Source of the DNA: Rickettsiales bacterium
Lineage (GTDB): Bacteria; Pseudomonadota; Alphaproteobacteria; Rickettsiales; SXRF01
DNA length: 64,000 nucleotides
Direction of reading: 5' to 3'
Assembly: GCA_021299465.1 (NCBI GenBank)
Contig: JAJTHB010000029.1
Location: forward strand, 1-64,000
Of this stretch, positions 1 through 64,000 are shown piece by piece; the stretch's first letter is position 1; each line of letters starts with the position of its first letter. The position numbers and the translations under genes are program-made. The notes under the pieces were generated by a model. That model did not search any database and was not told the DNA's origin. It worked only from the letters and a program-made list of their open reading frames with translations.

Positions 1-960
1 CAGATTTTTCTTCCAGTTGAACGAAGGCGAGCAGTTATAAGCGAGCAATTTACCAGGATGCACTTTATGCAGCGCCTCGGCAAAGCGGCGTGCTTCGGCG
101 ATATCCGGCTTGCTGGTTTCACACCAGACGAGGTCGGAGTAGGGCGCGTAAGCAATGCCGCGCATGATCGCTGCATCAAGGCCGCCTTTATATTTATAGA
201 AGCCTTCCGAGGTGCGTTCCTTCTCGATAAAAGGTGCATCAAGCGGGTCGATATCGCTGGTGATGAGATAAGCGCCGTTGGCATCTGTGCGCGCGACAAT
301 GGCGGTCGGCACATCCATGATATCCGCAGCAAGACGCGCCGCAATCAGCTTCTGGTTTTGTTCCGAAACCGGAACGAGCACCTTGCCGCCCATATGGCCG
401 CATTTCTTGGCTGAAGCGAGCTGGTCTTCAAAATGAACGCCCGCTGCGCCTGCTTCGATCATACCTTTCATCAGCTCAAAAGCGTTGAGCGAGCCGCCAA
501 AACCTGCCTCGGCATCGGCGACAATTGGCATCAGCCAGTCAATATCATCTTTGCCTTCGGCGTGGTGTAGCTGGTCAGCACGCATCAGGCAGTTATTGAT
601 TTTCTTCACCACCGCCGGAACCGAATCCGCCGGATAGAGGCTCTGGTCGGGATACATCTGCCCGGCGAGATTGGCATCCGCCGCCACCTGCCAGCCGGAA
701 AGGTAAATCGCTTTAAGGCCTGCTTTCACCTGCTGCATCGCCTGATTGCCGGTGAGTGCGCCGAGCGCATTCACATACGGCATGGTGTGCATGAAACGCC
801 ATAATTTTTCTGATGTCTGGCGCGCAATCGAATGTTCAATCGCAATCGTACCGCGCAGGCGAACAACCTCATCCGCCGAGTAGGGACGAGAAACGCCCTT
901 CCAGCGCGGTGAATTTTTCCAATCCTGCTCGAGTTCTTTCGCGGTTTTCAGCGTTTTCAT
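1..960 (-). CDS. aceA: Isocitrate lyase (5' part, runs off the left edge)
   Basis: Isocitrate lyase splits isocitrate into succinate and glyoxylate, the first step of the glyoxylate shunt. The frame is open from the ATG at 960 to the window edge, giving about 320 of the usual ~430 residues. The active-site signature KKCGHMGG is visible, as are the downstream VARTDA block and WCETSKPD. The start ATG overlaps the aceB stop in an ATGA, so the two genes are translationally coupled as aceB-aceA. The C-terminal part lies outside the window. The identity is clear from sequence recognition. Confidence 0.97.
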
Positions 961-2549
961 GCAGCATTCCTTTCGTTTTCTATCAGCCTTTCATACGCCG
1001 GAAGCGTTAAGAAATCCTGAAGCTCGGGCGCAAGAACGATGTCCGAAAGAAGGGCTCTGGCCGACTCATAGCGCGCGGCCGGATAGCTAGCCCCTTGCTC
1101 TCGTTTGATTTTTTCCATCTCTTCCGCAAGTAAGGCCTGATAAAGCGCAGCATTAATTTTTTTGCCATCTTCAAGTTTGGCCGCAGAATGATGCACCCAT
1201 TGCCAGAGCTGCGTGCGTGAGATTTCGGCGGTCGCGGCATCTTCCATTAAATTGAAAATCGGTACGCAGCCCTGGCCGGAAAGCCACGAAGCCATGTAGC
1301 GCAGCGACACGCTAATATTACCACGAAAACCGGCTTCGGTGATGGTGCCTGCCGGCGGTGTGAGCAGCTCTTTCTGCGTGGTAGAAAAATCGGGCAGGGT
1401 TTTGTCCAGCTGGTTGGGGGTGGGCATTAGCCTGTCAAACACTTCCATCGCCACCGGCACCAGCGCAGGATGCGCAACCCATGTGCCGTCATGGCCGTCG
1501 CTGGCTTCGCGCTCCTTATCGGCGCGGACTTTAGCAAGCGCTGCATCATTCGCCGCCGGATCGTTTTTAATTGGAATCTGCGCCGCCATACCGCCCATCG
1601 CGAGCGCGCCGCGGCGGTGGCAGGTTTGAATGACAAGGCGCGAATAAGCACGCAGGAACGGCTGCGTCATCGTGACCTGCGCGCGGTCCGGCAGCAGGAT
1701 TTCCGGATGTTTGCGCAGTTTTTTGAGATAGCTGAAAATATAGTCCCAGCGGCCACAGTTGAGCGCCACAATCCAGTCCCTCAGCTCATAGAGAATTTCA
1801 TGCAGCTCGAACGTGGCGGTGATGGTTTCGATCAGTACCGTGGCGCGGATACTCCCCCTAGGTATGCCAAGCACCTCTTCGCTGAAGGCAAATACTTCCG
1901 CCCACAGCCTTGCTTCCAGATGGCTTTCGAGCTTGGGCAGGTAGAAATAAGGTGCGGTGCCGCGCGAAAGCTGCTCTTTGCTATTATGAAAAAGAAACAG
2001 CCCGAAATCAAAGAGCGCCCCGGGAATCGGTTTGCCGGAGAGCAGCACATGTTTTTCATCCAGATGCCAGCCGCGCGGACGCACGAACAAGATCGCTGGT
2101 TTATCTACTAGTTTATAATGTTTGCCTTCCGGGCTTACGTAATCAATCGTGCGGCGCACGGCGTCGCGCATATTGATTTGCCCGTCGAGCGTTGCTTCCC
2201 AGGCCGGTGCATGGGCATCCTCAAAATCGGCCATGAACACCCGCGCGCCGGAGTTCAGCGCATTAATCACCATCTTGCGATCCACCGGGCCAGTGATCTC
2301 CACACGGCGATCCAGAAGCTCGGCGGGAATCGGCGCGATCTTCCAACTACCCTCACGAATATGTTTCGTATCCGAAATAAAATCAGGAAGCTCTCCGGCA
2401 TCAAACCGCTTTTGGCGATCAGCGCGAAGCGCCAGCAACTCATCACGCCTTGCGGTAAAACGCGCTGCTAGCGTCTCCACGAAAGCGAGTGCGTCTTTGG
2501 TCAGAATCGGTTGGTGTTGCGGCGCTACCGGTGCGCGAAGTTCCAGCAT
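957..2549 (-). CDS. aceB: Malate synthase A
   Basis: Condenses glyoxylate with acetyl-CoA to malate, the second glyoxylate-shunt step, in the cytosol. The 530-residue length fits the isoform A family. The conserved block [12 protein letters not shown] and the C-terminal [17 protein letters not shown] are both present. A strong GGAGG ribosome site lies just before the ATG. It is the upstream gene of an aceB-aceA pair with a four-base overlap. No promoter was seen in the short 45-base gap before it, so it may be read through from the membrane-protein gene upstream. Confidence 0.97.
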
Positions 2550-2594
2550 AAAGCCTCCATGTTTGAAGGCGTCACCATGCCAGAAATGTTTTGG

Positions 2595-3458
2595 CTAGAC
2601 AATCGCCGCGACGTGAGAAGCGGCTTGCTGGCGCTGGGCATCAATCTTTGCAGCAAAGGATTTGCTGGATTCTTCTTTTGGCGCAGCCGGTATTGCTTCG
2701 AGGGCGGGCGGCGGTTCTGTGCTATCTTGTTTCTTTTCAGTCCTGCGCGCGATTTTCCGGCTAGTAAAATAAAGCCCTGCTGTGCACACCGAGGTATAAA
2801 ACGCCTCAAACAAGCTCACCCGGAAAATTTCCCGCACATCAAGTTTGCCAAACCATTTCGTGATGGATGGTTTATTGGCCGCCCATTCGCCAACGGCGAC
2901 GCCCGGATGATTGAACATGCGATCATTGAGGCTAACGCCGCCCGGCTTGATTTTATCCAGCGCGACAGCCGTCGGCACGACGATGCCTGCCGTGATAAAG
3001 CGCCCGCCCAGTACACTGAGCCATGATTGTTTCGGCTCGGCTTTGTAGGCATCGTCATTATCCGGCGTGGTGCCCATTTTATCATCAAACCACTTGCCGA
3101 TTTTTTCACGCCGGTCTTCTACCATTTTCACAAACGGCGCCATGAGCGAGCCGTCGAGGAAGGAGAAAAACACCATCTTCGACATATCGGCCTGATTGTG
3201 AGTCATACCCATGGATTTGAATTTGCCCATCAGCCAGTCGCCGCGCTTCTGGAAAAACTCGCCGACTTTGCCGTAGATGAGCTTACCTTCCTTGGTGCGG
3301 TCGCCGCCGCGCGAGGTGAGGTAGGTCGCGCCCACCGAAATGCTGAACACGGCAAGGTTGGTGACGATTGGATACAGCACCACGTCAAACAGCTTAAGCC
3401 CCAGTGTGCGCTTCACTGGTTCTTCATGTTCGAGTGGCGGTGTGTGTATCGCTTCCAT
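2595..3458 (-). CDS. Unknown membrane protein
   Basis: I do not recognise this 287-residue protein. It has hydrophobic stretches at about residues 24-47, 152-167 and 211-234. The central region (about 55-145) is soluble and charged, and the C-terminal tail is rich in Pro, Ala and Lys. A repeated phrase around residues 97-110 (FFSFLDGSLMAPFVKMVEDRR) suggests an amphipathic membrane contact. It has its own strong promoter about 125 bases upstream and a leader hairpin, so it is a real expressed gene. It precedes aceB on the same strand, but nothing in the sequence ties it to the glyoxylate shunt. Confidence 0.8.
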   Translation of the reverse strand: MEAIHTPPLEHEEPVKRTLGLKLFDVVLYPIVTNLAVFSISVGATYLTSRGGDRTKEGKLIYGKVGEFFQKRGDWLMGKFKSMGMTHNQADMSKMVFFSFLDGSLMAPFVKMVEDRREKIGKWFDDKMGTTPDNDDAYKAEPKQSWLSVLGGRFITAGIVVPTAVALDKIKPGGVSLNDRMFNHPGVAVGEWAANKPSITKWFGKLDVREIFRVSLFEAFYTSVCTAGLYFTSRKIARRTEKKQDSTEPPPALEAIPAAPKEESSKSFAAKIDAQRQQAASHVAAIV

Positions 3459-3489
3459 GGCTCACTAGCGCGGGAGGCACCAAACAAAA

Positions 3490-3517
3490 CATCTCCAGCG
3501 GCGTGACCGTGGAGATG
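3490..3517 (-). promoter_or_regulatory. Leader hairpin before the unknown membrane protein gene
   Basis: An 8-bp inverted repeat (CATCTCCA / TGGAGATG, 12-base loop) lies in the leader between the promoter at 3583-3611 and the ATG at 3458. On the minus strand it is followed by TTTTGTTT. It could therefore be a weak attenuator or a terminator for the upstream transsulfuration gene. Only the inverted repeat itself is seen directly. Confidence 0.45.
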
Positions 3518-3582
3518 GATCATTAGCCGCTTTAGCCGTTTGTTTAATGTGCCCGCAATTTGGGTTAAATCAGCACAGTCTC

Positions 3583-3611
3583 ACTATGTGATAAAGATAC
3601 CGCCTTGTCAA
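3583..3611 (-). promoter_or_regulatory. Sigma-70-type promoter for the membrane protein gene
   Basis: On the minus strand there is a perfect -35 TTGACA (3611-3606), a 17-base spacer and a -10 CATAGT (3588-3583, 4 of 6 consensus). Transcription would start near 3576 and give a leader of about 118 bases. The spacing and the perfect -35 make this one of the best promoters in the window. Confidence 0.65.
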
Positions 3612-3636
3612 AATGCGAAATGTGAAGATTTCGTGA

Positions 3637-4809
3637 CTAGGCCTTGCTTAGCGCCGATTCGAGGTCAGTGATTAAATCGCTAACATCCTCAATTCCAACA
3701 GAAATTCGAATAAGGCCATCCTCAATGCCGATCTTTCTGCGCACATCGGCGGGAATCGAGGCATGGGTCATGATGCCCGGATGCTCAATCAGGCTCTCAA
3801 TCCCGCCCAGGCTTTCCGCCAATGTAAAAACCTTGCAGCTGGTGAGCATGGCACGGCAGGCAGGTTCGCCGCCTTTCAAAACCGCGGAGATCATGCCGCC
3901 GAAACCACCGGTCATCTGGCGTTTTGCCAGCTCATGCTGCGGGTGGCTGGCAAGTCCCGGGTAAATGACGCGCTGGATTTTCGGGTGCTTTTCCAAAAAG
4001 CGGGCAATCTCCATAGCGTTATGACAGTGGCGCTCCATGCGTAGTGGCAGGGTTTTGAGGCCTCTATGAGCGAGGAAACTGTCAAATGGGCTGGCAATAG
4101 AGCCAACCGCATTTTGCAAAAAGCCGATGCGCTCGGCCAATTCCTGATTTGCGGCCACCACCACACCGCCGATAACATCCGAATGGCCGCCGATATATTT
4201 GGTGGCGGAGTGCAGCACAAGGTCAAAGCCGTGATTGATCGGGCGCTGCAGGGCAGGGGAGGCAAACGTATTATCGGCCACACAAATTAGGCTATGCTTT
4301 TTCGCAATCGCCGCCGCCGCCGATAAATCCACCAGCTTCAGCAGCGGATTGGTCGGCGTTTCCACCCAGAGCATTCTGGTGTCTTTAGTGATCGCTGCTT
4401 CCAGCTTGCTGCTATCCGTGAGATCGACATAGGTCACCTGAAGATTAGCAGAGCTTTTGCGCACGCGCTCAAACAGCCGGTACGTGCCGCCGTAAAGATC
4501 ATCCATCGCCACAATGTGCGAACCGGCGGGCAGCATGTCCAGAACACACGCCGCTGCCGCCATGCCGGAAGCAAAGGCAAAGCCGCTATGGCCGCCTTCC
4601 AGCGCCGCCACCGCACGCTCATAGGCAAAGCGCGTCGGGTTGTGGCTGCGGCCATAATCATAGCCGAGATGCTCGCCGGGCGCGATTTGTGCGTAGGTCG
4701 AGGTCGCGTAAATCGGGGTGATCACCGCGTTCGTAGCCACGTCAAACTCCTGCCCGCCGTGGATGGCGTTGGTGGCTGGTTTCCAGTCTTTATGATAGCG
4801 TTTGGTCAT
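3637..4809 (-). CDS. Cystathionine gamma-lyase / gamma-synthase family PLP enzyme
   Basis: A 390-residue member of the Cys/Met-metabolism PLP family. The lysine that binds PLP lies in the motif LHSATKYIGGHSD, and the family blocks YDYGRSHNPTR and WVETPTNPL are present. The gene follows a cystathionine beta-synthase, so cystathionine gamma-lyase in reverse transsulfuration (cystathionine to cysteine) is the likely role. Gamma-synthase or homocysteine synthase cannot be excluded from sequence alone. I chose the ATG at 4809 because the longer start at 4827 lies inside a palindromic repeat. Confidence 0.9.
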   Translation of the reverse strand: MTKRYHKDWKPATNAIHGGQEFDVATNAVITPIYATSTYAQIAPGEHLGYDYGRSHNPTRFAYERAVAALEGGHSGFAFASGMAAAACVLDMLPAGSHIVAMDDLYGGTYRLFERVRKSSANLQVTYVDLTDSSKLEAAITKDTRMLWVETPTNPLLKLVDLSAAAAIAKKHSLICVADNTFASPALQRPINHGFDLVLHSATKYIGGHSDVIGGVVVAANQELAERIGFLQNAVGSIASPFDSFLAHRGLKTLPLRMERHCHNAMEIARFLEKHPKIQRVIYPGLASHPQHELAKRQMTGGFGGMISAVLKGGEPACRAMLTSCKVFTLAESLGGIESLIEHPGIMTHASIPADVRRKIGIEDGLIRISVGIEDVSDLITDLESALSKA

Positions 4810-4821
4810 GTATGTCTTTCT

Positions 4822-4889
4822 TGTCATCCTGAGCGAAGCGCAGCGTAGTCGAAGGATCTTAAGATCCCTCGGCTACGCTCGGGATGACA
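4822..4889. repeat. Palindromic intergenic repeat, family A copy 1
   Basis: A 68-base imperfect palindrome that starts TGTCATCC and ends GGATGACA. It fills the whole gap between the beta-synthase stop codon (4890) and the gamma-lyase start. A second copy lies at 18812-18887 between ribE and ribB. The ends and the central AAGGATCTT / AAGATCC arms are shared between copies, while the inner part varies. It could fold as one long hairpin in RNA. Confidence 0.85.
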
Positions 4890-6260
4890 TTAAGCATGTC
4901 CTATTCGTTTGCGCAAATATTGTAGCAAATCAATCGGCGTGATCAGACCTAAAAACTGCTCGCCTTCCATCACAATCGCCACCATGCCGCGCTCGAAAAT
5001 CGGCAGCAGCTCTTCAAACGGGCGCGATACATCGATGGTGGTAAGATTCTTCGTCATCGCATCAGAAACTTTCATGGCAAAGCCGCTCGGATTGCCGGTG
5101 ATGCCGAGCAGGATGTCCATCTCTGAGATGAGGCCGAGCAGTTTGCCACCACCCATCACCGGCAGCTGCGACACATCATACATTTTCATTTTGCGGTAAG
5201 CGCCCGCGAGCGTGTCGGACGGCAGTACGGTGATCGCGTTTTTTGCGGTGTGCGGGCGAGTAATCAGATCGCTGAGGTCATGCGCTTCGTCTTTCATCAC
5301 CATCCCATGATCATCCAGCCAGTATTCGTTATAGATTTTGGAGAGGTATTTATTGCCCGAGTCGCACACGAAACTCACCACGCGCTTTTTGCTTTTCTGC
5401 GCGCGGCAATAGCGCAGTGCGGAGGCGATTAAGGTACCGGACGACGAGCCGCAGATAATGCCTTCTTTTTTTAGCACCTCGCGCGCCGTAGCGATTGATT
5501 CCGCATCCGAAATGGTATAGGCGTGCCTCACAAAAGAAAGCTCGCAGTTTTTGGGGATGAAATCCTCGCCGATGCCTTCCACTAGCCAGCTTCCAGCCTC
5601 AATCATGACGCCGTCATTCACATAAGGCGCGAGCACCGAGCCTTTCGGATCCGCGAGCACCATTTCGAGATTGGGCTGAACGCGTGCGAAATATCGCCCA
5701 AGGCCGGTGAGCGTGCCGCCGCTGCCTACGCCGCAGACGACGGCATCGACGTTATGCTCCATCTGCTCCCAGATTTCCGGGCCGGTCGAGCGCTCATGCG
5801 TGACCGGATTATTCGGGTTTTCAAACTGGTTCACATAAAACCCGCCCCGCTCGGCGGCGATACGCTTTGCCATATCCTGATAATATTCGCTATGGCCGAT
5901 GCCGACATCTGAGCGCGTCATCACGACCTGCGCGCCGAGCGCTTTGAGGTGAAAAATTTTCTCCTGGCTCATTTTGTCAGGAATCACCAGCACCAGCTTG
6001 TAGCCCTTCTGGCTGGCGACCAACGCGAGGCCAAGGCCTGTGTTGCCAGCGGTTGCTTCCACCAGCGTGCCGCCGGGTTTCAGGCTACCGTCTTTTTCCG
6101 CCGCATCGATCATCGAAAGCGCGATACGATCCTTGATTGATCCGCCCGGGTTGTGGCTTTCGAGCTTGAGATATAGTTCGCACAGGCCGGTATCCAGATG
6201 GTTCACCTTGACCATCGGCGTGTTACCAATCAGCGATAAGACGTTCTCGGCGCTAGGCAT
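4890..6260 (-). CDS. cbs: Cystathionine beta-synthase with CBS domains
   Basis: Joins serine (or an activated serine) and homocysteine to cystathionine using PLP. Residues 1 to about 320 form the catalytic domain, with the PLP lysine in HNPGGSIKDR and the phosphate-binding GVGSGGTLTG. The C-terminal ~110 residues form a pair of CBS domains, seen in the repeated LPVMGGGKLLGLISEMD and GEQFLGLITPIDLL. I prefer the ATG at 6260 (MPSAENVLSLIGNTP) over 6284, because a small upstream ORF ends exactly there (TAG at 6255-6253). The next gene is the gamma-lyase, across a palindromic repeat. Confidence 0.92.
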   Translation of the reverse strand: MPSAENVLSLIGNTPMVKVNHLDTGLCELYLKLESHNPGGSIKDRIALSMIDAAEKDGSLKPGGTLVEATAGNTGLGLALVASQKGYKLVLVIPDKMSQEKIFHLKALGAQVVMTRSDVGIGHSEYYQDMAKRIAAERGGFYVNQFENPNNPVTHERSTGPEIWEQMEHNVDAVVCGVGSGGTLTGLGRYFARVQPNLEMVLADPKGSVLAPYVNDGVMIEAGSWLVEGIGEDFIPKNCELSFVRHAYTISDAESIATAREVLKKEGIICGSSSGTLIASALRYCRAQKSKKRVVSFVCDSGNKYLSKIYNEYWLDDHGMVMKDEAHDLSDLITRPHTAKNAITVLPSDTLAGAYRKMKMYDVSQLPVMGGGKLLGLISEMDILLGITGNPSGFAMKVSDAMTKNLTTIDVSRPFEELLPIFERGMVAIVMEGEQFLGLITPIDLLQYLRKRIGHA

Positions 6261-6372
6261 CGCGGATCCGCTTTTCTTCATCACCGGCCGTTGATGGCTT
6301 GCCGTAATTCAGCGCATCCCAGTGTGATTTGGGGCGAAATAATTTTGAAAAAAATGTTTTGAGCCAGTTCAT
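6253..6372 (-). CDS. Small basic ORF (39 aa) leading into cbs
   Basis: A 39-codon frame starts at 6372 with a strong GGAGG site a few bases before the ATG. It ends in a TAG that overlaps the first codons of cbs. The peptide begins MNWLKTFFSKLF, a hydrophobic-basic N-terminus, and continues as a charged tail (ending EEKRIRDA). The good ribosome site and the stop-start overlap suggest a translated small gene or a leader peptide coupled to cbs. I do not recognise a family. Confidence 0.5.
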   Translation of the reverse strand: MNWLKTFFSKLFRPKSHWDALNYGKPSTAGDEEKRIRDA

Positions 6373-6503
6373 GAAGCCTCCGAATGATGCGAAGAGGGTT
6401 GTAGTGCAAAAAAAGAGGGAAGGGAAGTGGCAAGCCCTACGGGATTTGTGGGGGGCTACTGCGCGCCCACCCTCAAAGGGGCAACTCGCTTCGCTGCGTT
6501 GTC

Positions 6504-6557
6504 AAAATCGTCTTACTGACGATTTTACGAACCCTTCGGGTTCATTGCCTGAAGGCA
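6504..6557. repeat. Three consecutive short hairpins
   Basis: The roughly 230-base gap between the small ORF and the tRNA-Glu region holds no gene but three adjacent perfect inverted repeats. They are AAAATCGTC/GACGATTTT (6504-6526), GAACCC/GGGTTC around TTC (6529-6543) and TGCCT/AGGCA (6546-6557). They sit just downstream of the tRNA terminator in the minus direction. Their role is unknown. Confidence 0.6.
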
Positions 6558-6566
6558 TAACCATCA

Positions 6567-6590
6567 TAAAAAAAAGCCCCAAGAGGGGCT
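6567..6590 (-). terminator. Rho-independent terminator of tRNA-Glu
   Basis: On the minus strand, AGCCCC and GGGGCT pair around a TCTT loop (6590-6575), followed directly by a run of eight T. It lies 10 bases past the tRNA CCA end and is the clearest intrinsic terminator in the window. Confidence 0.85.
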
Positions 6591-6600
6591 GTTTTTATGG

Positions 6601-6675
6601 TGGTGACCCCTACGGGAATCGAACCCGTGTTACCTCCGTGAAAGGGAGGTGTCCTAACCGCTAGACGAAGGGGTC
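6601..6675 (-). tRNA. tRNA-Glu (anticodon TTC)
   Basis: A 75-base cloverleaf read on the minus strand. The acceptor arms are GACCCCT and GGGGTC, and the D arm has GTCTAGCGGTTAGGAC. The anticodon stem is CCTCC/GGAGG with loop CTTTCAC, giving anticodon TTC. The T arm contains GGTTCGATTCC and the terminal CCA is encoded. It has its own promoter upstream (6692-6720) and a terminator downstream. Confidence 0.97.
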
Positions 6676-6691
6676 TTAAAAAAGGAAGCGT

Positions 6692-6720
6692 ACTATCTTC
6701 AGAACGCCCCCCTCAGTCAA
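6692..6720 (-). promoter_or_regulatory. Promoter of tRNA-Glu
   Basis: On the minus strand, -35 TTGACT (6720-6715), a 17-base spacer and -10 GATAGT (6697-6692) lie about 16 bases before the tRNA 5' end at 6675. A GC-rich stretch within the spacer is typical of stable-RNA promoters. Confidence 0.65.
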
Positions 6721-6793
6721 TAAAAAAATGGTGATGCTAGGGGCAAAGTGCCAAAGCACTTGCAATTAGGCGCGATCAGCCTAGGATTTTCCA

Positions 6794-7342
6794 ATGATTG
6801 CCATGCAATATTCCATCCCTCTGCCAGCTAATTTTGATTCTGATGATGTGGTGCGCCGCGTTGAAAACCGCCGCGCGTCGTTTGATGCACATGCAGGATT
6901 GGTACACAAATCCTTCCTGTATAATGCTAAAGAGCGGCTCTATGCGCCGTTTTACGTGTGGAAGGATGTGGGCGAGGCGCGCGATTTTCTGCTCGACGAG
7001 TTGTTTCACGGCGTGGTGGAAACCTTTAACCGTCACCGTGTCCGCAGCTGGTATGTGGCAAACATGGTTTATGCGAACCGCGAGCTATATGCCAGCTATG
7101 CGCGCCGCGATATCGATGTGATTCCGCCTGAGGCCAAGCTGGATGAATATTTAGAGCGCGAGCGCGAGGCGCAAAAGCAGCTTTCCGGCCACCCTGATTT
7201 ATATGCCCATACGCTGGCGTTTGATCCTGACCGCTGGGAAATACTGCATTTCAGCTTATGGAAAGATAAACAGGCCGCTCCAAAATCCACCAGCGACAGC
7301 ATGATGGATTATGAGGTGCTACACATTAGTGAGCCTGCTTAA
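6794..7342 (+). CDS. DUF4865-like protein
   Basis: A 182-residue soluble protein beginning MIAMQYSIPLPANFD. The opening MIAMQY(S/T).PLPAD, the LYAPFYVWKD block and the spacing of aromatic residues match my memory of DUF4865, a small alpha/beta family of unknown function related to monooxygenase-like folds. No catalytic residues can be named. Its stop codon overlaps that of the convergent lipoprotein gene in the four bases TTAA, so there is no room for a terminator between them. Confidence 0.65.
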   Translation: MIAMQYSIPLPANFDSDDVVRRVENRRASFDAHAGLVHKSFLYNAKERLYAPFYVWKDVGEARDFLLDELFHGVVETFNRHRVRSWYVANMVYANRELYASYARRDIDVIPPEAKLDEYLEREREAQKQLSGHPDLYAHTLAFDPDRWEILHFSLWKDKQAAPKSTSDSMMDYEVLHISEPA

Positions 7343-7812
7343 AAGCCGCCGCCAGGCCTGCGTCCTGGCGCAGCACCCGTGTCGCCGCCGCGATTAAAGC
7401 GGCCGATATTGCCAAGAATCTGCTCAATGGCATTCATCGAGTGACCTTCGGTTGGTGTTACGCGCTTGGCGAGTGCAAATTCCTTGCTCGCTGACTGGTC
7501 GTAATGCTCGACGCTTTTTACCAAACCTGCATCATCAAACACAATGCGCACTACTTGCTGATCCACCGTTTCGGGGGCAAGAAATGCCGTCGTCTCTTTG
7601 CGCGCGCTGATGTAATACCAGGTTTCTTCGCCAAAACTCGAGGTTGCCGAGGGCGAGCCAAAATTAGCCAGAATCTGGTCTTTGCTGGTGCTGCCCGTGG
7701 TGATCGTCTGTTTCCAGTCAGCGTTTGCAACGTGGCCACGCGTATCAACCTTGGGTGAGCAGGCGGCAAGAAGAAAGAGGGCTGTTAGAATAAGGGTATG
7801 TTTTTGCTTCAT
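7339..7812 (-). CDS. BamE/SmpA-like outer-membrane lipoprotein
   Basis: The 157-residue product starts MKQKHTLILTALFLLAAC, a lipoprotein signal with lipobox LAAC. The mature part has the SmpA/OmlA fold motif: GSTSKDQILANFGSPS followed by FGEETWYYIS, as in BamE, which supports the beta-barrel assembly machine. The C-terminal tail is Gly/Arg-rich (about 20 residues), as in some alphaproteobacterial BamE proteins. I chose the ATG at 7812, because the upstream in-frame extension does not look like a signal sequence. It is divergent from dcd. Confidence 0.85.
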   Translation of the reverse strand: MKQKHTLILTALFLLAACSPKVDTRGHVANADWKQTITTGSTSKDQILANFGSPSATSSFGEETWYYISARKETTAFLAPETVDQQVVRIVFDDAGLVKSVEHYDQSASKEFALAKRVTPTEGHSMNAIEQILGNIGRFNRGGDTGAAPGRRPGGGF

Positions 7813-7952
7813 AAACATAGAAATACTTGATGAACTTGGGACGTTAGCTGATCTTATTAGAAAACGCAAGATGGCAGCGAATTTTCCTTGGTTTTTACTC
7901 AAGCAGCGAATAAAAACATGGTTTATTTCCACTAAGCTAATTTGAGGACTTT

Positions 7953-8516
7953 ATGGGCATCATGCCGGATAGCTGGATTCGTGCGCAGGCTGAAAAGGGC
8001 ATGATCGAGCCTTTTGTTGAAAATTTGAAGCGCGAGGGTGTCATTTCGTATGGAGTGTCGAGCTACGGCTATGATGCACGCGTGTCGGATGAGTTTAAAA
8101 TTTTTACCAATGTCGATTCAGCGATTGTTGATCCTAAGGATTTTTCTCCAAAGGGATTTGTCGATCGCAAGACTGATGTCTGCATCATTCCACCCAATTC
8201 TTTTGTGCTTGCGCGCACGGTTGAGTATTTCCGCATCCCGCGCGATGTGCTGGTGGTTTGCGTCGGCAAATCAACTTACGCGCGCTGCGGCATTATCGTG
8301 AATGTCACACCGCTGGAGCCTGAGTGGGAAGGGCATGTGACGCTCGAATTTTCCAACACCACGCCGCTGCCAGCTAAAATCTATGCAAATGAAGGCGCCT
8401 GTCAGTTTTTGTTTTTAAAAGGCGAAAGCATTTGTGAAACGTCATATGGTGACCGCAAGGGCAAATATCAGAAACAAACCGGCGTGACATTGCCCAAGGT
8501 GGAGCCTGCTATTTAA
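7953..8516 (+). CDS. dcd: dCTP deaminase
   Basis: Deaminates dCTP to dUTP, feeding dTMP synthesis. At 187 residues it has the normal family length. Key motifs are [12 protein letters not shown] near residue 37, GKSTYARCG and then [16 protein letters not shown], which carries the catalytic glutamate. An AGGA site lies five bases before the ATG. The GNAT gene begins at the base directly after its stop codon. I prefer plain dCTP deaminase to the bifunctional dUMP-forming form, but did not test this. Confidence 0.95.
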
Positions 8517-9032
8517 ATGAACGCGATCGCTGCCGAAGTTCCAAAATCACAAGCCTTTACGCTGCGCCCGATTGCGCCTGCCGATAACTGTCAGATGGCG
8601 GATATCGTTCGCAAGGTGATGACGGAGTTTGGCTGCACCGCCGATGGCTTTGCTATTCATGACCCTGAGCTTGATAATCTATCTGATGCTTATGACCATG
8701 CACGCAGCCGTTATTTTGTTATCGAAGTTGGTGGCAAAGTGGTTGGCGGCGGCGGCGTATCACCGCTGCGTGGGACGTATCAAAATATCTGTGAACTACA
8801 AAAATTTTATGTGCTGCCTGAGCATCGCGGCAAGGGCTATGGCCGTACGCTGCTGGATAGCTGCCTTGAGTTCGCGCGCGAGCAACAGTTCCAGCGCTGC
8901 TACCTGGAAACGGTTCAGCAGATGCATGCTGCCGATAGCCTCTACCGCAAAGCTGGTTTTGAGCCAATCACCATGCCGCTCGGCAATACCGGCCACCATG
9001 CGTGTGATCGCTGGTATGCGAGGATTCTCTGA
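8517..9032 (+). CDS. GNAT-family N-acetyltransferase
   Basis: A 171-residue GCN5-related acetyltransferase. The acetyl-CoA-binding motif A is visible as [19 protein letters not shown] (R/QxxGxG form). It is preceded by a beta strand with [11 protein letters not shown] and followed by [21 protein letters not shown], the usual substrate-side helix. The substrate cannot be predicted. It starts directly after the dcd stop and abuts murA (stop and start overlap by one base), so the three genes probably share one transcript. Confidence 0.88.
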
Positions 9033-10342
9033 TGGACAAAATACGCATCATCGGCGGGCAGCCACTGAAAGGATCGATACCGATTTCTGGCGCGAAGAAC
9101 GCTGCGCTGCCGCTCATGGCCGCCAGCCTGCTCACGGATGGTGAGCTTAAGCTTTCCAACATGCCATACCTTGCCGATATCGTCACCATGGCGAACTTAC
9201 TCGCGCAGCATGGCGCCAAGCTGTCGTTTTCGCCGGAGCCGCGCGGGCGGATGATGTCGCTCTCGGCAGCGAATATCCATAACCTGACTGCGCCATATGA
9301 GCTGGTGCGCACCATGCGTGCGTCGGTGCTGGTGCTGGGGCCGCTGCTGGCGCGGTTCGGCGCGGCGAAAGTCTCGCTGCCTGGCGGCTGCGCGATTGGC
9401 ACACGGCCGATCGACCTGCATCTGAAAGCCTTAGCACAGATGGGCGCGGAGATTGATCTACAGGGCGGCTATATCCATGCTAAGGTGGCAGGCCGCCTGA
9501 AGGGCGCCGATATTACGTTTGAAAAGGTTTCCGTCGGCGCTACCGAAAATCTCGTGATGGCTGCAAGCCTCGCTGAAGGCGTGACAACGCTGCGTAATGC
9601 CGCGCGTGAACCGGAGGTGACGGATCTCGTTCATTGCCTGCAGGCGATGGGAGCTAAGATCGAAGGTGCTGGCAGTGATGTGTTGACCATTACGGGTGTG
9701 GAACAATTGCATGGCGCGAGCCACCGTGTTATCGCTGACCGTATTGAGACAGGCACGTATATGGCAGCCAGCGCCATCACCGGTGGTGATGTTGAGCTGA
9801 TCGGCGCGCGGGCGGATTTACTCTCGGCGGTGATGGCTAAAATGCAGGAAGCCGGTGTGGAGATTATGGAAACGCCTCGGGGCCTTCGTGTTTGCGCTAC
9901 CAAACGTCTGCGTGGTATCGATATGATGACCGAGCCGTATCCGGCTTTTCCTACCGATATGCAGGCGCAGATGATGGCGCTGCTTTCGCTCGCGGATGGT
10001 GCATCAATGATGACGGAGACGATCTTCGAAAACCGCTACATGCATGTGCCGGAACTGACTCGCATGGGCGCCAATATCGTGGTGCATGGTTCCTCGGCGC
10101 TGATTCGCGGCGCGTCTGAACTGCGCGGTGCAGAAGTGATGGCTACCGACCTGCGCGCCTCGGTTTCGCTGGTGATTGCGGCGCTTGCGGCGAAAGGCGA
10201 AACGATGATTCACCGTGTTTATCACCTGGATCGCGGCTATGAGCAGCTGGAAGAAAAACTAATGGCTTGCGGCGCGCAGATCGAGCGCATCAGCGAACGC
10301 AAGAAAAGCACTATCTTTACCGAAAATTCTGAGGCAGCATGA
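9032..10342 (+). CDS. murA: UDP-N-acetylglucosamine 1-carboxyvinyltransferase
   Basis: Transfers enolpyruvate from PEP to UDP-GlcNAc, the first committed step of peptidoglycan synthesis. At 436 residues it matches the family. The catalytic cysteine (the fosfomycin target) is present in [15 protein letters not shown], and the N-terminal [13 protein letters not shown] and C-terminal YHLDRGYE blocks are conserved. The stop overlaps the hisG start. Peptidoglycan synthesis, together with murJ elsewhere in the window, argues against a wall-less endosymbiont. Confidence 0.97.
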
Positions 10343-10989
10343 TGCATAAACCCATCATCATCGCGCTACCCAAAGGCCGCATCCAAGAAGAGGTGGCACC
10401 GATTCTGGATAAGGTAGGTATCAAACCGGAAAAAGCATTCTTTGATGATAGCCAGCGCCAGCTGCAATTTGCGTGTGAGGATGGCTATAGCATCATTCGC
10501 GTGCGCTCGTTTGATGTGGCAACATTCGTGGCGTTTGGCGCTGCACAAATCGGCATTTGCGGTAGCGATGTGCTCATGGAATTTGACTATCCTGATCTTT
10601 ATGCGCCCCTTGATCTTGGTATTGGCAGGTGTCGCTTGAGTGTTGCAGAGCCAGAAGGTGCTGAGCCTGCAAGTCTCGCGCGCCTTAGCCATATCCGTGT
10701 TGCTACTAAATATCCGAATGTTACCCGTCGCTATTTTGCAGGTCACGGTATTCAGGCTGAATGCGTGAAGCTTTCCGGCGCGATGGAGCTTGCTCCCAGT
10801 CTTGGCCTTGCTCAGCATATTGTCGATTTAGTCAGCAGCGGTAAAACGCTGAAAGCCAATGGCCTTAAAGAAACAGCAGTGATTGCTGATATTTCCTCGC
10901 GCTTGATTGTGGGCCGCGCTGCCTTCAAAACCAGAAGTCGTGAAGTTGGCGAAATAGTGGAGCGTTTCCGCGAGGTCGCTCATGGCTAG
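10339..10989 (+). CDS. hisG: ATP phosphoribosyltransferase, short form
   Basis: First enzyme of histidine synthesis (ATP + PRPP). At 216 residues it is the short form, which lacks the C-terminal regulatory domain and in other bacteria needs a HisZ partner. No hisZ is in this window. Conserved phrases are [10 protein letters not shown] near the start, GICGSDVL and the PRPP-loop region [23 protein letters not shown]. It overlaps murA by four bases and hisD by eight. Confidence 0.95.
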
Positions 10990-12304
10990 GAAGCTTTCCA
11001 TCACAGCGGCAGATTTTGATAAAGCTTTTGCGGCGCTCATCCATTCCCGTGAGCAAGCTGTGCAATCGGTCGCGCCGACGGTCGCGCAGATCATCGCTCG
11101 CGTCCGTGCAGAGGGCGATATCGCACTGTTTGATTATACACGCCAGTTTGACCGGTTTGAGGTGAATGCTCATAACATTGCCGTAAAACCAGAAGAAATC
11201 GCCAATGCGCTCAGCCTGTGTTCGCCAGAGCTGATTCGCTCGCTGAAAGTCGCCAGCGCCCGTATTCGTGAGTATAGTAAGCAGCAACTGCCTCAGGATC
11301 TCGATTATGTTGATGGGGTGGGGGTAAGGCTCGGTCATCGCTGGAATGCAATTGATCGCGTTGGGCTCTATGTGCCAGGCGGGCTTGCTGCTTATCCCAG
11401 CTCGGTGCTGATGAACGCCATTCCGGCGAAGGTGGCAGGCGTTAAAGAGCTGGTCATGGTCGTTCCGTGCATGGAAGGAAAAATAAACCCAGCCGTAATG
11501 GCTGCAGCGCATATTGCTGGCATTGATCATATCTATAAAATTGGCGGTGCACAGGCCATTGCCGCGTTGACATATGGCACCGCAAGCATTCCCGCCGTTG
11601 ATAAAATCGTAGGTCCTGGAAATAGCTATGTTGCCGAAGCGAAGCGGCAAGTATTTGGCAAAGTTGGCATCGATATGATCGCGGGGCCTTCTGAAATTTT
11701 GGTTATTTCCGATAACCGCAGTAATCCAGCCTGGATCGCATCAGATTTACTCTCGCAAGCGGAGCATGACGAGGCATCGCAATCGATCCTGATCACGGAT
11801 AATCATGCGTTTGCCGATACGGTGATGGCAGCGGTCGATGCGCTGCTCGCCACACTGCCGCGTGAAAAAATCGCCCGCGCATCATGGCAGAATCATGGCG
11901 GGGTTATCGTGGTTGAGAATTTGGATCAAGCCTGCGAACTCGCAAACCGCATTGCACCAGAACATCTGGAACTTGCACTCTATCAACCTGAGCTGATTTT
12001 ACACCAGCTGCGCCATGCTGGTGCGATTTTCCTTGGCCGCCACACGCCGGAAGCCATCGGTGATTATATCGCAGGTCCATCGCATGTGCTACCCACCTCC
12101 GGCACCGCGCGTTTTTCGTCAGGCCTGTCGGTGTTTGATTTCATCAAGCGCACCTCCATTGCCGGTTGCTCGCCAGCATCGCTCGCGTCGCTTTCACCGT
12201 ATGTTTTGACCTTAGCGGAAAGTGAAGGGCTTGGCGCGCATGCGCTTTCAATAGCAACACGGAAAGAGCCATCCTCCTTCGCCGACGCTTCGGAGGATAG
12301 GTGA
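10982..12304 (+). CDS. hisD: Histidinol dehydrogenase
   Basis: Oxidises histidinol to histidine in two NAD-dependent steps. The 440 residues include VGLYVPGGLAAYPSSVLM, GPGNSYVAEAKRQ, the zinc-site SQAEHDEASQ and the catalytic RIAPEHLELA. The last dozen residues are encoded by a palindromic repeat (12271-12298) and extend past the usual family end, so the tail is probably an acquired extension. Its TGA overlaps the GTG start of the next gene. Confidence 0.96.
   Translation: MARKLSITAADFDKAFAALIHSREQAVQSVAPTVAQIIARVRAEGDIALFDYTRQFDRFEVNAHNIAVKPEEIANALSLCSPELIRSLKVASARIREYSKQQLPQDLDYVDGVGVRLGHRWNAIDRVGLYVPGGLAAYPSSVLMNAIPAKVAGVKELVMVVPCMEGKINPAVMAAAHIAGIDHIYKIGGAQAIAALTYGTASIPAVDKIVGPGNSYVAEAKRQVFGKVGIDMIAGPSEILVISDNRSNPAWIASDLLSQAEHDEASQSILITDNHAFADTVMAAVDALLATLPREKIARASWQNHGGVIVVENLDQACELANRIAPEHLELALYQPELILHQLRHAGAIFLGRHTPEAIGDYIAGPSHVLPTSGTARFSSGLSVFDFIKRTSIAGCSPASLASLSPYVLTLAESEGLGAHALSIATRKEPSSFADASEDR
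12271..12298. repeat. Palindrome encoding the HisD C-terminus
   Basis: Arms ATCCTCC and GGAGGAT enclose TTCGCC...GCTTCG, giving a 28-base imperfect hairpin. It is read as the last HisD residues (SSFADASED). It sits directly before the GTG of the UPF0262 gene, and its GGAGGAT arm lies close enough to that GTG to serve as its ribosome site. Confidence 0.65.
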
Positions 12305-12771
12305 GCGAGCGCATCAGTCGCATCACACTGGATGAGAGCAGCATCAAGCATCGCTCCAGCGAGGTGGAGCATGAGCGTGCGGTGGCGATTGCGGATTTAC
12401 TTGGCGATAATCAGTTTGCGCCGGTGGGCATGCAAAATGGTCCCTATGATGTAGGCCTGAGCATCACCGATGGCCGCTTGATGTTTGACATTACGGCGGC
12501 GGACGGCAAAAAAGCACGCGTAGCCCTCTCGGTTGCGCCGCTTCGCTCCATCATACGAGACTACTTCCTAATTTGTGAAAGCTACTACGAAGCCCTGAAG
12601 AACGCGACGCCCGCCAAGCTAGAAGCGGTCGATATGGGTAGGCGTGGCGTGCATAACGAAGGCTCAGACAAGCTGAGCGAACTGCTTGAAGGCAAGATTG
12701 TCGTTGATCACCGTACCTCAAGACGGCTTTTTACCTTGATCTGCGTCTTATCGGTAGGAGCCAGATTCTAA
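12301..12771 (+). CDS. UPF0262 family protein
   Basis: A 156-residue protein of a family I know only from alphaproteobacteria, of unknown function. The conserved C-terminal segment GRRGVHNEGSDKL is present, as are ITLDE near the start and the LRSIIRDYF block. The frame begins at a GTG that overlaps the hisD stop, with a GGAG ribosome-like stretch just upstream. Its position between hisD and infA is the usual alphaproteobacterial neighbourhood. Confidence 0.88.
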   Translation: MSERISRITLDESSIKHRSSEVEHERAVAIADLLGDNQFAPVGMQNGPYDVGLSITDGRLMFDITAADGKKARVALSVAPLRSIIRDYFLICESYYEALKNATPAKLEAVDMGRRGVHNEGSDKLSELLEGKIVVDHRTSRRLFTLICVLSVGARF

Positions 12772-12787
12772 AGAAATGAGGAAATGC

Positions 12788-12815
12788 TTGGCCTTTATTC
12801 ATTTTGTGCTAAAAC
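12788..12815 (+). promoter_or_regulatory. infA: Possible infA promoter
   Basis: TTGGCC, a 16-base spacer and TAAAAC lie 37-64 bases before the infA start, in the only gap (80 bases) of this gene run. The -10 is weak, so this is a candidate only. Confidence 0.35.
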
Positions 12816-12851
12816 CCGTCTCCTGATAACAACCAAACATCAAAGAACCCA

Positions 12852-13070
12852 ATGGCTAAAGAAGAACTTCTTGAATTTCCCGGTATCGTAACCGAGCTGC
12901 TGCCCAACGCTACGTTTCGTGTGAAACTGGAAAATGACCATATGGTCATCGCCCATACCTCGGGCAAGATGCGCAAGAATCGCATCCGTGTGCTCGCCGG
13001 TGATAAGGTGATTGTCGAGATGACGCCTTACGACCTGACCAAGGGGCGCATTAAGTTTCGTGAGAAGTAA
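12852..13070 (+). CDS. infA: Translation initiation factor IF-1
   Basis: The 72-residue OB-fold protein binds the ribosomal A site during initiation. The family opening [19 protein letters not shown] and the run [16 protein letters not shown] are intact. It is separated by 80 bases from the UPF0262 gene and overlaps maf by 11 bases, so infA-maf form a pair. Confidence 0.98.
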
Positions 13071-13635
13071 TCTCGTTCTGGCCTCTGCGTCGCCGCGGCG
13101 GCTGGCGCTACTCAGGCAAATTGGTATTGTGCCCGATCAGGTGATTCCTGCCGAGATCGATGAAACACCAAAAAAACTCGAAGTCCCTCTTGATTACGTT
13201 CGCCGCATGGCGCGTGAGAAAGCGCAGCGTGTCGCGGCGATGCATCCCGAATCCCTGATCCTCGCGGCAGATACGGTGGTTGCGTGTGGCCGGCGTATTT
13301 TAGCTAAAGCAGATAATGATAGGCAGGCACGTGAATGCCTGGAACGACTCTCAGGTCGCAGGCATCGTGTCATGACAGCGGTAGCTATCATCAGCGGTGG
13401 AAAGATCAAAGAAAAAACAGTCATGACGCAGGTTCGTTTTCGCCGTCTAAGCAAAGCAGATATCGAGCACTATATCGCAAGCGGCGAATGGGCGGGAAAG
13501 GCGGGTGGCTATGCCATTCAGGGGCAGGCAGAAGCTTTTATCCCATGGATCTCTGGCAGCTATTCAAATGTCGTAGGCTTGCCGCTTTCTGAAACGGCTG
13601 CTATGCTTCGTGCATACGGTTATTCATGTTTATAA
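13060..13635 (+). CDS. maf: Maf-family nucleotide pyrophosphatase
   Basis: A 191-residue Maf/HAM1-like enzyme that hydrolyses non-canonical or excess nucleoside triphosphates (dTTP/UTP class by family). The motif [12 protein letters not shown] at the start and ILAADTVV with the catalytic aspartate are present, as is the C-terminal [13 protein letters not shown]. It starts at a GTG inside the end of infA. Sequence alone does not show which nucleotide it prefers. Confidence 0.93.
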
Positions 13636-13673
13636 CGATCGATCAGCAGCAGTTACTCGCGGGAGCAGCGTGA

Positions 13674-15200
13674 ATGGTATCCCACATCTCTACTCTTACC
13701 TTTGAAGGCCTGCGTCCGATTCCTATCGATGTGCAGGTGCAGATGGTAACGGGACTGCCGTCGGTGACGATTGTTGGGCTGGCTGATAAGGCGGTCGCGG
13801 AATCTAAGGAGCGCGTGCGCTCGGCGATTCATGCGCTGGGCTTATCCGTGCCAGCCAAGCGGGTGATTGTGAATTTATCACCGGCAGATATTGTCAAAGA
13901 AGGTAGCCATTTTGATCTGCCGATCGCGCTGGCCATTCTAGTGTCGATGGGCGTGTTGCCTCAGGAAGAGCTCGATGGACTGGTCGCTCTGGGAGAGCTT
14001 TCGCTGGATGGGTCGATCCTGCCGGTTACCGGTGTTCTGCCCGCCGCGATGCATGCCGCCACCGAAAATAAAGGTCTGATTTGCCCCATGGCATGCGGTG
14101 CTGAAGCTGCATGGTCGGGTTTGGAGCCGATCCTTGCTCCCGCATCGCTACTTTCACTCATCAACCATTTCAAAGGCACGCAGCTACTTAGCCCGCCCGT
14201 CCCTGCGCCGGATGAAACAATGGTGCGTAGCACCAACATGTCTGAGATACGGGGGCAGCAGCTCGCCCGCCGTGCGCTCGAAGTCGCTGCGGCTGGTGGT
14301 CATAACCTGCTGATGATCGGCCCGCCAGGCGCAGGCAAATCGATGCTTGCTTCCTGCCTGCCTTCGATCTTGCCATCGATGGATGCCAGCGAGGTATTGG
14401 AGGCGAGTATGATCGCCTCGATCGCGGGCAAAATCGAAGGCGGAAAACTCTCACGGCAAAGACCGTTTCGCGATCCGCATCATTCAGCCTCGCAAGCGGC
14501 GATGACCGGTGGCGGCAAGCGCGCGCTACCTGGAGAAATTTCGCTCGCCCATCTGGGTGTGCTCTTTCTGGATGAGCTGCCGGAATTTCCCCGCGCGGTG
14601 CTTGAATCGCTTCGGCAGCCGCTCGAAAGTGGTTCTATCTCGGTGGCGCGCGCCGCCGCACATGTCACCTATCCGGCGCGATTTCAGCTCATTGCTGCCA
14701 TGAACCCGTGCCGTTGTGGCTATCTGAGTGATGCGGAGCGTGCCTGTGGTAAAGCGCCGCGTTGCGCCGATGATTATCAGGCGAAAATCTCCGGCCCGCT
14801 GCTTGATCGCTTTGATATGACGATTGAAGTCGCTGAAGTGCCTACCCTTGAGATGCTGGGTAGCGAAGCTGGCGAGTCGTCGGAGAAAGTCGCCTCCAGA
14901 GTCCATGCGGCGCGGCTCAAACAAAAAGAACGTTACCAATCATACAAGCTGGCGATTCGTACCAACGCTGAAATTTCTGGCGATACATTACATCAAAGCG
15001 TGGTGCCTGATAGCGCGGGCAAGGCGCTGCTTGAGCAGGCAACTGGCCAGCTGAAGCTTTCAATGCGTGGCTATACGCGGGTTTTGCGTGTGGCACGCAC
15101 CATTGCCGATCTGGAAGCCAGTGAAACCGTAGCTAAACATCATATCGCTGAAGCGCTTTCTTATCGCCATTTGCAGCTGGCGCGCCTTGAAGCTGCCTGA
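13674..15200 (+). CDS. comM: YifB/ComM-type Mg-chelatase-like AAA+ ATPase
   Basis: A 508-residue protein with an N-terminal Lon-protease-like domain (about residues 1-165) and a central AAA+ Mg-chelatase domain. Walker A is GPPGAGKSMLAS and Walker B is VLFLDELPEF. The C-terminal domain contains NPCRCGYLSD and the sensor-2 helix region. ComM-type helicases drive branch migration during natural transformation. In this organism the role could be recombination more generally. No other competence genes are in the window. Confidence 0.93.
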   Translation: MVSHISTLTFEGLRPIPIDVQVQMVTGLPSVTIVGLADKAVAESKERVRSAIHALGLSVPAKRVIVNLSPADIVKEGSHFDLPIALAILVSMGVLPQEELDGLVALGELSLDGSILPVTGVLPAAMHAATENKGLICPMACGAEAAWSGLEPILAPASLLSLINHFKGTQLLSPPVPAPDETMVRSTNMSEIRGQQLARRALEVAAAGGHNLLMIGPPGAGKSMLASCLPSILPSMDASEVLEASMIASIAGKIEGGKLSRQRPFRDPHHSASQAAMTGGGKRALPGEISLAHLGVLFLDELPEFPRAVLESLRQPLESGSISVARAAAHVTYPARFQLIAAMNPCRCGYLSDAERACGKAPRCADDYQAKISGPLLDRFDMTIEVAEVPTLEMLGSEAGESSEKVASRVHAARLKQKERYQSYKLAIRTNAEISGDTLHQSVVPDSAGKALLEQATGQLKLSMRGYTRVLRVARTIADLEASETVAKHHIAEALSYRHLQLARLEAA

Positions 15201-15253
15201 TTTTTCATGAAATTGTAACATTTGAAATGTCGTACATCTGATAAATTAATATC

Positions 15254-15469
15254 ATGTGGCAAAACAAAATTAACTCTACAAAAGTTCACCTGCGCGTATG
15301 TCCGGATTGGGCGTGGCAGGCACTGGCAGAAAAGCAGCCCGCTGAGAAAATCAAGGCAGAGCTATCTAACTGGTTGGAATCATCGTCTGGTAGAAAGCCA
15401 TCCGAGGCCGCGCTGCAATTTATGTACGAATTATACGTCGAAGAATATGCCGGCCAGAACCAACACTAA
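15254..15469 (+). CDS. Small orphan protein (71 aa)
   Basis: I do not recognise this 71-residue protein. It is soluble, with an amphipathic helix-rich second half (EKIKAELSNWLE, then AALQFMYELYVEE). It overlaps the next gene by 23 bases, which suggests a translationally coupled pair. No clear ribosome site is visible before its ATG. The preceding 50 bases are AT-rich and could hold a promoter. Confidence 0.55.
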   Translation: MWQNKINSTKVHLRVCPDWAWQALAEKQPAEKIKAELSNWLESSSGRKPSEAALQFMYELYVEEYAGQNQH

Positions 15470-15878
15470 AAAACCAACCAAAACTGAAATTAAAGAAGCA
15501 ATCTGGCAACAGGCCGAAGCCATGATGGAAGAAGGCGTGCCGGGAAAGATTCCGCTTCTTGAGCTCGACGGCGTTAAGGGTGATGCAAAAATGCAGGCCT
15601 ACATCAAGAGCAGCACCAAAAAAATTATAGCAGAACTGCTCAAGCAGTGTGATACAAGAAAAATCAAAGAAGACCCTTGTTACTCACCGATGCTGGATCT
15701 TAACCAGCTGGTGGTGGATATTTTTGAAAAGCTAAAAAAAGAACTCCCTGATAAACCCATCAAGCCGATTTTGGGTGGTATGTGCCGAATTTCAATTGAC
15801 GCGACCCTGGAAATTATGGGCACGCGTCCCAGGATTCCTTTCCCGCAGCGTGTGGCTGAAGGGCTTGGTATCGGCTAG
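15447..15878 (+). CDS. Small orphan protein (143 aa)
   Basis: A 143-residue protein that I do not recognise. The basic N-terminus (PARTNTKKPTKTEIKE) is followed by an alpha-helical middle and a C-terminal phrase RPRIPFPQRVAEGLGIG. I chose the ATG at 15447, because the longer frame upstream reads through the preceding gene in another phase. Its stop overlaps the convergent thiL stop as CTAG. The pairing with the 71-residue gene resembles a two-gene cassette, but no toxin-antitoxin family is recognisable. Confidence 0.6.
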   Translation: MPARTNTKKPTKTEIKEAIWQQAEAMMEEGVPGKIPLLELDGVKGDAKMQAYIKSSTKKIIAELLKQCDTRKIKEDPCYSPMLDLNQLVVDIFEKLKKELPDKPIKPILGGMCRISIDATLEIMGTRPRIPFPQRVAEGLGIG

Positions 15879-16813
15879 AAGTGCTCAAAGCCTTTTTTTT
15901 CTAAAACCATTTCGCTTCCATCATGATCCAATACGACAACATTGCTTGAATCCGTGATCACGCCAATACGTGTCACAGGGCAGGGTAGATCGAGTCTGCT
16001 TAAGTCGAGGCTAGTCGTAAATAGCAGTTCGTAATCATCACCGCCGGTGAGTGCCGCTATTAAATATTCGGGCTGCTTTTTGGCGGCATCGGATAGCGGC
16101 AGTTGATCAGCATAAACTATCGCGCCGATACCGGATGCTTTGCAAATATGCCCCAGATCCTGCACCAGCCCATCCGAAATATCCATGCAGCTGGTGGCAA
16201 TAGTGCGCAGCTTCATGCCCAGCGCCAAGCGTGGCTGGGGTAGTAGATAGCGCGTCACTAAATATTCTTCCTCTTTATGTGCAGATAGGAGCTTTAATCC
16301 CAGCGCGCTGTCACCAAGTGTGCCCGAAACATAAATCGTATCGCCTGGCTTTGCACCATTTCGCCTCAGCGATTTGCCTTGTGGTACAAGACCCACTGCG
16401 GTCATAGAGAGGGTGAGGTCGCTGCGTGATGACGTTGTATCGCCACCAGCAAGATGAACAGCAAAAGTTTCTTGATCCTGCTCAAGGCCTGAGGTGAAAG
16501 AGGACATCCAGTCCTCCAGCGATAATTCTGATTTCTGATTTACAGGTAAAGAAATCGATAAAAAATAACAATATGGCTCTGCACCCATCGCAGCTAGATC
16601 AGAAAGATTGGTGCGCAGTAATTTGCGGGCAATAAGAGCGGGTTCTTCGCTGCCAATAAAATGAATGCCTTCACTGATAGCATCTTTGGTGACGACAAAC
16701 TGCATGCCTGCTGGCGCATCCATCAGTGCAGCGTCATCACTCAGGGCAAGGCTTCCAGGGAAACCGCGTGCGAGTGGTTTGAAATAGCGATCAATCAGAT
16801 CGAATTCATGCAT
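15875..16813 (-). CDS. thiL: Thiamine-monophosphate kinase
   Basis: Phosphorylates thiamine monophosphate to the pyrophosphate cofactor. At 312 residues it has the family length. Conserved motifs are SDDAALMD near residue 25, the KLLRTNLSDLAAMGAEP helix and the HLAGGDTTSS phosphate loop. The C-terminal SGLNxxGDDY equivalent reads TGGDDYELLFT. It overlaps nusB by eight bases, placing it last in the ribB-ribH-nusB-thiL run, an order common in proteobacteria. Confidence 0.95.
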   Translation of the reverse strand: MHEFDLIDRYFKPLARGFPGSLALSDDAALMDAPAGMQFVVTKDAISEGIHFIGSEEPALIARKLLRTNLSDLAAMGAEPYCYFLSISLPVNQKSELSLEDWMSSFTSGLEQDQETFAVHLAGGDTTSSRSDLTLSMTAVGLVPQGKSLRRNGAKPGDTIYVSGTLGDSALGLKLLSAHKEEEYLVTRYLLPQPRLALGMKLRTIATSCMDISDGLVQDLGHICKASGIGAIVYADQLPLSDAAKKQPEYLIAALTGGDDYELLFTTSLDLSRLDLPCPVTRIGVITDSSNVVVLDHDGSEMVLEKKGFEHF

Positions 16814-17279
16814 GGTATCGTTGAGATAATGCGCTTAGCGCGCCATATATAAAATTCACTTCCGGTTCATCAAAGAAACGGCCAGTGAGGCGGGTATATT
16901 CATCAATGATGACGCCAGGTTTGCTATCCTTGTGAAAGAAGAGCTCAAAAGTTGCGCACTCCAGAATCGCAATGAGCACCGGACTCATACGCTCGCGCTT
17001 CCAATCCTTGCTGAATGTCGACTCGACTCTTTCGCTAATCTTCTCTCGCCATTCTTCCACACCGGAAAGTATCGCTTCCAGCAGCGGATAGTTCGGCTCA
17101 ATGCTACTTCCGATCACTTGCTTTTGCTCGGCTTTGTTGCCTGCGAGCTGTTTTTTCACGGCTGCCACACATGCCTCGCTACTGCGTGGATTGCGCTCCA
17201 CGGCCATCTGATACAAACACTGCACCGCCACCAGGCGAGAGGCAGACTTTTTTTGCAAAGAGAGATTCACCGCAGCCAT
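16806..17279 (-). CDS. nusB: Transcription antitermination protein NusB
   Basis: A 157-residue all-helical factor that binds boxA RNA with S10 and supports rRNA antitermination. The N-terminal SRLVAVQCLYQMAVE helix and the C-terminal VIIDEYTRLTGRFFDEPEVNFIYGAL are diagnostic. It starts one base after the ribH stop and overlaps thiL, so all three share a transcript. Confidence 0.94.
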   Translation of the reverse strand: MAAVNLSLQKKSASRLVAVQCLYQMAVERNPRSSEACVAAVKKQLAGNKAEQKQVIGSSIEPNYPLLEAILSGVEEWREKISERVESTFSKDWKRERMSPVLIAILECATFELFFHKDSKPGVIIDEYTRLTGRFFDEPEVNFIYGALSALSQRYHA

Positions 17280-17705
17280 TTATGCACCAAACTTTTTCTT
17301 AAGTGTGAGCATGGTAAGGCAGGTATGCGCAGCGCTACCACCTTTATTGCCTTCACGAATATCTGCACGTATTTCTGCCTGCTCCTCATTTTCCACCGTG
17401 AGGATGCCGTAACCTATGGCGAGTTTTTTCTCTATCGCAAGCTCCATCAGTCCGCGCGCGCTCTCGCCGCAGACATAATCGTAATGCGTTGTCTCGCCGC
17501 GAATCACGCAGCCCAGCGCCACATAACCATCATATTTGCCGCTCTTTTCTGCCATTGCGATGGCCGCTGGCACTTCAAATGCACCAGGCACTTCGATTTC
17601 ATCATAGCTGGCGCCTGCTTTCTTAAGCACGGCAACAGCGCCTTTGGAAAGTTCTTCAGAAATTTCCGGATAAAAGCGTGAATTGATAATGAGAATATGT
17701 GTCAT
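17280..17705 (-). CDS. ribH: 6,7-dimethyl-8-ribityllumazine synthase
   Basis: Condenses the 3,4-dihydroxy-2-butanone 4-phosphate made by RibB with the pyrimidine from the RibD branch, the penultimate riboflavin step. At 141 residues it matches the family. The catalytic histidine lies in [10 protein letters not shown] and the PGAFEVPAA motif is intact. It overlaps ribB by four bases. Confidence 0.97.
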
Positions 17706-18805
17706 GTCAGGCTCCTGGTTCCAACCACTTTCAGGCCATAACCCTCAAGACCCGCAATGGAGCGGTTGGTGGAGGTGATCAGTACCATGTGCCTCACCCC
17801 AAGGTCGAGCAGGATTTGTGCGCCAATGCCATAATCACGCAAATCGCTGATGATAGGTTTCTCACCACTCTCACGACTTTTGATACGTGTGCGCACGCTG
17901 TCTGACAGGCTGGTGGGGCTTGGCTCGCGGATCAGCAGAAGCACGCCTCCTTCTTTGCTGATGATTTCCAATGAGCGCTGCTTGCTGCCGCCAGCTTCGG
18001 CGTCGCCCAGCACATCGCGTAGCACATCCAGCTTGTGAACGCGCACCAGTACCTCTTTATCCGGCGAAATCTCGCCCTTCACCAGCGCGACATGCTCGGC
18101 ATAGTTCAGCGTGTTGGTATAGATGAACATCTTAAATTCACCGCCGTAGCGGCTGTTAAAAATGGTCTCAATCTCGCGCCTTACCAGTTTTTCCTGGCGA
18201 CGGCGATAGGCAATCAAATCCGCGATGGTCGCAATGTTAAGCCCATGCTGCTGGGCAAACTCTACCAGCTGCGGCAGGCGTGCCATTGTGCCGTCATCAT
18301 TCATGATTTCACAGATAACGCCGGATGGATTGAGGCCACTAAGTCTTGCAATATCAACCGCTGCTTCCGTGTGGCCAGCACGCACCAGCACACCGCCATC
18401 GCGCGCAACCAGTGGAAACACATGCCCGGGCGATCCGATGTCACCAGCGCCTTTGCTTGGATCAATTGCAACCGAAATGGTTTGCGCGCGGTCATGCGCG
18501 GAAATGCCGGTGGTGACGCCTTCGCGTGCTTCGATCGAGACTGTGAAGGCGGTCTGGTGGCGTGTAGCGTTTTGACGCGACATGAGATCCAGCCCGAGCT
18601 TCTGCACGCGTTCGCGTTCCAGCGCTAAACAAATAAGGCCGCGGCCATGTTTAGCCATAAAGTTCACCGCTTCTGGTGTAGCAAACTGCGCAGGAATCAC
18701 GAGATCGCCTTCATTCTCGCGATCCTCGTCATCGACCAGAATAAACATTCGGCCCGCGCGGGCGTCTTCAAGGATCGTTTCGATGGGAGAGAGTTGAGTG
18801 GTCAT
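17702..18805 (-). CDS. ribB: 3,4-dihydroxy-2-butanone 4-phosphate synthase with degenerate GTP-cyclohydrolase II domain
   Basis: The N-terminal ~200 residues are an intact DHBP synthase: [10 protein letters not shown], the [12 protein letters not shown] block and [11 protein letters not shown]. The C-terminal half has the GTP-cyclohydrolase II fold length but lacks the cysteine zinc site of active enzymes, so only the DHBP activity is expected. This arrangement is known in other alphaproteobacteria, which encode a separate RibA. None is in this window. The start is taken at 18805. An alternative ATG at 18817 lies inside the palindromic repeat. Confidence 0.9.
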
Positions 18806-18811
18806 AATTTG

Positions 18812-18887
18812 TGTCATCCTGAGCGAGCATAGCGAGTCGAAGGATCTTTTGAAAGCATAAGATCCCTCGGCTACGCTCGGGATGACA
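18812..18887. repeat. Palindromic intergenic repeat, family A copy 2
   Basis: A 76-base copy of the element seen at 4822-4889, with the same TGTCATCC / GGATGACA ends. It overlaps the 3' end of ribE, and the last four residues and stop codon of RibE (SSRA, TAG) are read from its arm. It ends seven bases before the ribB ATG, so it may also shape translation of ribB. Confidence 0.85.
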
Positions 18888-19452
18888 GTAGACGTTCAAC
18901 ATAGCGTGCAATGAGGTCGATTTCGAGATTGAGCGCATCACCAACGCCCCGTTCGCCAAGGGTGGTGACCTGCCATGTATGGGGGATGATATTCACCCAG
19001 AAAGAGTTGCCATCCACCTTGTTGACCGTGAGCGATACACCATCGAGCGTCACCGAGCCTTTCTCAGCGATGAAGTGAGAGAGAGAAGGCGGCGCTTCGA
19101 GCATAAGCCGGTGAGAATCGCCGATGGGTTCAATCTGATGCAGTATTGCAAGCCCGTCGACATGACCGGTCACCAGATGCCCATCCAGCGAATCGCCAAG
19201 CTTCATCGCCCGCTCTAAGTTGATTTTATTACCCAAGTTCCAGCGTGGGCTGGTGCGTCCTAGCGTTTCGCTCGAAAGCTGAACGGTGAAGCTACTGTTC
19301 TTCCATTCTACGACCGTCAAACATGCACCATTGCAGGCGATGGATTCGCCCAGCTTTACATCATCCCACGGGCAGGAAATCGTAAGAGACAAATCGCCCG
19401 CTTGGTCGGAGGATAAGACAGTGCCGATACTGCTGATGATTCCGGTGAACAT
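18871..19452 (-). CDS. ribE: Riboflavin synthase, alpha chain
   Basis: Dismutates two lumazines to riboflavin. The 193 residues show the two lumazine-binding repeats: MFTGIISSIGTV opens the first, and GHVDGLAIL with TLDGVSLTVN lies in the second. The last residues (SSRA) come from the palindromic repeat, so the original C-terminus was probably different. No FMN riboswitch was seen in the 73-base AT-rich gap upstream. Confidence 0.95.
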   Translation of the reverse strand: MFTGIISSIGTVLSSDQAGDLSLTISCPWDDVKLGESIACNGACLTVVEWKNSSFTVQLSSETLGRTSPRWNLGNKINLERAMKLGDSLDGHLVTGHVDGLAILHQIEPIGDSHRLMLEAPPSLSHFIAEKGSVTLDGVSLTVNKVDGNSFWVNIIPHTWQVTTLGERGVGDALNLEIDLIARYVERLLSSRA

Positions 19453-19525
19453 AATGATTGTATATAGTTAATTGTTATATAGAATTATGCAATCTAGTTC
19501 AGAATAGTAAAATGTGGAGAAAAAA

Positions 19526-19975
19526 ATGGCAAAAATTCTATTAATTAAGAATGGCGTAATTCCACGTGATTATTCGCCGATGGTTGTGGCCTTGGAAAGA
19601 GCAGGCCACACTGTTGAAGAGCGGGCTGTATCCTTATCAGATCAAGCTCAGGATATTGCAGATGAACTCAAAAACATTCGTGATGGAAATAATCCAGAAA
19701 GTAGTGGCTATGATTTAGTTATTATGGGCGATGTTGGTCGCAGGCCCGATGGAACAACGATCGCGGCAGATGTTACCCGTTATAGCCTGCAGCTAGAGGC
19801 AGTTACTGAAAAACCAGTTATGGTTGTCGATGATCTAAGTGCTGAAGTTAAACAGGGTTTGCCTGATAACATTAAAAGATTCTCTATGAGCACCGAACCG
19901 CGAGCTATTGCGATGGCGGTAAATGAGGTTCTTACCAAAAAGCGACCTAGAGATTCAGACGCTCTAGTTAGATAG
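19526..19975 (+). CDS. Receiver-like unknown protein (149 aa)
   Basis: A 149-residue protein starting MAKILLIKNG, with GGAG six bases before the ATG. The beta-alpha pattern, YDLVIMGDVGRRPDGTTIAAD in the centre and PVMVVDD following it resemble a response-regulator receiver fold. The usual paired acidic residues at the N-terminus are missing, so it may be a pseudo-receiver. The gene is more AT-rich than its neighbours and its stop overlaps ribD convergently by eight bases. I do not assign a function. Confidence 0.6.
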   Translation: MAKILLIKNGVIPRDYSPMVVALERAGHTVEERAVSLSDQAQDIADELKNIRDGNNPESSGYDLVIMGDVGRRPDGTTIAADVTRYSLQLEAVTEKPVMVVDDLSAEVKQGLPDNIKRFSMSTEPRAIAMAVNEVLTKKRPRDSDALVR

Positions 19976-21005
19976 TATTGGCTTTTGGCTCCAATACATA
20001 CAAGTGATCAGGGGAATATTCCGTTTCACTGCAACACTGCCAGCCTGTAAGCAGTGAAGGGTTTGTAATATTGTGATCCGTAAAGACACTTAGCCCTTGT
20101 TCGCCGATGACATGCGGTGCTTGGAACCAGTAAATCGTATCAACCAGCCCTGATTCCAGCATTGAGGTATTCAGCTTCTGTCCGGCCTCAACCATCACCC
20201 GCGTGATGCCTTTCTCAGCCATGGTGCTAAGGGCTTCCGGTATGGTTTTGCTGCCAAGCACCCACAGCGCCGAGACATCGATGCTTTTAGAAAGCCTGCT
20301 ACCGCGCGGCAGCCGGTGCGAGCGATCAAGCACAATTCGCATCGGCGATTTATGTTCCATACCTGGCGTGCGTACGGTGAGCAGCGGGTCATCCGCGAGC
20401 ACGGTGCCAATGCCAGTGAGGATGGCATCATATTCGCTTCGCAGGCGGTGAACTTCTGCTCGTGCCGTTTCTCCTGTAATCCAGCGCTCGCTGCCACCAG
20501 CGATTTTTCCATCGGCCGAGGTGGCGACTTTCATCATCACATAGGGGCGTTTTCGCTCCACAACCGAAATGAACCCACGGTTGAGCGCGCGCGCTTCTGC
20601 GCTGCAAATATTTTCGGTAACTTCGATGCCTGCTGCCTGAAGCTGTGCAATGCCTTTGCCATTGACCGGCGGGTTAGGATCGCGGCAGGCGACGACCACG
20701 CGGGCGATACCAGCGCTTATAATGGCATCGGTGCAGGGCGGGGTTTTGCCTTGGTGGGCACAAGGTTCCAGCGAAACATAAAGCGTAGCACCGCGCGCCA
20801 CCTCGCCTGCTTTGGCGAGTGCCTGCGGTTCGGCGTGTGGCCTGCCGCCGCGGGCGGTGAAGCCTTCACCAACGATCTTACCATCCTTCACCACGACTGC
20901 GCCTACCGCCGGATTTGGCCAGGTTTGACCGAGATTGGTGCGGCCAAGCTCAATAGCACGCAGCATGAAGGCCTGATGATTCGATGATTCTATCATCGAT
21001 CTCAC
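19968..21005 (-). CDS. ribD: Bifunctional riboflavin deaminase-reductase
   Basis: Carries out two early pyrimidine steps of riboflavin synthesis. The N-terminal deaminase has the zinc motif HAE in [10 protein letters not shown] and [11 protein letters not shown]. The C-terminal ~200 residues form the reductase, with [14 protein letters not shown]. The frame begins at a GTG that overlaps the nrdR stop; an internal ATG at 20996 is an alternative. It is separated from ribE by the plus-strand receiver-like gene. Confidence 0.95.
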
Positions 21006-21460
21006 TCTCCCTTGCCGCCTAGCTCCTCAACGATATCCTCGAAATCCTTGGCCTCACGGAAGTCGCGGTAGACAGATGCGAAGCGGATATAGGCGACGGT
21101 ATCGATTTTCTTGAGCTCCTCCATCACGATCTTGCCGATCATCGGGGTAGGAATTTCATTTTCGCCGATGGATTCAAGTTTCTGGGTGATGCGGGTGGCG
21201 AGCTGCTCGGTTTGCTCCGAGGTAACGGGGCGCTTGCGAAGGGCGATGCCCAGCGAGCGCATCAGCTTATCGCGGTCGAACAGGCGGCGCTCGCCGTTCT
21301 TTTTCACCACGGTCAGCTCGCGCAGCTGCACACGCTCGAAGGTGGTGAAGCGCGAGTTGCATTCCGGGCAGAAGCGGCGGCGGCGAATCGACGAGCCGTC
21401 ATCGCTCGGACGCGAATCCTTCACCTGAGTGTCATCATGTCCGCAAAATGGGCATTTCAT
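21002..21460 (-). CDS. nrdR: Transcriptional repressor NrdR
   Basis: Represses ribonucleotide-reductase operons in response to dNTP/ATP levels. The 152 residues show an N-terminal zinc ribbon (CPFC at 3-6 and CPEC at 31-34) followed by the ATP-cone domain ([16 protein letters not shown]). It sits between a small unknown gene and ribD, with four-base overlaps on both sides. The glyA-nrdR-ribD order is common in proteobacteria. Confidence 0.97.
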
Positions 21461-22011
21461 AGCAAGCCTCTTTGGTCGTTATGTGGTAAACGGCATGTTT
21501 GTCGAACATGCGGTGGGATAGGGTAATTGGCTGCATCACACAGCTCGATGAGGAGCTGACCGAGATGTCGATGTTCATTTGATAGATGTTCAGCGCGCCG
21601 GCTAAGCGATGCCCAGTCCGTTTCGTATGCCTCTGACCATGAACCGGCAATATTGCCAAAATTAGCTACACTAAGCGCTGCTGCTGAACCAAAGCGAATG
21701 AAAGGGGCCATCACAAACTGGACCAGATCGCTGACGATCGTTTTGTCTTCATCAGATAATTCGATGTGATCTATGTCGCGGGTATTCTGCCAGCGTTTTA
21801 TCAGATCAAGACACGCTTCTTTTTTATCGAGGATCGTTGCTGGAAACTCGTCGCTGCGCATATGGTATTTTTTTTCGAACTTAGGAGACGATTTTATTTT
21901 GTCTTCGAGCCTTTCCAGCTCCTGATCAAGATGTTCAAGCAGGCCAGCCCCAGTGTAGGGATTCTTCCATGTCAAAATATCTTGGATGATCACGGATGGG
22001 CGGCGCGGCAT
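21457..22011 (-). CDS. Unknown protein between glyA and nrdR
   Basis: A 184-residue protein I do not recognise. The N-terminal part is helical and charged (residues 20-60), the middle has [17 protein letters not shown], and the C-terminal third is rich in Leu, Ala and Arg. No signal peptide is visible, and only a short hydrophobic stretch around residue 105. It starts seven bases after glyA ends and overlaps nrdR by four bases. It interrupts an otherwise common glyA-nrdR arrangement. Confidence 0.7.
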
Positions 22012-22017
22012 AGCTGA

Positions 22018-23313
22018 TCAATAAATCGGAAATTGTTTACACAGCGCTTCCACTTTGGCCTTCACCGCTTTTTCGACCGCCGAATTATCGCCGCCCTTTG
22101 AAAGCCCATCAAGCACATCGCCGATCAGCTCGCCGACCTGTTTGAACTCGGCTACGCCAAAACCGCGCGTGGTGCCGGCCGGTGTTCCGAGGCGAATACC
22201 GCTGGTGATAAAGGGCTTTTCCGGATCAAACGGAATCGCGTTTTTGTTGCAGGTTAGGCCGGCACGCTCGAGGCTTTCTTCCGCCGCCTTGCCGGTCACT
22301 TTTTTCGCGCGCAGGTCAACCAGCATCAGGTGGTTATCGGTGCCGCCAGTGGTGATTGCCACACCGCGCTTGGTGAGCGTATCCGCGAGCGCGCGGGCAT
22401 TTTCTACAATCTGTTTGCCGTAAGCTTTGAACTCCGGCTTTAAGGCTTCGCCGAACGCGACTGCCTTGCCGGCAATCACATGCATCAGCGGGCCGCCCTG
22501 AATGCCCGGGAAAATCGCCGAGTTGAATTTCTTGCCGAGTTCGGCATCATTCGAAAGAATCATCCCGCCGCGCGGGCCACGCAGTGTTTTATGCGTGGTG
22601 GTGGTGACGACATGGGCATGGGGCAGGGGCGAGGGGTATACGCCAGAAGCCACGAGACCCGCGATATGCGCCATATCGACGAGAAGGTATGCACCGACGC
22701 TATCGGCAATACGGCGGAAATGCGCCCAGTCGATGACGCGCGGATAAGCCGAGAAACCGGCAATAATCATTTTGGGTTTATGTTCTTTAGCGAGCTTTTC
22801 GACTTCGTCCATATCGATCAAATGATCGTTCTCGCGTACGCCATACGCCACGGCCTTGAACCACTTGCCGGATTGATTGACCGAGGCACCATGCGTCAAA
22901 TGCCCGCCAGCAGCCAGCGACATGCCGAGGATGGTATCGCCCGGTTGCAGCAGCGCCGTAAACACGCCTTGATTGGCCTGCGAGCCGGAATTAGGCTGCA
23001 CGTTAGCATAGCTGCAACCAAAGAGTTTGCAGGCGCGATCAATCGCAAGTTTCTCGGCTACATCCACAAACTCGCAGCCGCCATAATAGCGCTTGCCGGG
23101 ATAGCCCTCGGCATATTTATTGGTGAGCACCGAGCCTTGCGCTTCCAGCACCGCGCGGCTTACGATATTTTCCGATGCGATCAGCTCGATCTGCGTTTGC
23201 TGGCGGTGAAGCTCTTCCTGCATCGAGGCAAAAAGCTCAGGATCAGCGGCGGAAAGCGGTGTGGTAAAAAATGGGTTCATGGCATTGTCTTTCTTCATGG
23301 CGGCTTGTGTCAT
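22018..23313 (-). CDS. glyA: Serine hydroxymethyltransferase
   Basis: Converts serine and tetrahydrofolate to glycine and 5,10-methylene-THF. The PLP lysine lies in [16 protein letters not shown] and the family blocks GSQANQGVF and [11 protein letters not shown] are present. The 431 residues include a short N-terminal extension; the ATG at MNPFFTTPL (residue 12) is a plausible alternative start. The ATG at 23313 overlaps the rpiB stop. No glycine riboswitch was seen. Confidence 0.96.
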
Positions 23314-23753
23314 GGATTAATTTTCCTTACTCGGGTTTCGTGACGCCCGCCTTCAAAGCGGGTGGTTAAAAATCGCTGTAAAATATTGCGTGCCGTGGCT
23401 TCGCTGATCTGGCGTGCACCTAAGCACAGCACATTCGCATTGTTATGCTGGCGAGAAAGCGCCGCCTGCTCGGTGGTGGAAACGAGCGCGGCGCGGATAT
23501 GGCTGTGGCGGTTCGCCGCGATGGACATGCCAATGCCCGAGCCGCAGATGAGCACGCCAATCGCCTCCGGCTTATCTTTCATCCAGTCTGCAAGCTTGTG
23601 CGCATAATCGGGGTAGTCGACAGAACCCTCTGAAGAAGGGCCAAGATCAACCGCTTCCTTTGCCGCATGGCGCACATCATCCAGCAACAATTTCTTGAGC
23701 TGGATACCGGCATGGTCGGAAGCGATCGCAATCACTGGTAGCGTATTCATCAT
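23310..23753 (-). CDS. rpiB: Ribose-5-phosphate isomerase B
   Basis: Interconverts ribose-5-phosphate and ribulose-5-phosphate, linking pentose phosphates to riboflavin and nucleotide synthesis. At 147 residues it has the family length. [11 protein letters not shown] at the start, the active-site [13 protein letters not shown] and [11 protein letters not shown] are diagnostic. It leads the rpiB-glyA-nrdR-ribD run with four-base overlaps throughout. Confidence 0.95.
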
Positions 23754-23803
23754 TATTCCACTATATAGGCGAGCATTTCTGCCATGTTATGGGCTAAAAG
23801 GCA

Positions 23804-24541
23804 ATGGAATACCTATATCTAGTGGGCCTGGGTGGGGCGGCAGCCGTCGGTGCGGCGATTAATGCTGTGGCCGGAGGCGGAACTTTCCTTGTTTTTCCGC
23901 TGCTTATCCTAAGCGGTTTCGGGGCGGTGGCGGCTAATATCATGTCTACCATCGCGCTTTGGCCGGGCAGTGTGGCAAGTTCGGTGGCCTTCAAGTCCGA
24001 GCGCGCGAATATGGACAAGAAGCGCCTCGTTCCACTCATTATCATAAGCATGATTGGCAGCGCGCTGGGGACATGGCTGCTTTTGTCAACGCCGGAGGCC
24101 ATATTTAAGGAGCTGGTACCTTATTTGCTGCTGGCGGCAACGGTGATTTTTACGTTTGGGCGCTCTTTAGCCATCCGCAGCAGTGGCAATAATACAGCGG
24201 CTTGGCTACAGTTTCCTATCGCCATTTACGGCGGCTATTTTGGGGCTGGCATCGGCATCCTGATGCTTGCGATGATGCAAATTCTGGGCATGAAACATAT
24301 TCACGAAATGAATGCAGTCAAAACCGTTCTTGGCAGCACCATCAATGCGGTTGCATTCCTGGTATTCATTTTCTCTCCACTCGTGGTGTGGAATGTGGCG
24401 GTCGTGATGATTATTGGTGCAATCATCGGCGGTTATGCCGGTGCGCGGCTTTCGCTAAAAGTCTCGCCGCAAAAAATTCGTATCTTCATCAGTGCCATTG
24501 GCTTTGCGATGAGCGGCTATTTCTTCTTGTATGGCGTTTAG
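23804..24541 (+). CDS. TauE/SafE (TSUP) family permease
   Basis: A 245-residue membrane protein with about eight hydrophobic segments. It carries the family phrases GLGGAAAVGAAINAVAGGGTF near the start and IAIYGGYFGAGIGILMLA at the midpoint, a duplicated-half structure. TSUP proteins transport sulfonates, sulfite or organic anions; the substrate cannot be told. It is divergent from rpiB with a 50-base gap. Its neighbour mipZ begins 40 bases downstream. Confidence 0.88.
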   Translation: MEYLYLVGLGGAAAVGAAINAVAGGGTFLVFPLLILSGFGAVAANIMSTIALWPGSVASSVAFKSERANMDKKRLVPLIIISMIGSALGTWLLLSTPEAIFKELVPYLLLAATVIFTFGRSLAIRSSGNNTAAWLQFPIAIYGGYFGAGIGILMLAMMQILGMKHIHEMNAVKTVLGSTINAVAFLVFIFSPLVVWNVAVVMIIGAIIGGYAGARLSLKVSPQKIRIFISAIGFAMSGYFFLYGV

Positions 24542-24555
24542 ATTTATGCTCTAAA

Positions 24556-24578
24556 TTTTATCCATAACGGGGATAAAA
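24556..24578 (+). promoter_or_regulatory. mipZ: Hairpin covering the mipZ ribosome site
   Basis: TTTTATCC (24556-24563) and GGATAAAA (24571-24578) form an 8-bp stem with a seven-base loop. The stem contains the GGGGAT ribosome-binding sequence directly before the mipZ ATG at 24582. Folding would hide the site, so mipZ translation may depend on melting of the stem. Only the inverted repeat is seen directly. Confidence 0.5.
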
Positions 24579-24581
24579 ATT

Positions 24582-25673
24582 ATGAACAAATCAGCGACTA
24601 GTACGCCAGCCATTCCTGTTTTGCAGCAAAACAAAAAAGCCTATGTGATCGTGATTGGCAACGAAAAGGGCGGTTGCGGCAAAACCACCACTGCCATGCA
24701 CCTGATCGTTGCGCTACTTCGAATGGGTTTTTCGGTAGGCTCGATTGATATTGATTCGCGCCAGCGCTCGCTCTCGCGCTATCTTGAAAACCGCAAGCAA
24801 ACGATGCTTAAAGAAGATGTGCCGCTGCCAACGCCGCAGCATGTAGTGGTGCAGAAAAGCCCGTTTAACATCGTGCAGGAAGCCGAGGCTGATGAGCATG
24901 AGCGTTTCACCAAGGCGCTCGCACGCATACAGGCGGCGAATGATTTTATCGTGATCGACAGCCCGGGTTCGGACACCTACCTTGCCCGCGTTGCACACGC
25001 CTATTCGAATACAGTCATCACGCCAATCAATGACAGTTTTGTCGATCTTGACGTGCTGGCTAATGTTGACGGGCAGACGATGAAAATCATCAAACCGTCG
25101 ATTTATTCAGAGATGATGTGGGAGCAGAAGCTCCAGCGCGCCAAGCGTGACGGCGGTTCGATCGAATGGATTGTAATGCGTAACCGCCTTTCGAACATCG
25201 ATGCCAAAAACAAGCGTTTCATGACGCAGGTGACCGGCGAGCTCTCGCGCCGCATCGGTTTTCGCGTAGCGCCTGGTTTTTCTGAGCGCGTGATTTTCCG
25301 TGAGATGTTTCTTCAGGGCCTCACCGTGCTCGACATCATGGAAACCAAGGGGGCGAGCATTTCCATGTCTCATATCGCGGCGCGACAAGAAGTGCGCGAT
25401 CTGCTGCGCACCCTGAAAATCCAAACCATTGAAGATCGTCTCGCTAAAGCTAATAAAGATGAATCCGACCAAAGCGACCGCGAAAATAAAATCGAAACAC
25501 CTGCCGAAGCCAAAAGCGAAGCGCCGGTTATGAGCGTTGAAGCAAAACCAGCCGAGTCGGTGGTAAGCGATGAGGCGCAGGCCGAGAAAGATAAGGTGGT
25601 ATCGATTCCGCCTTCTGCGCCAGCTGTGCCGGCGATGACCGCTGAGCGCCCACTGGTCGAACTTGCTTCTTAG
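24582..25673 (+). CDS. mipZ: MipZ-type ParA ATPase
   Basis: A division-site positioning ATPase of alphaproteobacteria that inhibits FtsZ near the poles and binds ParB. The deviant Walker A reads GNEKGGCGKTTTAM (residues ~27-40), followed by the MipZ-typical SIDIDSRQRSLSRYLENR. At 363 residues it is longer than usual because of an acidic Pro/Ala/Glu-rich tail from about residue 285. This tail is probably unstructured and lineage-specific. Identification from family phrases is strong. Confidence 0.93.
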   Translation: MNKSATSTPAIPVLQQNKKAYVIVIGNEKGGCGKTTTAMHLIVALLRMGFSVGSIDIDSRQRSLSRYLENRKQTMLKEDVPLPTPQHVVVQKSPFNIVQEAEADEHERFTKALARIQAANDFIVIDSPGSDTYLARVAHAYSNTVITPINDSFVDLDVLANVDGQTMKIIKPSIYSEMMWEQKLQRAKRDGGSIEWIVMRNRLSNIDAKNKRFMTQVTGELSRRIGFRVAPGFSERVIFREMFLQGLTVLDIMETKGASISMSHIAARQEVRDLLRTLKIQTIEDRLAKANKDESDQSDRENKIETPAEAKSEAPVMSVEAKPAESVVSDEAQAEKDKVVSIPPSAPAVPAMTAERPLVELAS

Positions 25674-25685
25674 CATTTGTGATGC

Positions 25686-26105
25686 ATGATTTATTTTTTG
25701 CTGGTTCTTCTCGTTCTGGCTGTCGTGTTAATTTATGCGCTGTCACGATCGCAGGCGGATATGAAGCGCTACTCTTCAAATGACTGGATGAAGGCTGGCG
25801 GTGTGCTGGGTGCTGCGATCCTGCTTGCCCGCTTTGCTAAACTTCCGCTGGCGACGATCATTGCCGCACTACCTTTTATCCTGCCCTATCTCAAGCAAGC
25901 TGAGAATGCGCAGTCACAAGCCCACAGCAGCAGCGCGATGACACGCGAAGAAGCGGCGCTTATTCTCGGTATTCCCCCGCGAGCAACATCTGAGCAAGTG
26001 AAGGAAGCGCATCGCCGCCTGATCACCAAAAACCACCCTGACACAGGCGGTAGCGATTATCTGGCTGCGAAAATCAACCAGGCGAGGGATGTGTTGCTTG
26101 GATAG
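25686..26105 (+). CDS. Membrane protein with C-terminal J domain
   Basis: A 139-residue protein with N-terminal hydrophobic segments (MIYFLLVLLVLAVVLIYAL and AGGVLGAAILLARF) and a C-terminal DnaJ-like domain from about residue 80. The HPD tripeptide that stimulates Hsp70 is present (KNHPDTGG). It resembles the inner-membrane J proteins of mitochondrial import (Pam18/Tim14 type) seen in alphaproteobacteria. Its TAG stop is the first three bases of a palindromic repeat (26103-26185). Confidence 0.85.
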   Translation: MIYFLLVLLVLAVVLIYALSRSQADMKRYSSNDWMKAGGVLGAAILLARFAKLPLATIIAALPFILPYLKQAENAQSQAHSSSAMTREEAALILGIPPRATSEQVKEAHRRLITKNHPDTGGSDYLAAKINQARDVLLG

Positions 26106-26185
26106 TTAGCAGTTGGCAGTTGGCGGTTAGCAGTATAACAAGTCTGTAGCCGTTTTCTTTACTACTAACTGCCAACTGCTAACTA
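26103..26185. repeat. Palindromic element between the J-domain gene and murJ
   Basis: Nineteen-base perfect arms (26103-26121 and 26167-26185) enclose a 45-base loop. The arms are built from GTTAGCAGTTGGC-type units. The left arm supplies the J-domain stop codon, and the right arm ends four bases before the murJ ATG, where no ribosome site is visible. The element could form a long hairpin in the transcript. Confidence 0.8.
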
Positions 26186-26189
26186 GCCT

Positions 26190-27725
26190 ATGTCCCTCCT
26201 TAAATCCACAGCCACCATTGGCGTCTACACCCTGATCTCACGCGTGCTTGGTTTTGTCCGCGATATGACGATCGCGTCGGGCTTAGGTGCGAGTATGCTG
26301 TCGGATGCATTCCTGGTGGCTTTCAAGCTGCCAAACTTCTTGCGTCGATTGTTTGCCGAAGGTGCGTTTAACTCGGCCTTCGTGCCGCAATATGCTGGCA
26401 TGATGGCCACCGAAGGTGGTGACAAAGCGAAGCGGTTTGCATCCGAGGCGATGTCGTTTCTACTCCTTGTTCTATTTATTGTTTCGGGTGTACTGATCGC
26501 AGCGATGCCTTGGTTTATGCATATTCTCGCGCCTGGCTTTGCTTCGAACCCGGAAAAATTTGATCTGACCATTGCGCTGACACGCATCACCATGCCCTAT
26601 ATTCTCTTTATCTCGCTGGTGTCGCTCTTAGGCGGTATTTTAAACAGCAGCGGCAAGTTTGCAGCCGTGGCCGCGACGCCGATCATCATGAATCTCTGTC
26701 TCATCATCATCCCGTTTCTGATCGAAGACTTAACCCCCAACGGCGCTTATGCGCTTGCTATTGCAGTCATGGTCTCTGGCGTATTGCAGTGGCTATGGCT
26801 CGTCTATTTCTGCGCCAAGCAGGGCTTGCTGCCCAAGCTGCAAAGGCCGCGCCTTTCGCCGGATGTGAAAAAGCTGATGCTGCTCATGGCGCCGGTGGCG
26901 CTAGGGGCAGGGGTCGCGCAGATTAATCTTGTAGTCGACATGATCCTTGCTTCTTATTTCGGCCACGGCGTGTCCTACCTTTATTTTGCCGATCGCATCA
27001 ATGAATTGCCGCTGGCGGTCATTGGTATTGCACTTGGTACAGCTCTGCTGCCGATGCTCTCCAAACAAATCCGCGAAGGAAAGCGCGAGGAAGCGTTCGC
27101 CAGCCAGAACCGCGCATTAGAGCTCGGGCTATTCCTGAGCTTGCCAGCGGCGGTTGCGATTGCGATGATGGCCCAGCCTATCATCACCGTGATGTTTGAG
27201 CGCGGGGCCTTCTCAGAGCATGATACGGTGCAAACTTACAGGGCGCTGGTTGCCTTCTCGCTGGGGCTTCCTGCCTTCATCCTGATTAAAATTTTAGGCC
27301 CTGGGTTTTTTGCCAATGAAGATACCAAAACTCCGTTTAAAATCGCGACCTTATGTGTCGTTCTTAATCTGATTTTGAACCTGATATTGATGATCCCGCT
27401 TGCCCACGTGGGCATGGCGCTGGCAACCTCCATTGCGGCGTGGGTGAATGTTGGCCTGATGTTCATGATACTAAAAAAGCGCGAATGGTTGCGCGTGATG
27501 CCGGAGCTACCGCGCGAGCTGGCGAAGATCATGCTCGGCTGCGCGCTGATGGCAGCCTGTCTATGGTACTTAGCGCCATGGCTTACCAGCAAGCTTCATC
27601 TTGGCGAAATCGAACGCGCCCCTGCATTGATGGCCGTCGTCATAGCCGGTTCTGCAGGTTATTTCGCCACCGCCTTCGCGCTCAACACACTTGGCCTTCG
27701 TCGCTGGCTTAGAAAAAAGACCTAG
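26190..27725 (+). CDS. murJ: Lipid II flippase MurJ
   Basis: A 511-residue multi-pass flippase of the MOP superfamily that moves lipid II across the inner membrane for peptidoglycan synthesis. The conserved N-terminal block LISRVLGFVRDMTIASGLG, then FKLPNFLRRLFAEGAFNSAF and the central GAGVAQINLVVD are all intact. Its stop overlaps the convergent acidic-protein gene as CTAG. It starts right after a palindromic repeat without an obvious ribosome site. Confidence 0.95.
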   Translation: MSLLKSTATIGVYTLISRVLGFVRDMTIASGLGASMLSDAFLVAFKLPNFLRRLFAEGAFNSAFVPQYAGMMATEGGDKAKRFASEAMSFLLLVLFIVSGVLIAAMPWFMHILAPGFASNPEKFDLTIALTRITMPYILFISLVSLLGGILNSSGKFAAVAATPIIMNLCLIIIPFLIEDLTPNGAYALAIAVMVSGVLQWLWLVYFCAKQGLLPKLQRPRLSPDVKKLMLLMAPVALGAGVAQINLVVDMILASYFGHGVSYLYFADRINELPLAVIGIALGTALLPMLSKQIREGKREEAFASQNRALELGLFLSLPAAVAIAMMAQPIITVMFERGAFSEHDTVQTYRALVAFSLGLPAFILIKILGPGFFANEDTKTPFKIATLCVVLNLILNLILMIPLAHVGMALATSIAAWVNVGLMFMILKKREWLRVMPELPRELAKIMLGCALMAACLWYLAPWLTSKLHLGEIERAPALMAVVIAGSAGYFATAFALNTLGLRRWLRKKT

Positions 27726-27961
27726 TCTTTTTCTTCCGTACCCTTTTCATCGCCCTGATCTTCGTCGGCATCATCTTCTTCTTTTTCTTCTTCTTCTTCA
27801 TCGTCGTCTGAGCCGCCGTGAGTCGCGGCTTCGTCGTCGTCATCCGCCTGCTGAACCGCTTGCTCTGCTTTGGGCTCTAATTTTTCATCATCCGCTTGCG
27901 CGCTGTAAGCAGACATCATCATCGTGGCAATTACTATCATCCATAGTCTAAGCTTAATCAT
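27722..27961 (-). CDS. Small exported acidic protein
   Basis: A 79-residue protein with a signal peptide (MIKLRLWMIVIATMMMSAYSAQA) and a mature part made almost entirely of Asp and Glu, ending in runs of E and D. No family is recognised. Such tails may bind divalent metals or basic partners, which is inference. Its start overlaps the stop of the upstream basic protein as ATGA, so the two are co-translated. Confidence 0.7.
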   Translation of the reverse strand: MIKLRLWMIVIATMMMSAYSAQADDEKLEPKAEQAVQQADDDDEAATHGGSDDDEEEEEKEEDDADEDQGDEKGTEEKD

Positions 27962-28329
27962 TTCTTTTCCTTCTCTTGTTTGGTTTCACGTTCTTTTTTT
28001 AGTCTCGCACGGCGGCGCTCATCGCGTTCGCGCTGCTCTTTTTCCCATTCTTCTGGCGTTAAGGTTTCAAGGCGCGCCAGCTCTTTTTTTAAGCGTTCCT
28101 TCGCCTCATCCAGCGTTGGTGGGCGGCGTGGTGGCTTTGCTTCCTGTTTTCTAGGTTCGACAAGCGCTGGTAAACGTTCAGGAGCTTTGGACAGAGAACC
28201 TGTTTGAACAGCAGGTTCCTCGGGTTTTACTGGTTTCATGTTGCTGGTTTCGGGCGTTTGTGCGAGAAAAACAATCAGTACGATTGGAAGCAACAGAAAG
28301 CTTGCCAGCAGTAAAACGCGTTGATTCAT
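27958..28329 (-). CDS. Small membrane-anchored basic/charged protein
   Basis: A 123-residue protein with an N-terminal membrane segment (about residues 4-23). A Pro-rich region follows, and the C-terminal half is rich in Arg, Lys and Glu and probably forms a coiled coil (DEAKERLKKELARLE, then EKEQRERDERRRARLKKE). It overlaps the acidic gene downstream by four bases. No family is recognised. It is divergent from cutA across only nine bases. Confidence 0.7.
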   Translation of the reverse strand: MNQRVLLLASFLLLPIVLIVFLAQTPETSNMKPVKPEEPAVQTGSLSKAPERLPALVEPRKQEAKPPRRPPTLDEAKERLKKELARLETLTPEEWEKEQRERDERRRARLKKERETKQEKEKK

Positions 28330-28338
28330 AGGAGCAAT

Positions 28339-28656
28339 ATGAGCGAAATTTGGAGCATCTATAGCACATTTGCCACGCGTGACGAAGCGATTTTGGTGGC
28401 GCGTGCGCTCGTGGAGTCAAACCTTGTTGCTTGCGCTAATATCCATGACAACATCACCTCCATTTACCGTTGGGACGGTCAGCTTCAGCAAGAAAACGAG
28501 GTGGCGCTTATCGCTAAAACGAGCAAAAAAACACTACAAAAAGCGATGGAAGCCATTAAGCGGCTGCATTCTTATGAGATTCCATGCATCCTGGCTACCC
28601 AGCTCGATGGTGGGTATCCTGCCTACCTGGATTGGATTAAGCGTGAAACTACTTGA
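28339..28656 (+). CDS. cutA: CutA1 divalent-cation tolerance protein
   Basis: A 105-residue trimeric protein associated with copper and other divalent-cation tolerance. Starting at the ATG at 28339 (after AGGAG), the protein reads MSEIWSIYSTFATRDEA. It has the family phrases LVACANIHDNITSIYRWDG and LHSYEIPCILA. The upstream in-frame start at 28321 has no better ribosome site. Confidence 0.92.
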   Translation: MSEIWSIYSTFATRDEAILVARALVESNLVACANIHDNITSIYRWDGQLQQENEVALIAKTSKKTLQKAMEAIKRLHSYEIPCILATQLDGGYPAYLDWIKRETT

Positions 28657-28672
28657 CTTAACCCGCCCAAAA

Positions 28673-28694
28673 CCCCTAATCCCTAACCCCTAAT
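28673..28694. repeat. CCCTAA-type repeat half-element
   Basis: Three tandem units of the CCCCTAAT/CCCTAAC type lie just before tRNA-Gln. They match one arm of the palindrome inside trmJ (51828-51899), so this looks like a partial or decayed copy. Confidence 0.5.
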
Positions 28695-28702
28695 TGCTAG
28701 AT

Positions 28703-28777
28703 TGGGGCGTAGCCAAGCGGTAAGGCAGCGGATTTTGATTCCGCCATTCCCAGGTTCGATCCCTGGCGCCCCAGCCA
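28703..28777 (+). tRNA. tRNA-Gln (anticodon TTG)
   Basis: A 75-base cloverleaf with acceptor TGGGGCG/CGCCCCA and D arm GCCAAGCGGTAAGGC. The anticodon stem is GCGGA/TCCGC with loop TTTTGAT, giving anticodon TTG. The T arm has GGTTCGATCCC and CCA is encoded. It lies between cutA and a membrane glycosyltransferase gene. No terminator is obvious after it. Confidence 0.97.
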
Positions 28778-28799
28778 CTCTTAGCGTACATCTGTTGCA

Positions 28800-30758
28800 A
28801 TGGTACTTTTTTACGTTACACCATTTAGCAAGATGTCTGCATCAAAAGCCAGTTACACAGAAAGGCTAATCAACCTGATGCTTGGGTTGTATGCGGCCTT
28901 GCTTGTTTGGATAGGGTTTGGCGCTGCGCTCCGCCCCCCGACCAGCGATACCGGCTGGTTGCTATTCGCCGCTCGTGAGGCGCTGCAAGGCAAAGCCATT
29001 TACACTGAACTTGCAGAGACCAACCCCCCGCTCATTCTGTGGTATAAAATGCTTGCTGTATCGTTATCACCCGAGCCAGTCAGCGATATCGCAGTATTTA
29101 TTATTTTGGTGATGGCGGTTAGCGTTATTTCCATCGGTGCGTCCTGCCTGATAGTCAAAAAGTCAGGTGTTTTGACCGCACGGCAGCTTTGGCTTTTTGC
29201 AGCCGTTTTATCAGCTATCGCCTTGCCATTAGCTGTCCATGAAATGGTGTTTGCGCAGCGCGAACATCTGGTGATTCTCTTTTGCCTGCCTTATCTGGCC
29301 TATTCTATTCCTGAGGTATTTTCGCGCTATCAGCCTTCGCGGGCCAGCATCATCATGATTGCCGTATGGGCGGCGATGGGGCTACTGCTAAAACCTCATT
29401 TCGCCATGATTTTTCTGGCGATTGAGTCTGCTTTTCTCCTGCTGATCAGGCGGATTGATAGCAAACGATTCCTCCTTGGAATCACGGTTACAGCGCTTGG
29501 TTTGGTTTATGCGCTCTCAGTTTGGAAGTTTTTGCCTGCTTATTATACGGAGATTGTTGCTGACATGCTGCGCACCTATGACGCGCATCGCAACCCTGAT
29601 GGCGTCGTATACTTCCGCTTGCTTAGCGAATTTTCTGCATACATGGTTCTGGTGCCATTTATCATTGGTTTGCCCCAGTTGTTCTGGAGGCGAAACATGC
29701 TGCCGTTTGTTTTTGCGGCCTTTGCTGGCATTGCAGTGATATTAATTCAGGATAAGGGTTGGTACTATACCTACTACCCGCTGCGCGCCGTATTATACCT
29801 TGCGCTGGCATATTTATTTTGGGGTATTTGTAGCCAGCCACACCAGTGGAAAAACGCCTCGAATAAGTACTCAATTTTTTTAATCACGCTCATACTGGCA
29901 CTGGTTTCCGTCGGCTACCAGCATGCGCCTATAGGATGGTTTTTCTACCTTCTTTATGGATTTATACCTTTGCTCGTTGCTTTTCTCTATGGGCTCACGC
30001 TAATCCATGAGAAAGCGCCTGCGCATCCCGCGAGGGTTTGGTTGTTTTGGCTGTCATTCATTCCTGTTCTTGGCTTAATGGCAGCCTATTTTACCGGCGT
30101 TTTGATACCCATCCATATCGTGATGACGCTGTGGATCGCCGCGTTGTTGCTATCCGCAGCCAATCTTTATTTTGCAAAAGGCAAGATTTTTCTGTCCTCA
30201 GCGACGATACAATTTGCATTAGCGTGCATTTGTTTTTGGCTCATGATTCTTATTCCGATGGCAACCTATGTACGCGCCCAAATGTGGACGATGCTGGTCG
30301 AGCGCGGACTTTCAGACGCGCTTGCTGAAAAGATTAATGCCAAAGATGCCAAAACCATTTATTTTTTCAATACCAACCTTTATCCCGCCTGGCCACTTTC
30401 AGCGATGCTTGGAACGAAGTGGGGAGGGCGTTACCACCATCTCTGGATGCTGCCGGCGCTTTACCATAGATCCGGCTGTAGGGTGAGGCCGGAGTTGGCT
30501 GATATTGAAAGCCGTATGATGCGCCATCTTGAGGAGGATTTTAAGAAATCAAAGCCGGATCTGCTTATTTTTGATACCAGCCCGAGGAAGTTTATTAGCA
30601 ACAGGGTGCGCTATGATTACAGGTTGTGCATGAGTAAAAACAAAGGCCTAGCAAGGATTTTTGAGCATTATGAGTATGTTTCTCATGTTAATATTTGCGG
30701 CGAGCGCATCAAACTTAATTGCTCCTACGATATCTACCGTAAATTCATCGAGTATTAG
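28800..30758 (+). CDS. Multi-pass GT-C-like glycosyltransferase
   Basis: A large (652-residue) membrane protein with many hydrophobic segments and an N-terminal periplasmic loop with TSDTGWLLFAAREALQG and TELAETNPPL, as in GT39/ArnT-like GT-C enzymes that use polyprenyl-linked sugars. The C-terminal ~120 residues are soluble and contain several cysteines. The acceptor is not known. A start at 28833 (MSASKASYTERL) is also possible, and neither start has a clear ribosome site. The upstream gene is tRNA-Gln, so it probably has its own promoter. Confidence 0.75.
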   Translation: MVLFYVTPFSKMSASKASYTERLINLMLGLYAALLVWIGFGAALRPPTSDTGWLLFAAREALQGKAIYTELAETNPPLILWYKMLAVSLSPEPVSDIAVFIILVMAVSVISIGASCLIVKKSGVLTARQLWLFAAVLSAIALPLAVHEMVFAQREHLVILFCLPYLAYSIPEVFSRYQPSRASIIMIAVWAAMGLLLKPHFAMIFLAIESAFLLLIRRIDSKRFLLGITVTALGLVYALSVWKFLPAYYTEIVADMLRTYDAHRNPDGVVYFRLLSEFSAYMVLVPFIIGLPQLFWRRNMLPFVFAAFAGIAVILIQDKGWYYTYYPLRAVLYLALAYLFWGICSQPHQWKNASNKYSIFLITLILALVSVGYQHAPIGWFFYLLYGFIPLLVAFLYGLTLIHEKAPAHPARVWLFWLSFIPVLGLMAAYFTGVLIPIHIVMTLWIAALLLSAANLYFAKGKIFLSSATIQFALACICFWLMILIPMATYVRAQMWTMLVERGLSDALAEKINAKDAKTIYFFNTNLYPAWPLSAMLGTKWGGRYHHLWMLPALYHRSGCRVRPELADIESRMMRHLEEDFKKSKPDLLIFDTSPRKFISNRVRYDYRLCMSKNKGLARIFEHYEYVSHVNICGERIKLNCSYDIYRKFIEY

Positions 30759-30767
30759 ATTGATGCA

Positions 30768-30788
30768 TATGAGAATCATTTGCAATTG
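30768..30788 (+). promoter_or_regulatory. Fur-like box upstream of the iron transporter
   Basis: Between the glycosyltransferase gene and fbpA lies TATGAGAATCATTTGCAATTG, close to the Fur recognition sequence (GAGAATCATTTGCA core). Its position about 50-70 bases before the ATG of the ferric-iron binding protein fits iron repression. Whether Fur or Irr binds cannot be decided here. Confidence 0.5.
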
Positions 30789-30839
30789 CTGTGAAGCTGC
30801 GATAGCATCGCCGCTTACTGTTTCATTCATGGAGTCATT

Positions 30840-31883
30840 ATGATGGTTGCTTCCAAAGCTCTCTTAGCCGCTCTTATGCTATCACTGTTTCCGCTTGTGC
30901 CTGCCTTTGGCGCGGAGCAGGTGCTCACCATTTACACCTCGCGCAAGGACGAGCTGATCAAGCCGCAGCTTGAGGAGTTCACAAAAAAGACAGGCATCAA
31001 AGTTGAAATGCTCTATGACGAAGCGCCAAAATTGATCGCGCGCCTTGAATCCGAAGGTAAGGACAGCCCGGCCGATGTGCTAATGCCGGCGGATGTCGCC
31101 AATATGGAACTTGCAGCTAGTAAAGGCCTGCTCGCGCCGACGAAATCCGATACGCTAAATGCTATTATTCCTGAGGCCCTTCGCGATAAAGACGGCAAAT
31201 GGTATGGCCTTGGCCAGCGCTTGCGCGTGGTGTTTTTTAGCAAGGAAAAAGTAAAACCGTCTGAGCTTTCGACCTATGAAGATCTCGCAGATCCCAAATG
31301 GAAAGGCCAGATTCTTGTGCGCAGCTCGTCGCATCCTTACAACTTGTCGCTGATCGCCGCGATGATTGCTGAGGGCGGCGCTGAAAAAGCGGAAAGCTGG
31401 GCAAAAGGCATTACCGCTAACCTCGCGCGCGCGCCGCAGGGCGGCGATACGGATCAGATCCGCGCGGTTGCGGCCGGTGAGGCGAAGCTCGCCATTGCCA
31501 ACAGCTACTACTATGCGCGTATGCTGAATTCACCGCAGCCCGAGATGAAAGAAGCGGCTGCAAAAGTCGGCATTTTTTTTCCCAACCAGAATCCCGCGAA
31601 GGGTGAGCTACAAGGCGCGCACCTTAACTTAAGCGGCGCCGGTGTTGTCTCCACATCGCAACATAAAGAGCTGGCGGTGAAATTCATTGAGTATCTTGCA
31701 AGCGAAGAAGGCCAGCGCCTTTACGCCGATAGCAATTTTGAATATCCGGTGAACGCTAAGGTTGAGCCATCGGCCACGCTCAAGAATTTCGGCGCGTATA
31801 AAGCCGATGCGCGCGCGCTGCCACAGCTTGCCGGCCATGTGCAGGAAGCAATCCGCATCGCCGATCGTTCCGGCTGGAAGTAA
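30840..31883 (+). CDS. fbpA: Ferric-iron ABC transporter substrate-binding protein
   Basis: A periplasmic iron-binding protein of 347 residues with a signal peptide (about residues 1-24, cleaved near AFGAEQ). The typical N-terminal TIYTSRKDELIKP follows, and the paired iron-binding tyrosines lie in AIANSYYYARM. It delivers Fe3+ to the permease next door. GGAG precedes the ATG. A Fur-like box lies upstream. The stop and the permease ATG overlap by one base. Confidence 0.93.
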   Translation: MMVASKALLAALMLSLFPLVPAFGAEQVLTIYTSRKDELIKPQLEEFTKKTGIKVEMLYDEAPKLIARLESEGKDSPADVLMPADVANMELAASKGLLAPTKSDTLNAIIPEALRDKDGKWYGLGQRLRVVFFSKEKVKPSELSTYEDLADPKWKGQILVRSSSHPYNLSLIAAMIAEGGAEKAESWAKGITANLARAPQGGDTDQIRAVAAGEAKLAIANSYYYARMLNSPQPEMKEAAAKVGIFFPNQNPAKGELQGAHLNLSGAGVVSTSQHKELAVKFIEYLASEEGQRLYADSNFEYPVNAKVEPSATLKNFGAYKADARALPQLAGHVQEAIRIADRSGWK

Positions 31884-33463
31884 TGGAGCGCGGCCTCGCA
31901 TTTGCGATTGCAAGCCTGTGCGTGCTGCCGCTGCTGCTTGTGCTATCGGCATGGATTGTTCCCATGCCGGAAGTAAGCCAGGGCAACTGGCAGCATATCA
32001 TCCAGACAGTTCTGCCAGATTATGTCATCAATACTTTTCTACTGGCAGCAGGTGTAGCGCTGGTTGCCGCGATTTTTGGCATCAGCACGGCGTGGTTTGT
32101 CACGCGCTGTGAATTTCCCGGGCGCAGGCACTTAAGCTGGCTGCTCATCATGCCGTTTGCGATTCCGGCTTATATTCTTGCACTTAGCTACGGCTCGCTG
32201 TTTGAATTTGCCGGTCCCGTGCAAACGGCGCTGCGTGACCTAATGGGTTGGCAGCGCGGTGATTACTGGTTTCCAGAGGTTCGCAGTTTGGGCGGCGCCA
32301 TCATCCTGCTTGGGCTTTCGACCACGCCTTATGTTTACATGCTCTCTCGCATGGCCTTCAGCTCACAGCCCGGCGAATGGGCGGATGTGGCGCAGAGCCT
32401 CGGCAAAACCCGCAGGCAGTGTTTCTGGCAGGTTGCCTTGCCAGCGGCGCGGCCTTTCATCGTTATCGCGCTGGCGCTGGTGGTGATGGAAACCATCGCG
32501 GATCTTGGCACCGTGCATATGCTCGGCGTGCCGACGCTCGCGACCGGCATTTACCGCACCTGGTTTTTCATGAATGAGCCGATGCTGGCGGCAAGGCTGG
32601 CAAGCGGCCTTTTGGTGGTTGCCGCGCTGATCTTATGGTGTGAGCAGCTCAGCCGAAAGGGTGCTGCCTATCATAATCTTCGCGGCAGGCCTGCACGCGC
32701 GCGCCGGGTGCTAAAGCCGCTGAAGGGCTACGGCGTGAGCCTGTGGTGTGCGCTGCCGGTGCTTGCTGCCTTTGCCGCCCCCTGTGTGTGGTTGATGCAG
32801 ATGACGCGCTATCTTGATATCTGGCCACTCATGCCGATGATCGACGCGCTTTTAGATTCAGTGTTGCTAGCCGCCAGCGCGGCGCTGGTGGTGCTATTTG
32901 CGGCGCTCATTATGGCCTTTGCCGAGCGCCAACTTCGCCGCTGGCCGCGCATCACCAACATCGCCGCCTCGCTTGGCTATGCCATGCCCGGGGTGGTGAT
33001 TGCCGTGGGGCTTTTAATGCTGCAAGGGCTCATCAAAGATTGGACAGGGTCGTCGCTGATCTTAACCGGCAGTATCGTGGGGTTATTGCTGGCTTACCTG
33101 ATTCGCTTTCTCTCACCTGCCTATAGCGCGCTGCATAGCGGCTATTTGCGTATTCCCTCCGAGATGGACCGCGCTGCCGTATCACTAGGCAAAAGCCAGC
33201 TCAGCCTGCTTCGCACTGTGCATATTCCGATGCTGCGCCTGCCGCTTTTCATCGGCGCGCTGATCGTTGCGATCGATGTCTTCAAGGAACTTCCTGCGAC
33301 CTTGATACTTAGGCCGTTCGATATCAATACGCTGGCGCTGGTCGTCTATGAGTTCGCGGGCGATGACCGGCCGGTGGAAGCCGCACCCTATGCGCTGCTG
33401 ATGATTGCAGTTGCCACGCTGGCAGTTAGCGCGCTACACAGGCTGCAAATGAAAGTGTCCTGA
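31883..33463 (+). CDS. fbpB: Ferric-iron ABC transporter permease (fused two-half type)
   Basis: A 526-residue membrane protein with two tandem permease halves of about six helices each. The EAA-loop motifs appear as EWADVAQSLGKTRRQCFWQVALPAARP in the first half and MDRAAVSLGKSQLSLLRTVHIPMLRLP in the second. It forms the channel of the iron transporter with fbpC. Its start overlaps the fbpA stop by one base and its stop overlaps the fbpC start by one base. Confidence 0.93.
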   Translation: MERGLAFAIASLCVLPLLLVLSAWIVPMPEVSQGNWQHIIQTVLPDYVINTFLLAAGVALVAAIFGISTAWFVTRCEFPGRRHLSWLLIMPFAIPAYILALSYGSLFEFAGPVQTALRDLMGWQRGDYWFPEVRSLGGAIILLGLSTTPYVYMLSRMAFSSQPGEWADVAQSLGKTRRQCFWQVALPAARPFIVIALALVVMETIADLGTVHMLGVPTLATGIYRTWFFMNEPMLAARLASGLLVVAALILWCEQLSRKGAAYHNLRGRPARARRVLKPLKGYGVSLWCALPVLAAFAAPCVWLMQMTRYLDIWPLMPMIDALLDSVLLAASAALVVLFAALIMAFAERQLRRWPRITNIAASLGYAMPGVVIAVGLLMLQGLIKDWTGSSLILTGSIVGLLLAYLIRFLSPAYSALHSGYLRIPSEMDRAAVSLGKSQLSLLRTVHIPMLRLPLFIGALIVAIDVFKELPATLILRPFDINTLALVVYEFAGDDRPVEAAPYALLMIAVATLAVSALHRLQMKVS

Positions 33464-34428
33464 TGGCCAGCCTCCTCGTTGAACATGTCAGCTATCACTA
33501 TACCGGCTTTGCGCTGGAGGATGTATCGCTCAGCCTGCCGTCCGGCAGCACGTCCGCGCTGGTGGGCGCTTCCGGTAGCGGCAAAACCACCATCCTGAAT
33601 CTGATCGCCGGTTTCATCATGCCATCAAGCGGTCGCATCTTAATCGGCGGGCAGTGTGTCGCCGAAAATGGGCAGGGGCTTGCGGCCAATAAGCGCGGTG
33701 TTGGGCTGGTGTTTCAGCAACATGCTTTGTTTCCGCATTTGAAGGTAGCGGATAATATTTTGTTCGGTTGCCCACAGTCGGGCGAAGCAAGGCAGCATAT
33801 ACTGGAAAGCTTGCTCGCCGATTTTCATATTTCGGCGCTGGCCGAGCGCTACCCGCATGAGCTTTCCGGCGGCGAGCAGCAGCGCGTGGCGCTGGCGCGA
33901 GCCTTAGCTGCGGGGCCGCGCATTTTGCTGATGGATGAGCCGTTTTCCAGCATTGATACGGCGCTTCGGCGTGACCTTCGGCTTGAATGCATGGAGGTAC
34001 TTCGCGCAGCTGGTGTCACCAGCCTGATGGTGACCCATGATGCCGAGGAAGCGCTCGAACTCGCGGAGAAAATCTGGGTGCTCGATCAAGGAAAGCTGGT
34101 GCAAAGCGGCAGCGCGCAGCAGCTTTATTTTGAGCCGGCAAGCGAGCGCGTGGCGAGTTTGTTTGGTGAAGTGAACTGCATTACCGATCCTTTGGTGATT
34201 CGTGCGCTTGGCGGCGGCGAGGCAAAGCAGCTACTGATTCGCCCGGAATCGATCCGTGTAAGTAAAGAAGCGGGGGCTTTGCAGGCGGCAGTTATCCGTG
34301 CGTATTTCCATGGCAACCATTATCTTGCGCATATCAGGCCGCAGGGTAGCGAGCAAGTCTTAAAGCTCGAACTGCCCAGCACCACCAAGCTTGAAGCAGG
34401 TGAGCTGATTTATATCAGCCGCGTTTAG
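33463..34428 (+). CDS. fbpC: Ferric-iron ABC transporter ATP-binding protein
   Basis: A 321-residue ATPase. Walker A is GASGSGKTTILNL, the signature LSGGEQQRVALARALA, Walker B LLMDEPFSSID and the H-loop VTHDAEEA. The C-terminal ~90 residues form a TOBE-like regulatory domain. It completes the fbpABC operon. Its stop overlaps the convergent pelG stop in the four bases TTAG. Confidence 0.94.
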   Translation: MASLLVEHVSYHYTGFALEDVSLSLPSGSTSALVGASGSGKTTILNLIAGFIMPSSGRILIGGQCVAENGQGLAANKRGVGLVFQQHALFPHLKVADNILFGCPQSGEARQHILESLLADFHISALAERYPHELSGGEQQRVALARALAAGPRILLMDEPFSSIDTALRRDLRLECMEVLRAAGVTSLMVTHDAEEALELAEKIWVLDQGKLVQSGSAQQLYFEPASERVASLFGEVNCITDPLVIRALGGGEAKQLLIRPESIRVSKEAGALQAAVIRAYFHGNHYLAHIRPQGSEQVLKLELPSTTKLEAGELIYISRV

Positions 34429-35867
34429 CTGCGCGCGGGCATGTCGTGGGCGTGAATCTCAGTGCCTTTATATTTCTGGAACACGCTGCGGATCGAGTTG
34501 TTCTTGGTGATGAACGCGTGATACGGCAGCTTCTGGATATGGCTGAACAGCACGAACGACGTAAATACAAACGCCAGCAGCGATGACAGGAAATACCCAA
34601 AACCATAATAAGGAAAGCCCATTTCGATGGTCACCATGGTAAACACCGCGTTGGCGAGCAGGTAGAAACCCTGAATCCACATGGTGATTTTGCGACAATC
34701 GAAATAGGAAAGGATGATGAGCTGGAACAGCAGCATCACATGGAAAAACGCGCCGAGTGTGCCGAGGCGGAAAATACCGATCTGCAGGTAATTAATGTTC
34801 AGCAGCTCGAAAAACTGAGCCGCCATCAGGATAAAGAGCAGGGTGATCGTACCTTGAATCACGAAGAAATTACGCGAGCTGCTGACGATTGTGCTGATGA
34901 TTTTCTTGTGATTTTCCTGAATGATTTTGAGCGGCTTGTGCTCAAGGATATCGTAATAGAAGCGCTGATAACGCAGGAAGAAATTAGTCTCAATGCTGAA
35001 GATGAAAATCGCCATGGCCGGCACGATCGTAAGATAGGCGAGGAACATCGCGCTATCGTAGTTGGAATAATAGGCCATTTTGCTGGGCAGAGTGGTTGCT
35101 TCCGGCGCATACATCCACATCAGCCATTTGTCGATCCAGATCGCGGCATTGTAGAAAAAGCCGCCAACGGCGAGTTCCCAGTATTTGCGGAAATACAGGT
35201 TGATGTCGGTTTTTTTCACCAGCTGGTAGGGATATTCAGCGAGAATCTTAGCGATCAGCGAGAAGGCTATATAGCCAAGGCCGATATTGAAACCGTTGAG
35301 CATACCGGCATCGCCGTAATAGGGCTTCAGTAGCTGGCCAAGCAGGAAGGCGAGCAGCATGCCGATACCGAAAGCGCGCGTGACTGATTTATAATCCTTG
35401 AGCGCCGTCATGTAGACGCCAAGCAGCCAGATTGGCGAGATCAGAAATAAATTGGCGATGGCCGACAGGCGCATCGCAATATCGAGATTAACGTAAAAAC
35501 CGTAATAGAAAATCGCAAAGGGCAGCAGGATCAGGTAAAGCTTGGCCATGCTACCCAGCAGCACCGTGGGCGTGTGCGTGACGTTCTTGAAATGGATGCT
35601 ATCGGCGAGGTAGCGGGTGATGACCATGTAGATTGGCGCAGCGAGCATAAGCGAGAAGCCGAAATTATAAACCACGACAATGCGGAAATTGATCAGTTCA
35701 TTGGCGGCAAAATAGTCAGAATAAAACAGCGTGATGCCGCCCAGCGCCAGCACGGTAAACAGCCACGGGCCCGATGACGCCATGGTCGCATGGGCGTAGG
35801 CGCGAAAGATACCAATCAGGTTGTCTTTGCTTGCGAGGCGTTTCAGTGTAAATCCAATACCAGCCAT
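34425..35867 (-). CDS. pelG: PelG, inner-membrane polysaccharide transporter
   Basis: A 480-residue multi-pass protein with about 12 hydrophobic segments, of the polysaccharide flippase (MATE-like) type found in Pel systems. The N-terminal MAGIGFTLKRLASKDNL and the many aromatic-rich loops match PelG. With PelD, PelE and PelF it forms the inner-membrane synthase complex. It is the last gene of the pel run, three bases after pelF ends, and converges on fbpC with a four-base overlap. Confidence 0.9.
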   Translation of the reverse strand: MAGIGFTLKRLASKDNLIGIFRAYAHATMASSGPWLFTVLALGGITLFYSDYFAANELINFRIVVVYNFGFSLMLAAPIYMVITRYLADSIHFKNVTHTPTVLLGSMAKLYLILLPFAIFYYGFYVNLDIAMRLSAIANLFLISPIWLLGVYMTALKDYKSVTRAFGIGMLLAFLLGQLLKPYYGDAGMLNGFNIGLGYIAFSLIAKILAEYPYQLVKKTDINLYFRKYWELAVGGFFYNAAIWIDKWLMWMYAPEATTLPSKMAYYSNYDSAMFLAYLTIVPAMAIFIFSIETNFFLRYQRFYYDILEHKPLKIIQENHKKIISTIVSSSRNFFVIQGTITLLFILMAAQFFELLNINYLQIGIFRLGTLGAFFHVMLLFQLIILSYFDCRKITMWIQGFYLLANAVFTMVTIEMGFPYYGFGYFLSSLLAFVFTSFVLFSHIQKLPYHAFITKNNSIRSVFQKYKGTEIHAHDMPARS

Positions 35868-35870
35868 AAT

Positions 35871-37352
35871 TTATCCGTGATTAATGTAAGTCGCATAGAG
35901 CGCGCGGTAAGCCGCGTGCTGGTCGCGCATGCTGTAATAAGTTGAGACGCGCTGACGAATGGCGCGGCTGTAATCGTTATAAAGTGTGCGGTTGCTAAGA
36001 AGCTGGAAAACGGCTTCAGCAAGCGCTTTCGGGCTCGAAAGTGGCACCACCGTGCCACCAGCGCCAAAGGCCGGCGATTCATCTGGCTTACCCAGAAGCA
36101 TCTCGCGGCAGGCACCGACATCGGTCGCAACGGTAGGAATGCCGCAAGCGCCAGCCTCTAAAATGGAAAGTGGCTGTGCTTCGCTGATACTGGAGAAAAC
36201 CAGCACATCAATTTCAGGCAGGTAGTCTTCAATGCTCACGCGGCCGGTGAACTGCACTACTTTCTGCAGCGCGAAATATTCAACCAGGTGCTCACATTCA
36301 GCTGCATAATCGGGGTCTTCGTCGGTTGGGCCGATAATGAAGACACGCAGTTCAGGAACGGTCTGATTAAGTATGTTCACCGCGCGCAGGAATGATTTCA
36401 CATCTTTAATCGGCACCACACGGCCAATCATGGCGATGGTAGGCCGCGCATGTGGTTTCTTTGTGATGCGCCCGTAATGCTCAATGTCAATACCATTAGG
36501 GATAATACGCATCTTGGCTGCTTCAGCGCCATCGGCCAGCTGCGCCTGCTGGTTGCCGGTATAAAGCGTGATAATCTGATCGGAGGCCTGGTAGCAGATG
36601 CGAGAATAATTCGCAAAGGTCTGGTTCCAGAGATCGCGAAGGTTAAGGCGCGTCTGGTCAATGGTCATCGCTTTTGATGCGGTTTCTTCCAGCCAGTCAG
36701 CCGACGAAATTTCGATACGGCGCTCATTGGTGTAAATGCCATGTTCGGTGAGGATCACGGGGCGTCCGGTTTCGATTTTGGCGCGTGCGGCCATCAGGCC
36801 GGCATAGCCAGTGCTCATCGCGTGGTAGCAGCGAGCCTTGGGTAGCTCGGCAGTAATCAGTGAGTAAAAGCCGCCCATCACCGCGCGCCATGACCAGAAA
36901 TAATCCAGCATTGAGCTTTCGGAGAACGAGACATCATACATGCTGGTGATCAGCGCCCATGCCTCCTCACTATCGAGCATGACGTTGCTGCCAACGCGAT
37001 CGCGGTAGTGTGCGACGGCTTCCATCATCTGCCGGAAATCAGACAGCGACGCCTCGCCGGTTGTGAGCTTTATGAGTGGCTGACGCAAATCATCAAACAT
37101 CCTCTCGCTTTGCGTCTTGGAAAGGCTCGCGCCCTCTTCAAGCCTCTGCAGATGGACGGTAGTCATACCTTTCACATTTGGCGGAAGTTCGTAACGCATC
37201 TGCGGCTCGTCGTCGCGCGGCAGAATGGAAATGATGTGGAAATTCAAATCCGCATGCTGTTGCAGAAGATCATGCGTCCATGCCGATACACCGCCGGGAA
37301 CGTAAGGGTAGGTGCCTTCCAGAATCAGGCAAATGTCAATATTCTGATTCAT
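35871..37352 (-). CDS. pelF: PelF, Pel glycosyltransferase
   Basis: A 493-residue GT4-type glycosyltransferase that builds the Pel chain, by family using a UDP-hexosamine. The opening ICLILEGTYPYVPGGVSAW is typical of PelF. The C-terminal Rossmann half has GRVVPIKDVKSFLRA and the ExxxxxxxE nucleotide-sugar motif in SEAQPLSILEAGACGIPT. I chose the ATG at 37352, overlapping the pelE stop by one base (TGATG); the longer frame to 37379 runs into pelE. Confidence 0.93.
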   Translation of the reverse strand: MNQNIDICLILEGTYPYVPGGVSAWTHDLLQQHADLNFHIISILPRDDEPQMRYELPPNVKGMTTVHLQRLEEGASLSKTQSERMFDDLRQPLIKLTTGEASLSDFRQMMEAVAHYRDRVGSNVMLDSEEAWALITSMYDVSFSESSMLDYFWSWRAVMGGFYSLITAELPKARCYHAMSTGYAGLMAARAKIETGRPVILTEHGIYTNERRIEISSADWLEETASKAMTIDQTRLNLRDLWNQTFANYSRICYQASDQIITLYTGNQQAQLADGAEAAKMRIIPNGIDIEHYGRITKKPHARPTIAMIGRVVPIKDVKSFLRAVNILNQTVPELRVFIIGPTDEDPDYAAECEHLVEYFALQKVVQFTGRVSIEDYLPEIDVLVFSSISEAQPLSILEAGACGIPTVATDVGACREMLLGKPDESPAFGAGGTVVPLSSPKALAEAVFQLLSNRTLYNDYSRAIRQRVSTYYSMRDQHAAYRALYATYINHG

Positions 37353-38470
37353 CACGCCTGACCTCCTGCACTGGCCCATACACCCAGCGCTTCTTTCACA
37401 ACCAATGGCTGAGCGGATGCCGATGTGGCGTTATCCGAACGCAGATTGCCACTTAAACGGCGCAGCTCATCATAACGTTTGCACTCAAATAATGCCTCAG
37501 CCTGCCATTGCAACATGGCATCGCTGCGATAGCCAAGGTCGGCACATTTGCGGAACCAGTCTGCGGCCTTAGCATATTCTTTGCTGCGCATCAGGATACG
37601 GCCGACATGGGTTCTGACTTCGAGTTTGGTTGGATCGAGTTCCAAATATTCCAGATAATGATCAAGAGCCTTCTGGCGGTTGCCACGCTCGCGATCCGCA
37701 TCGAGTAGTCCGGTATAGGCGTAGTTGTCATAATGTTCGGCCAGCGCCATCACCACCACTGGCTCTCTTGGGAAGCGCTCTTTAAGCTCCGTGAGCTTGA
37801 TCAGGCGTTCCATGAACTGGTTTTCAATCTTGCTGATCGCGGTTGCTGCCTGCACACGAATGCTATTGCTGTCATCGAGCAGGGCTTTTCTGAAAGCAGG
37901 CGAAAAATTGGGATGAAAGTTAGATGTCATTTTAGCGAGCGCCTGACGCTTTTGCTGCTCATTGCCAAACGAGAGCACATCAAGGAAGGGAATCACGCTG
38001 TAGTTCTTGCTGGATTCATCGCGGCCGACCACAATATCGTCATAAATGCGCTGAGAGCGGCTCATGAAGAGTGTCGGGAAAATCGTTTCATACCATTCTT
38101 CGAAAGAAACCGCGCGGCGCATGAACAGGAAATAAAGCATCACCGTCAGGATCACACCAGCTGGTCCGAAGGGGCCAGTGGTGGCTGTGGTCATCAGCAG
38201 CAGTAAGGCAAATCGGTTTTCTTCGCCGCGGCTCATCAGCACCCGTGTATAAAGGGCAAGCAACACCACCACCGCACCATGAAGCACCAGCACAAAAGTC
38301 GCAGATAAGTTGGACATGACTGCCCAATAAACGAGCAGCGTTTCCACCGCCAGCACCACGAAGGATACCAGGCACGTGATCAGGCCGCCGTTTTTCTCAC
38401 GGTTTAAATCGTGAACATCGGCCTGCGCAAAGAAATCGTCGATGGTTTTAGGATTTTGCTCGTTTTTCAT
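37352..38470 (-). CDS. pelE: PelE, membrane TPR protein
   Basis: A 372-residue protein with an N-terminal hydrophobic region (about residues 28-80 and 95-115) and a helical repeat C-terminal half (about 200-345) with TPR-like spacing (EHYDNYAYTGLLDADRERGN, LEVRTHVGRILMRSKEYAKA). PelE of Pseudomonas interacts with PelD. It overlaps pelD by 23 bases. Confidence 0.85.
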   Translation of the reverse strand: MKNEQNPKTIDDFFAQADVHDLNREKNGGLITCLVSFVVLAVETLLVYWAVMSNLSATFVLVLHGAVVVLLALYTRVLMSRGEENRFALLLLMTTATTGPFGPAGVILTVMLYFLFMRRAVSFEEWYETIFPTLFMSRSQRIYDDIVVGRDESSKNYSVIPFLDVLSFGNEQQKRQALAKMTSNFHPNFSPAFRKALLDDSNSIRVQAATAISKIENQFMERLIKLTELKERFPREPVVVMALAEHYDNYAYTGLLDADRERGNRQKALDHYLEYLELDPTKLEVRTHVGRILMRSKEYAKAADWFRKCADLGYRSDAMLQWQAEALFECKRYDELRRLSGNLRSDNATSASAQPLVVKEALGVWASAGGQA

Positions 38471-39824
38471 AAATCACTTGGGTGCTAAAACTGAAATCAA
38501 CCTGTTTGGAAATATTGCCGATACGCTTTTCAAGCTGACGGCGGATTTTATCGACCACGATATCCGCGCCTTTGCGGTTCGTTGCCGGCAACACAATCGA
38601 ATAATCTTCGCTATGCGTCTGGTGATCGAAAGCAAGGTCGACATCGCGAAGGACGGTATCCACGGATTCGGAGAGAGCACGCGCGATCTGGCTGCGGGTA
38701 TCCTGATCATACTGGTCAGCATTCGTGAGCTTGATGTTGATGGCAGAGACATCAAACCCAACGCGCTCGGCAAGCGACGAGATGAACGCGGTAAAGCGCT
38801 TGAAATAACCGTAGGTGAGTAGGTTATGATCGGGGTTCACAAGGCTATCTTGCTTCGCAAGCTGGTATTTGCGTGCATTCACCAGTGCGAGGCCCGCCCA
38901 TTCACAGATGGTGCCGAAGGCTTCGATGTTGCTTAAATGAAGATCAGTGAAGCCAAGCTTTTCAATTTTCAGCATGCCGACAATCTCGCCTGAATCACGG
39001 TCAATCAGCGGACCGGCAAGCATCGCCTGACCGGCCAGCACGCGCTCATGATCACTATTCGCGACACACAGCACACGCTGCTCGGCCACGATAGACTGAT
39101 AAAGCGGACTGCCCGGCCCAAAATTACGGGTAAAGCTTTCGCCTTCTTTCCAGCCATGCGCAAGGTTCACCGCAAGGCCATCTTTGTTTAGGTCGTAGAT
39201 CGAAAACTGCTCAGGATTAAGTGTGCTGGCAACCAGTTCTTCGATCCCACGCATCACATCGCTTGGGCTGAGTGATTCCATGCTTTTGGCAGCATGATAC
39301 GCAGAGATGGAGGAGCGTAGCTGTCCGGCCATGCGCAGTTCAAGTAAATCCTTGAGTTGCCTTACCCACTGATAAGACTGAGCGATATGCTGCTCGCGCT
39401 TTTCGGATTCGACCAGCGATGATTCGAGATGATCACGTTCGCGAATATGCATGTGGCGAAGTTCACCAAAGATCACTGATGACACGAGCCACAGGAGAGG
39501 AAGTTTCAGGATGGTGAGGGCATAAGCATAGGAATCCTGCTCAGCTTGCTGCTCCGGCATATTGCCAAAGAGCAGGGCAATAGAGCAAACAATAGCCGCA
39601 AGCAGGCCTTCTTTCGTGCCATATTTGCAGGCAATCAGTAGCACAATGAACCAGAATGGATGAGGATTAGTGCTGAAATAGCGGGTGCCGTCCAGTACCA
39701 GCTGATCAAAAACGAGCAGGGCAACCAGCGCCAGCGCGATCTCAAGCCATGCACTGCGACGAAGTCCCAGTAATGTTTTGCGCTTGGGGCGGTTGAAGGT
39801 GTGAGAAAGTTCCATCTGTTTCAT
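38448..39824 (-). CDS. pelD: PelD, c-di-GMP receptor of the Pel synthase
   Basis: A 458-residue protein with N-terminal membrane segments (about 27-90 and 102-120), a coiled-coil-like stretch, a GAF domain (about 185-310) and a C-terminal degenerate GGDEF domain. An RDVD tetrapeptide at residues 393-396 fits the RxxD inhibitory-site motif through which PelD binds c-di-GMP. Binding would activate Pel synthesis. The gene abuts pelB (two bases apart). Confidence 0.9.
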   Translation of the reverse strand: MKQMELSHTFNRPKRKTLLGLRRSAWLEIALALVALLVFDQLVLDGTRYFSTNPHPFWFIVLLIACKYGTKEGLLAAIVCSIALLFGNMPEQQAEQDSYAYALTILKLPLLWLVSSVIFGELRHMHIRERDHLESSLVESEKREQHIAQSYQWVRQLKDLLELRMAGQLRSSISAYHAAKSMESLSPSDVMRGIEELVASTLNPEQFSIYDLNKDGLAVNLAHGWKEGESFTRNFGPGSPLYQSIVAEQRVLCVANSDHERVLAGQAMLAGPLIDRDSGEIVGMLKIEKLGFTDLHLSNIEAFGTICEWAGLALVNARKYQLAKQDSLVNPDHNLLTYGYFKRFTAFISSLAERVGFDVSAINIKLTNADQYDQDTRSQIARALSESVDTVLRDVDLAFDHQTHSEDYSIVLPATNRKGADIVVDKIRRQLEKRIGNISKQVDFSFSTQVIYEKRAKS

Positions 39825-39826
39825 GC

Positions 39827-42800
39827 TTAAAATCTCCAGCGAACATAACCGCCGACGCGGCTAATATTGACATCATTATTGGATGAACCGTTATCGATTC
39901 CGTAAGAGGCACGAATCTGGGCATCAAGATGCTCAGTAAGTTCGTGGGTGAGTCGGCCCTCAATCGACGGGCCGCTGTTGCCGGTTAAGCGGTCATAACC
40001 ATAACCGAGCAGGATGTCTCCATACGTGACATCATCGAACTCATAGCCGGCATTAACCGAAATAAAATGCAGCTCGCGCGAGCGCAGTGGGAACAGGCGG
40101 GTGAAACCGCCTTGCGAATCGGTGCCGCGCTTGCTGCTGGTTTCATACTCGCCATCGACGCTATAAGCGACGGCGAGGTAAGGCTGTTCATCAAGCAGGC
40201 GGTACACCGCGTCAAATTCAAAACCGGCGGTGGAGATCACATTATCTTTGACATCCACATTGTAGACATTGACATTACCTCCAGCGCTTAAGACCAGTCT
40301 TTGTGTCGGTTTGATCGTGTGCACGAGCGACAGGCGATCACGGGTTGCATCATCGAGCACGCCTTCGACATAGTCCCAGTAAGGACGGTGTAAATCAGCG
40401 GCGAGCGTCGTTTCTCCCAGCATGTTCAGGAAACTGAAGGTGCCGCCAACACCGGCGGTATCGTTGTTGCCATAGAGCGAAAGTTTCGCGCGCATGCCGT
40501 TGTCGCCATGAACCTGTGCATAGAGCTCTCCGCGCTGGCGATTTTCACTGAAATTGCCGATCCGGCCATCGGCGCGGCGAATATTTTTCGCACGCACATG
40601 ATCGTTTTGCAGGTTCGCACCCACTTGAATGTTATCGGCTGCATCAACATAGCCACTTAAGGTGGTGATCTGTTCCTGATTACGGCCGCGCTTCACCCAT
40701 TCATGATCGATTTTCACGTTCGGGGAGTTCAGGCGACGGATGTCACGATCAAGCCTTGCTAAATCCTCGTTTTCCGGTGTGATGGTGCGTGCTTCTTTAA
40801 GTAGCGTGAGTGCGCGCGGCCAGTTGCCACCATAGTTTTCAGCATTGGCAAGGAAGCCTTTCAGCTGTGCATCATTCGGGTATTCAGGCGCCAGATCATT
40901 CAGGCGGCTGGTGGCGTGGTAAACGTTACCGGTTTCAAGATCCGCACGCGCAGCGAGCAGCTCGTAGCGCAGCGCTATCTGGCGTTCATCCTGATAAGAA
41001 GGTGAAGCGTTATCGACCACGGCCTTAAACGAAGGCTCGCTGCCGCTTTTGTTGATCTCGATCATCGTGCCCGGGCGCGATGCGACCAAAAGAGTATCAT
41101 ACCCTTCACTGGTATAATTCACCCAGGGCGTATCTTTGAGTGCCTGCGCTGCCTGATTTGTTTGTTCAGGTTTGTGATAACGAATCAGCAATTCATTTGG
41201 GCTGATCAACTGGTAATCGCGAACGGTGCCACCAGCGGTAGGAATCACCGTCTCGCTGCTCACGCTATTTAAGTGGCTATGACGAGGTAGCGCTAGCAAT
41301 GCGCGCGCCTCATCGTAGCGCTTCAGTTCAAGTAAGGTGCTGATCTGGTCTGCCCGCAGAAGGTCATCTTGAGGATGACGCGCGCGCGCTTCGTCGAAAG
41401 CTTTAAGGCCGCCTTCGACATCGCCCATCCACACTTGGCTTTGCGCGCGAATAGCCAATGATTCGGTGGAATTCAGCTTGTTGGCATCGATACGCTGGAT
41501 CGCTGATTCATAATAGCGATTCGCTTCCGCCAGTTTCTTTTCGCGGCGAAGTAGCTCAGCATAATAGAAGAAGCCTTGGTGCGCTTTATCATCGAGGCCA
41601 TAATTCACATTCGAATGAACATATTGATCAAGGTAAAGCTGGCTGGAGGAATAATCCGCTTGAAAAAAGGAACTCGTGCCGGCTTCCCGCAGTGCCACGT
41701 CATCGGTGGGATCCACGGTAACGAGGGTTTCATAGGCGTGGCGTGCTTCACGAAGCAGCCCAAGGTCGCGTGTGGCGCGCGCATATTCTTTCAGCCAGAT
41801 CGCGTCGCTGCTTTCTTTGGCCATAGCCAGCAGCTCAGGCTCTTTTTCTTTTACAAGGCCTTTATTGGCCAGTGCCTGCAGATAGCCGCGAATGATTCCC
41901 GCATCGTTAATAGCAGACGGGTTGCGTTCGATGAAAGCAAGCATCCAGTCGCTGGAAGCATAGCTGCTGATGATGCGTCCCCAAGCATTTCGCTCAGCAC
42001 CGGCTGCGGCTAAATAACGAGACTCAAGCCAGCTCATCGCTGAGTCATCGGGGCGTGGGCCCCACAGGTAAAGCAGTTCTTTAACCGCTTTGCTGCCTGC
42101 GGATTCTTTGCCGGCAAGGCTGAGAAATAGTGCAGCTGCATCGTCCTTAAAGCCGCCATTAAGCAGGTTGTAAGCAATCTCGCGTTTTTGTTTGGCGGAG
42201 GTGGATGGCTGGTTTGCAACGGTGAGCCAGAATTCGCGGGCCTCGCTGTGACGGCCTTGCTTATCAAGTGTTTCGGCATAAAGCGCTGCCCACTGACCGC
42301 CTTCGGATAAAGCGAGCTCACGAATCGCCGGCATCGCAGGCTCAACTGCTTTTGCGGTAATCAAGGCATAGACCAGCGCCATTTTTTGCTTCTTGGAAAT
42401 ATCGGAACGGAGTTTTGCGCTGGCAAAGTCAGTCAGCTCTTTGCGATATGCGGGATCATGGCCAGAGAGTTTGGCGAGTGCCATCAGGTAATTATTTTCA
42501 TCGTCTTCAGTCATCGGCTTGTTATCGCGCAGCAGTTTCAGCGCATCTTCAAACTGACCGGTTTGGACGTAAGCCTGTGCAAGATAACTGCGAGACTGGC
42601 TGGTATTTTGTTTGCCGTGATAGAACTCTGCGACCATGACGGCAGTCGGCAGTTGCTTGGCGTTCAGCGACGCGAAATAAAGATCAGCGAGCATGCGCTG
42701 ACTGACGGTATCTTTATTGGCCATCAACCATGTTTCAACTGCATCACTATTGCCGCGCACCGCTTCATACTTCACCATCACTTGAGAAATCTCAGGATGG

Positions 42801-44185
42801 TTGCGGCCTTTGCTGGCACCCTGCATGTAGCGATAGCCTTTATCTGGCTGGCGTAAATCAAGATAGAGATTGCCAACATTCGCGACCTCGAGATCACTGA
42901 GCTGCTCGGCCGGTGGTAATTTTCCAACGAAGCGTTCCGTGCAGCTATGGCGCTGGTGGCGGGCACATACCCTCGCAACTTGCAATATTTGTGCGCTGCT
43001 TAGCGATAGGCGGTCTAGTTCTGCCAGTTTCGAGTCCACATCAGGGCGGTTATTACTTACCGCCAGCATGGCGACCAGTACCGGATAGGTATCCTTATAC
43101 TCGGCATCGGGGAAGGTCTGTGTCAGCTGCTTTAAAAGCCAGCCAGCTTCTTGTGTGCTGGATAGCTCGGCGAGCGACACCAGTTCTGCTTCGCTGTAGC
43201 TTTTGAAGGGCGCATCTTTGGCAATGTTTTTCGCCAGCTCTTCTTCGCGGTTCAGCAGGGCGGCAAACAGCAGACGTTTTCTGAGCTCCGGCGTTAGTTT
43301 ATCGTTGGCATAAAGGGCTTTGAGCTGCTGGTAAGCTTCGGCGTCTTTGCCATCGGCCAGCATGAGCAGGATGTGCTGTTCGAGGAGGGCTGGCTGCTCA
43401 TTGATTTGCTGCTCATTGTAATTAGCTATGAGCTGCTTGGCCATGGCAGGGCTGCCACGGTAATGCACGATATTAATCAGGCGCGCGTTTTGATCAATTT
43501 TATCTAGGTTTGCTTTAATCCATCCGTCGGATTCCTGCTTGGCTTCGTCTGGTTTTTTGTCGTCGAATAATAGCGTTACCAGCAGCTCCATCTCATTAAA
43601 GCTAAACCGCTCGGGATGTTGCTGCTTGAGGCCTTGCAGTGTAGTGACCGCTTCCGGAAATTTCTTTTCAGAAGCAAGAATGTAAGCAAGGTCGGAGAAG
43701 TGTTTTGCGTCAGCGCCCTGATCTTTCTCGATCAGTTTTTTTAGTGTATCCGCCTGCTTATTATATTCCGTATTGAAGTTATAAATATCAGAGAGAATTT
43801 TTAAATTCTCTGGCCTTGGCTCCAGCTTGTTGATTTCTTCCAGGTTGCGCAGGTAATCGTCCTGGCGCTGCGCATATTGATAGTAAGTGCCTAGCTGGCG
43901 ACGTGCTTCAAGGCTCGCTGGGTTAGCGGCAATGAATTTCTCCATCACTTCGATCGCTTTATTTACTTCACCGGTTTGCAAATAAAGTTCGGAAAGGCGG
44001 GTGACGACCTCGATGCTCAGGTTGCCGGAGGCAAGCTGGGCTTCATAGGCGATACGGGCATCTTCAAAGTTTTTATCTTTCATCTGCATCAGCGCGATTT
44101 CCTGCGAGCGCGGCATCAGAAAGAAGCTGGCGGCAAGACCGGCTATGGCGATCAAGATGGCGATAAAGATAAATTTTTTAGACAT
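39827..44185 (-). CDS. pelB: PelB, TPR scaffold with outer-membrane beta-barrel
   Basis: A very large (1452-residue) protein with an N-terminal membrane segment (about 3-24), a long run of TPR-type helical repeats through about residue 1100, and a C-terminal beta-barrel of about 270 residues ending in VRWRF. A C-terminal Phe is typical of outer-membrane barrels. In Pseudomonas, PelB (about 1190 residues) exports Pel through this barrel with PelC. The extra length lies in the helical part. The pelA deacetylase gene ends five bases before it. Confidence 0.9.
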   Translation of the reverse strand: MSKKFIFIAILIAIAGLAASFFLMPRSQEIALMQMKDKNFEDARIAYEAQLASGNLSIEVVTRLSELYLQTGEVNKAIEVMEKFIAANPASLEARRQLGTYYQYAQRQDDYLRNLEEINKLEPRPENLKILSDIYNFNTEYNKQADTLKKLIEKDQGADAKHFSDLAYILASEKKFPEAVTTLQGLKQQHPERFSFNEMELLVTLLFDDKKPDEAKQESDGWIKANLDKIDQNARLINIVHYRGSPAMAKQLIANYNEQQINEQPALLEQHILLMLADGKDAEAYQQLKALYANDKLTPELRKRLLFAALLNREEELAKNIAKDAPFKSYSEAELVSLAELSSTQEAGWLLKQLTQTFPDAEYKDTYPVLVAMLAVSNNRPDVDSKLAELDRLSLSSAQILQVARVCARHQRHSCTERFVGKLPPAEQLSDLEVANVGNLYLDLRQPDKGYRYMQGASKGRNHPEISQVMVKYEAVRGNSDAVETWLMANKDTVSQRMLADLYFASLNAKQLPTAVMVAEFYHGKQNTSQSRSYLAQAYVQTGQFEDALKLLRDNKPMTEDDENNYLMALAKLSGHDPAYRKELTDFASAKLRSDISKKQKMALVYALITAKAVEPAMPAIRELALSEGGQWAALYAETLDKQGRHSEAREFWLTVANQPSTSAKQKREIAYNLLNGGFKDDAAALFLSLAGKESAGSKAVKELLYLWGPRPDDSAMSWLESRYLAAAGAERNAWGRIISSYASSDWMLAFIERNPSAINDAGIIRGYLQALANKGLVKEKEPELLAMAKESSDAIWLKEYARATRDLGLLREARHAYETLVTVDPTDDVALREAGTSSFFQADYSSSQLYLDQYVHSNVNYGLDDKAHQGFFYYAELLRREKKLAEANRYYESAIQRIDANKLNSTESLAIRAQSQVWMGDVEGGLKAFDEARARHPQDDLLRADQISTLLELKRYDEARALLALPRHSHLNSVSSETVIPTAGGTVRDYQLISPNELLIRYHKPEQTNQAAQALKDTPWVNYTSEGYDTLLVASRPGTMIEINKSGSEPSFKAVVDNASPSYQDERQIALRYELLAARADLETGNVYHATSRLNDLAPEYPNDAQLKGFLANAENYGGNWPRALTLLKEARTITPENEDLARLDRDIRRLNSPNVKIDHEWVKRGRNQEQITTLSGYVDAADNIQVGANLQNDHVRAKNIRRADGRIGNFSENRQRGELYAQVHGDNGMRAKLSLYGNNDTAGVGGTFSFLNMLGETTLAADLHRPYWDYVEGVLDDATRDRLSLVHTIKPTQRLVLSAGGNVNVYNVDVKDNVISTAGFEFDAVYRLLDEQPYLAVAYSVDGEYETSSKRGTDSQGGFTRLFPLRSRELHFISVNAGYEFDDVTYGDILLGYGYDRLTGNSGPSIEGRLTHELTEHLDAQIRASYGIDNGSSNNDVNISRVGGYVRWRF

Positions 44186-44190
44186 CTATA

Positions 44191-46536
44191 CTACTGCCCA
44201 GCTTTAGTGTTGCTTACACGAATCATCAGCTCTTTTGTCGCCAGCGATGCTGGGATAGAAAAAGACAGCTGCTGTCTCGCATCGGTGGTAACAAGCGCTT
44301 CAAATAAAACGGTGTCTGGCGTTTCATCGGATTGTGCCGTTACCTGATACTCGCCGGGCGCTCCCATCATGAAGCGCATATCCCCAGCTCCGTATCCGTG
44401 AGCGCGCATAGTTAACAAACTTTTACTTAATTGCAAGTCCTTAATCGCCCAGCGGCTATCAATAAGGTAGGGTATGGTTTCTATGGGTAATATGCTGATA
44501 TTATTATTATTTTTTAGAGTAATGACGGCCTCATTAACGTAGGGATCTAGACTAACATAGAGGCTTCCTTGATGATATTGCTGCCCTGTCACCCCGATAG
44601 ACGCCGTAAAATCAACCGATTGATCACCTGCATTGTCAAAACGAAAGCTTTGCAGCTTGCCGCGATTTGAAATGCGCCAGCGGTTTTTGTCGTCTGATGA
44701 CGGTGTAATCTTGGCTGAGTAAAAGCCATTTGCGATCATCGCGTAGTCGGTTGCGGTGATGGGAATAAGCGACTGGGTTCTGGCAAAATCAAAATTTTCT
44801 TTGAGCGCCAGTAGGCTTGCCTTTTTCTGTCCTGAGTACATATGGTAATAAATGTTAAATGGCCGCACACGCATCGGGGTTTCCGTATTCGTCACGGTGG
44901 TTTGAAGGTAGCGGAAACCAAAAAAGCGTCCTGTCCATAAATTGGTATAGGTGTTTTCGTTACTGTTGGATGAATAGATCTGTCGCTCGCTGCCAACATT
45001 TAAACCAATGGGTGCTACTGATGAATACGATGGGTATTCGTTATCAAAGCGCGAGTCGCCTCCATTGATGTTATAAAAACCTGCTTCGCGGGTTTTGCGT
45101 AGTGCCTCAATGAAAGGCGCCGTATCCCCCGACCACTGGATCAAACGTGCTTTCTTATCGGGTGGCGAGAGTTCATTGACCTTAGCAATCGACCCTGCGA
45201 TTTCCTGATCGAGCAGAAAGGGTGTGCAGGCGTAGCTGCGCGGTGTTTCATATTGTTTATGATCAAATGCATCAAAGCGCTTGCTCGTATCATCATCATT
45301 GCGGCCAATCGATTCTTCGCTGGTGGCGACGGGTTGATCTTTGCTTTCCTCGTCCCAGCCTCGCCCACGGGCTTGGTAACGAATGCTGGCAGCGAGTGAT
45401 GCGCGCTCTTTCGGTCGACGCGGGTAGCGTTTTAAAATAGGCGCTTCTTTTCCGGCTGAGTAGTTGGCAAAATAGCTCCAATAGAGTGGGTGGCTGTGCG
45501 TATGGCTGCTGGGTTCGACATTAGGCAGCGCAAAAATTTCTCTGGCGACGCGTTCACTGCCTTGAATGGCGAAGCACTCTGGATCAACATCGGCAATAAT
45601 CAGCCCCACAGTGAAGGCAAAATCATTGTAATGGTTGATGATCTCATCTTTCACAATCTCGGAAGCCAGTTTGGGATTTTTTTGGTGCTCAGGCATTTCC
45701 GAGAGATTGTTCCAGCCATCACCATCAATATGGCTGTAGAAAATGCGCCGCCCGTTCATCGTCGTCACATCAGGTACCGGCATATCATCGGCACCGAGTG
45801 ATTCACGCAGGAAGATAAATGGATTCACGAACCACTGGTTGATTCGCGACTCATCATTTTCCACCACATGGAACACGGCGTAGCCCTCGGCGATATAGCC
45901 GCCCTGTTTGCTGGTGGCAATCAGGTCAATGGGTTCTTCTTCTTCCTCCAGCCCTGGAATCAATCGCAGGTGGCTGGTGGCGCGGCCCGGAATCACATGG
46001 GTGGAGCCGTAAGGTGGCAATACCGGCCCGATCTCGCGTTCAAAGCCGGCGATCGCTTTATTGATATAGTCTACGCGCGAACGGTAGGTGACGGCGTTCC
46101 ACTGATTACTATCCTGAATCCCGATCGTGCTGAGTATTTTGTTGTAACGCTGCATGAGGGTATCTTGAAGCCGCTCTTTCTCTCCCATACCGGCATTTTC
46201 GATAATGATCAGCTTTTTGCCTGCTTCGATATTGGATTCAAGCCATCCGAGATAGGCATTTGTATCCGGCACGGCATTGCCAGGGCTAAACCAGAGTACA
46301 ATACCTGCAAAATCATCACTCAATGATGGCAGGGGTTGATTGACATCATGGTAATGAATATCAAAGCCAACATGATTGGCGGGCATTTCAAGAAACCGAT
46401 GAATCAGCGTCATGCGCGGCGCACTGGTTTCCCTGCTGTCAAACAGGGCTATTAGTTTTCGAGGCAGTGGCTTGCTCTCAGCCAGTGCAACGCCAGGCCA
46501 GATCACCAGTAATAATATTAAAAAAACGCGCTTCAT
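44191..46536 (-). CDS. pelA: PelA-type deacetylase lacking the hydrolase domain
   Basis: A 781-residue periplasmic protein with a signal peptide (MKRVFLILLLVIWPGVALAES). The deacetylase domain has the metal-binding HIDGDG (269-274) and SSHTHSHP (343-350), as in the PelA deacetylase. The N-terminal glycoside hydrolase domain of the fused PelA is absent; that activity is in the next upstream gene. A C-terminal beta-rich region follows. I chose the ATG at 46536, because it overlaps the hydrolase stop (ATGA) and starts a clear signal peptide. Confidence 0.9.
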   Translation of the reverse strand: MKRVFLILLLVIWPGVALAESKPLPRKLIALFDSRETSAPRMTLIHRFLEMPANHVGFDIHYHDVNQPLPSLSDDFAGIVLWFSPGNAVPDTNAYLGWLESNIEAGKKLIIIENAGMGEKERLQDTLMQRYNKILSTIGIQDSNQWNAVTYRSRVDYINKAIAGFEREIGPVLPPYGSTHVIPGRATSHLRLIPGLEEEEEPIDLIATSKQGGYIAEGYAVFHVVENDESRINQWFVNPFIFLRESLGADDMPVPDVTTMNGRRIFYSHIDGDGWNNLSEMPEHQKNPKLASEIVKDEIINHYNDFAFTVGLIIADVDPECFAIQGSERVAREIFALPNVEPSSHTHSHPLYWSYFANYSAGKEAPILKRYPRRPKERASLAASIRYQARGRGWDEESKDQPVATSEESIGRNDDDTSKRFDAFDHKQYETPRSYACTPFLLDQEIAGSIAKVNELSPPDKKARLIQWSGDTAPFIEALRKTREAGFYNINGGDSRFDNEYPSYSSVAPIGLNVGSERQIYSSNSNENTYTNLWTGRFFGFRYLQTTVTNTETPMRVRPFNIYYHMYSGQKKASLLALKENFDFARTQSLIPITATDYAMIANGFYSAKITPSSDDKNRWRISNRGKLQSFRFDNAGDQSVDFTASIGVTGQQYHQGSLYVSLDPYVNEAVITLKNNNNISILPIETIPYLIDSRWAIKDLQLSKSLLTMRAHGYGAGDMRFMMGAPGEYQVTAQSDETPDTVLFEALVTTDARQQLSFSIPASLATKELMIRVSNTKAGQ

Positions 46537-47378
46537 TGTGGCTCGGGATGAAGATGTTGAAGATCCATCGTGCTGACATAAGGAACGAAGCCTTGTTCGC
46601 GCTGTTTGGCATAAATGGCTTTCACGCCATCGGTATCGGACATATCCCAATAATCCATGCTGTAGACTTTAAGCTTCGGGTTGGCAGCGCGGCCTTTAGC
46701 GATGATGTCGAGATAATATTGGTAGGTTTCCGGTTTCACGAGCACTGGTTTTTTGGGATTCGGCACCCAATCGGTGTAAGTGCTTTCGGCCATCAGCATG
46801 TCGATGTGGGGCGCCATCTCTGGCAAAATTTCAAGCCCGCGATTGACCATGATCTTGATATCAGGATAGCGCGTACGAATTGCTTTGATCAATTCGATGG
46901 ATGCTTTTTTCATCCCGGGATATTTTTTGGGATTCTGCATCTCTGGCTCGATGGCGCTATCCATCGTATCGATCATGATGCCATCAAATCCCTTAGCGAG
47001 AATCGGCGGGATGAGTTCATCGAGTACCATCTTGGTCCAGGCAGGTTTGCGCACGTCGATATAGTAATGGCCTTTCCATAAGGTGCTACTCTGGTGCAGC
47101 AGGCCTTTCTTTTTAATAGCATTAAAATAGCTGCGATATTTTTCGGCTTCACCAAGGCTGATATAGCCCAGCAGCGTTTTGCCTTGCGCCTTAAGCGGCT
47201 CAAGCGGCGGGTGATATTTCTGGTCAAACGCAATCACATCATAGGCTTCAAACGCGGAAGCAGGTAACTTATCCGTATAATACACCACCCATCGTTCCGG
47301 CGCTGTGTTCGCGTGTGATGCGGTCATCATACTCATCCATGTTACGAGTGCAGCGGCAACCATCCATCTTTTATGCAT
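46533..47378 (-). CDS. Stand-alone PelA-type glycoside hydrolase
   Basis: A 281-residue protein with its own signal peptide (about 1-24). It has the TIM-barrel features of the PelA hydrolase domain: GYISLGEAEKYR, GFDGIMIDTMDS (130-141) and AESTYTDW (197-204). It would cut Pel (alpha-1,4-galactosamine/N-acetylgalactosamine) in the periplasm. In Pseudomonas this domain is fused to the deacetylase in one PelA, but here it is a separate gene with a four-base overlap. D137 and E198 are candidate catalytic acids. Confidence 0.88.
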   Translation of the reverse strand: MHKRWMVAAALVTWMSMMTASHANTAPERWVVYYTDKLPASAFEAYDVIAFDQKYHPPLEPLKAQGKTLLGYISLGEAEKYRSYFNAIKKKGLLHQSSTLWKGHYYIDVRKPAWTKMVLDELIPPILAKGFDGIMIDTMDSAIEPEMQNPKKYPGMKKASIELIKAIRTRYPDIKIMVNRGLEILPEMAPHIDMLMAESTYTDWVPNPKKPVLVKPETYQYYLDIIAKGRAANPKLKVYSMDYWDMSDTDGVKAIYAKQREQGFVPYVSTMDLQHLHPEPQ

Positions 47379-48300
47379 GTTTATCTCCCAGTAAACGGCT
47401 AAGGCCAGACCTTAGTGAAGTGGTGGCGTTAAATCCAATTAAGTCTCTGGCATGCGCCGGATCACCAATCGATAGCCTGACATCTCCGCTTCTGGCTGGG
47501 CCGTGCGTGATGATGGATGTTGATGATGTTAGTTCCGACATAAGTTTGGCGAGTGCGATAACCGAATGGCCGATACCCGTCGACACGTTACAGACACCAC
47601 AGTGCATGGTTTTATGATGAAGCGAGGTCATTGCGCGTGATAGCGCCTCAGCAACATCGTCGACAAAAACAAAATCACGCTGCTGCTCGCCATCTCCATA
47701 AATCGTCACCACATCGCCCTTCAGCATGCGATGCGCAAAGATCGAGATCACACCCGAGTAAGGAGAGGAGGGGTCTTGCCTGGGGCCGTAGACATTAAAA
47801 AACCGTAGCCCCATCGTAGGAATACCAAACATCTGCGAGGCAATGCGTGCATGCCATTCGCACGCCAGCTTGTCTGCGCCATAGCTGGATCGGGGCATGG
47901 GCATACTGGTTTCACTTAATGGGTTGTCTGGGCAATCGCCATAGCTGGCAGCGGACGAAGCGTAAACGACGGGAATTTTTTTCTCTGCACGCGCCAGTGC
48001 CTCAAAGAGTGCAATGGTTCCTCCAAGATTGACTTGGTGCGTGCGCAGCCATTCAAGTTTCGAGCGTTCGACGGAGGCAATGGCGGCTAAATGAAAACAT
48101 CCATCCAGATCACCGACAAGCGTATCGAAGATATGAGGTGTTGTGATATCGCCAACCACCAGTTTCACGCCGGCAGGAATATGTTCACGTTTGCCAGTGG
48201 ATAGATCATCGAGCACGGTGATGCGGTGGCCGCCTGCGATAAGACGTTCCACAAGATGGGATCCAATAAAGCCGGCGCCGCCGGTGACTAAGTAATGCAT
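47371..48300 (-). CDS. NAD-dependent sugar epimerase, PelX-like
   Basis: A 309-residue short-chain dehydrogenase/epimerase. The NAD-binding GGAGFIGSHL (7-16) and the catalytic YGADK (Y140, K144) are intact, and DDLSTGKREH binds the nucleotide. Genes of this family next to pel (PelX) convert UDP-GlcNAc to UDP-GalNAc, the Pel precursor. The context and the eight-base overlap with the hydrolase gene point to that role; UDP-glucose 4-epimerase activity is an alternative. Confidence 0.85.
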   Translation of the reverse strand: MHYLVTGGAGFIGSHLVERLIAGGHRITVLDDLSTGKREHIPAGVKLVVGDITTPHIFDTLVGDLDGCFHLAAIASVERSKLEWLRTHQVNLGGTIALFEALARAEKKIPVVYASSAASYGDCPDNPLSETSMPMPRSSYGADKLACEWHARIASQMFGIPTMGLRFFNVYGPRQDPSSPYSGVISIFAHRMLKGDVVTIYGDGEQQRDFVFVDDVAEALSRAMTSLHHKTMHCGVCNVSTGIGHSVIALAKLMSELTSSTSIITHGPARSGDVRLSIGDPAHARDLIGFNATTSLRSGLSRLLGDKHA

Positions 48301-48304
48301 ATGT

Positions 48305-48330
48305 GCTGAACTATAAAAGGAGCGTTCAGC
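48305..48330. promoter_or_regulatory. Inverted repeat before the pel operon
   Basis: GCTGAAC and GTTCAGC (7-bp arms, 12-base spacer) lie five bases before the first pel-operon ATG. On the minus strand the spacer contains TATAGT, a good -10 hexamer. A TTGTAG at 48336-48331 is at a short 15-base spacing. This could be an operator over a near-leaderless promoter, or simply a hairpin in the transcript. Confidence 0.45.
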
Positions 48331-48349
48331 CTACAAGAGAAAAGTGACT

Positions 48350-48375
48350 AATTCCTGTAGAAGAAGTAAGGAATT
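48350..48375 (-). terminator. Possible weak terminator after the lipoprotein gene
   Basis: AATTCCT and AGGAATT form a 7-bp stem with a 12-base loop. The stem is AT-rich and the following T tract is interrupted (on the minus strand CACTTTTCTC), so termination would be weak. It may separate the lipoprotein gene from the pel operon. Confidence 0.3.
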
Positions 48376-48398
48376 GGTTGGTTTTGAGTTAAGAAAAG

Positions 48399-49007
48399 CT
48401 AAATTTTCTTAGCGAGTTCTGTTTTTGGAGTCTTGCACTTCATTGAAAAACTCACGCCCCGCAGGTAAGCACGGCGGATTTTGCCGGATTCATAAGCGCG
48501 AGCCACCGCTTTAGAATGTTTATCGGCGCCGGTGACTTTGCGAACGATACTGCGAAATGGAATAATACTGGCTTTGCCTGCAACAAATCCAATCGCTTCT
48601 TTTTGCAGCATTCCTGCGCCGTCTTTCACATAATCCGGGGCATCTTCCTGATTCAGTGATAGCTTGCCATCGCTGCTGTAATGGGCGTCTGCCCCAAGCA
48701 GCTCGTCCAGTGTGGCAATTTCTTCCTGAATATGCTTGCATTTTGGTTTGCCATCCATGCCATAAGGATTGCCTGCAATCAGCGTTAGTGGTTCTGGTAT
48801 GTCCTGCTTCTTGATATTCAGGTCCACCAGCGGGCTTTGCGCCGCCTCAACAGCCCCTTCGATACTGCCTCTAATGGTTTGCGCAAAAAGACTTCCTGCT
48901 TCTTCTCTGGTATCTGTTTGTGTGAAGCGCTCACTACCCGCGCAGGCAGTAAGCAAGCAGAGGCTGCTGATCAAGATACTACGAAGATAAAATCCACATC
49001 CCGTCAT
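48399..49007 (-). CDS. Alphaproteobacterial conserved lipoprotein
   Basis: A 202-residue protein starting MTGCGFYLRSILISSLCLLTACAGS, a lipoprotein signal with lipobox LTAC. The mature part has a central NPYGM...KCKHIQEEI block with LDELLG, and a C-terminal IPFRSIVRKVTGADKHSK...RRAYLRGVSFSMKC. I associate this pattern with a conserved hypothetical family of alphaproteobacteria. It lies upstream of the pel operon but looks unlike PelC. The ATG at 49007 is chosen because it begins the signal peptide. Confidence 0.8.
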   Translation of the reverse strand: MTGCGFYLRSILISSLCLLTACAGSERFTQTDTREEAGSLFAQTIRGSIEGAVEAAQSPLVDLNIKKQDIPEPLTLIAGNPYGMDGKPKCKHIQEEIATLDELLGADAHYSSDGKLSLNQEDAPDYVKDGAGMLQKEAIGFVAGKASIIPFRSIVRKVTGADKHSKAVARAYESGKIRRAYLRGVSFSMKCKTPKTELAKKI

Positions 49008-49061
49008 AAGCACCCCATGCCATTCGTCTGATCGCGAATCCTTTCTTGGGGAACTGGTTTC

Positions 49062-49090
49062 ATTATAGCATATGTTGCATTGCAACAAAA
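49062..49090 (-). promoter_or_regulatory. Promoter of the lipoprotein gene with an operator-like palindrome
   Basis: On the minus strand there is a perfect -10 TATAAT (49067-49062). A poor -35 region (TTTTGT-like) lies about 17 bases upstream. Between them lies the 13-base palindrome GTTGCATTGCAAC (49074-49086), which could bind a repressor. It also lies in the divergent region before kup. Confidence 0.5.
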
Positions 49091-49136
49091 GCAAAAACCG
49101 CTGGCTATACTAGGCTGAGTGTGATTTGTAGGCGGC

Positions 49137-51011
49137 ATGACCGCATCTCATTCAAAACCCAAATTGGTTGCTTTAGCGCTTGGATCAGTCGGCGTCGTTT
49201 ACGGCGATATCGGCACCAGCCCGCTTTATGCTTTCAGGGAGTCTCTGGCGGCTGCGGCGGCGGGCGGTGTGGTGACGGCCCAGATGGTGCTCGGCGTATT
49301 ATCACTGATTTTATAGGCACTTATCATCACGGTGACGCTTAAATATGTCGTGCTGTTGCTACGCGCGGATAATCAGGGTGAGGGGGGTATTCTCTCGCTG
49401 ATGGCGCTGGCCATGCGCTCGATGGCGGGTAAGGGTGCGCCGTTTATCATCTTCCTAGGCATGGCCGGCGCGTCGCTTTTTTATGGCGATGCCATCATTA
49501 CACCGGCCATTTCGGTGCTTTCGGCCATTGAGGGGCTAAAGCTCATCACCAACCAGTTTAAACCCTACATCGTGCCGCTGGCACTTTTTATCATGCTGCT
49601 GCTTTTTATTGTTCAGTGCCGCGGCACGGCGAGCATGGGGCGGTTTTTTGGGCCGATCATGGTGGTGTGGTTCCTTGCGCTTGGCTGGGGCGGCTTCCTA
49701 CATATGTTCGATAGCCCTGAGGTGTGGCAGGCCTTTAATCCGGCGCACGCCATTTATTTCCTTACCCATCACGGTTTTGCCAGCGTCATTGCTCTTGGCG
49801 CGGTGTTTCTCGCCGTAACCGGCGCCGAAGCGCTCTATGCCGATCTCGGCCATTTCGGCAAAAAACCGATCCGCCTCGCGTGGCTATTCTTTGTCATGCC
49901 GTGCCTGATGCTTAACTATATTGGCCAGGCAGGTCTGGTGCTCTCAAACCCAGAGGCGGCGCACCAGTCCTTTTATCTCACTTATCCAGACTGGGCGCTC
50001 GCGCCGATGGTGCTGCTGGCGACGATGGCCTCGATCATCGCCTCGCAGGCGGTGATTTCCGGCGCTTACTCTCTGTCGCAGCAGGCAGTGCAGCTGGGTT
50101 TCCTGCCGCGCCTCAGGGTGGTCTATACCTCTGCCGAGCATCGCGGGCAGATCTACCTGCCGCAAGTGAACTGGCTGCTGCTCATCGGTGTGGTGCTGCT
50201 GATTGAGATTTTTAAAAGCTCCGATGCGCTCGCGTCTGCTTACGGCATCGCGGTCGCAGGTACGATGGTCATCACCACGCTTCTCGCCTGCATTGTGGCA
50301 CGCCAGCTCTGGAAATGGCCGCGCTGGATGGTGGGCGTAGTGCTGGTACCGCTGCTGCTGCTTGATGCGGCATTCCTTAGCGCGAATGCCATGAAAATGT
50401 TTGAAGGCGGGTTTGTGCCGGTGCTGATTGCGGCGGCGCTCATCATCACCATGCGTACCTGGCGGCGTGGCAGTGTCTCACTGCACGAGCAGACGCGTGA
50501 TTATCAGCATAGCATGGAGCTGCTCATTCGCGACATCAACCACCATACGCCGAAGCGCGTGGATGGCACGGCGATATACCTAAGCAGCAACGCCGCCTAC
50601 GCGCCGAGTGCACTGCTGCAAAATTTAAAGCATAACAAGGTGCTGCATGAGCATAACCTCATTATCACCATTCGCTTTGCCACGACACCTCATGTGCCGG
50701 ATGATCAGCGCGTAGAGGTCGAAAAACTTTGTCCGGATTTTACGCGTGTTACCCTTCAGTTTGGTTATATGGAGCAGCCGAACGTTACCAAAGCGCTTCA
50801 GGTGCTGCGCAAGCACGATCTCGCGATGGACATGATGCATACCAGCTATTTCATATCCCGCAGAAACATCGTGCCTTCGGCGCGCTTTGGTATGCCGTTA
50901 TGGCAGGATCGCATCTTCATCATGCTCGCCAATAACGCTGCGGATGCCGCTGAGTATTTCCACATTCCACGCACGCGCGTCGTCGAACTCGGCGTGCAGA
51001 TGACGGTGTGA
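49137..51011 (+). pseudogene. kup: Kup potassium transporter gene with an in-frame amber codon
   Basis: The frame from the ATG at 49137 to 51011 is 625 codons, the normal Kup length. The family opening [24 protein letters not shown] is present at residues ~11-34 and the C-terminal part is intact. Codon 60 is TAG (49314-49316) where the family usually has Trp (SLIFWALII here reads SLIL-stop-ALII), a one-base change from TGG. The protein would stop at 59 residues. A restart at 49402 would lack the first helices. It could be a recent pseudogene, a sequencing error or a suppressed codon. Confidence 0.85.
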
Positions 51012-51625
51012 TGCCAAGCGAACTGCTGTTTCAATTTTTGCTCGTGTGCCTAATCATTGAGGCGACGCCCGGGCCGAACATGGGCACGCTGGCGCTGCTA
51101 TCGCTTCAGGGCGGCAGGCGCGCAGGCATGATGATGGTCGCAGGTATCGCCACCGGCCTTGCGCTGCTTGGCCTCTTTGCGGCATTCGGTATGTCATCGC
51201 TGCTTGAGGCCTATCCGCTTCTCTATCAATGGCTGCGCTGGCTTGGAATTTCGTACCTGCTGTGGATCGCATGGTCGAGTTGGCGCGGCGAGGCCGAGGC
51301 ATCGCCCAGCCGCTTGAGCAGAGCCGGCGAGAATTTCCGCTATGTTCGCCATGGCTTGATTCTCAATCTACTGAATCCCAAAGCCGCGATATTTTATGTG
51401 TCGGTGCTGCCCGGTTTTATCAATACTCAGCAACCTGCTCTATCACAGACGCTGATCCTAACGGCGATATCGGTGATGGTCGCAACTGCCGCACACAGCC
51501 TGATTGTGCTTTTCGCCAGCCGCTTTGCGCCAAAGCCAGACGATCATACCTCGCGGCAGAAGCTGAGGCGGATCTTTGCGGTTCTGCTTGCGCTTGTGGC
51601 GCTGTGGATTGCGCTGGCGGATTAG
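51008..51625 (+). CDS. LysE/RhtB-family amino-acid exporter
   Basis: A 205-residue membrane protein with about six hydrophobic segments. The family motif TPGPNMGTLALLSLQGGRRAG appears near the start, with the GLILNLLNPKAAIFYVSVLPGF block in the middle. RhtB-type exporters pump out homoserine, threonine or similar amino acids. It overlaps kup by four bases, so it may share its transcript. Its stop overlaps the convergent trmJ stop as TTAG. Confidence 0.9.
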   Translation: MMPSELLFQFLLVCLIIEATPGPNMGTLALLSLQGGRRAGMMMVAGIATGLALLGLFAAFGMSSLLEAYPLLYQWLRWLGISYLLWIAWSSWRGEAEASPSRLSRAGENFRYVRHGLILNLLNPKAAIFYVSVLPGFINTQQPALSQTLILTAISVMVATAAHSLIVLFASRFAPKPDDHTSRQKLRRIFAVLLALVALWIALAD

Positions 51626-52377
51626 CGCTTTTTGCGATCGCGTTCCCACAGGCTACGCAGCAGCCCGCGAAAGCTCTGCAGCTCCTGCGCGTTCCAGCCG
51701 CCACGCATCAGCATGGTTTGCAAATTCTGCCACATCACTTCTTTTTTTTCCGGCACGCGGTAGTAATTCACCTCGTCAAGATAGCTCTCGAGCTGTCCGA
51801 AAAGACCGTGCCAGTCGGCTTTTTGCGCAGGGGTCGGGGATCGGGAATCAGGGATCATCAAAGAATTTTCTTTTTCTGAACCCTGACCCCTAACCCCTGC
51901 TGCCTGAAACAGCTCATACCCCACCACAATCACACTTTGCGCGAGATTCAGCGAGAAAAAATCCGGCGAGGTGGGGATGGTGATGATGGTATCACACTGC
52001 GCAATCTCGGTATTCTCTAGTCCCGTACGCTCAGGGCCGAAAACGAGGGCGATGCGCTGAGATAATCCGATCATCTCGCTTGCTGCCTCTCTTGGTGTCA
52101 CCACGCGTTTTTCCATATCGCGTGGGCGGGCGGTGGTGGCGTAGAGATGGTGGAAGTCAGCGGTAGCCGATTCAAAATCAGGAAATATTTTTGCCTGCTC
52201 AAGAATATGCGTGGCGCCCGAGGAAACCTCAAAGGCGCGGGGGTTCGGCCAGCCATCGCGCGGCGCCACCATGCGCAGTTCCGTCAAGGAAAAATTCGCC
52301 ATCGCACGCGCCACCGCGCCGATATTTTCGCCCAGCTGCGGGCGAACCAGAACTACAACAGGTAGATGCATCGTCAC
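51622..52377 (-). CDS. trmJ: tRNA (cytidine/uridine-2'-O-)-methyltransferase TrmJ
   Basis: A SPOUT-type methyltransferase for tRNA position 32. The 251 residues begin VVVLVRPQLGENIGAVARAMANF, with the knot region LVFGPERTGLENTEI and SLNLAQSVIVVGYELF. Between the catalytic domain and the C-terminal helices, about 25 residues (from AAGVRGQGS to SPTPAQ) are encoded by an inserted palindrome (51828-51899). The insertion is in frame and falls in the linker, so the enzyme is probably still active. It overlaps ilvA by four bases. Confidence 0.92.
   Translation of the reverse strand: MTMHLPVVVLVRPQLGENIGAVARAMANFSLTELRMVAPRDGWPNPRAFEVSSGATHILEQAKIFPDFESATADFHHLYATTARPRDMEKRVVTPREAASEMIGLSQRIALVFGPERTGLENTEIAQCDTIITIPTSPDFFSLNLAQSVIVVGYELFQAAGVRGQGSEKENSLMIPDSRSPTPAQKADWHGLFGQLESYLDEVNYYRVPEKKEVMWQNLQTMLMRGGWNAQELQSFRGLLRSLWERDRKKR
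51828..51899. repeat. Palindromic element inserted in trmJ
   Basis: An imperfect palindrome of 72 bases whose outer arms are CAGGGGTCGGGG (plus strand, 51828 onwards) and CCCCTAACCCCTG (to 51899), with a central A/T-rich loop of about 27 bases. It is read in frame inside TrmJ. One arm matches the partial element before tRNA-Gln. It resembles the in-gene palindromic elements known from Rickettsia in behaviour, not demonstrably in sequence. Confidence 0.75.
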
Positions 52378-53900
52378 GCTTGAAGCATCCGCCCTACCAC
52401 CGCCTGATCCAGCGGCCTGAGTGTTACCGGGCTTCCTTCCATCCGCGCCATAAATGTCGCATGGTCATTTGGCGAGGCAAAAGAAAAGCCCATCAGCGCG
52501 CGGCCGATCGATTCGCCGGTATAAGCATAGTTGAAATAGCAAAGGCTCGCGACGCCTGAAATGCGCCGTAGGAAATCACGCAGCGCGCCGCGCCGCTCCG
52601 GGAAATGCACATGGAAAAAAAGCGGATGGGTAAAGAGCGCCGAATTATAGGGGATGATACGGTAGCGCGCATCGGCATCGCCGGTGATATCTTGGTAAGG
52701 TATTTGCCGCGATTTAAGTTCATCAAAGAGCTGGCCGAGGCGCTGAGGCGTCGCCTCAAATGCCATCACCGGCCAGCCATCCGTCTCGCTGGTTTTGCCA
52801 TACTGGAATTCCGAGACATTGATATCCGGCAGCAAATTTTCAAGCAGGCCAAGCAGGCTGCCGCGCCCTTCCGCAATATGCATGCGCAGGTATTTTCGCC
52901 GGTGCGCGCCGACGGCGGACTGGCTGGAGATCAGCGCCAGCTTGCCGAAATCCATATTCGCGCCGCAAATAATTGCGAGTAACTTTTTGCCGCGCACCGC
53001 GCCCGGGTTGGCCTGTGCATATTGGATGAGTCCGGCAAGCCCCATCGCGCCGCTCGGCTCAGGAATCACGCGGCAGCATTCCCAAAGTTGCTGGATGGCG
53101 GCGGAGACCTCCTCGTTAGTAACCGTTACGATTCCGGAAAGATTCTCTTTGCATAGCGAGAAAGTAAGATCGCCCACTCGCTTCACTGCCGTGCCGTCGC
53201 AGAACGCATCGAGCTCGGTAAGCGTCACTGGTTCGCCTGCTGCCAGCGCCGCTTTCATGCTTGCCTGGCCAATGCCTTCGACGCCAAGCACCTGTGTTTT
53301 AGGATGGTGGGATTTTAGCCACGCCGATACGCCAGCCGCCATCCCGCCGCCGCCGATCTGCAGGAATAATGTATCAAACGGCGCATCGCTGGATAGCACC
53401 AGCTCATCGGCAATGGTTGCTTGCCCTGCGATGGTGTAAAGATCGTCAAACGGATGCACATAAGCATAGCCGTGTTTGTCGCAATAGGCGCGCGCCTCGG
53501 CGGAAGTCTGGTCAAACATGTCGCCGGTAAGGATCACCTCCACCGCCCCGCCGCCATGGCGCTTGACTGCGTCCTGCTTCATTAGCGGGGTGGGCAGCGG
53601 CATAAAAATTTTGGCCTGAATGCCGAGCATGCGCGCGGCCAGCGCCACACCCTGCGCATGGTTGCCCGCCGAGGCTGCAACCACCACTTTTGCGCCGCGC
53701 TCTTTTAAAACCGCCGTGCAGTTATACGCTCCGCGCCATTTATAGGCGTTGATCGGCGAGAGATCCTCGCGCTTGATGAAAATTTCTGCCTCGATACCCG
53801 CAATACGGATTCGCTCAAGCGGCGTCGCGCTGCCCGCGTGATACACCCGCGTGCGAGCAAGGAGAACTTCAGAAAAAAGCTGCTGGGTGAGGGGGCTCAT
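52374..53900 (-). CDS. ilvA: Threonine ammonia-lyase (biosynthetic)
   Basis: Deaminates threonine to 2-oxobutanoate for isoleucine synthesis. The PLP lysine lies in KREDLSPINAYKWRGAY, the glycine-rich loop IGGGGMAAG, and the C-terminal part from about residue 330 holds ACT-like regulatory domains. The 508 residues are the biosynthetic length. I chose the ATG at 53900, which overlaps the cysS stop (ATGA) and begins MSPLTQQLF. It overlaps trmJ by four bases. Confidence 0.94.
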   Translation of the reverse strand: MSPLTQQLFSEVLLARTRVYHAGSATPLERIRIAGIEAEIFIKREDLSPINAYKWRGAYNCTAVLKERGAKVVVAASAGNHAQGVALAARMLGIQAKIFMPLPTPLMKQDAVKRHGGGAVEVILTGDMFDQTSAEARAYCDKHGYAYVHPFDDLYTIAGQATIADELVLSSDAPFDTLFLQIGGGGMAAGVSAWLKSHHPKTQVLGVEGIGQASMKAALAAGEPVTLTELDAFCDGTAVKRVGDLTFSLCKENLSGIVTVTNEEVSAAIQQLWECCRVIPEPSGAMGLAGLIQYAQANPGAVRGKKLLAIICGANMDFGKLALISSQSAVGAHRRKYLRMHIAEGRGSLLGLLENLLPDINVSEFQYGKTSETDGWPVMAFEATPQRLGQLFDELKSRQIPYQDITGDADARYRIIPYNSALFTHPLFFHVHFPERRGALRDFLRRISGVASLCYFNYAYTGESIGRALMGFSFASPNDHATFMARMEGSPVTLRPLDQAVVGRMLQA

Positions 53901-55327
53901 GCCCTTCTCCAATCCGTTGTGCCGTTTGGTCGGTCTTCGAGCAGGATACCGGCATCCGCGAGTTCTTTACGGATGCGGTCAGCCTCGGCGAAGTTTTTAG
54001 CTTTTTTCGCGGCGATGCGCGCATCGATTTTTGCTTGAATGGCAGAGTCATCGTTGCCGGAGCCCTTAAACCAGCTTTCTGGCTCCTGCTGCAGAAGACC
54101 AAGCATGTTTCCGCAATGCTTTAATAAAGTTGAGGCTAACTCTCTAGGAAGAGCTTTATCTAAATGTTGATCGTTAGCCTTATTTAGCTCTAACACTTCG
54201 CCAGCCCACAAACCAAGCAGGAATTGTGCTTCTGGTAAGTTTAAATCGTTGCACAAAGCTCCAATAAAATTACTTTTACTAGCCTCAAATGCTTTGCTGC
54301 CTAAATGTTTATCAGGATTAGCAGGAACTGCTTTTAGAGCTCTATAAAAATAATCCAGTCTTTTTTTAGCATCACCGAGCAGCTTCTCATTCCAGTCTAG
54401 CGGCTCGTTATATTTGGTCATCAGGTAGGCAAGGCGGATTACTTCGCCGTGAACGCCCTTATCCAGGACATCTTTCACCGTGGTAAAGTTGCCAAGCGAT
54501 TTGCTCATTTTCTCGCCGCCGACCGTGAGGAAGCCATTATGCACCCAGTAGCGCGCGAAATGTGAACCTTTGGCCGAGCAGCGGCTTTGGGCGATTTCAT
54601 TTTCATGGTGTGGGAACATGAGGTCAGCGCCGCCGCCGTGAATATCGAAATCCTCGCCTAAATATTTGCTGCTCATCGCCGAGCATTCAATATGCCAGCC
54701 AGGCCTACCGCTTCCCCACGGCGAGTCAAACACGCTGGACGGGTCATCGCCTTCATCACTAGGTTTCCACAGCACAAAATCGCCGGGGTGTTTTTTATAC
54801 GATTCCACTTCGATGCGCGCGCCGGCGATGAGTTCTTCTAGTTTGCGCCCTGAAAGCGCGCCATAGTCCTTGTAAGAATCCACCGCGAATAAAACGTGAC
54901 CATCAGCGACATAAGCATGGCCTTCGCTGATGAGTTGCTGGTTGATCGCAATCATCTCCGCAATATGCGCGGTCGCGCGTGGCTCGTGCGTTGGCGGCAG
55001 GCAGTTCAGCGCACGAATATCATCATGAAACCAGCCTTCAACACGCGCGGTGAGCGCCGAGATCGGCTCGCCGTTCTGCTTCGCGGCGGCGTTGATTTTA
55101 TCGTCCACATCGGTGATGTTGCGCGCATAGGTAACGTGGTCTTTGCCATAGATTTCGCGCAGCACGCGGTAGAGCACATCATACACGACTGTGCTGCGCG
55201 CGTTGCCCAGATGCGGCCGGTCATAGACCGTCGGCCCGCATACATACATGCGCACATTCTTAGGATCGAGGGGTGTGAATTCCTCTTTGCGGCGGGTGAG
55301 GGTGTTGTAGAGAAAAAGCTGGGTCAT
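53897..55327 (-). CDS. cysS: Cysteinyl-tRNA synthetase
   Basis: A 476-residue class I synthetase. The first zinc cysteine lies in MYVCGPTVYDRPHLGNARS, which also holds the HIGH-type motif, and KMSKSLGN is the KMSKS motif. The HGGGADLMFPHHENEIAQS region is intact. A patch of about 250 bases in the C-terminal DALR region (about 54110-54370) is distinctly AT-rich compared with the rest. The upstream orphan gene overlaps by four bases. Confidence 0.96.
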   Translation of the reverse strand: MTQLFLYNTLTRRKEEFTPLDPKNVRMYVCGPTVYDRPHLGNARSTVVYDVLYRVLREIYGKDHVTYARNITDVDDKINAAAKQNGEPISALTARVEGWFHDDIRALNCLPPTHEPRATAHIAEMIAINQQLISEGHAYVADGHVLFAVDSYKDYGALSGRKLEELIAGARIEVESYKKHPGDFVLWKPSDEGDDPSSVFDSPWGSGRPGWHIECSAMSSKYLGEDFDIHGGGADLMFPHHENEIAQSRCSAKGSHFARYWVHNGFLTVGGEKMSKSLGNFTTVKDVLDKGVHGEVIRLAYLMTKYNEPLDWNEKLLGDAKKRLDYFYRALKAVPANPDKHLGSKAFEASKSNFIGALCNDLNLPEAQFLLGLWAGEVLELNKANDQHLDKALPRELASTLLKHCGNMLGLLQQEPESWFKGSGNDDSAIQAKIDARIAAKKAKNFAEADRIRKELADAGILLEDRPNGTTDWRRA

Positions 55328-55914
55328 GAAATATGCTTTTTATTGACTTCTTTTGCATATAATTTTTTTAGCTCAGTCAAGGTCTTATCCATGTCTTTTA
55401 ATGATGTATCTATCGCTTCGTTTAAATCGCTTCGGAAGCTTTCAGGAACACCGCCGTCTGATATTAAAAAGCGGCACGTGAAATAATAATCACTACCCCA
55501 ACCACCTACAGACCGTGGATATTTTTTACTTAGGTTGGCTGTTAATTTATCTAGAAAATTGGCCATGAATAGGGAGGCTTTATCTTTGTAGCCATCAGAA
55601 TATTTGCTGACTAAAACACGTGTTTTCCAGCCATGCTTATCTGTATTTGAAACAGCATTGGATTGCGAAGAATCATCTGGCTCAATCCTAATTGTAAACT
55701 CGTCAGCAGGATCAAGGTGTATGTCTTTGGTTTCCGATGTGTAGCTGTCCCCCATTCTTTCGTGATGAAAACCTTTATCAGTTATGCTTGTCATAGATAT
55801 GCGCAAGCCGGTACCTTCTATTGCTTTGGTAATAGTTTCCCCGCAAACGTGTCTAACAGCATTGTTTGGTTTAATTGGTATAAAGGAACGATGCAGGGGG
55901 AATTTTCTTCTCAT
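55324..55914 (-). CDS. Orphan protein between brnTA and cysS
   Basis: A 196-residue soluble protein (starting at the ATG at 55914; a TTG start at 55944 is also possible). It is AT-rich compared with the surrounding genes. It has a middle segment TKDIHLDPADEFTIRIEPDD and an aromatic C-terminal GGWGSDYYFTCRF, and ends with a helical KDMDKTLTELKKLYAKE. I do not recognise it. It lies between the BrnT/BrnA pair and cysS, so it may have come in with that cassette. Confidence 0.65.
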   Translation of the reverse strand: MRRKFPLHRSFIPIKPNNAVRHVCGETITKAIEGTGLRISMTSITDKGFHHERMGDSYTSETKDIHLDPADEFTIRIEPDDSSQSNAVSNTDKHGWKTRVLVSKYSDGYKDKASLFMANFLDKLTANLSKKYPRSVGGWGSDYYFTCRFLISDGGVPESFRSDLNEAIDTSLKDMDKTLTELKKLYAKEVNKKHIS

Positions 55915-55984
55915 ATAGATTTCTTTTGGAGTATTTAAATCCAAGCCTTTTTCTGGTTTTTGGTGTTGTAGAGGGAAAGTTGAT

Positions 55985-56251
55985 TCATGCTGGGTGCCGC
56001 TTCACCCAGTTCTTGAGCACCTTGTTGATTTCGGTTTGCCAGCCTTTGCCCATGGCGCGGAAGCGTTTTTCGACCTCCGGATCAAGCCGGATGGCAACGG
56101 TTTTCGCGGTAACAGGTTTTTTGGGGCGGCCACGGCGGATGAGTGTATCACCTATGTAAAGATCGGCTTTCTCAAACCACTCACGCGTTAATTCCGGCGC
56201 ATCATCAGGATCAATCCAAGAGGATTTTGTAGATTTTTCTTTCTTTTTCAT
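55985..56251 (-). CDS. brnA: BrnA antitoxin
   Basis: An 88-residue antitoxin of the BrnT/BrnA system. The N-terminal DDAPELTREWFEKADLYIGDTLIRRGRP and the C-terminal ribbon-helix-helix part with VTAKTVAIRLDPEVEKRFRAMG are typical. BrnA neutralises BrnT and represses the shared promoter. It overlaps brnT by 41 bases. Confidence 0.92.
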   Translation of the reverse strand: MKKKEKSTKSSWIDPDDAPELTREWFEKADLYIGDTLIRRGRPKKPVTAKTVAIRLDPEVEKRFRAMGKGWQTEINKVLKNWVKRHPA

Positions 56252-56483
56252 TGGCCCTCCTTAAGGAAATAATGTGTCTTGCCGCGCCTCGTTGCGTCCA
56301 TACCATCACCACCATGTTTCCATGCAGAAATCCAACGGTGATAAAGCGAATTTCTCCGTAGTCTTTTCTTGTGTCTTCTTTGGTATAAAATAAGTTAGCA
56401 AAAATCTGATTTGCATGCTCGAAGTCAAGATTTCGGTGTGTTAGTGTCAATATTCGCTTGTTCGGGTCATACGTTATTTTCAT
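56211..56483 (-). CDS. brnT: BrnT toxin
   Basis: A 90-residue ribonuclease toxin of the RelE-like BrnT family. It begins MKITYDPNKRILTLTHRNLDFE and has RFITVGFLHGNMVVMVWTQRG and HIISLRRANEKERKIY, the usual BrnT C-terminal block with the active-site His/Arg residues. It is first in the brnT-brnA operon with a strong promoter directly upstream. Confidence 0.9.
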   Translation of the reverse strand: MKITYDPNKRILTLTHRNLDFEHANQIFANLFYTKEDTRKDYGEIRFITVGFLHGNMVVMVWTQRGAARHIISLRRANEKERKIYKILLD

Positions 56484-56499
56484 CCGGCAGCCTCTAATT

Positions 56500-56528
56500 A
56501 TTGTATATGCAAAAAATCAGCCTGTCAA
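56500..56528 (-). promoter_or_regulatory. brnTA promoter with operator-like palindrome
   Basis: On the minus strand there is a perfect -35 TTGACA (56528-56523), a 17-base spacer and a -10 TACAAT (56505-56500). The -35 lies inside or at the end of gltX. Overlapping the -10, TTGTATATGCAA (56501-56512) is a near-perfect palindrome and a good candidate for the BrnA operator. The predicted leader is only about 10 bases. Confidence 0.7.
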
Positions 56529-57827
56529 GCGTGCATTTGTCTTTTGCATGCCCAGCAGCGGCAGGAGTTTTTTCAGCTCCGGCCCGTGCTCAAGGCCGGT
56601 GAGCGCTTTGCGGATGGGCATAAACAGCTCTTTGCCTTTGCGCGGCGTGGTGGGTTTAACCGCGTTCATCCACGCGTCATATGTGCTTTCGTCCCACGGC
56701 TCAGGCGGCAGCAGCGCGGCAATCTGATTTAAAAATGCTTTCTCGTCATTCGTCCTTTGCCATCCGTCATCCGTCGTGCCTTGCACGACATCCCACCACA
56801 CTTTCGCATCCGCCAGATTCTTCACATTCGCGCGCACGGAATTCCAGAACGTCTCATCGGCAAATGGCAGCTGGCTCTTCACGGCTGAAAAGGGAAGCTG
56901 ATGCAATAATTTCTCGCCCAGTTTTTCGAGTTCCGCCGCATCATAATTCGCAGGCGCGCGGCCAAACTTTTTGAAATCAAAACTATCGACCAATTGCTGC
57001 ATCTCGGTGAAGACTTCCACCGCATCCGACGTTCCCATTTTAGCCAGCAGCGAATTGATCGCCATCGGCAAAATGCCGCCCTCACGCATTGAGCGGATGT
57101 CGTTACCGCCCAGACGTTTGGAAAGCTCGCCGTCTTTGGTTTTGAGCAGTGCCATATGCGCGAAAGTGGGAACGTTGTAGTCCAGTGCTTTGTAAATCTG
57201 GATTTGAACAGCGGTATTACTGACATGATCCTCTCCGCGAATCACATGCGTTGCGCCTAGCTCGCCGTCATCCACCACCGAGGCCAGCGTGTAAAGCGGC
57301 ACGCCGTCGGCTCGCACCAGCACCGGATCGCTCATATGGGTGGCCTTAAAATGGGCATGGCCGCGAATGAGGTCATCCCACACGACTTCTTCATCATTCA
57401 GCAAAAAGCGCCAGTGCGGCGCACGGCCTTCGGCCATGAATTTTTTATTCTGCTCATCGCTGGCGCGTTTATAGATTGGTGGCAGACCTCGGCCAGCCAG
57501 CATCTTGCGCTGTACATCCAGCTCCTCGGCGGTCTCGTAGCAAGCATAAAGCCGGCCAGATTGTTTAAGGGTTTCGGTCGCAAGTTTATAGCGGTCAAAA
57601 CGATCAGACTGCTTGACCAGCGAATCCCATGTGATGCCTAGCCAACTTAAGTCTTCTTTGATCGCCTCTTCATATTCCGGGCGTGAACGTTCAAGATCTG
57701 TATCATCGATACGCAGCATGAAATGCCCGCCCATCTTGCGCGTAAACAGCCAATTGACCAGCGCGGTGCGCACATTGCCAACATGCAAATAGCCAGTAGG
57801 AGAGGGGGCGAAGCGAGTTTTGATCAT
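56517..57827 (-). CDS. gltX: Glutamyl-tRNA synthetase
   Basis: A 436-residue class I synthetase that charges tRNA-Glu (tRNA-Glu with anticodon TTC is at 6601-6675). It begins MIKTRFAPSPTGYLHVGNVRTAL with the HIGH-type motif, and DGELSKRLGG is the KMSKS-type motif. It is somewhat shorter than usual (about 465). A short direct repeat (56743-56775) encodes a stretch near TDDGWQRTNDE. Its ATG overlaps the stop of the periplasmic protein gene. Confidence 0.93.
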   Translation of the reverse strand: MIKTRFAPSPTGYLHVGNVRTALVNWLFTRKMGGHFMLRIDDTDLERSRPEYEEAIKEDLSWLGITWDSLVKQSDRFDRYKLATETLKQSGRLYACYETAEELDVQRKMLAGRGLPPIYKRASDEQNKKFMAEGRAPHWRFLLNDEEVVWDDLIRGHAHFKATHMSDPVLVRADGVPLYTLASVVDDGELGATHVIRGEDHVSNTAVQIQIYKALDYNVPTFAHMALLKTKDGELSKRLGGNDIRSMREGGILPMAINSLLAKMGTSDAVEVFTEMQQLVDSFDFKKFGRAPANYDAAELEKLGEKLLHQLPFSAVKSQLPFADETFWNSVRANVKNLADAKVWWDVVQGTTDDGWQRTNDEKAFLNQIAALLPPEPWDESTYDAWMNAVKPTTPRKGKELFMPIRKALTGLEHGPELKKLLPLLGMQKTNARLTG

Positions 57828-58414
57828 GGTTTGGCGGCTGTGTTCGTTGCAACAGCGGGCGCAGCGGGAGCGGGTTGCTGGGCAGCCGCCGGTTCGCTTT
57901 GCGGCGTCATATCGGGCAATGCGGCGCCAGGGGCGGATTTATTTTCACACCAGCCGAAATAGGCAGTGTAAGGCTCGCCAACCGGCACATCCTTAATCGA
58001 GCCATCGGTGTGTAAAAGATAAAATGAATAGAGGCCACCGGTGGTATCAATTACGGCGCGTTCGGTGATCACTTTCTTAGCATTCTGATTGCTCAGGGTA
58101 ATGCGTCCGCCGCTACTTAGAACATGCTGGTATTCAATCACCAAATTTTGATCGCGGTCTTTGTCGTTAGCGAGCACGGTTTTGATAGTTTCAACCGCTC
58201 GCGCCGGATCAATGACATATTCAACGACCTGTGTTTTACGCACAGCTAGGATGGTGCGGCCAGTATCCTGCTGTAGCCCTTCGTAGATTTTATGGCAGGC
58301 GGCACCCACACAGTTGCTTTTGAAGCGCGTGCATTCAAAGGTTACTTGAAATTCGTTTGCCAGAGCAGGAAACGAAGCCAGCGCAGCAAGCGCGAAGGTG
58401 CTAATGCGTTTCAT
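57824..58414 (-). CDS. Periplasmic protein of unknown function
   Basis: A 196-residue protein with a signal peptide (about 1-19, cleaved near ALA-NEF) and four cysteines, the first three close together in ECTRFKSNCVGAAC, which could form a disulfide-stabilised core. The C-terminal ~35 residues are Pro/Ala-rich. No family is recognised. It overlaps ppdK and gltX by four bases each, so it belongs to that operon. Confidence 0.75.
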   Translation of the reverse strand: MKRISTFALAALASFPALANEFQVTFECTRFKSNCVGAACHKIYEGLQQDTGRTILAVRKTQVVEYVIDPARAVETIKTVLANDKDRDQNLVIEYQHVLSSGGRITLSNQNAKKVITERAVIDTTGGLYSFYLLHTDGSIKDVPVGEPYTAYFGWCENKSAPGAALPDMTPQSEPAAAQQPAPAAPAVATNTAAKP

Positions 58415-61050
58415 AGTGCGGCCTGTGCCGCAGCGAGGCGTGCGACCGGCACGCGGTACGGCGAGCAGCTCACATAATCCAGCCCCACCTTCTGGCAGAA
58501 CGCGATCGAGGCGGGATCACCACCATGCTCGCCGCAGATGCCCATTTTCATGCCGCTGCGCGTGGCGCGGCCACGCTCAGCAGCGATTTGAATAAGTTCG
58601 CCCACGCCGCTTTGGTCAAGCGTGACAAACGGATCCTGCTCGACAATACCTTTTTGCTTGTAGATCTCGATAAAGCTCGCCGAATCATCGCGCGAGATGC
58701 CCAGCGTCGTCTGCGTCAAATCATTGGTGCCGAAGCTGAAAAACTCGGCTGATTTTGCAATCTCACCGGCCATCAGCGCCGCGCGCGGTAGCTCGATCAT
58801 CGTGCCGACTATGTAGTCGATTTTTTTGCCGGTTTCTTTCATCACACTTGCGGCTACTTCATCGACGAGCTGTTTCATCATCTCCAGCTCACGCGGCATC
58901 ATGACTAGCGGGATCATGATTTCTGGCGTCACGCCGCCAACATTTGCTGCCGCTTCGAAAATCGCGCGCGCCTGCATCGCGTAAATTTCAGGGTAAGTGA
59001 TGCCAAGGCGGCAGCCGCGATGGCCAAGCATCGGGTTTTGCTCTTTCAGCTCATGCGCGCGCATGCGCACGTTTTCCACGCTGATGCCCGCAGCTTTCGC
59101 CACCTGTTTCATGTCTTCTTCAGTATGCGGCAGGAACTCATGCAGCGGCGGGTCAAGCAAGCGAATGGTCACCGGCAGCCCCTTCATGATGGCAAATAGC
59201 TCGGTGAAATCTTTGCGCTGCATGGGTAGCAGTTTGGCAAGCGCCGTTTTACGACCATCGGTATCTTTTGCCACAATCATTTCGCGCATGGCGATGATGC
59301 GCTCTGCGTCAAAAAACATATGCTCGGTGCGGCACAGGCCGATGCCTTCTGCGCCGAAGCTGCGCGCGGTTTTAGCATCGAGCGGGGTTTCAGCATTGGT
59401 GCGTACCTTTAGTTTACGCACGCTATCTGCCCAGCTCATCAGCGTTTCAAAATCACTGGAAAGTTGTGGTTGCACGGTTGGAATATCGCCAAGCATCACT
59501 TCGCCGGTTGAGCCATTAATGGTGACCATTTCGCCTTCTTTCACCGTGCGCCCCATTACCTGAAACTCTTTTTTAGCATAATCAATGCGCACATCGCCTG
59601 CACCTGAAACACAAGGCTTACCCATGCCACGCGCGACCACTGCTGCGTGTGAGGTCATACCGCCGCGAGCGGTGAGGATCCCCTGCGCCGCGTGCATGCC
59701 GTGAATATCTTCCGGCGAGGTTTCGATGCGCACCAAGATGACTTTTTCTTTGTGGCGCAGCGCCATCTCCTCAGCATCCTCCGCGGAAAACACCACCTTG
59801 CCGGAAGCCGCGCCGGGCGAGGCGGGCAGCCCCTTGGCCAGCACCGTTTTTTTCGCGTTGGGATCAAGTGTGGGATGCAGCAGTTGATCGAGCGAGAGCG
59901 GATCAATACGCTTTAGCGCCTCTTCCTTGCTGATGCGTTTTTCATTCACCATGTCGACCGCAATCTTCACCGCAGCGGCCGCTGTGCGCTTGCCGTTTCG
60001 TGTCTGTAGCATCCAGAGCTTGTGGTTCTGGATGGTAAACTCAATATCCTGCATATCGCGGTAATGCGTCTCGAGCTTATCGAACACATCGGTCAGCTGT
60101 TTATAAACCTGCGGCATCACAGCGGGCATTTCTGAAAGTGGCTGCGGCGTGCGGATACCGGCCACCACATCTTCGCCCTGCGCGTTGATCAGAAATTCGC
60201 CGTAATAAGCGCGCTCGCCGGTCGAAGGGTTGCGCGTGAACGCCACGCCGGTCGCGCAATCATCCCCCATATTGCCGAACACCATGGATTGCACGGTCAC
60301 CGCCGTGCCCCAGTTTTCGGGAATATCATGCAGCTCGCGATATTTCTTGGCGCGGGCAGACATCCAGCTATCAAATACGGCGCGAATCGCGCCCCATAGC
60401 TGCGCGTGAACATCCTCGGGGAAGGGCTTTCCCAGCTCTTCGGAGACTTTTTCTTTGTAGCTGGCGACCAGCTCCATCAGATCATCCGCCGTGAGCTCGG
60501 TATCAAGCGTGATATCGCGATCCATTTTTTTCTGCTCGAGCATTTCCTCGAAATGGTAATGGTCGATATTCAGCACCACATCCGAATACATCTGGATAAA
60601 GCGGCGGTAGCTGTCATAAGCAAAGCGCGGATTGCCGGTTTTTGCGGCGAGCGCCCCCACCGTGGTGTCATTCAGGCCAAGGTTTAAGACGGTATCCATC
60701 ATCCCCGGCATCGATGCCCTTGCGCCGGAGCGCACCGAAAGCAGCAGCGGGTTTTTGCCATCACCAAACACCGCGCCGACATGTTTTTCCACCTGCGAAA
60801 GCGCCGCTTTCACCTGCGCTTCGAGCGCTGGATTTACCTGCTTATCGTTTTTGTAGTAATCGACGCAGACTTCCGTGGTGATGGTAAAGCCCGGCGGAAC
60901 GGGAAGTCCAAGCGCGCACATCTCAGCGAGGTTTGCGCCTTTACCGCCCAGCAGCTCGCGCATCGAGCCTTTGCCGTCAGCATCGCCGCCCGCAAAGCTG
61001 TAAACGAGTTTTTCCGCCATATCGGTTTTTACCTGTGCATTGGTTTTCAT
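58411..61050 (-). CDS. ppdK: Pyruvate, phosphate dikinase
   Basis: Interconverts pyruvate and PEP using ATP and phosphate, giving a route back to sugars that goes well with the glyoxylate shunt of this window. The 879 residues show an N-terminal ATP-binding domain (LLGGKGANLAEM), the phosphohistidine in GGMTSHAAVVARGMGKPCV and the C-terminal PEP site CGEHGGDPASIAFC. Start at 61050 (MKTNAQVK) or at 61020 (MAEKLVYSF). Confidence 0.95.
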   Translation of the reverse strand: MKTNAQVKTDMAEKLVYSFAGGDADGKGSMRELLGGKGANLAEMCALGLPVPPGFTITTEVCVDYYKNDKQVNPALEAQVKAALSQVEKHVGAVFGDGKNPLLLSVRSGARASMPGMMDTVLNLGLNDTTVGALAAKTGNPRFAYDSYRRFIQMYSDVVLNIDHYHFEEMLEQKKMDRDITLDTELTADDLMELVASYKEKVSEELGKPFPEDVHAQLWGAIRAVFDSWMSARAKKYRELHDIPENWGTAVTVQSMVFGNMGDDCATGVAFTRNPSTGERAYYGEFLINAQGEDVVAGIRTPQPLSEMPAVMPQVYKQLTDVFDKLETHYRDMQDIEFTIQNHKLWMLQTRNGKRTAAAAVKIAVDMVNEKRISKEEALKRIDPLSLDQLLHPTLDPNAKKTVLAKGLPASPGAASGKVVFSAEDAEEMALRHKEKVILVRIETSPEDIHGMHAAQGILTARGGMTSHAAVVARGMGKPCVSGAGDVRIDYAKKEFQVMGRTVKEGEMVTINGSTGEVMLGDIPTVQPQLSSDFETLMSWADSVRKLKVRTNAETPLDAKTARSFGAEGIGLCRTEHMFFDAERIIAMREMIVAKDTDGRKTALAKLLPMQRKDFTELFAIMKGLPVTIRLLDPPLHEFLPHTEEDMKQVAKAAGISVENVRMRAHELKEQNPMLGHRGCRLGITYPEIYAMQARAIFEAAANVGGVTPEIMIPLVMMPRELEMMKQLVDEVAASVMKETGKKIDYIVGTMIELPRAALMAGEIAKSAEFFSFGTNDLTQTTLGISRDDSASFIEIYKQKGIVEQDPFVTLDQSGVGELIQIAAERGRATRSGMKMGICGEHGGDPASIAFCQKVGLDYVSCSPYRVPVARLAAAQAAL

Positions 61051-61051
61051 A

Positions 61052-63226
61052 TTATGCCGCCTTTTTCTGTTCCTTGCTATCGCCCTCAATTTTTGAGAAG
61101 TCTGCTATTTTATTCAAGGTCGATGTAAATCCATTCAATAAACGAAGTCTATTTTCCCTTATTTCTTTAACAGGGTCATTCACCATCACCTTATCAAAAA
61201 AAGCATTGATAGAAGGGCGCATGCTGGCTGCCATTTCCATCACATCACGGAACATCTCTTCTTTTAAACCTGCATCAATTGCAGGGGATAAATTTTCTAT
61301 CACATCAGAAAGTTTTTTCTCTTCCGGAATAGACAATAGTTTTTCGGAGGCCTTGCCATCGAATTTTCGGCCATCTTTCTTTTCTTCTTGCGCAAGAATA
61401 TTGTTGGCTCGTTTGTAGGCGGCCAAAACATCTTTTCCAATATCTGAATCGGTCAATAGCTGAAGTTGCTTAGCTTTTACAGTAATACGCACCAGATCAT
61501 CATCGCCGCCTGCAATCACCGCCTTGATCACATCATGGCGTATGCCGGAGTCCTTCAGCTGCACAATCAACCGGTCATGGAAAAAGGCCATCAGCTGCGC
61601 CGATAAGCTCTCTTTGGCATCTTCGGCGATGTCCTGCGTCGCGGATTCATTTACCGCTACATATTTGCCAACTTTAAGGTCTTTCGGGTTTTCATGCAGC
61701 TTTGCTTCCGTCTTTTTCACCAGCTGGTCGCGCGCGCTGATGAGGGCAATATCCTTAAACGGCGCATCATCCAGGAATTGTTTGAGCGGCAGGCGCAGGT
61801 TGTTTTCCAGAATAATGCGAATCACGCCCAGCGCCGCGCGGCGAAGGGCAAACGGGTCTTTTGAGCCGGTGGGTTTTTCGCCGATCGCAAACATGGAGCA
61901 AAGCGTATCGAGCTTATCCGCAAGCGCAACGCAGATGGAAACCGGCGCGGTTGGCACAGGCGAAGAAGGACCCAGCGGCAAGTAATGATCGCGGATGGCG
62001 TCCGCCACATCAGGCTTTTCGCCCTCAGCCAGCGCATAATAACGCCCCATCACGCCCTGCAGCTCGGGAAATTCGCCAACCATGCCCGTGACCAGATCCG
62101 CTTTGCACAGGCTTGCTGCGCGCTCCACTTGCTTTTTATCTGCTTTGATATGAGGCGCCAGTTCCGCAGATAGCTTTTTCACACGCTCCACTTTATCTGC
62201 AACACTTCCAAGTTTCGCATGATAGGTCACGGTTTCTAAGCCGTTCGACCAGTCTTCCAGCTTTTTCTTGCGGTCGCTGTCCCAGAAGAAGCGTCCGTCA
62301 GCTAGGCGGGCGCGCAGCACACGTTCGTTGCCGGCTACAATGGCTTTGCCACCATCGCTGGCTGTCATGTTCGCGGTGATGAGGAATTTATCAGAAAACA
62401 TACCGACTTGCGTTTCGAGGGCGAAATATTTCTGGTGCGCACGCATCTCGGAAATGAGCACTTCCGGCGGTAGATCCATGTAGTTTTTATCAATCGTACC
62501 CATCAGCACCGTCGGCCATTCGACAAGGCCGGTCACTTCTTCGAGCAGTCCTTCATCTTTTCGCAGCACAAGGCCAGCCTTGGTAGCGGCTTCAGTGGCT
62601 TGTAATTGGACTTCTTGCTTGCGAAGCCCCCTATCCGCATAAACTTTGCTATCACGAAGTTTTTGCTGATATTCGTTGGCCTTGCTGATTTCAATGGCGC
62701 CGGGGGCAAGAAAACGATGCCCATAGGTAATGTTACCCGCCTTGATACCGGCGAATTCGACCGGCACCACCTTGCCATCAAAGATACATAAAATGGAATG
62801 AAGTGGCCGCACCCACGTGGCATCGCCGCTGCCCCAGCGCATAGATTTTGGCCATGGGAAATTCCTGAGTATCTCTTCGATTAGCGGTTTTAAAATTTCA
62901 GCAGTGGGCTTTCCCTTCTGGTGAATTTTGGCGACATAGATACCGTCCTGCTGCGTGAGTTCTTCCAGCTTCATGCCCGATTTTTTAAGAAAGCCGTCAA
63001 TAGCCGCCTGCGGCGCGCCAAGTTTAGGGCCTTTAAGCTCCGTATTCACATCTGGTTGCACGCTAGGCAAGCCTTCTATCGTGGCGGCAATGCGCCTCGG
63101 ACTTGAGAACCCTTTGGCCGGTTTGCCCAGCTTATCCGCAAGCGATTTGGCAAGATGCGCCTCGGCATCCGCCTGCATCCGCGCGGGAATTTCTTCAGAA
63201 AAAAGCTCAAGCAGCAGGTCAGCCAT
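61052..63226 (-). CDS. glyS: Glycyl-tRNA synthetase, beta chain
   Basis: A 724-residue beta subunit of the alpha2-beta2 glycyl-tRNA synthetase; the alpha subunit is glyQ at the right edge. It begins MADLLLELFSEEIPARMQADAE and has LISEMRAHQKYFALE. Parts of the C-terminal third (about 61080-61480) are AT-rich relative to the rest. panD lies between it and glyQ, and palindromic repeats flank panD on both sides. Confidence 0.94.
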   Translation of the reverse strand: MADLLLELFSEEIPARMQADAEAHLAKSLADKLGKPAKGFSSPRRIAATIEGLPSVQPDVNTELKGPKLGAPQAAIDGFLKKSGMKLEELTQQDGIYVAKIHQKGKPTAEILKPLIEEILRNFPWPKSMRWGSGDATWVRPLHSILCIFDGKVVPVEFAGIKAGNITYGHRFLAPGAIEISKANEYQQKLRDSKVYADRGLRKQEVQLQATEAATKAGLVLRKDEGLLEEVTGLVEWPTVLMGTIDKNYMDLPPEVLISEMRAHQKYFALETQVGMFSDKFLITANMTASDGGKAIVAGNERVLRARLADGRFFWDSDRKKKLEDWSNGLETVTYHAKLGSVADKVERVKKLSAELAPHIKADKKQVERAASLCKADLVTGMVGEFPELQGVMGRYYALAEGEKPDVADAIRDHYLPLGPSSPVPTAPVSICVALADKLDTLCSMFAIGEKPTGSKDPFALRRAALGVIRIILENNLRLPLKQFLDDAPFKDIALISARDQLVKKTEAKLHENPKDLKVGKYVAVNESATQDIAEDAKESLSAQLMAFFHDRLIVQLKDSGIRHDVIKAVIAGGDDDLVRITVKAKQLQLLTDSDIGKDVLAAYKRANNILAQEEKKDGRKFDGKASEKLLSIPEEKKLSDVIENLSPAIDAGLKEEMFRDVMEMAASMRPSINAFFDKVMVNDPVKEIRENRLRLLNGFTSTLNKIADFSKIEGDSKEQKKAA

Positions 63227-63234
63227 TTATGTCC

Positions 63235-63304
63235 TCGTCATGCCGCACTTGTTGCGGCATCTCCATTCACTGGCATGAGACCCCGCAACGAGTGCGGGGT
63301 GACA
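63235..63304. repeat. Paired hairpin repeat between glyS and panD
   Basis: Two hairpins lie 20 bases apart: ATGCCGC/GCGGCAT (63240-63260) and ACCCCGCA/TGCGGGGT (63280-63300). The unit is bounded by CGTCA and TGACA. It fills most of the 95-base gap. Confidence 0.75.
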
Positions 63305-63321
63305 ATGCAGAAGGGCTAATG

Positions 63322-63684
63322 TCATTTCACCCTCTCCACGTTATTGTTTTCATCCATAACCAGCATCTTGGGCTTGTAGCTGCGCGCTTCTTTTTCATCC
63401 ATCTGTGCATAGGCGATGATGATGATGATATCGCCCCCCGCAAACAAATGTGCCGCTGCGCCATACACACCAAAGCGCTTGCTGCCGCGTGGTTCGCGGA
63501 TGACATAGGTTGTAATGCGCGCGCCGTTATTCACATTCAGCACATCGATCTGCTGGCCGGGCAGCATGCCAGCCTGCTCGATCAAATCCTCGTCGATGCC
63601 AAGCGAGCCATTATAATGCAGCTCCGAGTGCGTCACGCGGGCGCGGTGGATTTTAGAGTGTAACATCGTTAGTTGCATGGGCAT
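63322..63684 (-). CDS. panD: Aspartate 1-decarboxylase (proenzyme)
   Basis: Makes beta-alanine for pantothenate and coenzyme A. The 120 residues include the self-cleavage site Gly-Ser in LHYNGSLGID, which generates the pyruvoyl group, and the family blocks HSKIHRARVT and NNGARITTY. The start at 63684 has GGGGAT upstream, which lies in the arm of a palindromic repeat (63688-63707). Alternative starts are 63678 and 63666 (MLHSKIHR). Confidence 0.93.
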   Translation of the reverse strand: MPMQLTMLHSKIHRARVTHSELHYNGSLGIDEDLIEQAGMLPGQQIDVLNVNNGARITTYVIREPRGSKRFGVYGAAAHLFAGGDIIIIIAYAQMDEKEARSYKPKMLVMDENNNVERVK

Positions 63685-63687
63685 AAC

Positions 63688-63780
63688 ATCCCCGCGAAAG
63701 CGGGGATCCTGTGAGAGTTAATTTTCGAAGCGTTTTTCATTTCTTATCCAATCCTTCAGGATTCCCGCCTACGCGGGAAT
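63688..63780. repeat. Paired palindromic repeat between panD and glyQ
   Basis: ATCCCCGC GAAA GCGGGGAT (63688-63707) and ATTCCCGC CTAC GCGGGAAT (63761-63780) lie 53 bases apart. The right hairpin encodes the last residues (IPA) and TAG stop of glyQ. The left one contains the likely panD ribosome site. Paired hairpins of this type are common dispersed repeats in proteobacteria. Confidence 0.85.
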
Positions 63781-64000
63781 TAAACTTTCTACATACCCCT
63801 CACAGCACGCCTTCGCCAGTGCGCGCACTCTAGCGATATAGCTCGCGCGTTCGGTGACGGAAATGACGCCGCGCGCATCAAGCAAATTAAAGCGGTGCGA
63901 GGCTTTGATGCACTGGTCATAAGCGGGCAGGGGCAGTTTTTTGTCGATCAGGCTCATGCATTCTTTTTCGGCGTCTTCAAACTGGCGCAGTAGCTGCTGC
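63769..64000 (-). CDS. glyQ: Glycyl-tRNA synthetase, alpha chain (C-terminal part)
   Basis: The final 76 residues of GlyQ, recognised from [23 protein letters not shown] and [24 protein letters not shown]. The upstream part lies beyond the right edge. The C-terminus ends in LIPA, and the TAG comes from the loop and arm of a palindromic repeat (63761-63780). Confidence 0.95.

Follow-up and report, generated by a model that had tools for sequence, protein, structure and literature searches.

A palindromic repeat at the end of ribE in a Rickettsiales bacterium and its relation to a GIY-YIG nuclease gene

The riboflavin synthase gene ribE of this Rickettsiales bacterium ends inside a palindromic repeat, from which its last residues and its stop codon are read. 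Elsewhere in the genome the arms of this repeat enclose a gene for a small GIY-YIG nuclease, the clade of which is statistically paired with the hairpin type and its copy number. Because of this pairing and of the enclosing arms, the best explanation for the ribE palindrome is that it represents a gene-less (MITE-like) copy of a mobile GIY-YIG/REP element with two TGTC-tagged hairpin ends, a reading to which we assign a probability of about 0.7. The features concerned are listed in Table 1. The window is the whole 64-kb stretch of DNA analysed; the genome to which it belongs (G000) is a 1.95-Mb draft in 36 contigs, 98.6% complete.

Table 1. Features discussed in the text (window coordinates, unless another contig is given).
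Feature	Coordinates	Strand	Description
ribE	18871..19452	-	Riboflavin synthase (193 aa); four C-terminal residues and stop repeat-made; TIGR00187 193 bits (cut-off 156.6)
ribBA	17702..18805	-	Start 65 nt past the ribE stop; alternative in-frame ATG at 18817, inside the repeat
TGTC-tagged REP-like inverted dimer	18812..18887	.	Putative gene-less copy at the ribE/ribBA junction; from repeat search and RNA fold
Long arm of the dimer	18812..18848	+	37 nt; 36/37 identical to the arm preceding the trpG/trpD GIY-YIG gene (left arm)
Short arm of the dimer	18859..18887	-	29 nt, inverted; minus-strand reading (L)SSRA-stop; 26/29 identical to the arm following the GIY-YIG gene (right arm)
Second dimer of the same family	4822..4889	.	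Directly 3' of the TAA of a cbs-like gene
GIY-YIG nuclease P0004 unit	G000:C27 about 4936-5288 (L005)		Between trpG and trpD; same arms on both sides

The ribE end and the ribE/ribBA junction

Read on the minus strand, ribE finishes as ...RLL SSRA TAG, with the codons CTG TCA TCC CGA GCG TAG. The element starts at 18887, on the middle letter of CTG, the codon of L189. Everything past this point, namely S190, S191, R192, A193 and the stop, therefore consists of repeat DNA. This codon reading agrees with what had been proposed from the letters alone, namely that SSRA and the TAG of RibE come from the arm of a 76-base palindrome, and this observation is confirmed.

RibE was sought in 55 genomes, of which 44 gave a match, and 30 loci were read. 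Setting aside the window's own locus, three without an ORF and one cut off leaves 25 relatives. A comparison with the RibE C-termini of related genomes, suggested by the sequence-only reading, found the SSRA tail, which would have spoken against that reading, in none of these 25 readable sequences. The tail was equally absent from the 19 RibE loci of a named-contig search, at least three of which are identical to sequences in the set of 25. In 15 of the 25 relatives, RibE stops two to four residues past a conserved RLL-like triplet (RLLQK, RLLDK, RILGK, etc.), the window's RibE stopping four residues past it. As this length is typical of the relatives, the tail looks exchanged and not lengthened. 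It could be argued that nothing was ever inserted into ribE, SSRA being the original tail and its overlap with the repeat a matter of chance. The RibE of one repeat-free relative does end in RLLRSGA, which is similar to the SSRA tail, not identical. However, the absence of SSRA from both sets of loci brings this argument close to refuted, and the SS or SSRA ends borne by unrelated proteins exactly at the repeat, described below, also speak against it.

The ribBA gene lies less than 700 nt downstream of ribE in 19 of the 25 relatives. An in-frame ribBA start is found at most 11 nt from the ribE stop in 14 of these 19, compared with 65 nt in the window, or 53 nt for the alternative ATG within the repeat. 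In G001, a relative of the same genus, RibE ends with RLLSFPSPSQGEG, supplied by a different palindromic repeat. This repeat, of CCCTCTCCC type, gives the G001 protein the tail SFPSPSQGEG and its stop; its family accounts for 72 match rows in G001 and nine in the window's genome. The ribE/ribBA junction is occupied by two different repeat families in two species of one genus. G001 has CTCTCAT where the window has CTGTCAT, a stretch very short for judging whether an older TGTC copy lies beneath the G001 repeat. The initial suggestion was that the repeat seemed to have landed on the end of ribE and to have replaced it. The tails of the relatives support the landing; replacement of the old end is what we infer from them, because the same-genus relative itself bears another repeat at this place. 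Taken by itself, what happened at ribE is a modest example of something already known.

A different account would see in the hairpin an RNA element kept at ribE for its function, for example to protect the end of the ribE mRNA or to tune ribBA. Folded as RNA with short flanks, 18812-18887 reaches -43.3 kcal/mol, whereas shuffles average -21.3 (z -6.7; none of 200 folds equally well). A very stable predicted hairpin that separates two neighbours in the same operon is in keeping with this account, and so is the second repeat family at the same junction in G001. It is nevertheless improbable, since copies of the repeat stand at many unrelated gene ends and 14 of 19 relatives have no spacer at all; it would also leave the origin of the repeat unexplained. 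A search of Rfam over 17000-21500 gave no match at E<=1.

The repeat family and the gene ends made by it

The two arms of the ribE dimer are separated by a 10-nt spacer (between 18848 and 18859), and its facing units each begin, from the outside, with TGTCATCC. A 26-nt pattern taken from the arm occurs twice in the 64-kb window and never in 100 shuffles. The other copy of the palindrome, at 4822-4889, had already been described as abutting the cbs stop. It proves to be a 39+29-nt dimer with TGTC directly after the TAA; the gene name is that of the sequence-only reading, and the gene is called here cbs-like. Over the whole genome, an 81-nt query gave 39 match rows at E<=10 (one palindrome can count on both strands), and a strict unit pattern gave 28 exact matches, against none for the reversed control pattern. 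The window also contains a separate 22-nt inverted repeat, at 26100-26188, with 95% complementary arms and 45 nt between them.

An alignment (A1) was made of 32 of 49 units, the repeated and the longest or oddest ones being left out. The tag is TGTC in 29 of these units, and CGTC, AGTC or TATC in the other three. The stem opens with an A-T pair in all 32 and continues with T-A in 31. It consists of five pairs, a mismatched GA/AG step and one or two more pairs, within a unit of 28-43 nt, and the tail is CTT, CTA or CTC in every aligned unit. Changes on both sides were found at five of the seven stem pairs tested (22 cells versus 4.8 in shuffles, over the 32 units), and these compensatory changes indicate that the short stem persists although its letters change. 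The innermost of the seven pairs is unpaired in 23 of 32 units, and there are fewer additional pair types than in shuffles of the same 32. Taken singly and as DNA, the units have a weak model fold, which 17 to 176 of 200 shuffles equal. The flanks of 40 units show some T-richness and no clear target-site motif.

Four gene ends in the window's genome are made by the repeat, all in the same frame. Besides ribE, they belong to trpG (...NFLSLLSS), kdsB (...AMMSS) and an amine-oxidase-like oxidoreductase (...HKLSSRA), the stop following directly in each. The uniformity of these tails comes from the unit itself, which reads TG TCA TCC TGA or TG TCA TCC CGA GCG TAG and stops immediately. The TrpG proteins of 14 relatives stop three to seven residues past NFL, these residues being different ones, and the 90 nt shown are free of this repeat; trpG is a case of a repeat-made end independent of ribE. 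Genes near repeats were compared between G000 and G001 among the fetched loci, which gave pairs for ribE, with a different family in each genome, for kdsB, where both have inherited one family, and for three more sets (L012/L022, L025, L030 with L094, L099, L100). Since the kdsB insertion and its SS-stop end are common to G001, they predate the split between G000 and G001. The oxidoreductase site has no repeat in G001, where the native end is MSRA followed by the stop; its likeness to SSRA is by chance.

The first reading had also suggested relating the copies to the stop codons around them. With ORFs of at least 100 aa standing for genes, and bearing in mind that the two units of one dimer are not independent, an enrichment is seen at -10 to +2 nt of a stop, i.e., just after it, for 23 of 150 units from five genomes versus 83 of 7360 random positions. 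Stops lying 3-15 nt inside a unit are found for 3 of 150 units versus 113 of 7360 random positions, which is no clear excess. Ten of the 150 units hold the stop of such an ORF, and eight of these ends are SS, SSRA, SFRA or SFRI. A TAG to CAG variant keeps the frame open, and the repeat is then translated inside the protein (LSSRAQSRDL). In-frame copies of the repeat are present inside four ORFs of 535, 440, 704 and 269 aa (L007, L009, L010, L029), with about 23-33 added residues.

According to PMC3733652, REPs adjoin stops and GTAG REPs often supply the TAG; repeat-made gene ends are thus a known kind of event. They account for the identical C-terminal residues that unrelated proteins within a genome can have, and tails of the SS/SSRA type are not to be taken for functional C-terminal motifs.

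The GIY-YIG nuclease and its hairpins

At the trpG/trpD junction, the two arms span about 350 bp from end to end, with the gene of P0004, a protein of 110 aa, between them. One arm ends trpG as SS-stop and the other encodes the C-terminus of the nuclease. P0004 has the features that define the GIY-YIG superfamily, i.e., a match to PF01541 (E 2e-16, 60.4 bits, cut-off 22.6) and the conserved Y, Y, R, E and N. Its residues Y7, Y18, G20, R28, E65 and N84 are conserved in 95-97 of 97 aligned homologs, and the Y, Y, R, E and N among them are presumably the catalytic positions of GIY-YIG nucleases. No significant match to P0004 was found by sequence in the PDB (best E 0.067), and none to a family in NCBIfam. 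The Y1 transposase PF01797 has no match in the window's genome or in G001, and two of the 16 genomes of the family match. The shared arms around P0004 suggest an arm-gene-arm element, of which the dimers would be gene-less copies.

The trpG/trpD junction is devoid of a GIY-YIG gene in 14 relatives, and the gene-bearing unit of G004, which is one of three genomes of the family with this nuclease clade, sits at a different junction, trpD/trpC as read from translations. A second, distant GIY-YIG gene of the window's genome (G000:C17:54202-54480) has different arms, of ATCCCTGCGAAAGCAGGGATCC type; a GIY-YIG gene of G001 (L250) has arms of this same type.

P0004 has matches in 122 of 385 genomes of the class Alphaproteobacteria. 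Seventy loci were used, 30 that accompanied the match list and 40 picked down it while their flanks were still unseen, some rows being skipped; two near contig ends were dropped, leaving 68. The upstream flank was compared with the reverse-complemented downstream flank, a score of at least 14 being counted as positive. Inverted arms at this cut surround 43 of the 68 GIY-YIG genes versus none of 351 control placements, which are mutually overlapping and lie elsewhere in those loci; the other 25 loci score below the cut. Longer flanks gave 45 of 68; among control ORFs the count was one of 29, and among cross-locus pairings 76 of 1500. A strict tagged-hairpin test, positive on both flanks, retained 18 of 68 loci and none of the 351 placements. 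The published form ([CT]GTCAT, hairpin, CCA) is recognisable in many of these arms, the stems of which agree within a locus and differ between loci.

Ten of 32 matching records were fetched from a plasmid collection, and eight score at least 16. These come from Azospirillum lipoferum 4B, Sinorhizobium meliloti, Novosphingobium aromaticivorans, a Sphingobium, a Rhizobium, Aeromonas caviae, Planktothrix agardhii and Neisseria gonorrhoeae; the records of Rhizobium tumorigenes and Spirosoma have low flank scores. On plasmid AZO_p3 of Azospirillum lipoferum 4B, the GIY-YIG gene lies between sufB and sufC and is flanked on either side by a REP arm.

The similarity of the arms follows the identity of the nucleases over 51 loci (Mantel r 0.30, 5000 permutations, p 0.0002, host kinship ignored). 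Arms of the window's own type stand beside eight of nine nucleases with at least 51% core identity, a cut-off chosen after seeing the lists, versus one of 93 below it; one of the nine is in the cyanobacterium Planktothrix. Eleven of the 385 class genomes contain the own-type unit pattern, seven of them being among the 10 best P0004 matches (p 1.6e-10, kinship ignored and the limit of 10 likewise chosen afterwards); the count for G375, and part of that for G334, comes from the arms of the nuclease gene itself. Within the family of 16 genomes, the three with the P0004 nuclease clade contain 28, 29 and 27 units, versus 0-6 in the other 13 (p 0.0018). Nuclease clade is, in these counts, statistically paired with both hairpin type and copy number.

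Identical flanks and a pairing of nuclease with hairpin would also be expected if the REP dimers spread by some other means and a homing-type GIY-YIG gene recognised them and inserted between their arms. This homing account is the main rival, and explains the flanks too. It fits the trpG site less simply, since this site is free of such a repeat in 14 relatives, from which arms and gene seem to have arrived together. Moreover, the number of gene-less dimers tracks the nuclease, which would be needless for a passive target. On balance, homing is considered rather unlikely.

With the palindrome read as a gene-less copy of a mobile element, the full form of this element would consist of arm, GIY-YIG nuclease gene and arm, as in the unit of trpG/trpD. 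A copy would have inserted into the final codons of ribE, the operon of which is tight in most relatives. Its arm, read as nTG TCA TCC CGA GCG TAG, would have brought an instant stop, so that ribE would have lost its variable tail and gained SSRA, and the ribBA start would have come to lie 65 nt downstream, behind a strong predicted hairpin. The GIY-YIG enzyme may recognise its own hairpin, probably as single-stranded DNA, and we infer that it moves or maintains the dimers. Gene-less dimers would then accumulate, and insertions would survive at operon junctions and gene ends, in the one frame that stops at once. If true, this frame ends genes cleanly, leaving a standard tail SS or SSRA.

Comparison with known systems

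Small GIY-YIG enzymes, the Ssn nucleases, were reportedly described in 2025 as cutting single-stranded repeat DNA in Neisseria and as having many homologs. To our knowledge, this report makes no claim on mobility, gene ends or the TGTC-GAG repeat type. The Neisseria gonorrhoeae record mentioned above has a small GIY-YIG gene between repeats which we take to be dRS3-like, a likeness judged by reading. The Ssn and NTS/dRS3 system and the present one have in common a small GIY-YIG enzyme tied to repeat DNA, and part of the nuclease-repeat pairing may already be in print. A paper joining GIY-YIG enzymes with REPs was not found in the openly licensed PMC literature, which is no proof of absence.

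The Rickettsia palindromic elements (RPE) are likewise palindromes that add residues to proteins, as the four in-frame copies do here. In contrast to an RPE, which leaves the host frame open on both sides, the ribE copy ends the frame instead of lengthening the protein internally.

The GTAG REPs and their RAYT genes (REPtrons, REPINs) offer a closer parallel, with a gene-bearing unit between REP hairpins and many gene-less dimers. Their termini are also able to supply stop codons, according to PMC3733652. A REPtron has a Y1/HUH transposase, for which no match was found in the 98.6% complete draft of the window's genome, the enclosed gene being here that of a GIY-YIG nuclease.

The CGTC-tagged REPs, as presented in PMC3733652, come closest in form. 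Both they and the window repeat have a TGTC/CGTC tag outside a stem opening with A-T, T-A, and both form head-to-head dimers in Alphaproteobacteria, near the 3' ends of genes. The tag, which in the published description is an unpaired CGTC, TGTC or CCTC at one end, and the opening pairs agree with that description; the size of stem and loop and the tail differ. The published stem has 8-9 bp and a loop of 4-5 nt, compared with a 5-pair stem and a variable loop in the window repeat, and the tail is mostly CCA there and CTT here. Owing to the mismatch in stem and loop, the window repeat is placed in none of the four published CGTC-tagged families. It is linked to a GIY-YIG gene, whereas the CGTC-tagged REPs are described in PMC3733652 as having no association with transposase genes, the way in which they spread being left open. 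A broader proposal, which we regard as an even bet, is that the CGTC/TGTC-type REPs are a second REP class, driven by small GIY-YIG nucleases and not by HUH transposases. The hairpins would be specific of the nuclease clade, the arm-gene-arm element would enter tight operon junctions, and the dimers would be its gene-less copies. The pairing of nuclease, hairpin and copy number names in any case a concrete candidate enzyme for the spread of CGTC-type REPs.
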